Assembly: GCA_029570205.1 (NCBI GenBank)
Contig: JAKQSI010000044.1
Location: forward strand, 1 to 39,413
From: Candidatus Omnitrophota bacterium
GTDB taxonomy: Bacteria; Hinthialibacterota; Hinthialibacteria; Hinthialibacterales; JAKPRU01
DNA: 39,413 nt
Direction of reading: 5' to 3'
Shown: positions 1-39,413 of the stretch, in pieces
Layout: every line of letters begins with the position of its first letter
How positions within the stretch are numbered: the first letter of the stretch is position 1
Position numbers and translations under genes: made by a program
The notes under the pieces: model-generated
What the model was told of the DNA's origin: nothing
The model's database searches: none
What the model saw: the letters and a program-made list of their open reading frames with translations, nothing else

Positions 1-228
1 ACTAAAGTTCCGCTGAACCGCCGAAAAGATGCTTTTTGACTCGGAAACATTCCCAATTTCAATCCGCTGAACGGATGGACTGAGTTGAAAAAAGTCCTGA
101 TCGCGCCTCTGCAATGTGATAACCGAAACCTCAACCCCCGATTGCGACCACAAATTCGCCAGATTGGAAAAGACCCGCTGTGTCCCCCCTCTTCCCAGAT
201 CGCTGATGACCAGTGCGACATCTGACAT
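1..228 (-). CDS. Glycosyltransferase family 4, N-terminal part (cut by window edge)
   Basis: The minus strand reads from an ATG at 228 without a stop to the window edge, giving 76 residues. The start MSDVALVISDLGRGGTQRVF continues into a helix with SNLANLW and a strand EVSVITL. This is the N-terminal Rossmann half of GT4/GT-B glycosyltransferases: a beta strand, a glycine-rich loop of the LxxGGxxRv type, then a helix. The family transfers sugars from nucleotide-sugar donors to glycolipid or exopolysaccharide acceptors at the cytoplasmic face of the membrane. The catalytic C-terminal half lies outside the window, so donor and acceptor cannot be guessed. A nucleotidyltransferase at 1966 and CgeB-type transferases at 12-15 kb fit a surface-polysaccharide context. 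Confidence 0.75.
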   Translation of the reverse strand, partial: MSDVALVISDLGRGGTQRVFSNLANLWSQSGVEVSVITLQRRDQDFFQLSPSVQRIEIGNVSESKSIFSAVQRNFS

Positions 229-366
229 GATGGTTTTCTCGGATTACGTTCAAGTCACGGAGCCGACAGAAAATACATGACCTCGACGTCTTGAGATTCT
301 CGCCTTTGCTGAACAACACCGCCATCATAGACACCCCTATTTCCTGCTGTAAATGGAACAGCGCTT

Positions 367-395
367 TTGCCGGACATCCGAACCGATGGTATACT
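367..395 (+). promoter_or_regulatory. Putative sigma70 promoter of the metallo-hydrolase gene
   Basis: TTGCCG (367-372) and TATACT (390-395) are separated by exactly 17 nt. Transcription would start near 402, leaving a leader of about 90 nt that contains the palindrome at 447-466. The call rests on sequence match only. Confidence 0.45.
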
Positions 396-446
396 CCGGC
401 ACCGCCAAGCAGCCACGGTTAGCCCACTGGTGGGGCAGATGGGTGG

Positions 447-466
447 GACAGGCCTCCGTGCCTGTC
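447..466. repeat. Interspersed palindrome, type 1 (GACAGGC...GCCTGTC)
   Basis: GACAGGCCTCCGTGCCTGTC forms an inverted repeat with a 7-bp stem (GACAGGC/GCCTGTC). The same 20-mer recurs at 21138-21157, and a variant is at 9678-9697. Here it sits in the 5' leader of the metallo-hydrolase gene, 25 bp before the start codon and just ahead of the ribosome binding site. Confidence 0.85.
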
Positions 467-491
467 GATGTGCGAAATAGGAGATGAAAGA

Positions 492-1475
492 ATGACTCTT
501 ATTGAAATATGCTTGCTTCAGATTTATTTCATCGATGTCCTGGGCGGAGCGGCGACCCTCATCATCACACCGCAGGGCGAGTCGATTCTGGTCGATTCCG
601 GGTGGTACACGGAAGATGCGAGGGATGCAAAGCGCATCCTTGCAGCACATCCGGGCCTTAAGCAAATCGATCACTACATCACCACCCACTGGCATTGCGA
701 TCACTACGGGGCCATCGGTCATCTCAGCGAAATGATCCATGTCAAGCAGTTCTATGATCGCGGTATCCCGAAATCCTTCCCGGAAGATGAAAAGAACTTT
801 CCCTTTCTGATCGAACGATATCGCAAAGCCTCCAGCGGCAGTTCGCGCGAGCTGCGACCGGGTGACCTTATCGTCCTTAAACAATCCCCCGGAAAACCGA
901 AAGTGGAACTGCAATGCGTTGCAGTGAATGCCAGGGTCATTCCCTCTCTGGCTTATGACTGCACGAACGACTTTTGCAAAACGAATCAACCCAAGCCGAA
1001 AGATGAGTCCGACAATGCCAAAAGCATTGCTTTGCGGCTCTCTTATGGCGATTTCCAATTCTTCCTGGGAGGAGATATCACCTGGAATGTCGAATATGAT
1101 TTGGTCTGTCCGGACAATCGGATTGGTGAGGTGGATGTCTACATGGTCGATCACCACGGATTTGATGTCAGCAACAATCCGGTCTTCCTCAAGAGCATAA
1201 ATCCGACTGTGGCAATTTTCTGCAATGGCCCACAAAAAGGGTGCAGTCCTCAAGTTGTGAAAGACTTGAGAGCGCTCCCCGGCATTCAGGCAATCTATCA
1301 GCTGCATCGAAACGTGGATACCAGCGAGGCTGACAACACTTCTATGGAATACGTCGCCAATCCGGACCCGAAACAGCCCGGCAAATATATCAAGGTGTGC
1401 GTACCGGAAGACACGAAATCCTTTGCCGTCACCATCGGAGAGGACGGGACACCAAAGGAATATCCCTGTAAGTAG
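492..1475 (+). CDS. Metallo-beta-lactamase-fold hydrolase (ComEC C-terminal-like)
   Basis: The protein has 327 residues. The start at 492 was chosen because AGGAG lies 8 nt before it; an in-frame ATG at 468 has no such site and overlaps the end of the palindrome. The N-terminus (IYFIDVLGGAATLIITPQGE, then ILVDSG) is the beta-sandwich opening of the ComEC/Rec2-type metallo-beta-lactamase family. The metal motif THWHCDHYG gives ligands His66, His68, Asp70 and His71. Further ligands probably lie in GGDITWN and VDHHGFD. No signal peptide is evident. The substrate is unknown; relatives hydrolyse phosphodiester or ester bonds, and many annotated members are uncharacterised. The gene stands alone between a divergent glycosyltransferase and a pseudopilin stub. 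Confidence 0.8.
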   Translation: MTLIEICLLQIYFIDVLGGAATLIITPQGESILVDSGWYTEDARDAKRILAAHPGLKQIDHYITTHWHCDHYGAIGHLSEMIHVKQFYDRGIPKSFPEDEKNFPFLIERYRKASSGSSRELRPGDLIVLKQSPGKPKVELQCVAVNARVIPSLAYDCTNDFCKTNQPKPKDESDNAKSIALRLSYGDFQFFLGGDITWNVEYDLVCPDNRIGEVDVYMVDHHGFDVSNNPVFLKSINPTVAIFCNGPQKGCSPQVVKDLRALPGIQAIYQLHRNVDTSEADNTSMEYVANPDPKQPGKYIKVCVPEDTKSFAVTIGEDGTPKEYPCK

Positions 1476-1519
1476 GCTGTTGGGGGAATTCTTCTTTATA
1501 CGGGGATAGATCAGCTGCG

Positions 1520-1651
1520 TTAAAGCGGCGACATGATCAAAAACCTCTTGCCCGTCGGCGCCGCAATTGCCGCGAGGATTCCGATGATCGCGACGACAAT
1601 CAAGAGCTCGATGAGGGTGAAAGCGTTTCTCTGTCGGGTGAATGATCTCAT
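1520..1651 (-). pseudogene. Pseudopilin N-terminal stub (43 residues)
   Basis: From ATG 1651 the minus strand encodes a short basic leader ending in RQRNA, then FTLIELLIVVAIIGILAAIA and only 13 more residues before TAA. This is an intact class III prepilin signal: cleavage between Ala and Phe, N-methylation of Phe, and Glu at +5. It covers only the first part of the hydrophobic helix-1 of type II secretion/type IV pilins. Real pseudopilins continue with the rest of the helix and a globular domain, as the GspG-like protein at 9751-10551 does. I read it as a gene cut off after its most conserved segment. A genuine micro-pilin is possible but less likely. GGAAGAGAG lies upstream of the ATG. Confidence 0.6.
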
Positions 1652-1965
1652 TTGGCACACTCTCTTCCGACCGGATTGAATTGAGAAACATCCATTTCCC
1701 AAGGCGTCTGATGACCCCAGTAACCGAATCATTCCGCTTGTTGAAGGTCCCAATGCACCGATTTATGAAAGGCCGGCTCTTCGACAATCCGAACCGGGCC
1801 TACCCGAAATCTCTGACCTGATACCAATTCTCCTGTCATTGATCCCATCCGTCTTATTCGTCCTATTCCCCCAGTCTTCCCCCGACTCCTTGCAGTATGA
1901 TTCCTTGTCAGATACGCTAATAAAGTCGCTTACCCGGGGAAAGGCAAAACCACGGATATTCTCGG

Positions 1966-2703
1966 ATGAATCGAACAGAGCGTGTCGTAATTCTGGCAGG
2001 GGGGAAAGGACATCGGTTGCGCCCATTTACCTGGGTCCTTCCCAAGCCGTTGGTTCCCATCGGGGAATTGTCCATTCTCGAGATCGTGATTCGTCAACTC
2101 CACTATTTCGGTTTCACTCGAATCACACTGGCTGTCGGGTATCGAGCGGACCTTGTGATGGCGGTTATGGGAGATGGGCATCGGTTCCATGTGGAAATCG
2201 ACTATTCCATTGAGGAAAAACCGCTGGGCACAATCGGTCCTCTGTCTCGATTGGGGAAACTTGAGGAAACTGTTCTGGTGATTAACGGGGATACCCTTAC
2301 CGATCTCAATTACGTGGATTTCCTGGAATACCACAAGAAACAGGGGGGAATTGCCACCATCGCGGCAACCCGTCGCCATACCACGGTCGATTTTGGAACG
2401 TTGACCTGCGATGAAAACTACCGCGTCATTTCTTTCTCCGAAAAGCCTTCCTTTGATTACATCGTAAGCATGGGGGTCTATGCCTTCTCGCCCGACATAC
2501 TGAATTGGATCCCGCAGGATGGGCCTTTCTGGTTCGACAACTTAATGGAAAACCTTCTCAAAGCGGGGGAACCGGTTCACACCTACCCGTTCCTTGGCCG
2601 CTGGCTGGACATCGGACGGCTGGAAGATTACGAGAAGGCGGTAGAAGAGTTCGACCAAAACCGCTCCGTGTATCTTCCTGACCTGCTTCTCGAAACAGGC
2701 TGA
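1966..2703 (+). CDS. Sugar-1-phosphate nucleotidyltransferase (NDP-sugar pyrophosphorylase)
   Basis: The protein has 245 residues and is a single GT-A-like nucleotidyltransferase domain. The signature LAGGKGHRLRPFT...LPKPLVPI (about 10-32) holds the NTP-binding loop and the Lys of PKPL that contacts the phosphates. A metal-binding Asp sits in INGDTLTDLN (about 105-114). The product-site region GTIGPLSRL and the sugar-binding stretch around SEKPSF are also present. It would join NTP and a hexose or heptose 1-phosphate to give NDP-sugar and PPi in the cytoplasm. The length matches HddC/RmlA-like short forms that lack a C-terminal left-handed helix. The sequence does not decide between mannose-1-P guanylyltransferase, glucose-1-P thymidylyltransferase and heptose-1-P guanylyltransferase. 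The Shine-Dalgarno sequence is weak. Nearby glycosyltransferases suggest surface-glycan supply. Confidence 0.85.
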   Translation: MNRTERVVILAGGKGHRLRPFTWVLPKPLVPIGELSILEIVIRQLHYFGFTRITLAVGYRADLVMAVMGDGHRFHVEIDYSIEEKPLGTIGPLSRLGKLEETVLVINGDTLTDLNYVDFLEYHKKQGGIATIAATRRHTTVDFGTLTCDENYRVISFSEKPSFDYIVSMGVYAFSPDILNWIPQDGPFWFDNLMENLLKAGEPVHTYPFLGRWLDIGRLEDYEKAVEEFDQNRSVYLPDLLLETG

Positions 2704-2737
2704 CCGGGACAGAACTGCGGTTCTCCCCAATCCGCAA

Positions 2738-4366
2738 TCATCGATACGCCGGCACAACCGACACGCCTTCCTTGGACGATTTCTCAGCGGCCTCCAATAC
2801 GGCAATCACCCGTCGTGCCTCCTCCGGTTTGACCTCCAGCGGCTCATTCAGCAAAATGTGATTCGCCAGGTTCGGATAATACGGACATCCCCAGACCGGC
2901 TTGGGAAATGTCAATTCAGATTTCATATCTCCGTGCGCTTTGCCGTAAACCTCCAGGTGCGGGGCGTCGTGGTGATACACAATGGCGCCCTTCTCGCCCA
3001 GGATTCGCCATTTCGGTTTTCCCGCCATGGCGATACTCGAAATCTGAAAGTCTGCCATTCGTCCCCCCTCAAAACGAATGATCGCCTGGCATTGGTCCTC
3101 GTTGCTGACCGAATGCCAGACCCGCTTGTGGAAAAATCCCGTGACATTTTCCATGGGATATTTGATCAGGTTGAGAATCCAGTCCAGGAAATGCGCACCC
3201 CAATCGTACATAGCGCCACCGGAAATCGCCTTGTCGCTTCGCCACCAATCTCCAGGAAAACCGTATCCGCCGAAAAATGCCTCCACATGAAACACATCCC
3301 CGATCAACCCGTGATCGACCAGGTTTCGGATGGCCACATAGTCCGTATCCCATCGCCGGTTGTGAAAGACCGTGAGAACCACATTGTTCGCTTTTGCGGT
3401 CTCAATCAGTATCGTGGCCTGCTCTGTTGTGAGGCACATCGGTTTCTCGATCACCACATGCTTTCCGGCCTTGAGCGCGGCAAGGGCAACCTCGTAATGA
3501 ACATTGTGGGGAGTAATCACCACAATCAGGTCGGTCTTGCTTTTTCTCAGCATTTCATCGGGATTAGTATAGGTCTCGAACTCGGGGAACTCTTTCCTGG
3601 CGGCCTCGGTGCGCACCGGATCGATATCGCACGCCGCTACCGCTTCCATTCCAGGCGTGGCGTTAATCCATTCGGAATGCCACCGGCCCATATTGAACGA
3701 CGGTCCATAGCCGATTACTCCGCACCGGATCGGCTTTCCCTCTTTCAAGCCGGTCACTTCGCCGATTCCACGAATCACAATCTGTTGGAATGTCGGATGC
3801 CGAAACGCCCGTTCATCATGCCCCAGGGCGATATAACAGACCTGCCCCTTTCCGAACGGTTTCGCATAGGCCATCGGTTCCCGTTTTCCCATCCAATTGG
3901 CATAAAAAGCCATTTGGACTTTCTTCGGGTCGTAGTCCAGAATGTACAGCTCATCCGTGATGTGGAACGGCATGATCCGACGGGAGAGCAGATACTCCGA
4001 TCCGACAGGGAATACCTGGAATTCACAAACCGGCCCATGTCCGGTGAATCGACTCCCGATCAGGTCGATGTATTCCGGGGAATCGGTAAACGAATCGGAG
4101 GCGCAATGAATGCCCACAAATCCTTTGCCGTTTCGGACAAAGGTAAGAAGGCCACTTAATTGCTCCTTAGTCAGTGAACCGCCTTGTGTGTAGAAAATGC
4201 AGACATCGAACTTGGCCAGATCGGGAGAAGCCAGAACCTCTGTGTCTCTTGTGACCGTCGGGTCAATCCATCCGGTGTTTGCCAGAAAAGACCGCAAAAT
4301 CTCCCCGCAGGAATCGAATGGATGATATTCACCGCCGATCAGGATCAAAGCATGACGTTTGTTCAT
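2738..4366 (-). CDS. ThuA-like domain fused to Gfo/Idh/MocA oxidoreductase
   Basis: The protein has 542 residues. The start at 4366 is set by GGAGG 7 nt upstream. Residues 1 to about 205 form a ThuA-like (glutamine-amidotransferase-like fold) domain, with LILIGGEYHPFD, IFYTQGGSL, GFVGIHCASDSF, FTGHGPVCEF and VCYIALGHDERAF. Residues about 212-542 are a Gfo/Idh/MocA NAD(P)-dependent dehydrogenase, with the Rossmann loop GVIGYGPSFNMG, ACDIDP, and the catalytic-type EKPM motif followed by a Gfo C-terminal domain. Gfo/Idh/MocA enzymes oxidise sugars, often at C3 of glycosides. In rhizobia ThuA and ThuB, a ThuA-type protein and a Gfo-type dehydrogenase, act together in disaccharide use through 3-keto intermediates. 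A fusion therefore suggests two consecutive steps on one chain; the substrate is unknown. Confidence 0.85.
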   Translation of the reverse strand: MNKRHALILIGGEYHPFDSCGEILRSFLANTGWIDPTVTRDTEVLASPDLAKFDVCIFYTQGGSLTKEQLSGLLTFVRNGKGFVGIHCASDSFTDSPEYIDLIGSRFTGHGPVCEFQVFPVGSEYLLSRRIMPFHITDELYILDYDPKKVQMAFYANWMGKREPMAYAKPFGKGQVCYIALGHDERAFRHPTFQQIVIRGIGEVTGLKEGKPIRCGVIGYGPSFNMGRWHSEWINATPGMEAVAACDIDPVRTEAARKEFPEFETYTNPDEMLRKSKTDLIVVITPHNVHYEVALAALKAGKHVVIEKPMCLTTEQATILIETAKANNVVLTVFHNRRWDTDYVAIRNLVDHGLIGDVFHVEAFFGGYGFPGDWWRSDKAISGGAMYDWGAHFLDWILNLIKYPMENVTGFFHKRVWHSVSNEDQCQAIIRFEGGRMADFQISSIAMAGKPKWRILGEKGAIVYHHDAPHLEVYGKAHGDMKSELTFPKPVWGCPYYPNLANHILLNEPLEVKPEEARRVIAVLEAAEKSSKEGVSVVPAYR

Positions 4367-4496
4367 TGGAATGCCTCCGGGATACATTGTGGAAATCGGT
4401 TTCGGTTAACGATGGGAAAGCATACTGGAGCGGCGATGGAATGACAACGTAACGCGGGATGAATGGTGTGAAAGCTGTTCAGGTGGCCGGATTCGA

Positions 4497-4937
4497 TCAC
4501 GCGGAAGCACATGCCGACCGAGATGTGATCGAAGAGTCAATAAATGTTTCCCCACGCGATACACGTTCCAACCCTTCCAGGAGCCGCTGGAATGCCGATT
4601 CCTTAAGCACATATCCGCTTGCCCCCGAATTGAGCGCTTCCTCAACATACCCGGCTCCCGAATCCATGCTCACAATGACCACCTGGGTCCGGGGATACTT
4701 CTTCTTAATCAGGCGTGTGGCCTGGAAACCGTTGATATCGGGCAGAGAAATATCCATCAAGATCAAATCGGGACGGACTTTTTCCACAAGCCGCAAGGCT
4801 TCCTGTGCCGTTCCGGCTTCGCCGATCACCACATAGCGCTTGTCCTTCTCGAGGATCATCCTGAGACCTTCACGAAACAGGGCATGATCGTCAACAATCA
4901 AAATACTCTTCACGATACTCGCGGGTGATTTTGCCAT
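4497..4937 (-). CDS. Receiver-domain response regulator (NarL/FixJ type, no output domain)
   Basis: The protein has 146 residues. SILIVDDHALFREGLRMIL is the typical NarL/FixJ-class beginning. Phosphorylation-site residues are Asp16/Asp17, phospho-acceptor Asp62 in LMDISLPD, Ser90 in IVSMDS and Lys112 in YVLKES. The family normally goes on, after the stretch seen here as GETFIDSSI, into a LuxR-type helix-turn-helix. Here the frame ends about 15 residues later, and I find no helix-turn-helix coding sequence in any minus-strand frame down to 4390. It is therefore a stand-alone receiver or a truncated regulator. No histidine kinase gene is adjacent. It should be phosphorylated by an unlinked kinase and act through protein contacts. 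Confidence 0.85.
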   Translation of the reverse strand: MAKSPASIVKSILIVDDHALFREGLRMILEKDKRYVVIGEAGTAQEALRLVEKVRPDLILMDISLPDINGFQATRLIKKKYPRTQVVIVSMDSGAGYVEEALNSGASGYVLKESAFQRLLEGLERVSRGETFIDSSITSRSACASA

Positions 4938-5526
4938 GGTAATAACCCCATCAGAATCATTCGAGAATGAACCCTGTCCCGAATGCAGGCTCCCTCTTTC
5001 TGTCGGTCTCTCCGAATATTACCGGAGAGACGCCCTCTTGTTCTCTTTTCTCAATGGGCCGTCAGATACCGTCTGCCGCCCGCCCCATTCCGCATCTGAA
5101 ATCCGTATTAAAGCCTTCGACAAAACGCATTTAACCCGGACCGGAAAAGGTCGCGTGCGCGAGATTTGCCGGAACTCCAGCCTGAAAATGGCAACAGGAT
5201 TCACAAGGCTATTTGGAAGGACTCGCCGTATCCCAACAGCAGGAGTGCAGTTCATCATTATTCCCCCCAGGCAAGTGGCCCGCTCCAGGGGCACTTTTCT
5301 CTTGATTTCTGGTACGAAACCAAGCCTGGTTTCAAATATATCCGGGCTTCCTGTTCTCCCGAACACGTCCGATTACTCATAAGATATGCGTAGTCTATAA
5401 CATTTTCCATTCGGAGTCAACTCCCGGTTTTTGAGTGTTTCCGCACAGTGAAAAGGTCATCTCGCGAGCCTCCCTTCGGCGGAGCCGGTGATTGGGAAGA
5501 AGAAAGTATCCTTCCCACCCCTTTTT
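4938..5526. other. Intergenic stretch without a supported gene
   Basis: Open frames on both strands here are short, rich in Arg, Pro and Ser, and match no family I know. The stretch holds one copy of a degenerate dispersed repeat (5266-5340). Confidence 0.6.
5266..5340. repeat. Degenerate dispersed repeat, copy A
   Basis: It shares the core CAGGCAAGT, then a CGCTCCAG-type segment, a CTTTT-rich stretch and a segment running into TTTCAA, in the same order as 23606-23686. A third, shorter match is at 34164-34205. Spacing differs by small indels. No open frame is conserved between copies, so this looks like a DNA element and not a protein domain. Confidence 0.45.
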
Positions 5527-5787
5527 GCCAGGCAGAGACGCCTGGCCTACTGGGAAATCTGACTTGCCCGGCAGAGACGCCTGGCCTACTGGGAAATCTG
5601 ACTTGCCCGGCAGAGACGCCTGGCCTACTGGGAAATCCGGCTTGCCCGGCAGAGACGCCTGGCCTACTGGGAAATCTGGCTTGCCCGGCAGAGACGCCTG
5701 GCCTACTGGGAAATCTGACTTGCCCGGCAGAGACGCCTGGCCTACTGGGAAATCTGGCTTGCCAGGCAGAGACGCCTGGCCTACTGG
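5527..5787. repeat. Tandem array of a 39-bp unit, seven copies
   Basis: Copies of GGCAGAGACGCCTGGCCTAC begin at 5531, 5570, 5609, 5648, 5687, 5726 and 5765, exactly 39 bp apart. The linker is TGGGAAATCTGACTTGCCC with a few point differences (GACTT/GGCTT, TCTG/TCCG). Each unit contains CAGGC/GCCTG-type arms around AGAGAC; the arms are perfect (CCAGGC/GCCTGG) only in the first and last copies. The period is a multiple of three, so four overlapping frames stay open through it, but their peptides follow only the repeat. It has no unique spacers and is not a CRISPR array. The unit is the type-2 interspersed palindrome found singly at 9706 and 21169. Confidence 0.95.
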
Positions 5788-6127
5788 TGAGACAGGCCTG
5801 TTTTTGGGCGAGCTTTCTTGGAAGCTTGTCAAGATGGAACCGGAGGCGGTGGACGAATCGCGACGGTTGGGCATTATTGAGGAGACCTTGGCAGGTCACA
5901 TGACGCTACGAAGCGCTTGCAGATCTCCTGAGGTTTGGCGGATATAGCGCGGGCAATATCCCTCCGAAGGTATACCGTCTGTTCATAAATCAACACCCCA
6001 AAATGCCCAGTCAGGGGCAGAAGGGCAAAAACACCATAAGAACGGGCTAAGGTCTTGTGATATAAGTTTTTGTATTTCAGATGGTTATGAGGTATTACTT
6101 GGGTGTGTCATTATGGCGCGGTTGATT
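5788..6127. other. Gene-free stretch between tandem array and small-RNA locus
   Basis: I see no coding region, tRNA or further repeat here beyond a GACAGGCCTG fragment at the array end (5790-5800). Confidence 0.55.
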
Positions 6128-6191
6128 AAAAAAAAAGAACCCGCGACCCGGTGGAGGAGGGTTGGAAGCGGGTAACACCACCGGGCGCGGG
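6128..6191 (-). terminator. Intrinsic terminator forming the body of small RNA 1
   Basis: The stem has 14 bp (6140-6154 with 6178-6191, A6146 unpaired), followed on the minus strand by GUUC and a run of nine U (6136-6128). On the plus strand no T-run follows the hairpin, so termination is directional. Confidence 0.8.
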
Positions 6192-6200
6192 AAGGGGAGT
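6128..6200 (-). ncRNA. Candidate small RNA 1 with C-rich (anti-Shine-Dalgarno) hairpin loop
   Basis: Predicted from its promoter (6207-6235) and intrinsic terminator, this minus-strand transcript would start at A6200 and end in the U-run 6136-6128, about 73 nt. After a 9-nt leader (ACUCCCCUU) nearly the whole RNA is one hairpin. Arm 6191-6186 (CCCGCG) pairs with 6145-6140, and arm 6185-6178 (CCCGGUGG) pairs with 6154-6147, giving 14 bp with one bulged base at 6146. The 23-nt loop (6177-6155) contains UUACCC and ends in ACCCUCCU, whose CCUCCU is the complement of AGGAGG. There is no ORF with a ribosome site in it, and the nearest same-strand gene is over 1 kb downstream, so a leader role is unlikely. 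The family is not one I recognise; the loop recalls C-rich sRNAs that block ribosome binding sites in other bacteria. Confidence 0.6.
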
Positions 6201-6206
6201 AACTGT

Positions 6207-6235
6207 AATATACCGAATCAACTGAACGCGGTCAA
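6207..6235 (-). promoter_or_regulatory. Strong sigma70-like promoter of small RNA 1
   Basis: On the minus strand TTGACC (6235-6230) and TATATT (6212-6207) are separated by exactly 17 nt. Initiation is expected at A6200. Upstream, at about -49 to -66, are an A7 and an A9 tract separated by TC (6249-6255 and 6258-6266). They are in helical phase, as in UP elements that stimulate rRNA promoters. Confidence 0.7.
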
Positions 6236-6266
6236 GACCCCCAATCAATTTTTTTGATTTTTTTTT

Positions 6267-6294
6267 GAGAAAGTTTTCCGGAGACAACTTTCTC
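6267..6294. promoter_or_regulatory. 9-bp inverted repeat upstream of the small RNA 1 promoter
   Basis: GAGAAAGTT (6267-6275) and AACTTTCTC (6286-6294) are perfect inverted repeats with a 10-bp spacer, abutting the A-tracts. No T-run follows the hairpin on either strand, so it is not a terminator; a regulator-binding site is possible. Confidence 0.4.
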
Positions 6295-6350
6295 TCCGAC
6301 ATGCTCCGCATGGTCCACCCGACCGCGTCTTTTCCATGGATGTCTCGAAC

Positions 6351-8105
6351 TTACCTTTCGGATGTCTTGGCTTGACTATCCACCAGGGCTTTGGCGCGTT
6401 TGACAAGGTCTTCCGTGGTTGTCGATTTCAGGACTTTTCCCATGATATCGACCACTTTTGCCGGGTCGCTCTGTATGACCTTCTCGCCGATGGCCACCGA
6501 TGCGGCGCAGGCGTCTTCTTTCAGATCCGCATTCGTCAGGAAAGAAGCGACGTATGTCAGGTTGTCTATTGACGGAAGAGCCTTCAGGGCAGCCATTCCG
6601 AGTCTCTTTTCGTCGTTGCCGGAAGCCAGTTCGATGGCCTCTTTCAGGGATACCGATTTGGCCTCCGGAGTGATCTCCTGTTGAGGGATCAAACGAATCA
6701 GACCTCGCAACGCCAGAGCCTTTGACTCCGCATCAGTGGAAGTCTTCGCCAGCTGCCACAATTCCGGTATCGCATCCACCGTTGCCCATTCTGAGAGAAG
6801 GGAAACAGCTGTGCTGCTGATTTTTTTGTCGGGATCGGAGACCGCGCTCCATACGGTCTTGAGCGCCTCCTCGCCTCCAAATGAATGAAGGACTTTCAGA
6901 CTCTCAATCCGAACCGCCTGATCCTTATCCCCGGCGGTTTTCAAAAGAGTCGGCATCTGATCCAGCATCCGGCGGCGACCGATCAACTGAATCCCCATGC
7001 ACCGGGTCGCCGAGTCCGACTGATTGACCATCGCAATGACGGTTTTATCCACTTCATCGCCCGGAAGTGCGCCCAGACCTGCGAGGGCCGCTTCTGCGAT
7101 TTCCCGGTCAGAATCCTTCAGCAGGTCCTTCAGGACCGGCATGGCGGAGACATCCTCAAATCCCGGCAACGAGCAAATGGCCGCCAAGCGCACGGATTTC
7201 TGCCCGCTCTTGGAGGCTTTGAACAGCGCCGGCAGGGCGGCAGGCTCGGACCGTTTGGCTAATGTCTGAATAACAATAATTTGATTCTTGGCGGGGAGTT
7301 TCTCTAGGTCCGCTGCCAGCGCCTTAGTCACTTGAGTGCCTTCCATTTCCAGGGCGGTGCGTGCGGCAGCCTGGACCAGACCAAAATCATCGCTCCGAAC
7401 GGCTTCCAGCAGAATCGGCAGGCCCTTCTTGCCGCGCAGCAAAACACTCCCACGCAGTCCCGCCGTACGCACCTGGTGCGGTTCGTCAAATTCACGAATC
7501 TGATCGTATATCTTCAAGGCCGCATCCTTCTTTCCGTCGGCAGCCATAATCTCGGCGCAATGCAGAAGTCCTTCGCAGAATGCAAGCCGGTTGGCCTCGG
7601 ATACATCGGCGAGTGCGCTCTGAATGGCCCTGGCGGCTTCCGGCGTTCCGATCTTGCCCAGAGACCGCGCCGCGATCCGCGCAATCTCGCCGTCTTCATT
7701 CTTAAGGAATGCGGCCAGCGGTTTCACCGCTTTGGCGTCCCGACGCATTCCGATACTTCCGATCACTCCCACCAGCAGTCGACCATTGACTTTGCCGAGC
7801 GCATCACGCAGGGCATCATCCACCGATGGGTCCTGAATGGTTTCCAACGCATACCGCGCGCTGTGAGAGAGTTGTTCATCGCCCAGAAGCGGAACCAGCG
7901 TGGGGACCGACTCACTGGAGCCGGTAACCGCCAGCTCGCGGCAGGCGTCCATCTTTTCCTTGAGTGACGCACTGGATTTGAGAACGGCAAGCAGGTCCGC
8001 CTCCGGTCGATAATCGGCGAATACGACATCCTGCACGAGCGATAGTGCCAGTCCGACAAACAGAAGCAGCACGGTCAGGGTGGAATTGAGTTTTATCTTG
8101 AACAT
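6351..8105 (-). CDS. Secreted HEAT-repeat protein
   Basis: The protein has 584 residues. Start ATG 8105 has GGAG 8 nt upstream; an adjacent GTG at 8108 is possible. Residues 1 to about 30 are a signal peptide (Lys-rich start, VLLLFVGLALSLV, cleavage after VVFA). The remainder is a chain of about 14 HEAT/PBS-lyase-like helical repeats, recognisable by recurring patterns such as AVKPLAAFLKNED..IARIAARSLGKIG and SVRLAAICSLPGFED. Such solenoids bind proteins and have no catalytic residues. It follows the Tat-exported oxidoreductase gene by 31 bp on the same strand and is probably cotranscribed. Both would act outside the cytoplasmic membrane. In planctomycete-like bacteria HEAT proteins often accompany secreted sugar dehydrogenases; the partner here is unknown. 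Confidence 0.85.
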   Translation of the reverse strand: MFKIKLNSTLTVLLLFVGLALSLVQDVVFADYRPEADLLAVLKSSASLKEKMDACRELAVTGSSESVPTLVPLLGDEQLSHSARYALETIQDPSVDDALRDALGKVNGRLLVGVIGSIGMRRDAKAVKPLAAFLKNEDGEIARIAARSLGKIGTPEAARAIQSALADVSEANRLAFCEGLLHCAEIMAADGKKDAALKIYDQIREFDEPHQVRTAGLRGSVLLRGKKGLPILLEAVRSDDFGLVQAAARTALEMEGTQVTKALAADLEKLPAKNQIIVIQTLAKRSEPAALPALFKASKSGQKSVRLAAICSLPGFEDVSAMPVLKDLLKDSDREIAEAALAGLGALPGDEVDKTVIAMVNQSDSATRCMGIQLIGRRRMLDQMPTLLKTAGDKDQAVRIESLKVLHSFGGEEALKTVWSAVSDPDKKISSTAVSLLSEWATVDAIPELWQLAKTSTDAESKALALRGLIRLIPQQEITPEAKSVSLKEAIELASGNDEKRLGMAALKALPSIDNLTYVASFLTNADLKEDACAASVAIGEKVIQSDPAKVVDIMGKVLKSTTTEDLVKRAKALVDSQAKTSER

Positions 8106-8136
8106 CACGAATTCTCCTTCCGGGGTTGGCGGATCC

Positions 8137-9495
8137 TCAGATGATCCAGGGTTCTCGCTGAGCGCGTGAGCGCAGTCGATTGGCTTCGGGATCGTTGATG
8201 AATTCTTCTTTCACCGCGTCATACTTCATATTCCGTTTCAGCCACATGCAGATGTTGGCGGCATGGACCGTGCTCATGGATCGGTGCATCACCACCGGAT
8301 TCGCGACAGTCAGCTGACGGGATTTCACGCAGTCGAAGAAGTTGCGGACGTGACGCATCGGGCCGTCAACTTTCCGCTGAGTTCGAGCCACATAATCCCC
8401 GACAATCTTCTTGTACTCGGCAAGCAGTGAGATCGGCTCGACATCCGGCTTCTCGTAGCCGTCCGCCGTAGCAACCCAACCCTCGGTCCCTTCATAGCGC
8501 ACACCGCAGGACCCGCGCCAGAACTTGCCGTCCATGTCCCGATTCAGGATCATTTTGATCCCGTTCGGGAAGACGGTCACCATGCCGTCCCCGCTGTCAT
8601 TGTTGACATATTCATATTCAATGGCTGTGGTCTCACCGGCTCCGACGGCCACCTGGCACTGGGCGAAGGTGTGCGCACCCCATTCGCCAATGCAGCTCGT
8701 GTGAAAATCGTAATATCCCCGCCAGCCGCCCCGAATGTATTTCCGGTTGAACGGCCGCCAGGGGCACGGGCCGAGCCAGGCATCCCAGTCTACTTCCTCT
8801 TTCGGCGGTTCCGGTTCCGCCGGAAGCCATTCGTGGCTCATTTCGGCTGCATCCCATGGCGCAATGTGCGCTCGAACCGTATGCACGTTGCCCAGAAGAC
8901 CCAGGCGAACCAGCTCGTTCGCAAAGACAAAATTGTCCTCACTCAGTCGCTGTGTTCCGGTTTGGTAAACTCGCCCGAATCTCCGGGCCGTTTCTACCAC
9001 AACCTGGCCTTCCTGGATGGTCATGGACGAAGGTTTTTCGGAATAGACATCCTTGCCCGCCCGCATTGCCATGATGGATGCCGAGGCGTGCCAGCGGTCC
9101 CCTGTGGTAATCAGAACCGCGTCAATATCCGTCCGTTCGGCCAGGAATTCGCGGATGTCGCTATACATTTTGCAGTCCGTGTTGCCGTGGTGCTGATCCG
9201 CCAAAGCCTTGATGTTCTCCCGTTGCGATTTCTGCGCGTCGCAGATCGCCACGAATTGCACATCCGGCTCATTCAGCATTCGACGCAGGACGAATGAGCC
9301 ACGGCCTCCGATGCCGATGCCCCCCAGTATGATCTTCTCACTGGGCGGGATGGCTCCGCCTAAGCCGAGGGCCTTCTCCGGGATAAGGGTGGGCGCCATC
9401 AAGATTGCCCCAGCCTGGGCGGTTGTTTGCAGGAACCGACGCCGGGTCACTTTTCTTGAAAGCGAAGGTCTTGTACCAGGTTTTGTCTCGATCAT
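8137..9495 (-). CDS. Tat-exported Gfo/Idh/MocA family oxidoreductase
   Basis: The protein has 452 residues, preceded by GGAGG 9 nt before the ATG. The N-terminus has a twin-arginine signal (KVTRRRFLQTT, then AGAILMAPTLIP). The mature enzyme begins with the dinucleotide-binding stretch ILGGIGIGGRGSFVLRRML, followed by VAICDAQ, the variable-loop Asp region ITTGDRWH, and SEKPSS, a variant of the usual catalytic EKP motif. The C-terminal part has WDAWLGPCPWRPFN and HTSCIGEWGAHT, usual in the planctomycete-type Bac_GFO_IDH_MocA subgroup. The enzyme carries its nucleotide cofactor through the Tat system and should oxidise or reduce a sugar in the periplasm. The substrate is unknown. It is the first gene of an operon with the HEAT protein. 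Confidence 0.9.
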   Translation of the reverse strand: MIETKPGTRPSLSRKVTRRRFLQTTAQAGAILMAPTLIPEKALGLGGAIPPSEKIILGGIGIGGRGSFVLRRMLNEPDVQFVAICDAQKSQRENIKALADQHHGNTDCKMYSDIREFLAERTDIDAVLITTGDRWHASASIMAMRAGKDVYSEKPSSMTIQEGQVVVETARRFGRVYQTGTQRLSEDNFVFANELVRLGLLGNVHTVRAHIAPWDAAEMSHEWLPAEPEPPKEEVDWDAWLGPCPWRPFNRKYIRGGWRGYYDFHTSCIGEWGAHTFAQCQVAVGAGETTAIEYEYVNNDSGDGMVTVFPNGIKMILNRDMDGKFWRGSCGVRYEGTEGWVATADGYEKPDVEPISLLAEYKKIVGDYVARTQRKVDGPMRHVRNFFDCVKSRQLTVANPVVMHRSMSTVHAANICMWLKRNMKYDAVKEEFINDPEANRLRSRAQREPWII

Positions 9496-9677
9496 TGTGT
9501 CGTGCCTCCATTCGGATCGCTTTCGAAAACAGACATGTTTAACCTATTCCGGCCCGGAAGTCGATTGCTCCCAAGGTTTTCATATCGAGGCGTGAATGCG
9601 TTGGAAAGGAGATTTATTGGGACAGACTTGCCGGTTGGCAGCCCGGTAGTGTCAGAAATGGTAGCCTGAAATGGCAG

Positions 9678-9730
9678 GACAGATCTCCGTGCCTGTTACC
9701 GATCGTCAGGCAGAGACGCCTGACCTGCCA
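9678..9730. repeat. Interspersed palindromes, type 1 variant plus type 2
   Basis: GACAGATCTCCGTGCCTGTT (9678-9697) is a degenerate type-1 unit. TCAGGCAGAGACGCCTGACC (from 9706) is type 2 with a perfect TCAGGC/GCCTGA stem. They occur in the same order and near-identical spacing at 21138-21193. Here they lie just downstream of the pseudopilin gene, between it and the oxidoreductase gene. Confidence 0.85.
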
Positions 9731-9750
9731 TGGCACACCCAACAGGCTCT

Positions 9751-10551
9751 TCAGAAATTCGCTATATCATCTTCCGGTGGCGTATTGTCGTCCGTTGTGT
9801 TGGCATTATCCCCACGGTCGATCAGGTCGTCCCCGTCGTTATCTTGTTTGTCGTCCCAGATATTGCTCCCGATTCCTCCGGCAGAACTGACCAGATTGGT
9901 GCTGCGATCCGGACCGAACGAGATCAGCTGAAAAGTGTTGGGATTCTTTGGTGTGTCGCGCGTATTCCCCGATGTTCCGCTCTGGTCGTAGGCGATCGGC
10001 ATGTCCGAGTACCGCCGGGCCATTTGCGGGTCGAAGCAATTCCGGTTCGGGCAGTACACTTGGCTGGAGACATAATAAATCGGGCTGCCCCACGCATCCA
10101 CGATTGCCTTCGGTCTGTCGTCGTTTGAATCTGTCGATGCGGTAAGCACAAACGAGGGAACACCAGCCTGGCTGAGAATACTGGCCACCGGTCCCGGTGT
10201 GTCCGGGTTGGTTGGGGAGGCCCAAAACGGCTGCCCGTTTTCAAATACCGTCAGATCCTTGCCCTGAATCGAGATCGGCGACTTGGCCCGCTCCGCGATA
10301 ATTTTGTAAAACTCGGAGGGCGAGATGGCCTTGGCAGCGGGCACATTGTACATTCCCGGCGGGTATTGCTTGTAATCGAATTTATAGGTTTCCAGGGCTA
10401 CCTCAAGGCTTTGGATCAGCGCCGCCGTCTTGCTGAACTTCGCCCGGTCGATCTGTGTAATGACGTTCGGGGTGACAATGGCCGCCAGAATCCCGATAAT
10501 CGCAACCACAACAAGCAGTTCTACAAGTGTAAACGCATCAAGTTTTTTCAT
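9751..10551 (-). CDS. GspG-like type II secretion pseudopilin
   Basis: The protein has 266 residues; GGAG lies upstream of the ATG. The class III signal MKKLDA is followed by FTLVELLVVVAIIGILAAIV, with cleavage before Phe7 and the conserved Glu at +5. Residues about 35-75 resemble the GspG core (ALETYKFDYKQYPPGMY). The middle part has DAWGSPIYYVS and LISFGPD, typical of GspG, where the C-terminal loop binds calcium. The tail is unusually acidic (DNDGDDLIDRGDN...PPEDD), which fits divalent-cation binding. It would be cut and methylated by a prepilin peptidase and polymerise in the inner membrane. No other secretion genes are adjacent, as is common for scattered pseudopilins in planctomycete-like genomes. 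Confidence 0.85.
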   Translation of the reverse strand: MKKLDAFTLVELLVVVAIIGILAAIVTPNVITQIDRAKFSKTAALIQSLEVALETYKFDYKQYPPGMYNVPAAKAISPSEFYKIIAERAKSPISIQGKDLTVFENGQPFWASPTNPDTPGPVASILSQAGVPSFVLTASTDSNDDRPKAIVDAWGSPIYYVSSQVYCPNRNCFDPQMARRYSDMPIAYDQSGTSGNTRDTPKNPNTFQLISFGPDRSTNLVSSAGGIGSNIWDDKQDNDGDDLIDRGDNANTTDDNTPPEDDIANF

Positions 10552-10639
10552 TCAGGTTCTCCAGCCGGATTCGCCGGGCGGCGTCGGTTTCTCGCAATAT
10601 GAATTCCGAGGGTCTTGCGGATACAATGCCTCTAAATTA

Positions 10640-10669
10640 AGTATAGTGACAATTCGGCAAGAACGTCAA
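10640..10669 (-). promoter_or_regulatory. Promoter of the GspG-like gene
   Basis: On the minus strand TTGACG (10669-10664) and TATACT (10645-10640) are separated by 18 nt. A start near 10633 would give a leader of about 80 nt before the ATG at 10551. Confidence 0.6.
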
Positions 10670-10739
10670 TTTATCTTAGCCCAAATTGATCTCGATTTGG
10701 CTTGGGAGAGCGCTCCGAACGCCGGATATAGGAGTTGAT

Positions 10740-11165
10740 TCGGGGAGATAGCGCCGATCAGAGACTGGGGATAAACTCAATAATAGCATGGATTCCATTT
10801 ATACAATGCCGATATGTTTTTCCGGGAAAAGATAAAAACACGGATTCGCAAGAAACATGTGTACTTCGTTCGGTGTGGCATCATTCGGCCTGTCGCGCCG
10901 AGGCCCACCTGTTTGTGTGTGTCCTGGCGTATTCTCGGCTGCACGCGATCGACACGACCTTGCGGGTGCATGGAGACGACCGGAGCCGGCTGACGATCCG
11001 GTGACAATTCATGGCGGATTTTGGCCGGCGCAGAATCGTACCGGAATCCGCCTCCAATTCCGATTTCCTCTTGCTTCCATCATCTCCCGAAGAGAGAGAG
11101 CCACAGGTTGAAAGTGCAATTCGTGAGTTGCCTCTGCTTACGTCATTACAGCAAAGGAGACGGCG
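10740..11165. other. Stretch without a supported gene
   Basis: Several short open frames of 76-89 codons exist on both strands, but none has a ribosome site together with a recognisable domain. No hairpin with a T-run or tRNA-like structure is apparent. Confidence 0.5.
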
Positions 11166-11169
11166 GCGC

Positions 11170-11922
11170 TCAGGCAGACTGTGCCTCCCGGATCAGGGTT
11201 TTTTGAACCTCCCTGCTCTGAAAGGCTTGCGGATTCTCCAGGTAACTTCGTATCACCTCGTGTTCTCGCGGGGACATGCGGTCCTTAAGCCAATCCAGCC
11301 CCTCGGAACGAAAGCGGATGAGCGCGTGAAGGTGCATTCCCGACTGTTCCGCCGCCTGTTGCGCGCCCTGTTCTCGGTCAAAGACTACCGCGACATGATT
11401 CGCCGTTACATTCTCAAGCGCCCGGCGCTCGACCTCACGAGTGATCTGTGCCGCCGCAATCAACTTGGAGTCGAATCCCGACACGAGATCATCAACAATG
11501 ACCAATCGATCCCCTGATTTCAGCTCCCCTTCCACCAAGGCATGTTCACCGTATTCAGCGACGGCTTTATCCAGATCCGAAAGCGAGCGGACACCGGGGA
11601 GTTTTCGCGTCATCGCGCTGGGAAAATCCCCCATCAGAGAAGTCGCCACGGCAATAGGGATTCCCGCAAACGCCACTCCGACAAGCTGGGTAGCCTCCGG
11701 AATACGGAACCAAATCATCTCCGACATTCGTCGGCCGATCAGACGCAGAATATCAGGATGCGCGGTCAGCGCGCGCAGCTGAATATACAACGGACTCCAC
11801 AGGCCGGAAATCAGCTGCCACCCGTCAGGTTTATCGCGATACCAGGTTCGAATCATGCGGGCATCATAAATCCGCTCGATGATTTCTTTCCCGTACGCTG
11901 TTCCATGCTCTAATTCCGCCAT
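11170..11922 (-). CDS. PRPP-dependent phosphoribosyltransferase (orotate phosphoribosyltransferase-like)
   Basis: The protein has 250 residues; GGAGG lies 7 nt before the ATG. The type I PRTase PRPP loop is RLVIVDDLVSGFDSK (about 139-153), with the paired acidic residues Asp144/Asp145. An upstream strand-loop, GVAFAGIPIA (82-91), is like the OPRT segment that binds pyrophosphate. The pattern fits orotate phosphoribosyltransferase, which converts orotate and PRPP to OMP. The overall sequence is divergent, and the usual Lys-rich flexible loop is represented only by TRKLPG (105-110). A salvage PRTase is therefore possible. The C-terminal 40 residues, including REHEVIRSYLENP, are an extra helical tail. 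It lies 72 bp downstream of a glycosyltransferase gene on the same strand. Confidence 0.7.
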   Translation of the reverse strand: MAELEHGTAYGKEIIERIYDARMIRTWYRDKPDGWQLISGLWSPLYIQLRALTAHPDILRLIGRRMSEMIWFRIPEATQLVGVAFAGIPIAVATSLMGDFPSAMTRKLPGVRSLSDLDKAVAEYGEHALVEGELKSGDRLVIVDDLVSGFDSKLIAAAQITREVERRALENVTANHVAVVFDREQGAQQAAEQSGMHLHALIRFRSEGLDWLKDRMSPREHEVIRSYLENPQAFQSREVQKTLIREAQSA

Positions 11923-11994
11923 CGAAAAACCTCCATGAGAACTTATTTGTAAAAATACCCCGGATAACCGCTGCCGGCCTGATCTCCACGAAAG

Positions 11995-13890
11995 TCAATC
12001 GGCGGGACGATATCCGAAAGCCGAGAACACATCGGTAATCCATCGGTCGTACGTGTGGTCTTGAAGCGCCCGGTTTCGTCCGGCACAGCGTATCTGTTGA
12101 CGTGCCTCGTCATGATCCAGCAACCGGCGGACTTTCTCCACACACTCCTCATCCGAGTGAAAAAACAACGTTTCCGTTCCATCCGCAAGGTATTGGTCGA
12201 ATCCATGGCCGGAGTCCGAAACCTGGACACCTCCCACACCGGGGATATTGAAAAATCGCATATTGGGGCCGGTGAGATGTCCCACGGAATGGATGTTTAC
12301 GACAACCGATGCAGCGTGGTGCATCGCGGGAACCTGTTGCGGGGGCAGGACACCGCGCAGGCAGGCCCGCAACGGATGTTCCCCCGGCAAGGTGTAATCC
12401 CAGTCACCTCCGTAGATTTCCAAGCCCAGGGGGATCAGTTTCTCCAGGATTCGAATACGGCGACGCGCTGAGCCTTCGCACAGAAGGTAATCGAAAATAT
12501 CGTATTCTTCATTATCGTCAATCTCTTGAAAATGACTTCTCATCATATCGTAAAGGTTGTGTTTCGATTCAACATGAGAGATTTCCTCGGCCATCTCGTT
12601 CAGGGAATTGAGAAATCCGGGTCGAGACCGCCATTTTTCCTCCAATCGTCTGCGCTTGTTCGGGTCCGGGGCAAGGCTGTTGCCGACAAATAGAACTTTG
12701 CCGGTCTCTCCAAGGCCCTGTGGCGGTTCAAGATCATCCGAGGCCATGGATCGGAAAATCGGCCCCTGTGCCCCAAGCCGTTGCAGGCGTTCGATCAGAT
12801 GCCGCTCCGCCACAATCACCCGATCCGTATCAAGAAAATCCCGTCGGCGATATAGAATCGTCGTGACATATTGAAACAACGGGATTCTCAGGCACTCACA
12901 AACCTCCGGCTGAAAAAACGACAATCGGTTGTATCCCAGCGATACCAGCGCATCCGGCTGAAATGACTCCATCCGATCCAGCAGGTCGGCGGCAATGCGG
13001 GACCGATATGCCTCCGGCTCGCGCTCCATAAGCAAACGAGTCACATCGAACTGCGATACCTCAAGGCCGATACGGACACACGCCTCCCGGATTGCGTGAA
13101 TATGTATCCCGGATGGAAGCGCCGACCAGGCATTCAGGAAAAGGATTCGGCGGATGACACGGGATGTCATACAGACAACATCGTTCAACCCCCTCTGTGT
13201 CCCCCCCAATCTTACGGGAGACCTCTCAGCTTGCCTCTGCGCAACGCGATTCCACCGCTGCTCCGTTTTTTGAGATGCGGAATGGATCATCTCGGGGATT
13301 TTTTCAATGACAGGCATGATGTTCGGAGCAGGCGGGTCACCGGAGCAGATAAGAACGCGGGTTCGTTCCGGCGCGGTCAGTCCGGCGCGCGACAGGAAAC
13401 ATTCCAGATCGTGATGGGTCCATGCTCCGAGATATAAGAAAAATCGAGGGCTGGACAGATACGCGCGGAGATCCGTAACGCAAAATGCGGTCAGCAGAAC
13501 GCTGGGATCGGGTTCGCGCAGGACAACACGAAGCGTGGGATTATCCGGAAAATATCTCCGTATCCAAACCAGCGGATACCCCAACGCCGACCCCATCAAA
13601 AACAGATTCCGGCATTCCGGCAGAATCCGGGACAGGGCCTGCTCGTATCGCTTGATTTCCGCGTCAACACCGGATTGCCCGAAAACCCAACGCTCCGCGC
13701 CGGAGAGTATCTTGCACCGGAAGTATTCGCCGGTCTGTTGAAGCAGAATGTCTCTGCGGTTTTTCAGACGAGGAATATCCCGCACAAACTCCGGCTCAGT
13801 GACACGCAAGTATTCCAGGTTCAACTCCAGACATCGCGGCACAAAATCCGCGAGGGAAATCCATGGTGCGGTTGGGCTGGAGTGGGACAT
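11995..13890 (-). CDS. CgeB-type glycosyltransferase with an extra N-terminal domain
   Basis: The protein has 631 residues from ATG 13890. An upstream GTG at 13983 would begin inside an interspersed repeat, so I reject it. Residues about 30-200 resemble the region before the glycosyltransferase domain of motility-accessory-factor (Maf/DUF115) proteins: LKNRRDILLQQTGEYFR, then NLFLMGSALGYPLVWIRRYF and VVLREPDPSVL. Residues about 260-631 follow the CgeB/spore-maturation glycosyltransferase pattern: LFLNAWSALPSGIHIHAIREA, LVSLGYN, VLFVGNSL, LEIYGGDWDY, then the GT-B donor-site end (ASVVVNIH, MRFFNIPGVGGVQVSD) and ETLFFHSDEECVEKVRRLL. It should move a sugar onto a protein or surface glycan; the acceptor is unknown. 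A smaller CgeB-like enzyme is divergently encoded at 14186. No good ribosome site is seen. Confidence 0.7.
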   Translation of the reverse strand: MSHSSPTAPWISLADFVPRCLELNLEYLRVTEPEFVRDIPRLKNRRDILLQQTGEYFRCKILSGAERWVFGQSGVDAEIKRYEQALSRILPECRNLFLMGSALGYPLVWIRRYFPDNPTLRVVLREPDPSVLLTAFCVTDLRAYLSSPRFFLYLGAWTHHDLECFLSRAGLTAPERTRVLICSGDPPAPNIMPVIEKIPEMIHSASQKTEQRWNRVAQRQAERSPVRLGGTQRGLNDVVCMTSRVIRRILFLNAWSALPSGIHIHAIREACVRIGLEVSQFDVTRLLMEREPEAYRSRIAADLLDRMESFQPDALVSLGYNRLSFFQPEVCECLRIPLFQYVTTILYRRRDFLDTDRVIVAERHLIERLQRLGAQGPIFRSMASDDLEPPQGLGETGKVLFVGNSLAPDPNKRRRLEEKWRSRPGFLNSLNEMAEEISHVESKHNLYDMMRSHFQEIDDNEEYDIFDYLLCEGSARRRIRILEKLIPLGLEIYGGDWDYTLPGEHPLRACLRGVLPPQQVPAMHHAASVVVNIHSVGHLTGPNMRFFNIPGVGGVQVSDSGHGFDQYLADGTETLFFHSDEECVEKVRRLLDHDEARQQIRCAGRNRALQDHTYDRWITDVFSAFGYRPAD

Positions 13891-13986
13891 CGGGCTTACA
13901 AGATGGCGAAAGGTTCGAAGACCTTGAATCCTGTAACCGAATTGGCTTAACGCATTTCCATCCCGTACTCTGCTTGCCCTCACCCC

Positions 13987-14043
13987 AACCCTCTCCCGTA
14001 AGGAGAGGGAGAAGAGGGTGGCACAGGCTTCCAGCCTGTGGCG
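13987..14043. repeat. Interspersed double-hairpin repeat, copy 1
   Basis: AACCCTCTCC (13987-13996) with GGAGAGGG (14002-14009) forms an 8-bp hairpin. CACAGGC (14022-14028) with GCCTGTG (14034-14040) forms a second. The same composite, with a degraded first hairpin, occurs at 17538-17606. It lies between the two divergent glycosyltransferase genes. Confidence 0.8.
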
Positions 14044-14185
14044 TGGGATGTAAATCTGTGCAAAGACGGTTCAGCTACGGTAACCTAGCGTAACACATTC
14101 CCGTTGATGCAGGAATGCGCAGCCTCGCAGGGCTTTTCCAAATTGTGCAATCATCGCAAAACTCACGCGCGGGGCCGAATCCGAT

Positions 14186-15259
14186 ATGAATGCCGCTTCA
14201 TCCCCAGAGAAGATGTCCCCCGAAGACCTGGCCCGCATCGCCGAGGGATTCGCGCGATCCCAGCGGTCGGATCTCGCCCGGAAGTTCTTCACGCTGGCCA
14301 AGCGGCTGCATTTTTCCCGCAAACGGGCATCCGGTCAGCCGCTGACTATTCGGATTTACTCCGCCTCGGATGACTCCAGGGATGAATTCCGGAAACTCCT
14401 CTGGGGCGATTACTGGGTGCAGTATGAACTGACTCGTTGCCTGGGTCTTTCCGGGCACACCGTCACACGGTTACAGCCCGATATTGTGATCCACCTTTTC
14501 GGATTCCCGGCAACCCTGCCCAGGGAGACATACAATATCGCCTGGATTTACAGCCATCCCGACATGGCCCAGCCGCAATGCCTTGCCCGATACGATCATC
14601 TCTTCGTTCTTTCCGACGCTTTTCGGACACACCTTGAGAGTATCGGATTTGCGTCGGAAGTGATGATCGGCGCAACCTCCAGGGAACCGTATCCGTCTGC
14701 CGAAATTCGCTATCCCGCCGTATTTGTCGGAAACGCCCGCCCGCAGGGTGACATGCGGAATGCCGTAAAATGTCTTCTCGACAGCGGGTTTCCTTTTCTT
14801 GTCTGGGGAGATCATTGGGAGCCGTATCTGCCGCCGGAACGAATCGGCGGACTGTATTATGAGAATCAGCGTCTTGACCGGCTTTACGCCGGCAGCGAGT
14901 TTGCGATCACCGACCATCACGAGGATATGCGGCGTTACGGTTTTGTCGCCGTGAAAATATTCGACATTCTTGCATCCGGCGGGTTTGCCGTCTCCGATAC
15001 GAATCCCGGGATTCAGGCCATCTTCGCCGATACAGTCCCCCAATTCTCCACAGTCTCTCAGTTACAAACGATTTTCCGAAAGTACGCGCCCGGAACACCC
15101 GAAAGGGATGCTTTACGCAAACGGGGCCAGGAAATAGCCCTATCCCATACCTGGGAACAACGCGCGGCTATGTTTACCCGGCACATTGAACACGCCTTCC
15201 AGCCGGAGAACGTCCGGAGTGACATTTCACAAGCTTTGGAGAAGCATCCTGTCCTTTAA
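14186..15259 (+). CDS. CgeB-like glycosyltransferase
   Basis: The protein has 357 residues. After a helical start (MSPEDLARIAEGFARSQRSD), the N-terminal Rossmann half reads IRIYSASDDSRDEF, DYWVQYELTRCLGLSGHTV and PDIVIHLFGFP, where PDI(V)IH is typical of CgeB-like GT-B enzymes. The C-terminal half contains YPAVFVGNARPQGD, FLVWGDHW, EFAITDHHEDMRRYGFVAVKIFDILASGGFAVSD and a C-terminal HTWEQRA helix as in GT4-like donor domains. The enzyme should use a nucleotide-sugar donor in the cytoplasm; the acceptor is not evident. The start could also be the ATG at 14213; neither has a strong ribosome site. It is divergent from the larger CgeB-type gene. Confidence 0.75.
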   Translation: MNAASSPEKMSPEDLARIAEGFARSQRSDLARKFFTLAKRLHFSRKRASGQPLTIRIYSASDDSRDEFRKLLWGDYWVQYELTRCLGLSGHTVTRLQPDIVIHLFGFPATLPRETYNIAWIYSHPDMAQPQCLARYDHLFVLSDAFRTHLESIGFASEVMIGATSREPYPSAEIRYPAVFVGNARPQGDMRNAVKCLLDSGFPFLVWGDHWEPYLPPERIGGLYYENQRLDRLYAGSEFAITDHHEDMRRYGFVAVKIFDILASGGFAVSDTNPGIQAIFADTVPQFSTVSQLQTIFRKYAPGTPERDALRKRGQEIALSHTWEQRAAMFTRHIEHAFQPENVRSDISQALEKHPVL

Positions 15260-15473
15260 TTCTCACATCCTCTTCCGTCGGATCCCCTTTTCCCTTCAGA
15301 AGCGGTATTGTGTCAATCATCCGGCGTACGACGATATTTTCGATATATTTTTCCAATACCAACTCCTTGCCCTGCCGTCCGATTGTGCGAAGTTCCTCCC
15401 GGTGTGCGGCATTCAGCCGGTACACAATGTGGAAGCGCAGGCGGTTCCCCAGCAGAGCCGTGCCGGGGAGACA
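15174..15473 (-). pseudogene. Probable C-terminal remnant of a GT4 glycosyltransferase
   Basis: The minus-strand frame is open from just below a TAA at 15476-15474 to 15174. It contains AAHREELRTIGRQGKELVLE followed by KYIENIVVRRMIDTIPLL. That is the form of the last two helices of GT4 enzymes, where residues after a GRxGRxLVxExYS-like segment close the fold. Upstream in all frames the similarity ends at the stop codon, and no start with a ribosome site is seen. The 3' end overlaps the convergent glycosyltransferase gene by 86 bp. I read it as a decayed gene end; chance resemblance of a short frame is possible. Confidence 0.4.
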
Positions 15474-15531
15474 TTACAGGCGGTAGAACAGAGAGGTACA
15501 GGGTAATGTTTTGGGAAGGCCGGCGAAGGTG

Positions 15532-15537
15532 TATAAT
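15532..15537 (+). promoter_or_regulatory. Candidate -10 box for the aldolase gene
   Basis: TATAAT lies 136 bp before the aldolase start codon. The -35 region (TTTTGG-like) is a poor match, so an activator or another sigma factor may be needed. This is sequence match only. Confidence 0.4.
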
Positions 15538-15673
15538 CCGCGTGTTTATTCCGATTCGGGCACTGTCGGCCCTCAGGCGAAAAATGATCCTGCGATGCGC
15601 GGCTTTCGATTGAGATAGAAAGACCTTCGCTTTGCACGAAAAAACCATTCCAGATACAAGGAGATAAGCCATT

Positions 15674-16717
15674 ATGCCTCTCGTCCCGATGCGTATTCTT
15701 TTGGATCACGCCGCAGAGAACGGATACGGCGTTGCGGCGTTCAACGTCAATAACATGGAGCAGATTCAGGCGATCATGGAGGCCGCCGTGGAGACAGAAT
15801 CCCCGGTGATTGTCCAAGCCAGCCGGGGTGCGCGTTCATACACCAACGACAATTACCTGCGTCACCTGATGCTGGCGGCAGCGGAACTGCACCCGCAGAT
15901 TCCCATTGTCATGCACCAGGATCACGGCAACAGCCCGGAAACCTGTTTTTCCGCTATCGAGAACGGCTTCACCAGCGTTATGATGGATGGTTCCCTCAAG
16001 GAAGACGGGAAAACCCCGGCGGACTTTGAATACAACTGTCGAACCACCAGGATAGTTGTCGAGAAGGCCCACGCGCTGGGGGTCAGCGTGGAAGGCGAGC
16101 TGGGATGCCTCGGCAGCCTGGAAACCGGCAAAGGCGATAAGGAGGACGGGCACGGATTCGAGGGCGCATTATCCCGCGACCAACTGCTCACCGACCCCGA
16201 GCAGGCCGTAGAATTTGTGAAACGCACCGGTGTGGATGCCCTCGCGGTCGCCATCGGGACAAGCCACGGAGCCTATAAGTTCACCCGGAAGCCGACCGGT
16301 GAAGTTCTGGCCATGGACCGTATCGCCGAAATCCACAAACGACTGCCGAACACCCACCTGGTCATGCACGGCTCCTCCTCGGTCCCGCAGGAATTACAGG
16401 ACATCATCAACCAGTACGGCGGGCAGATCAAACAGACATACGGTGTTCCGGTTGAAGAAATTCAAAAAGGCATTCAGCACGGAGTGCGCAAGATCAACGT
16501 AGACACCGACAACCGGTTGGCGATGACCGGAGCGATCCGCAAGGTATTCGCAACGAAACCGGAAGAATTCGATCCGCGCAAATACCTCGGCCCCGCTCGC
16601 GATGCAATGAGAGAAGTCTGTAAAGCGCGTATGATTGCGTTCGGACAGGCCGGACAGGCGCCCAAGATCAAGTGCATCACGTTGGAGCAGATGGCCGAGC
16701 GGTACAAGAGAATGTAA
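15674..16717 (+). CDS. fba: Class II fructose-1,6-bisphosphate aldolase (CbbA/Fba type)
   Basis: The protein has 347 residues, the usual length of the Calvin-cycle/CbbA subtype. AAGGAG precedes the ATG by about 10 nt. Motifs include [23 protein letters not shown], the zinc and catalytic stretch MHQDHGN, the second zinc region [13 protein letters not shown], and the insert GDKEDGHGF...LLTDPEQA that marks this subtype. [19 protein letters not shown] and [12 protein letters not shown] hold the phosphate-binding and third zinc ligands. It cleaves fructose 1,6-bisphosphate to dihydroxyacetone phosphate and glyceraldehyde 3-phosphate, and works in reverse in gluconeogenesis. Zn2+ is the metal. The gene is monocistronic, judged by the terminator at 16749. 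Confidence 0.97.
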
Positions 16718-16748
16718 GTTAATCCAGACCCCCGATTGCACGGGAATC

Positions 16749-16783
16749 CGAAAGGACGGGTTGTTGCCCGTCCTTTCGTTTTT
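16749..16783 (+). terminator. Intrinsic terminator of the aldolase gene
   Basis: CGAAAGGACGGG (16749-16760) pairs perfectly over 12 bp with CCCGTCCTTTCG (16767-16778) around a TTGTTG loop, and TTTTT follows. It lies 32 bp after the aldolase stop and separates that gene from the acyltransferase. Confidence 0.9.
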
Positions 16784-16832
16784 CGGGCCGGGTATTACAT
16801 TGATCGAAATCGCCTGAGATGGGCAAAATGTG

Positions 16833-17516
16833 ATGGCGAAACTGTTCAAGCGTCCCATGGTGACCCGGATTTTACACGCGGTGGGTCCCTATATCGTTCG
16901 GCTTTACTTGCAGATGGTAGGCCGTACCCAGAGGCTCCGTGTGGAGGGACGGGATTACCTGCCGGAAGTGCGCCGAGGAGGGGGACCCTTTCTTTTTGCC
17001 TTCTGGCACAACCGTTTGCTCTTTCCGGCCTACCTGTATCGGGGAACGCAAACCGGGGTTCTGGTGAGTCCAAGCCGGGATGGGGAGTATATCGCCTTGA
17101 CCATGAAACAATTTGGAATGGTCCCCTTGCGCGGGTCTTCCGCAAAGGATCCGGCTTTGGGGTTGCTGAAGCTGGTCCGGCATCTGAGAGACGGGTTTTG
17201 CGTGGCGGTCACGCCGGACGGTCCACGCGGACCACGAGAGCATGTGCAGATGGGCGTTGTGGAACTCTCCAAACTCTCCGCCGTGCCCGTCATTCCCTGC
17301 GCCTATGCCCCTTCCAGGCAGATTACACTAAATAGCTGGGATCGGTTCGTGATTCCCCTGCCCTTCTCCACCGGAGCGGTGGTCTATCGCGAGCCGATTT
17401 CCGTTCCGGAGAATGCCTCCAAAGAACAGATGGAGGAAATCCGCAGGCAACTCGAGATGGAGATTCGGATAGCCACCGAACAGGCGGAAGAACTGGCCAA
17501 ACGGCAAGGAATGTGA
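16833..17516 (+). CDS. DUF374 lysophospholipid acyltransferase-family protein
   Basis: The protein has 227 residues from ATG 16833; GTG 16830 is an alternative. It matches the DUF374 branch of the LPLAT superfamily: FLFAFWHNRLLFPAYLYRG (the family uses an HN-type instead of HxxxxD motif), VLVSPSRDGEYIALTMKQFG, VPLRGSSAKD, and the conserved VTPDGPRGPREHVQMGVVEL. VPVIPCAYAPSRQITLNSWD and FVIPLPFSTGAVVYREPI are also typical. Proteins of this group are thought to acylate lipid A-type precursors or other membrane lipids at the inner leaflet. They suggest an outer membrane, but do not prove one. The SDR gene follows after 112 bp that contain a repeat. Confidence 0.85.
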   Translation: MAKLFKRPMVTRILHAVGPYIVRLYLQMVGRTQRLRVEGRDYLPEVRRGGGPFLFAFWHNRLLFPAYLYRGTQTGVLVSPSRDGEYIALTMKQFGMVPLRGSSAKDPALGLLKLVRHLRDGFCVAVTPDGPRGPREHVQMGVVELSKLSAVPVIPCAYAPSRQITLNSWDRFVIPLPFSTGAVVYREPISVPENASKEQMEEIRRQLEMEIRIATEQAEELAKRQGM

Positions 17517-17537
17517 GAACATGAGATGCATGGGCGC

Positions 17538-17606
17538 CAACCCTCTCCCCCGTGAGAGAGTTAGCGTAAGGGAAAGACTGGGAGGCACAGGTTTCCAGCC
17601 TGCGGC
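17538..17606. repeat. Interspersed double-hairpin repeat, copy 2
   Basis: CAACCCTCTCCCCCGTGAGAG, then a 30-bp spacer, then GGCACAGGTTTCCAGCCTGCGG repeats the composite at 13987-14043 in the same order. The first hairpin is degraded. It lies between the acyltransferase and SDR genes and keeps a frame open into the SDR gene by chance. Confidence 0.75.
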
Positions 17607-17628
17607 TATTCAGATAATCGGAGCAAAC

Positions 17629-18384
17629 ATGAACCTTAAAGGTAAAGTAGCGCTCATTACCGGATCGACAGGCAGCGGCATGGGCCGAAGCACGGCATTT
17701 ACACTCGCGGCACGCGGCGCGGATATTGTCCTCAATTACGGAACCAACCGTACCGGCCCCGATGTCGACCGAGAGGCGCAAAAAGTAAAACAGGCCGTCG
17801 AGGAACTCGGCGCAAAAACTCTGCTGGCGAAAGCGGATACCAAAAGCGATGCCGAGATTCTCGCCATGGTACAAACGGCACAGAAGCATTTCGGGCATAT
17901 TGATATCCTTGTCAATAACGCCGGGGGACCGTGGATTGTGCGGGACTACGTAGAGATTCCAACAAAAGACTGGAATGACACGATCGCCGCAGAAATCACC
18001 GGCGATTTTCTCCTGATGAAATATCTTGTGCCGGGGATGCGCGAACGCAGATGGGGACGCATTATTCATATCGGCATGTTTCATGACCCGTACCTGCCCG
18101 GTGTCGGGTATGACTATTGCCTCGGCAAAGCCGCCAGAACCTGGATGACTACCTCGTTTGGGCTGCCCGATTTCGACAAGGGAATCACCGCGAATTGTAT
18201 CGAACCCGGACTGACACAACCTATCGGGTTTGAGGAGGCGCTTCGAGCCGCCGGGGGAGACTACTCCGCCTGGCTGAACCGCGACCGAGTCGATGCGCAC
18301 GATGTCGCCGAGATCATTGCGTTTCTTTGCAGCGAGGCCGGACGATTCATCTCCGGAAGTGTCATTCGCATTCCTACTCGATAA
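17629..18384 (+). CDS. Short-chain dehydrogenase/reductase lacking the usual catalytic Ser
   Basis: The protein has 251 residues. ATG 17629 has GGAG 5 nt upstream; longer in-frame starts lie in the repeat. The cofactor motif is TGSTGSGMG (11-19) and the structural NNAG is at 96-99. The catalytic YxxxK is Tyr163-CLG-Lys167, and the C-terminal part follows the classical SDR pattern (ITANCIEPG, DVAEIIAFLCS, FISGSVIRI). The residue that should be Ser, about 13 before Tyr163 in HIGMF, is Gly or Met. Tyr and Lys remain, so activity is possible with altered chemistry or substrate assistance. The short loop with many aromatic residues (FHDPYLPGVGYDY) is unusual. The substrate is unknown. It precedes the large secreted-protein gene by 55 bp and may be cotranscribed with it. 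Confidence 0.85.
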   Translation: MNLKGKVALITGSTGSGMGRSTAFTLAARGADIVLNYGTNRTGPDVDREAQKVKQAVEELGAKTLLAKADTKSDAEILAMVQTAQKHFGHIDILVNNAGGPWIVRDYVEIPTKDWNDTIAAEITGDFLLMKYLVPGMRERRWGRIIHIGMFHDPYLPGVGYDYCLGKAARTWMTTSFGLPDFDKGITANCIEPGLTQPIGFEEALRAAGGDYSAWLNRDRVDAHDVAEIIAFLCSEAGRFISGSVIRIPTR

Positions 18385-18439
18385 TCCTGAGACCCATGGG
18401 GTACTTTTGGAGAATTCCGCATCAGCAAAGGAAACAATC

Positions 18440-21106
18440 ATGAACGGATTCGCAACGAAACTCCTCCTTTTTTCTGCTGTTCTCCTCTGTACTCAGCCAT
18501 CGCCCGCCTTTTCCGAGAACGCATCCGGTATCATTTCCCAACTGGAGTTCACGGCTCCTGAAAGCGATTCCAGCCTCGCCGAATCTTACGACTACTCGTT
18601 CGATGGGCATACAACTCACTGGGAGAGCTACCGATGGAACCGGCAATCCTGTAATGGCCTGTTTCATGCTTCGCGAACCGACCCGATTACCGAATTTGGC
18701 CGCCTCAAGGACGATATTGGGAATGAACTGCTACTGGACGAACTCTGGATCCAAAGAGGATTGATTTCTCGCCTTGCGGAGAAACAGCCGGAGGTTCTCA
18801 ACGGTGTCCCACTCAATGAAATCGAGGAACATCTGGCAGGCGGGGATGTTTTGCTGCGGATAACCGACCGCGACCCGGCCGCAGAAGCCATTCTGTCCAA
18901 GTTACCCCAAAACATTCAGTACCGTCGAAATCGCGCATTTTACCTTCAGGATCACACGCGCACACTGTTTGTTATCGCCTGCCACACAAAGGAAGAGACC
19001 GTTCGCCTGCACGGTCATATCACGGAAGCCGTGGAGATTGTTCGGAACTACTCCCTGAGCAAAGGCGTTGCGGGAATCCACACGAATTATTACCTGATTA
19101 CTCCATCGGTCGGGCATCATCCATTTGAATTGGTTAATATGCTTTGTCAGCTGGGCTGTTCCTGGATGATGGTGAGCGGATTCAACGACTTCCTCATTCC
19201 CGAGCTTTTAGAGAAATCTCTCCAGGAGATCGGTGTTTCATTTCCGTGCATTTCAGGCCAATTCGTAAACGGAGGCGTACTGTATGGCATGAGTCGCTAT
19301 CCCGATGTGCAGGACAACACTTTGGATCAATCCCTCGATTGGAAGGAAAAGCACAACGGCTACTTTTTTGCGGATCTCTCTTCCGCCGGGTCCGAGCAAG
19401 CCGAACGTTTTGACGGCTATATCGCCAACAGTCCCGGCGACCAGGGCAAGCTGGACGAGATCCAGGCGGCCTTTCTCACAAACGCTCAAACCATCGACAC
19501 CGCCGTGCCACCTTGCATGATCCTGTTTCATCCGAAGGCAACAGGCGAAACTCTCACAAAAGAAACCATTATGAAAGCCATTCTCGAACGCCGTGCCGTG
19601 GGCGTGTTCGAGAACGGAGCCATGCTGGGACCGAAAGAACTGACCGTCCCATTGCGTGTTCTTCTCCTCGATGGCGACTATCTGGAGAAGCAATTCACAA
19701 AAGAGGTCTCACTCGATAGCCGAATAGACGGACAATTCCTGGACATTGTCGTTCCGAACAGGAGCAACCGGCAAATCAGCTCCACATTGACTCTGTCGGC
19801 TCCGGATGGAGTCCGGATCGGCGAGAATGTTTTCAGAATACCCATAACCCTTTCCGCTTGGGAGATCCGCCGGTTTCATCTACCTGTCACGTGTACCGCC
19901 GGAGCCTTCGGGCGGGATAATCCGATCGCCGTCATCCTGGATACCCCCGACGGCATCCGGCAATCCCTCGCCCGTCTGGAATCTCCCCGTCCTGTGGAGA
20001 TCCATCCCCTTATTCTCGAAGCACCGGGAAAGATTTCCTATCCTGCAACATTGTGGAACTATTCCGACACAAACAAAGTCCATGCGACCATTACTGTTTG
20101 CAAATCGGGCGATGAGCGCCCTGTATGGACTGCCGAACAAGACCTTGAGGTTCCCCGATACGGTAAACGAATCACACATTTTCAGTTTTCGTTAAAACCC
20201 GGTGATTACCTGGCAAAAGTCACAGCCCAGGGTACAACTGTCGAAGGTCAAATTGCGGTCCGGGCCCAGAAAGGAAAGGCGGCTGTAACGGAAGAGGATC
20301 AGAATGGGGACGGCATTCCTGAGATCGTAATGGAAAACAACGTGATCCGCGCTACGCTGCTTCTATTCGGCGGGCGCGTAATCGAATACACGGTAAAGAG
20401 CAAAAACGAGAATCTGCTGTTCAAACTCTGGCCGGAAAAGCCGCCATGGGCCGGGGAGCCGCGTGGTGTGCGGGCATTCTATCCTCATGGAGGGCTGGAA
20501 GAGTTCATCGGCTATCCGTTTATCGGCGGCCTTCGCATCTATCAATATGAAATCATGAAAGACCGTGGCGAGTACGTCCGCGTTAAACTATGGATCGATG
20601 TTCACGGAAGCAAGATAGAGAAAATCGTTACCCTGTTCGCCGGCAGCCCGGTTCTTGAGGCACGTTATGCGTTGAACGATATGACACCGTCTATTAACGT
20701 GATCGGGATCAATCCTCTGGTGCAAGTCGGCCCGTCTACCGGCCCGGAAGATATTTACTCTTTCCCGGTTGGGGAATCCGAAATCCTGCAAAAGAGACCG
20801 GAATTGGAGCGTTACTATGGCGCAACATTATTCCTCCGGGAGGGCTGGACAGCGGCTTATGACACCGAAATGGATATCAGCCTGGTAGTCGGATTCCCGG
20901 TAAACGATGCGGTGTTGATGCATCTGTGGAACAACCACCCTGACAATACGCCGACACCGTATTATTACACGGAGCTTCAGCCGTGGGTGCAGTTGAAACA
21001 TAGAACAACTACCTATTTCACGTATTACCTGTTCGGCCAGACAGGGGATTGGAAACCGGCAGTTGAGAAGTTCCGGGCCTTGGGCGTAGTAACCACCCGT
21101 CATTGA
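18440..21106 (+). CDS. Large secreted protein of unknown function
   Basis: The protein has 888 residues. The start was chosen at ATG 18440 because AAGGA precedes it and it opens a signal peptide (LLLFSAVLLCTQPSPAFS, cut near residue 25). I recognise no catalytic family. Residues about 30-460 look alpha/beta and contain several aromatic-rich motifs (GIHTNYYLITPSVGHHP). Residues about 460-610 are beta-rich and resemble Ig-like or carbohydrate-binding sandwiches. DQNGDGIPEI near 620 is an EF-hand/dockerin-like calcium loop. The last 250 residues (NLLFKLWPEKPPWAGEPRGV, FYPHGGLEEF, KIEKIVTLF) are reminiscent of mutarotase-like sandwich domains of glycoside-acting enzymes, but that is a guess. It follows the SDR gene by 55 bp. 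Confidence 0.8.
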   Translation: MNGFATKLLLFSAVLLCTQPSPAFSENASGIISQLEFTAPESDSSLAESYDYSFDGHTTHWESYRWNRQSCNGLFHASRTDPITEFGRLKDDIGNELLLDELWIQRGLISRLAEKQPEVLNGVPLNEIEEHLAGGDVLLRITDRDPAAEAILSKLPQNIQYRRNRAFYLQDHTRTLFVIACHTKEETVRLHGHITEAVEIVRNYSLSKGVAGIHTNYYLITPSVGHHPFELVNMLCQLGCSWMMVSGFNDFLIPELLEKSLQEIGVSFPCISGQFVNGGVLYGMSRYPDVQDNTLDQSLDWKEKHNGYFFADLSSAGSEQAERFDGYIANSPGDQGKLDEIQAAFLTNAQTIDTAVPPCMILFHPKATGETLTKETIMKAILERRAVGVFENGAMLGPKELTVPLRVLLLDGDYLEKQFTKEVSLDSRIDGQFLDIVVPNRSNRQISSTLTLSAPDGVRIGENVFRIPITLSAWEIRRFHLPVTCTAGAFGRDNPIAVILDTPDGIRQSLARLESPRPVEIHPLILEAPGKISYPATLWNYSDTNKVHATITVCKSGDERPVWTAEQDLEVPRYGKRITHFQFSLKPGDYLAKVTAQGTTVEGQIAVRAQKGKAAVTEEDQNGDGIPEIVMENNVIRATLLLFGGRVIEYTVKSKNENLLFKLWPEKPPWAGEPRGVRAFYPHGGLEEFIGYPFIGGLRIYQYEIMKDRGEYVRVKLWIDVHGSKIEKIVTLFAGSPVLEARYALNDMTPSINVIGINPLVQVGPSTGPEDIYSFPVGESEILQKRPELERYYGATLFLREGWTAAYDTEMDISLVVGFPVNDAVLMHLWNNHPDNTPTPYYYTELQPWVQLKHRTTTYFTYYLFGQTGDWKPAVEKFRALGVVTTRH

Positions 21107-21137
21107 TTGCCAGGCGGGGATATCGATCGGTTAGTAG

Positions 21138-21193
21138 GACAGGCCTCCGTGCCTGTCATGCTCAACCATCAGGCAGGGACGCCTGACCTGCTG
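21138..21193. repeat. Interspersed palindromes, type 1 plus type 2, overlapping the TIR gene end
   Basis: GACAGGCCTCCGTGCCTGTC (21138-21157) is identical to 447-466. TCAGGCAGGGACGCCTGACC (from 21169) is the type-2 unit. The type-2 part encodes the last residues (SRSGVPA) and the stop codon of the pentapeptide-TIR gene. Compare 9678-9730. Confidence 0.9.
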
Positions 21194-22278
21194 CTGGAAC
21201 GTCCGTACAACAAAAGATTCAGCGCTTTTTCATAGACATCATTGCTTTGCCACCCCGTGAAATCACAGATATGGTGCCTTTGCTTCGCCGTTTCCAGCCA
21301 GGTGCTCTTGACTCGTGCAACGGCATCATCGAGACGAACCAGCAGAAGTATGGATTGTTCCTGTTTTGTTTCCCGCTCGAGGACCCGTGCGATCTCCTTT
21401 CCGAACCAGTCCGAGTGGACAGCGTTTTCAGACATGATAAAGATCAGCTTGTCGTGGACATGTATCGCCTCGCTCACAGTAGCACGGATATTCTCCTCGA
21501 TGAGCGCATCTTCGGCAAACGACCAGCATCGAATCCCATTGTTTTGAAGGTCACGACCAAGTTGCTCAACGAATGCCGCATCTTTCTGGGAATGAACAAA
21601 GAAACAGGAACGGAACCGTGTTTTCTGATATGACGGAGACTGAAAATGCTCGATCAGTTCATCGGGAAGCCCGCAGCCCCGAAGAAAAGGAAGCGGCAGG
21701 GGGCCGGATTTCACAATCGTTCGATGGTCCAGCGTGCTCGGACCGTGGTGTATGCAGGAAGTCAATCCCATGGCCCCTTTCAGCTGGGCATTGTTGAAGA
21801 TGGTCTCGAACAGGTGCGCCCCATCCAGGGCACAGCGGCTCATGTCCGCGCCAATCAGGTTGGCCCAGATCAGGCTGGAATCGCTGAGAATGGCGTCGCC
21901 GAACTTCACATCCACAAGATTGGCTTCGCTGAGATCGGCTTCATTGAGCACCGCACCCGTGCAATCCGCCTCCGTAAGAACCGCACTGTGAAGATTGGCC
22001 TGAAATAAATAAGCCTGGTTCAGACTGGCCGAAATAAGATGGGCACGAGTCAGGTTCGCCCATCGCAGATCCGCTGCAGCAAGGTCCGCCCAGATCAGAT
22101 ACGAACCTTCCAGATTGACATGACGAAGATCCGCACCGCGCAGATTGATCCGCATCAGGTTCATCCCGCGAAGGTCGCCTCCCTCAAGAACGGGGACCAC
22201 ATCGGGATATTGACGCCTCCAGTCATTCCACACACTGACTCCCTGCGTCAACCTGGCAAGATACTCTTCACGACCCAT
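21169..22278 (-). CDS. Pentapeptide-repeat protein with C-terminal TIR domain
   Basis: The protein has 369 residues; GGGAGAG precedes the ATG. Residues about 33-165 are some 26 pentapeptide repeats (A(D/N)LXX; for example RGADLRHVNLEGSYLIWADL), expected to form a right-handed quadrilateral beta-helix. Residues about 221-350 form a TIR domain: SCFFVHSQKDAAFVEQLGRD, NGIRCWSF, IHVHDKLIFIMSENAVHSDW and FGKEI. Glu295 in SDWFGKE is at the position of the catalytic Glu of TIR NADases. The family includes NAD+-hydrolysing or cyclic-ADPR-making defence and signalling proteins, in which the N-terminal part often senses a trigger. A helical protein gene lies 80 bp upstream on the same strand. The last residues come from an inserted repeat. 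Confidence 0.85.
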   Translation of the reverse strand: MGREEYLARLTQGVSVWNDWRRQYPDVVPVLEGGDLRGMNLMRINLRGADLRHVNLEGSYLIWADLAAADLRWANLTRAHLISASLNQAYLFQANLHSAVLTEADCTGAVLNEADLSEANLVDVKFGDAILSDSSLIWANLIGADMSRCALDGAHLFETIFNNAQLKGAMGLTSCIHHGPSTLDHRTIVKSGPLPLPFLRGCGLPDELIEHFQSPSYQKTRFRSCFFVHSQKDAAFVEQLGRDLQNNGIRCWSFAEDALIEENIRATVSEAIHVHDKLIFIMSENAVHSDWFGKEIARVLERETKQEQSILLLVRLDDAVARVKSTWLETAKQRHHICDFTGWQSNDVYEKALNLLLYGRSSSRSGVPA

Positions 22279-22358
22279 GGGCGGCTCTCTCCCGAACCTG
22301 TCACCTTCCCCGGCGGTCTCTCAAAAATACAAACGGCCTATCCGGAAAGAATGTAATG

Positions 22359-23267
22359 TCAACGACTGAATAAACGCAAGGCAATGGCCATTCGCGATTT
22401 CTTCTTTTCAGATGGGCCGCTCGTCTGCTGCTCCTGCTTGGCCGGCCCCCCTTTTTCCATTTTGTTGACCAGCTTCTCGAGAAGTTCAACAACTTGTTTC
22501 AACTCCTGGATCTGAACCCGCCGTCTATCCAAAACCATTTCCATTTCCGCCAATGATCCCTCCAGAGCGGCAACCGTTATCGTCTCCGGTTTCGGCGCTG
22601 TCTGCCCGGCCAGTTTCTTCGCCATCATATACACGGATGCAACGGTCCGACGGGTGGCCGAATCCATGTCGGCTTTCACAGAGGACGCTTTACTCTTCAT
22701 AAAGTCTCGTGAGTATGTATTCAGCATGGTCCCCAGATCGAATTCCCTCTGGAAAATGTCACTCTGGGATTTCAGCTGATCCAAGACCGCTCGAAAATAA
22801 AGGACCATGATGTCTCGGATGCGAGTTCGGTTCGGTCGCGTATCCGAAGACATCATCTCCAGGAATTCTTTTTTCACATTGAACTTGCTATGAGTTCGGT
22901 CAACAACGATGTTTTCGGCGTGTTTCAGCGCGTTGAGATGTTCATTCTTTTCGCTCAGCCCGAACGGAACGAAAGAACACGAGAACAGGAAATCGACAAC
23001 CTGCTTGGAATTGCGGACGGATTCGGTACAGACCTTATATCGTTCATCATCCTTAATCTCCATCTGCTTCCGAAGCAATTCCTTTTTCTCATGCTCGGAC
23101 ACACGAACGGGAGTCGATGCCATGACCGCGTCAATGGTGTCGAACACCGGCTTGCCGTTTTTAAACCGGAGAATGACCTGTGAACGAGAAACACCGGGAT
23201 TACGCTGAAGAAAGTCGTCGATGAGCTCTTCTTTCAGAAGGTCTTGCACTTGGGGGTCGATGCTCAT
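22359..23267 (-). CDS. Unrecognised helical protein paired with the TIR gene
   Basis: The protein has 302 residues from ATG 23267; a second ATG at 23285 would add six. I recognise no family. There is no signal peptide or membrane segment. The composition is strongly alpha-helical and charged. A central region contains CTESVRNSKQVVDFLFSCSF and LSEKNEHLNALKHAENIVVD. The C-terminal third is a coiled coil (GSLAEMEMVLDRRRVQIQEL then KQVVELLEKLVNKMEKGG), ending in a Lys/Arg-rich tail (KKKSRMAIALRLFSR). It is upstream of, and probably cotranscribed with, the TIR gene. It could be a regulator, sensor or partner of the TIR protein, but this rests on adjacency alone. Confidence 0.7.
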   Translation of the reverse strand: MSIDPQVQDLLKEELIDDFLQRNPGVSRSQVILRFKNGKPVFDTIDAVMASTPVRVSEHEKKELLRKQMEIKDDERYKVCTESVRNSKQVVDFLFSCSFVPFGLSEKNEHLNALKHAENIVVDRTHSKFNVKKEFLEMMSSDTRPNRTRIRDIMVLYFRAVLDQLKSQSDIFQREFDLGTMLNTYSRDFMKSKASSVKADMDSATRRTVASVYMMAKKLAGQTAPKPETITVAALEGSLAEMEMVLDRRRVQIQELKQVVELLEKLVNKMEKGGPAKQEQQTSGPSEKKKSRMAIALRLFSR

Positions 23268-23605
23268 GTTGGGCCCTGCCTTCATACAACATTAAAAAAA
23301 CCGGAGGCCAGAAGCGCTTTCCCACACGATTCCATTCAACAAATGAACATCCGTCCTGGACGAGTCATCCGGCGAAAAACTGTGCTTTCCACACCCCGGA
23401 TTCAAGGAAAAATGAAAGACGCCGCTGACTGATATTCATCCAGAATTAACCTATCCTACCCCATACCTTCAGCCCGCGCAATGCCTGAAAATGACAAAAC
23501 TTGCCGCATACCGATGTACCCGACGGTTTCCCGGGATTGAACCCGATTCGGATATTTCCTTCTTTGCCGCGCCGCTGTTCATGCCAATGACTCCCTCAGG
23601 ATAGG

Positions 23606-23686
23606 CCTCCAGGCAAGTAGCCGGTTTTGGCGCTCCAGCGCTGAATTTTTGTTTCGTTTCCGGGTATAATCCCAATTTCAAGTCCA
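23606..23686. repeat. Degenerate dispersed repeat, copy B
   Basis: CCAGGCAAGTAGCCGG, then GCGCTCCAGCGCTG and a T-rich tail leading to TTTCAAGT, follows the order seen at 5266-5340 and partly at 34164-34205. It ends immediately upstream of the likely promoter of the secreted hydrolase gene. Confidence 0.45.
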
Positions 23687-23688
23687 TT

Positions 23689-23694
23689 TATAAT
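23689..23694 (+). promoter_or_regulatory. Candidate -10 box of the hydrolase gene
   Basis: TATAAT lies 31 bp before the start codon at 23725, and GAGGAG (23712-23717) lies 7 nt before it. No good -35 is seen at 16-18 nt. A second TATAAT lies at 23665-23670 in the repeat. Confidence 0.35.
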
Positions 23695-23724
23695 ACTTCA
23701 AAATCTTCAGTGAGGAGCTGACTT

Positions 23725-25167
23725 ATGAAACGTTTCGCAAGTATCGGAATGAGCTTTCTTGTTGTTTTGGCGTTCCTGTGCATCCCAGCAAGCCCGGTCC
23801 GGTGCGACAGTAAGGGGCTTGCGATCCTTCCGGGAATGGAACGGACCGCGCTGGACCGGTATGTTGCCCAGCCGGACCCGAACTACCGATATGAACTGGT
23901 GAACACGATTCAGGACGCCGAATATACGGCTTATGTGCTGGACATGATTTCGCAATCCTGGCGAAGTCCGAGCGAGGTGGATCGCACCTTGTGGCAACAT
24001 TGGCTGACCATTATCTGCCCGAAAGAGATCAACTCCACAGTGGGACTGCTGTTCATTGGTGGAGGCAGAAACGGCAAGAACCCGCCTGCGAAAGTGGACG
24101 GAATGCTGAGCGAGATCGCCAAAAAAACGAAATCCGTGGTGGCCTCGCTCCAGATGGTCCCGAATCAGCCGATCAAATTCGCCGATGAGCGCATGGAAAA
24201 GTATCGCGAGAAAGGCCGTGTCGAAGATGAACTCATCGCCTATACCTGGGACAAGTATCTCAAAACGGGGGATGAACTCTGGCCCGCACGGCTGCCGATG
24301 ACCAAAAGCGCGGTGCGCGCGATGGATACAGTGACCCTGTTCTGCGCAAGCGAGGCGGGCGGAAAGATTCCGGTGGACCGATTTGTTGTCGCGGGCGGCT
24401 CCAAGCGCGGTTGGACCACCTGGACCACCGCCGCTGTCGATCCCCGTGTGATTGCCATTGTTCCAATTGTGATCGATGTTCTGAACATACAGACCTCTTT
24501 CGAACATCACTGGCAGGCTTACGGATTCTGGGCGCCCGCCGTGGGGGACTATGTGGAAATGGGAATCATGGATCATATCGACGATCCACGGTTTGCGGAT
24601 CTGATGAAACTGGTAGACCCGTTCGCGTATCGCGCGCGGTTCACCATGCCGAAATTTCTGATCAACGCGACGGGCGATCAGTTTTTCCTGCCGGATTCCT
24701 CCCAGTTCTATTTTGATGAGCTGCCGGGCGTGAAATACCTCCGGTATGTTCCCAACGCCGACCACGGGCTGGATGACACCGACGCGCTGGAGAGCCTGAC
24801 CGCGTTCTATGATGCGATTCTGTACGGAAGGCCGTTGCCGACATTCTCGTGGTCTTTCCCGCGCGAGAATGTCATTCAGGTCAACACCGAGCAGATCCCG
24901 GACGAGGTGAAACTCTGGCAGGCTACCAATCCGAACGCGCGTGATTTTCGCCTGGAGACGATCGGCAAGGTGTGGAAAGAGACACCGATCGCGCCGAAGC
25001 GTGAGGGGGTCTATACGACCAAAGTTGCCGCACCGGAGAAGGGATGGACTGCGTTTCTGATTGAGTTGACCTATCGCGGCGATGGTCCCATTCCGATGAA
25101 GTTCACCACGCCGGTGAGGGTGATCCCGGATAGTTTACCGTTCCCATCACCCCTGAAGAAGAAATGA
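23725..25167 (+). CDS. Secreted PhoPQ-activated pathogenicity-related (PqaA-type) hydrolase
   Basis: The protein has 480 residues with a signal peptide (MKRFASIGMSFLVVLAFLCI, cut near SPVRC). It matches the PhoPQ_related family of alpha/beta hydrolases: ALDRYVAQPDPNYRYELVNT and HWLTIICP near the N-terminus, then a nucleophile elbow GGSKRGWTTW with Ser226. Asp318 sits in NATGDQFFLPDSSQFYFDEL, and the catalytic His347 in NADHGLDDTD. A beta-sandwich-like C-terminal portion follows. PqaA in Salmonella is linked to resistance to antimicrobial peptides, but the substrate is unknown; most family members are found in planctomycete-like and amoebal genomes. The enzyme should act in the periplasm or outside. 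The gene stands alone on this strand. Confidence 0.9.
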   Translation: MKRFASIGMSFLVVLAFLCIPASPVRCDSKGLAILPGMERTALDRYVAQPDPNYRYELVNTIQDAEYTAYVLDMISQSWRSPSEVDRTLWQHWLTIICPKEINSTVGLLFIGGGRNGKNPPAKVDGMLSEIAKKTKSVVASLQMVPNQPIKFADERMEKYREKGRVEDELIAYTWDKYLKTGDELWPARLPMTKSAVRAMDTVTLFCASEAGGKIPVDRFVVAGGSKRGWTTWTTAAVDPRVIAIVPIVIDVLNIQTSFEHHWQAYGFWAPAVGDYVEMGIMDHIDDPRFADLMKLVDPFAYRARFTMPKFLINATGDQFFLPDSSQFYFDELPGVKYLRYVPNADHGLDDTDALESLTAFYDAILYGRPLPTFSWSFPRENVIQVNTEQIPDEVKLWQATNPNARDFRLETIGKVWKETPIAPKREGVYTTKVAAPEKGWTAFLIELTYRGDGPIPMKFTTPVRVIPDSLPFPSPLKKK

Positions 25168-25452
25168 AAGATCGGCACACTCATTCGGGCCTTGATCCAA
25201 ACAGGGAACCTGGATCCCATCTACCATGACCATGCGTTGCTTGGGGAGTACTACGGATCCAGTCCCTGGACAAAGAGGCTAAGCGTCCGGGTATCCCCCG
25301 CCGATCGAGGAGCATATCAAGAATACCGCTTCCTGATCTCGCCCCGCTCGTTCTTCCCATAGTAACATAGTTAAAATAAGCCGGTTGGGATATACTTTGA
25401 GAGAATAAAAACTCATTCGCAATTTGCCGTGGCGCCGATCAGGAGCAGTATT

Positions 25453-26607
25453 ATGAGGCGGTTGTTTGCTTGTATGTTATTGGCGTGGCTTCTTCTTGCG
25501 GGCGCTGTTTTGTCTCACGCGGAAATCAAAACCTGCTACCTCTGCGGTCAGGAGATTACGGGAAAGTACTGGCAACACCAGGGTCCGGGCGGTCTGCGGC
25601 TGTTCTGCGACCGCTGTTACCGGAGTTCGCCGAAATGCTCCGCCTGTGAGATTCCGTGCAGCCGGGATAATCTCACGAAAGTGGGCAAAGAGCAGCTGTG
25701 TCCCGATTGCATGGCACAGGCAAGATTCTGCAACCTGTGCGGCAACCGAATCTCCGGCAGATTTTTCACCAGCGGGGAGACAGGCGAGGTCTATTGCGAA
25801 AACTGCTACCGGACCTATCCCCGCTGCCGGGCCTGCGACCGACCCATGCGACGGTCCAGCCTCACAGCCGATGGGGTTTGCCTTTCTTGTGAGGCGAAAC
25901 TTCCGAAGTGCAAAGCTTGTGGGAAATCTATTGTAGGCGCCTATTTTTCCAACAAGTACAACGGAGATTATTGCCCCGAGTGCATCCGGTCGCGTCCCGA
26001 ATGTTACGCCTGCGGCGCGCCGGTCTCCGATGTCTATTGGACTCTGCCGGATAACCGTTTCCTGTGCGACACCTGTAAGAAACAGAGTATTTTCCGCGAA
26101 GATCAGGCACGGGAAATCATGAACGAGGTAGTGAAACTGGTTGCGGAGCGCCTGGGGCTTGTTGTCGAACGTCCCTGGCAGCTCCGCCTGGACAAGTTGA
26201 ACACCGAGGGGCATGCCTCCGCACTCGCCGCCCGCCAGGGGGTGAAAATGGCCAGTCCCATTTCCGGCAATGAAATGGGAATCTATATCGAACGGGAAGA
26301 CCGGCGTGAAATCGTCCTGCTGTATGGTCTGCCGATTTCCATGATATACGAGACCGCAGCGCATGAGCTGGCCCATGCCTGGCAGGCGGAGAACTGCCCG
26401 CCGAACCAATCCCGGGAGATCCGAGAGGGATTCGCCCAATGGGTGGCGGCGCAGGTACTTAAACTGAAAGGTTACTCCATCACGCTTGAAAAACTACAGG
26501 ACCGAACCGATTCCCCTTACGGGACAGGTTATCAGCGATTGGCTAAAATCGAAGCCCGTCAGGGGAAAGCCGGTGTTATCCAATATGTCTGTACTGCAAT
26601 CAGGTAA
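25453..26607 (+). CDS. Secreted DA1-like zinc metalloprotein with LIM-like Cys-rich modules
   Basis: The protein has 384 residues. ATG 25453 has AGGAG 7 nt upstream and begins a signal peptide (FACMLLAWLLLAGAVLSHA). Residues about 28-208 carry twelve CxxC pairs (CYLC, CDRC, CSAC, CPDC, CNLC, CENC, CRAC, CLSC, CKAC, CPEC, CYAC, CDTC). Their spacings resemble LIM half-modules, each of two pairs about 18-25 residues apart. Residues about 215-384 are a DA1-like metallopeptidase: AAHELAHAW with HExxH at 304-308 and a third ligand, probably Glu325 in REIREGFAQWVAAQV. Plant DA1 proteins combine LIM domains with this peptidase and cleave growth regulators. A bacterial, exported version with its Cys-rich modules in an oxidising compartment is unusual. 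The substrate is unknown. Confidence 0.85.
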   Translation: MRRLFACMLLAWLLLAGAVLSHAEIKTCYLCGQEITGKYWQHQGPGGLRLFCDRCYRSSPKCSACEIPCSRDNLTKVGKEQLCPDCMAQARFCNLCGNRISGRFFTSGETGEVYCENCYRTYPRCRACDRPMRRSSLTADGVCLSCEAKLPKCKACGKSIVGAYFSNKYNGDYCPECIRSRPECYACGAPVSDVYWTLPDNRFLCDTCKKQSIFREDQAREIMNEVVKLVAERLGLVVERPWQLRLDKLNTEGHASALAARQGVKMASPISGNEMGIYIEREDRREIVLLYGLPISMIYETAAHELAHAWQAENCPPNQSREIREGFAQWVAAQVLKLKGYSITLEKLQDRTDSPYGTGYQRLAKIEARQGKAGVIQYVCTAIR

Positions 26608-26614
26608 ATCGAGA

Positions 26615-27256
26615 ATGCCCGCGCGCCCCCGTGCTTCATCTGAGCCTGTCAAAAACATCATCTTCGACTTCGGAAGCGTCCTGGCGAATCTCGATTACGA
26701 TATCATGTTTCGGCGCTTCGCTCAGAAATCACCGTTGACCGTTCCGGAAATCCGTCAAAAGATTTTCGACAATGCCGATCATCACGCGTTCGAGCGTGGA
26801 GAGATCTCCGCGCCACGCTACTATGAAATCGTGCGAAATCAGATCCAACTTCAGATGGACTATCGCACTTTCTACGAGGCATGGGCCGACATTTTCTGGC
26901 CGAACGAGGCCATGCTGGACCTGGCGGAACGGCTGAAAAAAAACTACCGGCTTTACCTGCTGTCCAATACTAATGAAATTCATTACACGGAGTTCCCGCG
27001 TATCCCGCGACTCATGGAAACGATTCCCCGCCAGGGACTTTCGTTCCGGTATGGTGTTATGAAACCCGACCCGGAAATCTACCGGAAATTCCTGGATGAA
27101 TTCGCCCTTGATGCCCGGGAGTGTGTGCTGATTGACGATCTTGATGAAAATATCCGGAGTGCGCGAGAAATGGGAATGCGCGGCATCCGGCATCGGGGAC
27201 TGAAATCGACCTGTCGGGCGCTGGAGGAAATGGGGGTCTTGATCCCGGGGAACTGA
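26615..27256 (+). CDS. HAD-superfamily phosphatase (YihX/IA-type)
   Basis: The protein has 213 residues from ATG 26615, 8 bp after the DA1-like gene. An in-frame ATG at 26585 would overlap that gene and has no better ribosome site. Motif I is IIFDFGSVLANL, with the nucleophile Asp and Gly in place of the second Asp, as in YihX-like members. The cap region follows (DNADHHAFERGEISAPRYYE). Motif II is YLLSNTNE, motif III is the Lys in GVMKPDPEIY, and motif IV is VLIDDLDENIRSAREMGM. YihX dephosphorylates alpha-D-glucose 1-phosphate; the substrate here is unproven. It is on the same strand and 7 bp from the DA1-like gene, so the two may be cotranscribed. Confidence 0.85.
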   Translation: MPARPRASSEPVKNIIFDFGSVLANLDYDIMFRRFAQKSPLTVPEIRQKIFDNADHHAFERGEISAPRYYEIVRNQIQLQMDYRTFYEAWADIFWPNEAMLDLAERLKKNYRLYLLSNTNEIHYTEFPRIPRLMETIPRQGLSFRYGVMKPDPEIYRKFLDEFALDARECVLIDDLDENIRSAREMGMRGIRHRGLKSTCRALEEMGVLIPGN

Positions 27257-27320
27257 AATGGGATACAATAACAGACAGCAATGAATTCAGTTATCATCGC
27301 CCGACCATCAGAGGCGGAGA

Positions 27321-27623
27321 ATGTCACCAGATCAGGAAATCATCAATATCTTGCGCAGGGAATACCCCTATTTAATATCTGAGTATGGGGTCAAACGACT
27401 CGGCCTGTTCGGTTCTTGCGCCCAAGGACTTCCCACCGAATTCAGCGATGTCGATATCCTTGTTGAATTCGATCGGCCTCTCGGTTTTCGATTCGTCGAT
27501 TTTACCGAATACCTGGAAACCCTACTCGGCAAGCCGGTCGATGTATTGACCCCTGCCGGGGTGCAATCCATCCGAATTGATGGAGTTGCAGAGAACATTG
27601 AGGAACATGTTGTGTATGTCTGA
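27321..27623 (+). CDS. mntA: MntA-type nucleotidyltransferase antitoxin
   Basis: The protein has 100 residues of the minimal nucleotidyltransferase (DUF86-partner) family. The signature GS-x10-DxD is Gly31-Ser32 to Asp43-Val44-Asp45 in LFGSCAQGLPTEFSDVDILV, and Asp74 in KPVDVLT is the third metal ligand. In MntA-HepT pairs the MNT protein neutralises the HEPN toxin by transferring AMP to a tyrosine. Start ATG 27321 has GGCGGAG close upstream. It overlaps the downstream toxin gene by 8 bp, typical of translational coupling. A weak promoter (TTGATC, 19 nt, TACAAT) lies at 27239-27269. Confidence 0.9.
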   Translation: MSPDQEIINILRREYPYLISEYGVKRLGLFGSCAQGLPTEFSDVDILVEFDRPLGFRFVDFTEYLETLLGKPVDVLTPAGVQSIRIDGVAENIEEHVVYV

Positions 27624-27954
27624 GCGAACAGATAGAGACTTCCTGGAAGATATTCTTCAAGCTGTTCATCGCATCAGTACCTATACAACCGATGCGACCT
27701 ATGAGGGATTCCTGAAAGATACAAAAACTCAAGATGCGGTCATTCGAAATATTCAGGTTATCGGTGAAGCCACAAAGAACCTGTCGCCGGAAATTCGTTC
27801 TAAACATGCTTACATCCCATGGAAAGAGATGGCAGCGGTTCGTGATCGTGTCATTCATCGCTATTTCGGCACTAACCTGGACATTGTATGGCAGATTGCC
27901 ACCGGTGAATTGCCGAGGATCACAGGGCAAATCGAACAGATCCTCCCAAAATAG
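27616..27954 (+). CDS. hepT: HepT-type HEPN toxin
   Basis: The protein has 112 residues, the standard HEPN (DUF86) fold. The active-site motif RX4HXY is present as Arg76-DRVI-His81-Arg-Tyr83. Arg and His make the RNase site, and the Tyr is the residue AMPylated by MntA in Shewanella. Conserved elements include FLKDTKTQDAVIRNIQVIGE, ATKNLSPEIR and WKEMAAVRDRVIHRYF. The enzyme would cleave tRNA or mRNA unless modified. Start 27616 gives an 8-bp overlap with mntA and a GAGG 9 nt upstream; the in-frame ATG at 27607 sits too close to that site. The gene order, antitoxin before toxin, is usual. Confidence 0.9.
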   Translation: MSERTDRDFLEDILQAVHRISTYTTDATYEGFLKDTKTQDAVIRNIQVIGEATKNLSPEIRSKHAYIPWKEMAAVRDRVIHRYFGTNLDIVWQIATGELPRITGQIEQILPK

Positions 27955-27971
27955 AAGGCACACAAATCCGC

Positions 27972-28730
27972 CTACTTCACCGTCACCAAAATCTTTACCG
28001 CCGTGTCCTTTTTCAACCCGATTTCCGCACCTTGAAGGAGCTGATTTCCCTTGAGGGCAATTTCCTGCCCATCAACAGATAATTGATATTCCTTTCCTTT
28101 GTCCACAGTGAACCATTCGGGGAATTGACTCAGGCGTGGGTAGTCATAAGGCAAATGGAGATTCTCGCGGTGGCGCGGGATATCGAATTTGAGTTTTCCT
28201 TTCCAGGGCCAGTCGGCACGCATGTAGATGTTGAGGGAACCATTCTTTCCGGGAACCGCGCCGAACACCAGGTCGCCTCTCCAGGGTTCCGCGGAAAGGC
28301 CCTGGGTTTTCCATAAAGCATACATGATGGCGGTGCGGGCGTAATTTCCATCCCCGTGCCAACCCTCGATAATTCCATAATCCTTTTGCAGGTTCAGCAT
28401 AATTTCTGTAGAGGCCTCCACCCACTGAAATCCTTTCTGTACCGGAATCCGGTTAAGCAAATTGAGACCGCCTTCGACAGAATCCGCATATCCGTCGGCA
28501 ATTCCGAGGTGGGCTTGGCGAGTCTGACCATTTCCGCATTCTGCTTGAGGTTGATCTGCACGAACGGCATGGTTTCCAAGACCTCTGTCGATACCTCTTA
28601 CCGGCATGTCTCTGTCCGAATCCTCAAAGAGTTCCCGGAGGTATTGAAAGAACCTCTCAGGACCTGGATAGGCAGCGTCAGCAATGGGAGATTTCCGTGC
28701 AGAGTCCGGTAGAGAATCCGAAATCGACTC
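27972..28730 (-). pseudogene. Frameshifted C-terminal remnant of a large glycan-active or unknown protein
   Basis: The readable protein needs two frame changes. One frame carries ADAAYPGPERFFQYLRELFE (28660-28590). The next carries TMPFVQINLKQNAEMVRLAK followed by PTSELPTDMRI (about 28580-28480). The original frame resumes with DSVEGGLNLLNRI and continues through GIIEGWHGDGNYARTAIMYA, GAVPGKNGSLNIYMRADWPW and HRENLHLPYDYPRLSQFPEW to the C-terminus TAVKILVTVK. Compensating shifts with plausible sequence in each frame are the mark of a decaying gene. No start codon or ribosome site lies before the first frame, which opens after a TGA at 28733-28731. The WHGDGNYARTA pattern and beta-rich end suggest an alpha-toroid sugar-active enzyme, but I cannot name the family. 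Confidence 0.65.
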
Positions 28731-29094
28731 TCAAGGTGTTCAACCGACAATTTGAATTGAACAAAAAGAGACGGAAACGGTGGAGTGGGCTTGGTCGCAT
28801 GAGACCGGCGATAAGATATTCCATATCGTGAACACTTAAACCCGTGCGGCTCATTATCCCACCCGGATTCTCACAACAACGGGCAGTAAGCCGTCTCCAA
28901 GTTCTACAAGACCGGAAAATGGACCCTGGATATCAAAACGACCGGCCGATTCAAAAGACCGAAAGGCAGGTTTTTTTTGGGCGAAAGATCACGAACCCAA
29001 TCGAATGGAATACGTTCTCTCCTGGTTACTTCCTGGTTGCTTCAGGGATTCTGGAGCCGAACTTTTATGATCGTAAGTCCAATAAAATGAAGAA
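28731..29094. other. Stretch without a supported gene
   Basis: A plus-strand open frame at 28844-29266 runs antisense across the tRNA gene and has no domain. I see no other feature apart from a T8 run at 28972-28979. Confidence 0.5.
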
Positions 29095-29167
29095 CAGGCG
29101 TGGAGGGACTCGAACCCCCGACCACTTGATTTGGAGTCAAGCGCTCTACCAATTGAGCCACACGCCT
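29095..29167 (-). tRNA. trnW: tRNA-Trp (anticodon CCA)
   Basis: The transcript is 73 nt. The acceptor stem is AGGCGTG (29167-29161) with CACGCCT (29102-29096) and discriminator G at 29095. The D arm is GCTC-AATTGGTA-GAGC. The anticodon arm is CTTGA-CTCCAAA-TCAAG with CCA at positions 34-36. The T arm is GGGGG-TTCGAGT-CCCTC with one G:T pair. No 3' CCA is encoded. The trpS gene, which charges this tRNA, is about 4 kb away on the same strand. Confidence 0.97.
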
Positions 29168-29235
29168 GTTATCCACCATCATATCATCGCCAAGCGGTCC
29201 AGGCAAGAATTCCGGGATATTTCGCGGGTTCTTTG

Positions 29236-31017
29236 TTACTCCCGCTCCGGGAACTCACGGAACTGATTGGTCACCGGTAACCGTCGGTCTGTCCCGAACG
29301 CTTTCGTGGTAACCCGGATGCCGATCGCCGCCTGACGACGTTTGTATTCCGCACGGTCCACCATGCGAATCACGCGCCGCACGGTTTCCGCCGAATACCC
29401 CAGTCCAACGATATCCCGGCAACTGTATTCCAGCTCGATATAGGCATGAAGAATCCCATCCAGCTCCTCGTAATCCGGCAGGGTATCCGTGTCCTTCTGA
29501 TCGGGGCGGAGTTCCGCAGATGGGGCCTTTTCCAAGATGCTTTGCGGAATAATTTCCCGGCTGTCCCGTTCATTCCGGTACAGGGCCAGGCGATAGACCC
29601 AGGTCTTCGGCACATCCGAGATCACCGCAAGCCCGCCGCACATATCGCCGTACAGCGTGGCGTATCCCACAGCCAGTTCGGACTTGTTTCCCGTGGTCAG
29701 AACCAAACTGCCGAACTTGTTGGAGAGGGCCATCAGGGTTGCGCCCCGGATACGTGCCTGAAGGTTCTCCTCCGTGATGTCAGGTTCGCAGCCATCGAAT
29801 TCCTTTTTCAGCATGTCCAGATAGGTCTGGAATACCGATTCGATGGGAATGGTTGTAAACCGGATTTCCAGGTTTTTCGCAAGCCGTTGCGCATCCAACC
29901 GGCTGTGATCGGAGGAATAGCGGCCGGGCATGAAGACTCCCCACACCCGATCCTTTCCCAAAGCATCGACGGCAATTGTACAGACCAGGGCAGAGTCGAT
30001 TCCTCCCGACAGGCCGATGACCACGTCACGAAATCCGTTCTTGCCGACATAATCCCGGACTCCCAGCACCAGCGCCTGATAAACATCCTCAATCGGGTCG
30101 TTGCGATATTCTTTGATTTTCGGAACAAATGGATTCTTGGAGATATCAAGGGCCCTGGCGGGCGCTTTCAATTCCAGGGTCGATCCGCTGGACCGGATTC
30201 TTCGCGGCGGATCATCGTGATCCTCACGCCAATCCCGCTGCAACGGAACGGCCAGCCGATGCCGTCTCAATTCCTCCAGGTAGACATCGGTGATAAGAAA
30301 ATCTTCCTCGAAAGCCTTTGCCTGGCCCAACACGCTGCCATCCGGGTCTACGACCATGCTTCTGCCGTCAAAAACCAGTTCATCCTGTCCACCGACCTGG
30401 TTGCAGTACAACACCGCCAGGTTGTGATCGGTGGCGCGGGCGGACAGGAGAGTACGACGTTCCTCCGGCTTGCCGACGTTGAACGGTGACGCAGAAATGG
30501 CGACCAGCAGGTCCATACCGCACTCCGCCAGGCGGGCAACCGTGCGTGGATGCCACAGGTCCTCGCAGATCACCACTCCAAAAGTCAGCAAGTCGGTTTC
30601 GAAGAGAAGTCGCTCCCTCCCGCTCCGAAAATACCGTTTCTCGTCAAACACACGGTAATTCGGCAGATTGGTTTTTGGCACATAGCCCAGAAGATGCCCA
30701 TCGTGGATCACCGCCGCTGCATTGAAAACATCCTGTTCCCGGATCACTGTGCCGATAATGGCGGTCAATCCCTTTGTTTCCGGGATAAGTTGCTGCATAT
30801 AAGACCGGAGATCCTCCAGGTACTGAGTTTTCAGCAGAAGGTCCCGTGGCGGATATCCCGAAAGCGCCATCTCCGGGAACGCCACCATCTGGACCTGCTG
30901 TTTTCGGGCCTGCTCCAGCGTCTCCCGGATTTTCTCGGTATTGCCGGGAATGTCGCCCACAATCGGGTTGATCTGAGCTGCCGCCAATCGAATATACTGA
31001 GCGGAATCACGGGCCAT
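29236..31017 (-). CDS. nadE: Glutamine-dependent NAD+ synthetase
   Basis: The protein has 593 residues with two domains. The N-terminal nitrilase-fold glutaminase carries the triad Glu49 (FPEMALSGYPPRD), Lys115 (YVPKTNLPNY) and Cys151 (VVICEDLW). The C-terminal synthetase has the pyrophosphate loop VIGLSGGIDSALV, TTGNKSELAVGYATLYGDMC and the SAELRPDQKDTDTLPDYEEL segment that binds deamido-NAD. It converts deamido-NAD+, ATP and glutamine to NAD+, AMP and PPi in the cytoplasm. ATG 31017 was preferred over an in-frame GTG at 31029, as the former overlaps the stop of the upstream membrane-protein gene by 11 bp, as in translational coupling. Confidence 0.95.
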   Translation of the reverse strand: MARDSAQYIRLAAAQINPIVGDIPGNTEKIRETLEQARKQQVQMVAFPEMALSGYPPRDLLLKTQYLEDLRSYMQQLIPETKGLTAIIGTVIREQDVFNAAAVIHDGHLLGYVPKTNLPNYRVFDEKRYFRSGRERLLFETDLLTFGVVICEDLWHPRTVARLAECGMDLLVAISASPFNVGKPEERRTLLSARATDHNLAVLYCNQVGGQDELVFDGRSMVVDPDGSVLGQAKAFEEDFLITDVYLEELRRHRLAVPLQRDWREDHDDPPRRIRSSGSTLELKAPARALDISKNPFVPKIKEYRNDPIEDVYQALVLGVRDYVGKNGFRDVVIGLSGGIDSALVCTIAVDALGKDRVWGVFMPGRYSSDHSRLDAQRLAKNLEIRFTTIPIESVFQTYLDMLKKEFDGCEPDITEENLQARIRGATLMALSNKFGSLVLTTGNKSELAVGYATLYGDMCGGLAVISDVPKTWVYRLALYRNERDSREIIPQSILEKAPSAELRPDQKDTDTLPDYEELDGILHAYIELEYSCRDIVGLGYSAETVRRVIRMVDRAEYKRRQAAIGIRVTTKAFGTDRRLPVTNQFREFPERE

Positions 31018-31471
31018 GACCTTGATCACCTTCCTTCCCGGCAGGCAGTTCCGCCGAATGCGGTTTTCGAGTTTTGCGATATTCCCATAAAGAGTAAACC
31101 AGGTAGATCAGTACCCCAAGAAACATGAGGAATTTCAGGACCAGATAAATCGCCGGATGAACCAGCTTCCAGCGTCCCACAATTACGAATTGCAGGGCGC
31201 TCACCAGAAAAACCAGAGAAAGATACAGCGCGCCCCAGAAAACAATCCGTTCCTCTGTAGATACCCACGATTCCTTTTCCCGCGCGGTGTATGCCGCCGA
31301 AAAAGCCAGCGCCAGTGAGGCCAGCGCAGCCATGGAAAACGCGAGGATCCCCAGGCTGTCGCGCAAAGAGACCAACAGCGTCGGAAAAAACTGCGCATCG
31401 CCCGATACCTTTGTGAAAGGAATCCAAAGAATAAACGCCATTATCCCAAGAGCCGCTGCCAGCCATCGCAT
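31007..31471 (-). CDS. Small integral membrane protein, coupled to nadE
   Basis: The protein has 154 residues and about four membrane segments, near residues 3-20 (LAAALGIMAFILWIPF), 38-62 (DSLGILAFSMAALASLALAF), 78-98 (VFWGALYLSLVFLVSALQFV) and 104-128 (PAIYLVLKFLMFLGVLIYLV). A hydrophilic, charged C-terminal tail is probably cytoplasmic. I recognise no family. Its stop codon overlaps the start of nadE by 11 bp on the same strand, so the two are very likely cotranscribed and coupled. The link to NAD synthesis is otherwise unexplained. Confidence 0.75.
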   Translation of the reverse strand: MRWLAAALGIMAFILWIPFTKVSGDAQFFPTLLVSLRDSLGILAFSMAALASLALAFSAAYTAREKESWVSTEERIVFWGALYLSLVFLVSALQFVIVGRWKLVHPAIYLVLKFLMFLGVLIYLVYSLWEYRKTRKPHSAELPAGKEGDQGHGP

Positions 31472-31666
31472 TCGAGAAACGGGATCCTTTCCGCGAAATA
31501 GTCTGTGTCAAATATCTCTCCAAACCTCGAATATCCTAGTGTACCGCAACGAGAATATCTTGCCAGACTATGGTTCGCGGAAGCGAAGATGCACAGTCCA
31601 CTCGGAAATTGACCCGTCTTTGGATGAAGATTCGGGTGTCCCAATCGGGGATATTGGGAGGAAAGG

Positions 31667-31822
31667 ATGCCGAAGACGGATCAAGTTTTTGTGATACGGC
31701 ATAAGGCGCTGAATGAAAGGGTGAGCATTCCGCAGGCGGCCAGAGAGATGGGGGTAAGCCGGATAGAGCGTCATGCGGGGAGACTAACGGGAATCAGGAC
31801 GGGCAATCCGGGTGAATTGTGA
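31667..31822 (+). mobile_element. IS21-type transposase (IstA) N-terminal remnant
   Basis: ATG 31667 follows GGGAGGAAAGG. The 51-residue frame begins MPKTDQVFVIRHKALNERVS and continues IPQAAREMGVSRIERHAG. This is the N-terminal helix-turn-helix of IS21-family IstA, in which a KTDQVFVIRHKVLxEG-type start is followed by a VARELGVSRNTVRRYL-type recognition helix. The similarity ends after the second helix, and TGA follows. No IstB gene or terminal inverted repeats are seen. The end overlaps the 3' end of the convergent radical SAM gene by 39 bp. Confidence 0.6.
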
Positions 31823-32872
31823 TGCCATGCGCTGGAGTAACCATTTCCACCCATGATACCGCGTGGCGCGGTAGATTTTCCGAATTTCGAATGGATGCCG
31901 GATTGTGACACCTTCCAGGGTTTCTGCATAAAGCCTATCGCGCATACGGAACAGTTCCTCATCGGGGAATTCGGTCAGGTTGATCACGAAGTCGGTGGCA
32001 TCGCCCAATTTCTCGATATATGCTTCCTCATCGGGAATCAATCCCTTTTCCAGGCACTGCTCGTAGCAGCGCGTGAGCGGATAGGCCTGGATCCAGAAAT
32101 ACTTGTGATTGATGAAATTCCGCACGTTGAAATCAATATTCTCTTGAACGGTCTGGTAGTCTTCCCCGAAATAGCCGAAGATGCAGGTTCCCGTAAATTC
32201 CAGGTCGAGTTTTCGCAATAATCGAATGATCTTTGCATACAGTGTTACATCCGTATGTTTGTTCATATTGTCGAGGATTTTCTGGCTGAAATTCTCGAAG
32301 CCGATTCCGATATGGTCCAGTCCACATGATTTTGCTAAGGTCAAGACCTTCTCATTCAGAGTCGTGGCGTGCCCGGACGCGCTCCATTTGAACTTGAGAT
32401 GATATCGGTCAACCAGTTCGCAGAACTCGCGAACCCATTGCGGGCGGCTGAGCAGGTTCTCGGACATCATATCCACGCGCGGATATCCGTATTTCTCCAG
32501 GGCGACTCGAATTTCCTCAACCACGTGCGCCGGGCTTCGGTTGACGACTTTCCGTCCGAACGAGTTGAAGCAGAAGGAGCAGCGGCGGGGGCACCCGATT
32601 TCGACTACCAGCGGGTAGCTTTTCCGTGAATCTTCCAGGTGACTATTATATTTCTCAATGTCGATATACTTGTAATAGGGAACATAGACCGATTCGAGGG
32701 ATTCGAGAATGCGGAACCCGGTATTGACGATGGAGCCATCCTCTGCTCGGAAAGCCAGGCCGACGATGTCATGCCATCGGTTCGGTTGATTGTAAACATT
32801 CAGAAATTCGAGTATGGACTCCTCGGAATCGCCCTGGAAAACCACATCATCCAAAGGCGGGTCAATCTCCAA
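31784..32872 (-). CDS. B12-binding-type radical SAM protein, N-terminally truncated
   Basis: The frame has 362 residues, possibly from a TTG at 32872 without a ribosome site. The [4Fe-4S] motif is IGCPRRCSFCFNSFG, with Cys94, Cys98 and Cys101, as in the BchE-like cobalamin-binding radical SAM class. Downstream motifs (VDMMSENLLSRPQWVREFCE, FKWSASGHATT, CGLDHIGIGFENFSQKIL) are of that class. The segment before it (LDDVVFQGDSEESILEFLNV) matches the end of the B12-binding domain, where vvxGEgExtl is usual, but the preceding 100 or so residues are missing. In the same frame, upstream, the trpS stop TAA is only 63 bp away. A deletion has probably fused the gene remnant behind trpS. Function unknown; decay is likely. 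Confidence 0.7.
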   Translation of the reverse strand: MEIDPPLDDVVFQGDSEESILEFLNVYNQPNRWHDIVGLAFRAEDGSIVNTGFRILESLESVYVPYYKYIDIEKYNSHLEDSRKSYPLVVEIGCPRRCSFCFNSFGRKVVNRSPAHVVEEIRVALEKYGYPRVDMMSENLLSRPQWVREFCELVDRYHLKFKWSASGHATTLNEKVLTLAKSCGLDHIGIGFENFSQKILDNMNKHTDVTLYAKIIRLLRKLDLEFTGTCIFGYFGEDYQTVQENIDFNVRNFINHKYFWIQAYPLTRCYEQCLEKGLIPDEEAYIEKLGDATDFVINLTEFPDEELFRMRDRLYAETLEGVTIRHPFEIRKIYRATRYHGWKWLLQRMASQFTRIARPDSR

Positions 32873-32938
32873 GCGGACTGTGCAGCAATCTTGGCTTGCG
32901 GGAAATGGAACGCTTTTGAGACAACATCCGCAGTTTCG

Positions 32939-33946
32939 TTATTCCCCCCCGCCGAGTTTCAATCCGCACTTGTCTTTGACTTCTGCCATTGTCTGCTGTG
33001 CGATGCTTCGCGCACGCTTCGCGCCTTCAACCACAACTTCTCGCACATAATCCGGTTTTGCGTAAATCTGATAGTACTGTTCGCGAATTGGGGTCAGCAA
33101 ATCAATCACGTGTTGAATCAGCGCTTTCTTGCACTCAATGCAGCCGATTCCGGCGACACGGCACTCACGGTTTGCCCACGCAACTTCCTCCGGCGTGGAA
33201 AGCAGTTTGTGCAGGGAGAAGATATTGCACACATCGGGATCACCGGGATCGGAGCGGCGTTTGCGGTTCTCATCAGTGACCGCGGTGCGCAGCTTCTCCT
33301 CGATAACTTCCGGCGGATCCACGATGGCAATATGGTTATTGAGCGATTTGCTCATTTTGTTTTTGCCGTCCAGGCCCATGATACGGGGCGCTTGCGAGAG
33401 TTTTGGTTCCGGTTCCGGGAAGGTTTCACCAAACGTGTTGTTGAACCGCCGTGCCACTTCACGAGCGAATTCCAGGTGCTGTATCTGATCTTCACCGACC
33501 GGCACAACCTCTGCTTTGTAAATCAGAATGTCCGCCGCCATCAACACGGGGTAAGCCAACAGCCCCGTATTGATCCCCTCGCGGTCCGCCTGACGCTGGG
33601 ATTTCTCCTTGAATTGGGTCATGCGCTCCAGCGAGCCAAGCGAGCTCACACATGTCAATATCCAGCAGAGCTCCGTATGCTCCGGCACGAACGATTGAAC
33701 GAAAATCGTGCAGCGCTCCGGGTCCAGACCGCAGGCGATGTTTGCGCAAATCCCATTGTAAATACGATTCGGCATCTCCCGCGGATCATACGGGATGGTC
33801 ATGGCATGGTAGTCCACAATCGGGAAAAAACATTCGTAGTTGTTGATATTCTCCGCCCAATTTTTGATTGCCCCAAGATAGTTTCCCAAATGAATATCGC
33901 CGGAGGGCTGAATACCGGACAAAATGCGTTGACGTTTTGGATTCAT
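32939..33946 (-). CDS. trpS: Tryptophanyl-tRNA synthetase
   Basis: The protein has 335 residues. ATG 33946 has GAGG 7 nt upstream; longer in-frame starts have no support. Class Ic synthetase motifs are present: ILSGIQPSGDIHLGNYLGAI holds the HIGH-type signature (HLGN, residues 19-22), and KNKMSKSLNNHI the KMSKS loop. MAADILIYKAEVVPVGEDQI and LSQAPRIMGLDG are also typical. It forms Trp-AMP and charges tRNA-Trp in the cytoplasm. The C-terminal tail GGGE ends the protein. A truncated radical SAM frame begins 63 bp after its stop; the tRNA-Trp gene is nearby at 29.1 kb. Confidence 0.97.
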   Translation of the reverse strand: MNPKRQRILSGIQPSGDIHLGNYLGAIKNWAENINNYECFFPIVDYHAMTIPYDPREMPNRIYNGICANIACGLDPERCTIFVQSFVPEHTELCWILTCVSSLGSLERMTQFKEKSQRQADREGINTGLLAYPVLMAADILIYKAEVVPVGEDQIQHLEFAREVARRFNNTFGETFPEPEPKLSQAPRIMGLDGKNKMSKSLNNHIAIVDPPEVIEEKLRTAVTDENRKRRSDPGDPDVCNIFSLHKLLSTPEEVAWANRECRVAGIGCIECKKALIQHVIDLLTPIREQYYQIYAKPDYVREVVVEGAKRARSIAQQTMAEVKDKCGLKLGGGE

Positions 33947-34114
33947 TCTCTTACCTCGGATTGAATAGGATATGTTCGTAACAGGTGGGAGAGAGGTACA
34001 TTGTGGCGTCAGCGACGCCAACCCCGGCGGTCGAGGGTCATCAAACGGGAATCGACAGCAGGATGGATCATCATGAACCTCATCAAATGCTTGGAGTTTT
34101 AATTTATCACCGAC

Positions 34115-34762
34115 TCACTTTTTTCGGCAAGAACAGCCGCCGTCTTCCGGGATATGGTTCCACCAAGGCAAGTCCGGCTGCCAGCGGGCACTTTCTGAGT
34201 TTTGGAGATTGGCGATTTTCGCGCCGATTCGGCGGGCTTGTGTGCGGTGTTCCGGGATGGGGTGCGGTGGAGGCAGCGTATCCAGGCCACCGATGATCAA
34301 CTGCGCCTCGAATTGGACTCCCAGCGTGAAGAAAAATGCGCGTACCGGCTCAATCGTCCCGATGAAATCCGCAGGCCGATCGGACCCTGCGGTGGCAATA
34401 AGCGCGCCCGGACGGTAAGGGAACAGGTTCCGATGAAAGATCTTCCGATCCTTGTAAAACGGGTTGCAGCGGTCAATCCAAGCCTTCAAGTCGCTGGGTA
34501 CGCCTGCAAAAGCCACGGGAGCGGCAACAATCAGACCGGTGCATTCCGCCAAGAGCGGATAGATCTTCCACATATCGTCCACAATCGAGCAACCTGGTTG
34601 AGACGAACACCATTCCGAGAAATCGCACCTGCGGACATGATACTCACACACAGAGACCAGGAGGGTTTCCGCGCCCTCCTGGGCCGCACCCTCCAGCGCC
34701 TCTTCCAGGAGTGTCCGGCAAGTGCCCTCATTCCTCGGATGACCGTTGATACCAAGAATCAT
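34115..34762 (-). CDS. NADPH-dependent FMN reductase / iron-sulfur flavoprotein-like
   Basis: The protein has 215 residues with a flavodoxin-like fold. ILGINGHPRNEGTCRTLLEE holds the FMN phosphate-binding loop (the family consensus is GSPRxxGNT; here HPRNEGTC). A Cys-rich segment, Cys46-Cys52-Cys58 in RRCDFSEWCSSQPGCSIVDD, is like the cluster-binding region of iron-sulfur flavoproteins. LIVAAPVAFAGVPSDLKAWI and DRCNPFYKDRK are the second FMN contact region. The enzyme should use NAD(P)H to reduce flavin or a quinone-like acceptor. The substrate is unknown. The last 25 residues are encoded by a copy of a dispersed repeat (34164-34205), so the original C-terminus may have been replaced. Confidence 0.8.
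   Translation of the reverse strand: MILGINGHPRNEGTCRTLLEEALEGAAQEGAETLLVSVCEYHVRRCDFSEWCSSQPGCSIVDDMWKIYPLLAECTGLIVAAPVAFAGVPSDLKAWIDRCNPFYKDRKIFHRNLFPYRPGALIATAGSDRPADFIGTIEPVRAFFFTLGVQFEAQLIIGGLDTLPPPHPIPEHRTQARRIGAKIANLQNSESARWQPDLPWWNHIPEDGGCSCRKK
34164..34205. repeat. Degenerate dispersed repeat, copy C, inside a coding 3' end
   Basis: AAGGCAAGTCCGGCTGCCAG followed by CGGGCACTTTCTGAG matches the core of 5266-5340 (AGGCAAGTGGCCC, then GCTCCAGGGGCACTTTTCT). The match is short and imperfect. It covers codons of the flavoprotein C-terminus (QNSESARWQPDLPW). Confidence 0.3.
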
Positions 34763-34869
34763 TCTCGTGAAACCTCTCGTGGATCTTATCATAGATCGAA
34801 AACTCCCCTTGCCCCATCTTTGGTCTTGTCGTTTTTCCGTGTAATCGGAGCCTGATCCGTCATTGCTGG

Positions 34870-34889
34870 ATTCCGGTTTTCGCCGGAAT
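34870..34889. repeat. Short palindrome in intergenic region
   Basis: ATTCCGG (34870-34876) and CCGGAAT (34883-34889) surround TTTTCG. It resembles widespread intergenic palindromes of the form GGATTCC...GGAATGAC. It lacks the T-run of a terminator. Confidence 0.55.
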
Positions 34890-34959
34890 GACGATATCCT
34901 TACGTTCGTGCAAATCTCGCCTGGCGCGACAGGAACCTCTTCCTGACCGGATCGAAACC

Positions 34960-34987
34960 TTGTTCCCCGATCACTCCCGGATACAAT
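34960..34987 (+). promoter_or_regulatory. Putative promoter of the radical SAM/SPASM gene
   Basis: TTGTTC (34960-34965) and TACAAT (34982-34987) are separated by 16 nt. A start near 34994 would leave a 27-nt leader before the ATG at 35021. This is sequence match only. Confidence 0.4.
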
Positions 34988-35020
34988 CGAGGGGAAACAG
35001 ACTATCGGGGTAATAGACCA

Positions 35021-36229
35021 ATGGATTGGATTCGTACCTGGAATACCTTCCAGGCTTATTGTGATCTCTTGCTGCGCCGGACCAGACCCCGCGCGTATCC
35101 GCTGGAACTATCCCTGGGAACCGGCTCCTACTGCAATCTCCGATGTATCATGTGCCCCCGCGAGGATCACGAGGGCAACCAAATGCCCTTCAACCAGCCG
35201 GTACGCACCGACTATTTTCAGGGACTTGCTCCGTATCTGCGTCGTGCGAATGAGGTCAGCCTGTACGGTTTGGGGGAGCCTTTCCTTGATAGAGACTATT
35301 TCAAAAAGGTCGAGTTTATCCGTTCATTTGGTACGGAGGTAATCCTCTCCACAAATGGAGTCCTGATGGACGAGGAGCGCCGTCGGGATATCCTTCGGAC
35401 AGGATTGCGCGGACTGGGGATTTCCCTGGACGCCGTGACCGAGGAAACCTACTCGATCATCCGCCCGCCGGGAGGATTCGATCGAATTGTTGGGAACCTG
35501 AAAGCGCTGGTGGCATTGCGGAATGAGAGACACAGTCAACGTCCGCTGATCGCGCTTTCCTTTGCAATGATGCGTCAGAATCTCCATGAGGTTCCGGCGT
35601 TCCCCGAACTGGTGAAATCCATCGGCGCAGATGAGGCCATCATCCATACCTCGTTGTACATGTCCCACGCAATGAAAGAACGAATCGAGCCGGACACGGA
35701 GTTGCAGCGTAAGGCTGTTGCAAAAACTATCGAAAATGCCCGGAAATTGAACGTAAAAGTTACCTATTGGAATCTTGACCCCATGACCTACCTGCGATCC
35801 CTGGAATACACAGGCGCGGATAGTGTTCCACAGCAAGCCGGGGCATCGTATTACTGTCATCACCTATGGCGGAATGCGATGCTTCAAGGCGAGGGAGAAC
35901 TATTTCCGTGCTGTTATATGACGAACCACCGTGTCGGGACGCTTGCGGAGGGCGACCTTCGGATGTTGCGGCAGAAACCGTTTATGGCAGAGTTGAGACA
36001 ACTGCATTTTGAGGGACGGATTCCGGGGCCATGTCGCAACTGTCCCCAGCTGATACCCTATGACCGGGGACAGTTGCTGAGAGAAGCGTGGTCAGAGATC
36101 CGGTCCGCATGGAAACATCCACAGAGCGGGGAAACGGACAACCAGAGAGGAGAAACCCCTATTGAAGATGCTCCGGTTGCAGGGTGCGGTGGGCAAGACA
36201 CGAACTCTGGACCCGTTAATGCACTCTGA
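35021..36229 (+). CDS. Radical SAM/SPASM domain protein
   Basis: The protein has 402 residues. The SAM cluster motif is CNLRCIMC (Cys38, Cys42, Cys45) in GTGSYCNLRCIMCPREDHEG. It is followed by LYGLGEPFLDRDYFKKVEF (GxGEPxL) and VILSTNGVLMDEE. The C-terminal part is a SPASM-like Cys cluster: SYYCHHLWRNAMLQGEGELF, PCCYMTNHRVG and GPCRNCPQLIPYDRG. SPASM enzymes bind extra Fe-S clusters and modify peptides, proteins or other substrates; no precursor peptide gene is visible next to it. The last 40 residues are Gly/Asp/Asn-rich and unstructured. It is followed by the convergent EF-G gene after 19 bp. Confidence 0.9.
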   Translation: MDWIRTWNTFQAYCDLLLRRTRPRAYPLELSLGTGSYCNLRCIMCPREDHEGNQMPFNQPVRTDYFQGLAPYLRRANEVSLYGLGEPFLDRDYFKKVEFIRSFGTEVILSTNGVLMDEERRRDILRTGLRGLGISLDAVTEETYSIIRPPGGFDRIVGNLKALVALRNERHSQRPLIALSFAMMRQNLHEVPAFPELVKSIGADEAIIHTSLYMSHAMKERIEPDTELQRKAVAKTIENARKLNVKVTYWNLDPMTYLRSLEYTGADSVPQQAGASYYCHHLWRNAMLQGEGELFPCCYMTNHRVGTLAEGDLRMLRQKPFMAELRQLHFEGRIPGPCRNCPQLIPYDRGQLLREAWSEIRSAWKHPQSGETDNQRGETPIEDAPVAGCGGQDTNSGPVNAL

Positions 36230-36248
36230 TTAAAAGGCTTTCCCCCTT

Positions 36249-38300
36249 CTACAGCCCCAGAATTCGCTTTGTTTGCTCGGGAGAGACCGGGGCAAATCCG
36301 GCGGGCTGCATGGTAAACGCAGCACGACCCTGAGTGAGATTGCGCAGGCGCGTGGTAAAATCGCCGAACGTCTCTGCGAGAGGTATCCGAGCACGGATTT
36401 TCTGAAGATCGCCTTCCATTTCCATACCACTGATCTGTGCGCGATGGGCATTAAGGTCGCTGAGCATCGGCCCCACCGTCTCCGGGTCGGTTACAATTTC
36501 GACATCCATCACCGGTTCCAGTAATCGAATTCCGGCATTCCTGCACGCATTTTCCACAGCATGGGACGCGGCAACTTTCGCGGCAAGGTCGGAGCGGTCG
36601 CCCGGAAACTCCAGGTCAATCAAGGTTACCTCGGCCTCGCTCAACGGGAATCCAAAAACCCCCGTTTGAGCCGCCTCCATCACTCCTTCCTGGGCCGCCT
36701 GGATCGCTGTGGGGCTGATCTTGCGTTCATTGGTCAGGTCCGTGGAGACAATCACATCCGAGCCGGGTTTCCCCGGAACCACCCGAACCCTGGCAACAGC
36801 TTCGTGCATTTTCTCGTCGATTTCCTGCGAGAATCTCCCGACCCCCTCGGCTTCGTTCTGAATGCTTTCACGGTATACGACCGTGGGATTACCGATCCGC
36901 GCATGGACATGCAGATTCTCGTTGAGACGACGCCCGATGATATTCAGATGCAATTCCCCCATTGCCGAAACAATGATCTGACCGGTTTCCGCATCGGTGG
37001 ACACCGTGAAAGTAGGATCGTCTTCGGCCAGATGTCCCAGCGCCGCCATCAATTCATCCATTTCGGAGGCACGTCTCGGCTCCACGCTGGCCCGGACAAG
37101 TGGTTTCGGGAATGGGATGGCATCCAGGAGAATAGGATGATTGCGGTCGCATAAGGTATGGCCAGTTGTAGCGTTCAAGCCCTCCAGCAAAATGATGCTT
37201 CCGGGGCCTGCTGTGTCGGTCTGCACACGTTTTTTTCCCTGGGCCAGGTAGATCGGGCCGATATTTTCCATTTTTCCGGTTGTTGAATTGATTAATCGCT
37301 GTCCTTTCTTCACAACACCGGAATAGACACGGAGATAAGTCATCTTCCCGTATCCTGTGAAGACCGTCTTGAATGCCAACATGGCAATCGGGCCGTTGGG
37401 GTCTGGGGGCCGTTCTTCCCTTTGATGTGTCTTGGGATGAATCCCGACGATTGAAGGACATTCTGAAGGAGCGGGAAGGTAGTATGAGATAGCATCTAAT
37501 ACACGGTTCACGCCCCTGAGAGTGAGCGCGGAGCCACATAAGACCGGGACAACCCGGCAGGTCAGACAGGCACGGCGAACAGCCGCCTCGAAGTCCTTCT
37601 TTGGGATGTCCTTTTCCTCGAGGTAGGCCTCGGCGAACAGATCGTCGTGTTCGGCAAGAGTTTCCAGCATGGATTCCCGTGCTTCGATGGCGGGGAGATA
37701 CATTTCGTCCTCTTGCATGAGGGGAGATCGTTCTTCATCGGAGGTATCGGGGGTCCAGAGGACTCGTTCGAGCTCCCACAGGTCGATTGCTCCTCGAAAA
37801 TCCTGGGCAACACCGAGAGGAATCATCAACGGAAGCGGAACAGCCCCCAACCTGGTGCGCAAGCCATTCACGGCTTTATGGAAGTCTGCGCCGACCCGGT
37901 CCATTTTGTTGATGAAAGCGACACAGGGAATTCGGTAGCGGCGGGCCTGTCGCCATACGGTTTCGGTCTGCGGTTCTACACCTCCGACCGCACAGACGAT
38001 CATGAGGGCGCCATCGAGTACCCGCAGGGACCGCTCGACTTCGGCCGTGAAATCCACATGGCCGGGGGTATCGATGATATTGATATGCCGATTTTTCCAG
38101 TCGCATTGAACCGAGGCAGACTGGATGGTAATCCCCCGTTCGCGTTCGATCTCGTCAAAGTCCGTGGTGGTTGTGCCTTCGTCCACCGTCCCCCGGCGCG
38201 GGATGACACCGGTCAGATAGAGAATGGCCTCAGTCGTGGTGGTTTTTCCGGCATCGATGTGCGAGATAATTCCAACATTTCGTATCATTTCCAATTTCAT
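36249..38300 (-). CDS. fusA: Elongation factor G, mtEFG2/spdEFG-like
   Basis: The protein has 683 residues from ATG 38300; ATG 38288 is an alternative with GGAA 4 nt before it. G1 is GIISHIDAGKTTTTE. Switch 1 reads GTVDEGTTTTDFDEIERERG-ITIQSA, G3 is DTPGHVDFT and G4 is NKMD. Domains 2-5 follow, with RKISPTAIQAAQEGVMEA and a C-terminal GQGRA-like NLTQGRAAF. In canonical EF-G, switch 1 reads [20 protein letters not shown], whereas EVDxGxTVTDFxxxERERG with W in the next strand is usual in mitochondrial EFG2 and in spirochaete/planctomycete/deltaproteobacterial paralogues. These act in translocation or ribosome recycling. A second, canonical EF-G gene is therefore likely elsewhere. The candidate leader at 38448-38520 lies just upstream. 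Confidence 0.9.
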   Translation of the reverse strand: MKLEMIRNVGIISHIDAGKTTTTEAILYLTGVIPRRGTVDEGTTTTDFDEIERERGITIQSASVQCDWKNRHINIIDTPGHVDFTAEVERSLRVLDGALMIVCAVGGVEPQTETVWRQARRYRIPCVAFINKMDRVGADFHKAVNGLRTRLGAVPLPLMIPLGVAQDFRGAIDLWELERVLWTPDTSDEERSPLMQEDEMYLPAIEARESMLETLAEHDDLFAEAYLEEKDIPKKDFEAAVRRACLTCRVVPVLCGSALTLRGVNRVLDAISYYLPAPSECPSIVGIHPKTHQREERPPDPNGPIAMLAFKTVFTGYGKMTYLRVYSGVVKKGQRLINSTTGKMENIGPIYLAQGKKRVQTDTAGPGSIILLEGLNATTGHTLCDRNHPILLDAIPFPKPLVRASVEPRRASEMDELMAALGHLAEDDPTFTVSTDAETGQIIVSAMGELHLNIIGRRLNENLHVHARIGNPTVVYRESIQNEAEGVGRFSQEIDEKMHEAVARVRVVPGKPGSDVIVSTDLTNERKISPTAIQAAQEGVMEAAQTGVFGFPLSEAEVTLIDLEFPGDRSDLAAKVAASHAVENACRNAGIRLLEPVMDVEIVTDPETVGPMLSDLNAHRAQISGMEMEGDLQKIRARIPLAETFGDFTTRLRNLTQGRAAFTMQPAGFAPVSPEQTKRILGL

Positions 38301-38318
38301 AGTATGCAACGGTACTAT

Positions 38319-38331
38319 CCGGCAGGGGGGA
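38319..38331. repeat. 13-bp direct repeat, EF-G leader copy
   Basis: CCGGCAGGGGGGA recurs exactly at 38460-38472, inside the terminator hairpin of the upstream transcript. On the minus strand it lies 19-31 nt before the EF-G start. It could pair with the terminator 5' arm (CUCCGGCAG) as an alternative structure. Confidence 0.5.
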
Positions 38332-38447
38332 TCATCAAGATTTGCCTATGGGTGAAGGTGGAATTGAGCAGATTTTCTGCATCCGGGGGCAAGAAATCCC
38401 TTGACCCTGAATGTAAAGCCTAATACTGTTTAATTGTTTGTTTCTGC

Positions 38448-38495
38448 AAAAAATCGGCCCCGGCAGGGGGGAGGGTAAGGGAATCTGCCGGAGCC
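38448..38495 (-). terminator. Intrinsic terminator in the EF-G upstream region
   Basis: On the minus strand GGCTCCGGCAG (38495-38485) pairs with CTGCCGGGGCC (38466-38456) over 11 bp with one wobble, and GATTTTTTGC follows. The 18-nt loop reads ATTCCCTTACCCTCCCCC. On the plus strand no T-run follows. Confidence 0.75.
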
Positions 38496-38520
38496 ATTGC
38501 AGGGGGATGTGAGAAACGCT
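38448..38520 (-). ncRNA. Candidate small RNA 2 or EF-G attenuator leader, C-rich loop
   Basis: The predicted start is A38520 from the promoter at 38527-38555, and the end is in the U-run at 38453-38448, about 73 nt, the same length as candidate RNA 1. A 25-nt leader containing CACAUCCCCCUGC precedes one terminator hairpin (38495-38456) with a C-rich loop, UUACCCUCCCCC. Both RNAs carry UUACCC and CCCUCC in the loop and AUCCCC or ACUCCCC at the 5' side. The EF-G start codon lies 148 nt further downstream, so this RNA can also be a transcription-attenuation leader with read-through to fusA. No small ORF with a ribosome site is seen in it. Confidence 0.5.
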
Positions 38521-38526
38521 GTTCAA

Positions 38527-38555
38527 AATATAGCCCAGGCATCGGATTCTGTCAC
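38527..38555 (-). promoter_or_regulatory. Promoter of small RNA 2 / EF-G leader
   Basis: On the minus strand GTGACA (38555-38550) and TATATT (38532-38527) are separated by 17 nt. The -10 box and spacer length equal those of the promoter at 6207-6235, and both initiate at an A seven nt beyond the -10. It is divergent from the lipoprotein gene. Confidence 0.6.
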
Positions 38556-38590
38556 AAAATCATCCGATCCGGCGGCGAGGGAGGATGTTG

Positions 38591-39097
38591 ATGCAAAAAG
38601 CGCATCATTTCCCTAAGTTATTTTATATCAGTGAGTTAAGAGGCAAGCGGCGCTGCTCAATTCGGCAGTTGCTTATTTTTGGATTATTTTTTTTGCTGTG
38701 CGCCGGATGTGGGAGTATGAAACTGATGAATCGGAGTCCGTCTGCGGAGGAGCAGGTGGGGCAAGTTATGCAGAAGTGGGCCGAGGGGTGGGCCGCTCTG
38801 GACAGCGAAATCCTGGCCCCGCTGATATCCGAGAGCTATTTCGGCGCCAATGGGGAAAGCAAAGAGGAAGTGCTGCACTTTGTCCGGGAATGGAAACAGA
38901 ATCCCGCAAATCGAATTCTCTATCACCTGGACAGCGCAACGACGGAAGTCAAGGAGAACGGTGAGGCTATTGTGCATGGAGTCCAGGCAGATGTGACGAT
39001 CCCGGATTCCAATATCGACGCCAAGTATCATTTTGAGTATTTTCTGAAACTGGAGGAAGGGGTTTGGAAAGTAACAGGGGCCGTTCTCAGTGATTGA
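38591..39097 (+). CDS. Lipoprotein with a SnoaL/NTF2-like domain
   Basis: The protein has 168 residues. ATG 38591 has GGGAGG 6 nt upstream; ATG 38585 sits too close to it. A long basic N-region (RGKRRCSIR) leads to a hydrophobic core (LLIFGLFFLLCAGC) with lipobox LCAGC, so Cys40 would be lipidated by signal peptidase II processing. The mature part (residues 50-168) has an alpha+beta cone pattern: EEQVGQVMQKWAEGWAALDS, LISESYFGANGESKEEVLHF, and a beta-rich end (YHFEYFLKLEEGVWKVTGAVL). This is the SnoaL/NTF2-like fold found in ligand-binding or enzymatic domains. The function is unknown. It is followed by the STAS-domain gene after 80 bp on the same strand. Confidence 0.75.
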   Translation: MQKAHHFPKLFYISELRGKRRCSIRQLLIFGLFFLLCAGCGSMKLMNRSPSAEEQVGQVMQKWAEGWAALDSEILAPLISESYFGANGESKEEVLHFVREWKQNPANRILYHLDSATTEVKENGEAIVHGVQADVTIPDSNIDAKYHFEYFLKLEEGVWKVTGAVLSD

Positions 39098-39177
39098 GTC
39101 GGCTCCATTCCGCGCCGAAACGGTTGATCGGTTTCTTTTCACACGAAGGAGTTTTGTTACCCAGGAGTACAAGCAGC

Positions 39178-39413
39178 ATGTCCGAAGGCCCTGTTGAGTT
39201 CTCCGTCGAATCCAGGTCGGAGGGAGAGCGGCTGATCCTGTTTGTTTCGGGATATCTGGATTGGGAGAGCTCGCAGAAACTTCGCGATCATTTGTATCAA
39301 TGCCAAATCGAGAAAACCGTGGTTGTTGACCTTGCGAAAGTTTCCAGTATCACCAGTGGGGGTCTGGCGGTTTTGATCGATATTCATTCGATGCTTTCAT
39401 TGCGGGGGTCTGC
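39178..39413 (+). CDS. STAS-domain (anti-sigma factor antagonist-like) protein, cut by window edge
   Basis: ATG 39178 is preceded by AGGAG with 10 nt spacing. The 78 visible residues are a STAS domain: LILFVSGYLDWESSQKLRDH, then KTVVVDLAKVSSITSGGLAV and LIDIHSML. The segment VDLxxVxxIxSxGLAVL is where the phosphorylatable Ser of SpoIIAA/RsbV-type antagonists sits; here it is the Ser of ITSGG. Such proteins sequester an anti-sigma factor kinase when dephosphorylated. The partner kinase would lie beyond the window if the gene order is typical. The upstream lipoprotein gene is on the same strand. Confidence 0.85.
   Translation, partial: MSEGPVEFSVESRSEGERLILFVSGYLDWESSQKLRDHLYQCQIEKTVVVDLAKVSSITSGGLAVLIDIHSMLSLRGS

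Follow-up and report, generated by a model that had tools for sequence, protein, structure and literature searches.

What is encoded on the minus strand at positions 6128–6235 of a 39,413-nucleotide stretch of DNA (the window, one whole contig) from a bacterium labelled Candidatus Omnitrophota? The original prediction, made from the letters alone, saw a stand-alone small-RNA gene with an anti-Shine-Dalgarno (anti-SD) loop. We examined whether the arrangement of promoter, hairpin and U tract is real, how far it is conserved and what the loop may recognise.

Promoter, transcript and hairpin

The elements of the locus are as follows.

6207–6235, minus strand: sigma-70-type promoter, with TTGACC at 6235–6230, a 17-nt spacer and TATATT at 6212–6207, read directly
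6128–6200, minus strand: predicted 73-nt transcript, unchanged at all 71 aligned positions in two other species
6178–6191, minus strand: 5′ arm of the stem, CCCGCGCCCGGTGG, from the fold; the stem is different but fully paired in two genomes of another family (G006 and G008)
6155–6177, minus strand: 23-nt open loop, TGTTACCCGCTTCCAACCCTCCT, with the five-genome consensus YGYTRCCCGCTTCCAACCCTYCT, from fold and comparison
6155–6160, minus strand: anti-SD piece, CCUCCU (CCUUCU in G006)
6140–6154, minus strand: 3′ arm of the stem, CCACCGGGTCGCGGG, with a single bulged U, from the fold
6128–6136, minus strand: U9 tract of an intrinsic terminator (U8 is kept across the genus)

The predicted start is the A at 6200, the seventh base past the −10 element. 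The RNA folds into a GC-rich hairpin with a 14-bp stem (8 + 6, one bulged U) and a 23-nt loop whose 3′ end reads CCCUCCU, and the T9 at 6136–6128 is preceded by UUC. Direct reading and folding thus bear out every structural element of the original prediction, from the promoter and its spacer to the terminal T9 and the loop end. The fold has a predicted energy of −29.2 kcal/mol, which none of 200 shuffled sequences reached (z −5.1).

The promoter hexamers alone are not significant, with 2 such sites in 3.5 kb against 1.7 expected. When a promoter scoring at least 10/12, a strong hairpin and a U7 tract were required together, 368 kb of the window's genome held 2 places, and 5 × 368 kb of Markov-shuffled sequence yielded just a single case with a hairpin of −20 kcal/mol or lower. 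The other genomic match, on contig C57, belongs to a Cas9 locus and appears to be its tracrRNA, with a 5′ part that matches the CRISPR repeats; it provided an unplanned positive control. The promoter–hairpin–U-tract arrangement is not due to chance.

No credible open reading frame was found within the 73-nt transcript, in line with the original prediction. A frame opened by GUG codons in the stem continues across the U tract and has no ribosome site; a coding function was ruled out for either strand, as no frame is conserved. At the level of sequence, the locus has the features of a stand-alone small-RNA gene, namely its own promoter, its own terminator and no ORF; the G006 homologue is without a clear U tract.

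Conservation in the genus and homologues with another stem

The gene is present, in the same place, in two other species of the genus (G001 and G002). An alignment of 86 positions that begins shortly before the −10 and ends with the eighth U shows no difference between the window, G001 and G002. The promoter hexamers are identical as well, and the promoter spacer has two differences in G001. Between the window and G001, the adjoining spacers differ at 15 of 96 positions upstream and 23 of 83 downstream (38/179 together); the two neighbouring genes differ at 15–19%, the HEAT-repeat gene at 327 of 1758 positions. Since the transcript is identical while spacers and neighbouring genes drift, the constraint on it is, as judged from these alignments, stronger than that on the neighbouring protein-gene DNA.

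The same spacer holds a second conserved block (5988–6045), in which 5 of 58 positions have changed in each of two species; between this block and the RNA, 23–26 of 83 positions have changed. On neither strand does the block fold significantly; it holds no conserved ORF and contains GGGGUGUUG preceding an AUG on the minus strand. Tandem repeats of ~40 bases (e.g. GGCCTACTGGGAAATCTGACTTGCCCGGCAGAGACGCCT) lie at about 5480–5790, in the spacer ahead of the response regulator gene.

Homologues were also found in another family of the same order: G008 (QZKN01000029, isolate SURF_12), reached through a 21-nt exact match, and G006 (JAFGTC010000061), through a near match. Their loop, CGCTRCCCGCTTCCAACCCTYCT, is also 23 nt long and is carried on an 18-bp stem of other sequence in which 18 of 18 pairs are formed. 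Across the five genomes the loop is nearly constant (YGYURCCCGCUUCCAACCCUYCU). When the three distinct hairpin sequences are aligned on the loop, the inner eight stem pairs are paired in 24 of 24 cells. Four of these eight pairs have changed on both sides, a count that is not to be overread, as part of the inner stem has an alternative alignment with a one-base shift on each side and the covariation, resting on three distinct sequences, is thin and partly alignment-dependent. Sliding the partners by one base abolishes pairing, and the outer stem sequence differs whichever alignment is used. On this comparative evidence the stem is maintained despite its changed sequence, and the loop is kept. 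Throughout the genus, promoter, stem and loop are conserved together, a check that the original prediction had named, and the other family shows a changed stem with a kept loop; the compensating changes that it had hoped for under a conserved loop are present, in three distinct sequences only.

A covariance model run against 14 genomes of the class and phylum returned five members at E values of roughly 3e-9 to 6e-9, the next hit lying at 0.46. The hairpin RNA is thus present, patchily, in 5 of the 14 phylum genomes examined, and is single-copy in each. When about 85,000 species genomes were searched for the exact loop pattern, no members emerged beyond G001, G002, G006 and G008; 11 of the 15 matches, including L058 and L063 from other Omnitrophota, were discarded as chance, the flanking stem being absent. 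The pattern was not found in viral contigs. Although NCBI labels the bearers Candidatus Omnitrophota, genome taxonomy puts them in a small phylum, represented here by 14 genomes. A functionless mobile or repeat hairpin, conserved by chance, would suit the patchy distribution and the neighbours that differ between the two families, but single-copy occurrence, absence from viral contigs and zero substitutions beside drifting flanks make it barely credible.

Rfam 15 has no family scoring above its gathering score for the RNA, and in the window it recognises only a tRNA; the best weak match of the RNA is Atu_C7, at 14.3 bits against 45. As the original prediction held, the RNA matches no known family. 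By these searches it is a new small-RNA family, so far of five species in one small uncultured phylum.

Genomic surroundings

In the window's genus the RNA stands behind the HEAT-repeat gene, and a response regulator gene comes further downstream, all on the same strand. Given this shared strand and the U9 behind the hairpin, the hairpin might be merely the terminator of the HEAT-repeat gene (stop at 6351) with an odd loop. We regard this as very improbable: a conserved promoter stands between the gene and the hairpin, the 23-nt loop is kept although terminators do not need one, and in the other genera the hairpin is not behind this gene, the gene upstream of it in G006 being divergent.

In G006 and G008 the RNA lies 141 and 87 nt, respectively, ahead of a GNAT gene that is followed by EutN/CcmL microcompartment genes. 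This recurrence ahead of the same operon would be expected of a cis-acting leader, either a riboswitch or an attenuator, of the downstream gene. However, the GNAT gene carries a −10-like box of its own, placed after the hairpin and before the start, and this box is also present in relatives that lack the hairpin, which argues that the RNA is probably not the GNAT leader and more likely a neighbour. In the window's genus, moreover, the RNA has a U tract of its own at its end, and no such hairpin accompanies the GNAT–EutN/CcmL operon, which lies on another contig (G000:C57). With the box intervening and the RNA elsewhere in the window's genus, the microcompartment operon was rejected as the led gene, and a cis-leader of any kind appears quite unlikely.

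Directly behind that operon on G000:C57 (L100, 11847–17750) are a gene for a compact Cas9-like protein (1001 aa) and a repeat array. An apparent tracrRNA with a strong divergent promoter belongs to the same locus.

Loop pairing and relation to known small RNAs

Conserved, non-coding and with an exposed loop, the locus agrees with the stand-alone small-RNA gene of the original prediction. Our preferred explanation, which we consider somewhat better than even as a whole, is that such a gene produces an RNA whose loop acts in trans on mRNAs and blocks their translation. The sigma-70-type promoter would give rise to a 73-nt RNA that is nearly all one hairpin, which in the window's genus would double as its own terminator. 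The strong stem would keep the 23-nt, single-stranded, C/U-rich loop open, and the loop would most likely pair in trans with mRNAs: its 3′ part, ACCCUYCU, would cover AGGAGG-type ribosome binding sites, the invariant CCCGCUUCCA part would lend specificity for particular partners, and pairing would block translation. Transcription, pairing in trans and the translation block are inferred here from the sequence.

Both families have a canonical 16S tail (CACCUCCUUUCU), and SD-like motifs of at least 4 bases stand at 69% of called starts, although starts are partly picked by that motif; the 3′ piece of the loop could therefore cover ribosome sites, and ACCCUYCU is complementary enough to pair with them. 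Pairing energies were scanned over a sample of 210 genes, in 368 kb of genome. AACCCUCCU favoured translation starts over coding windows by 1.3 kcal/mol (−1.3), with −1.5 kcal/mol for CCUCCU and −1.9 kcal/mol for the 16S tail. The whole loop showed no start preference beyond that of shuffled loops, 58 of 100 shuffles being as good, and the invariant loop part CCCGCUUCC did not favour translation starts over coding windows (+0.1 to +0.3 kcal/mol). The predicted anti-SD loop thus survives in part: its CCUCCU piece prefers starts, but the loop in its entirety does no better than shuffles. In G006 the anti-SD piece carries its sole change, a C replaced by U (CCUUCU), which keeps the pairing with AGGAGG through G–U. 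Conservation within the loop is highest outside the anti-SD part. An anti-SD role is plausible on these grounds, and we infer a trans-acting base-pairing RNA in which the anti-SD piece is a likely but not the sole seed.

Among loop-complementary sites beside orthologous genes, none is conserved. Long loop complements were set aside as targets, as they fall mostly in coding or antisense positions and in a dispersed GGGAGGGTTGGGG repeat. The best single case, GGGAGGGTTGGGAATG (1501–1516 of L119, G006:C88), offers 13 bp of complementarity and extends up to the start codon of a gene for a small membrane protein; it was rejected since orthologues in other genomes lack the site. Pairing with 16S rRNA was likewise dismissed, the only exact match being a chance-level 9 nt in L112, upstream of the 16S gene. 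The GGGAGGGTTGGGG repeat is itself a hairpin, partly complementary to the loop, that is found on many contigs of G008 and G001 (e.g. L122, L125), with about 20 copies in G008.

The same stand-alone RNA might instead present its loop to a protein or to one dedicated RNA partner, the anti-SD likeness being incidental to C/U richness. The invariant block CCCGCUUCCAACCCU exceeds the length that anti-SD pairing needs, the 23-nt loop length is exactly preserved, and the indifference of CCCGCUUCC to starts, like the performance of the whole loop against shuffles, points the same way. Yet the single anti-SD change is of the type that preserves SD pairing, and no partner was found, conserved gene starts offering no long complement and the contig of one 16S gene only the chance-level 9-nt match. 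We consider this reading possible rather than probable. In a bolder form, which we think doubtful, the 23 nt would together form one element recognised throughout the order by a single dedicated partner, whether an RNA-binding protein or one essential mRNA, with SD mimicry only part of its role; if true, the hairpin would be a regulator of an undescribed type.

Returning to the mRNA-pairing RNA that we prefer, the original prediction had likened it to the CCUCCUCCC-motif small RNAs, a comparison that is apt in its logic and fails as to membership. The ar14/NfeR1 model (RF02344) scores 11.5 bits against a gathering score of 58.8, and CcsR1 (RF02791) 9.4 bits against 65.3; by these scores the RNA is not a member of either family, although by analogy it may work as they do. 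In Alphaproteobacteria, ar14/NfeR1 has three hairpins with identical CCUCCUCCC loops on diverged stems, and acts in trans to silence mRNAs at the translation start (PMC10746234, PMC3927594). The present RNA shares with it a C/U-rich anti-SD motif exposed in a hairpin loop, and a loop kept on diverged stems (three distinct sequences). In contrast to the three hairpins of ar14/NfeR1, each with an unpaired CCUCCUCCC, it has one hairpin with a 23-nt loop ending in CCCUCCU; the most conserved part of this loop includes CCCGCUUCCA, not the anti-SD piece, and the phylum is a different one. With CcsR1, a stress-induced RNA with a conserved CCUCCUCCC motif, it has in common a compact hairpin and a C/U-rich, anti-SD-like motif, but its loop is without the full CCUCCUCCC motif. 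Small RNAs with C-rich loops, such as sX13 of Xanthomonas and mycobacterial B11, expose loops for which pairing with G-rich mRNA sites has been proposed. Such RNAs carry several loops, unlike the single hairpin described here, which has no Rfam match over the cut-off.

A literature search found no small-RNA study for the phylum, which is known here solely from metagenome-assembled genomes and to which this work adds an RNA family missing from Rfam. The unusually long loop opens a testable split between anti-SD pairing by its 3′ part and a second constraint on CCCGCUUCCA. More broadly, C-rich hairpins in which a constant loop sits on a variable stem are best known from Alphaproteobacteria, and the present finding suggests that they also occur in bacteria far removed from these.
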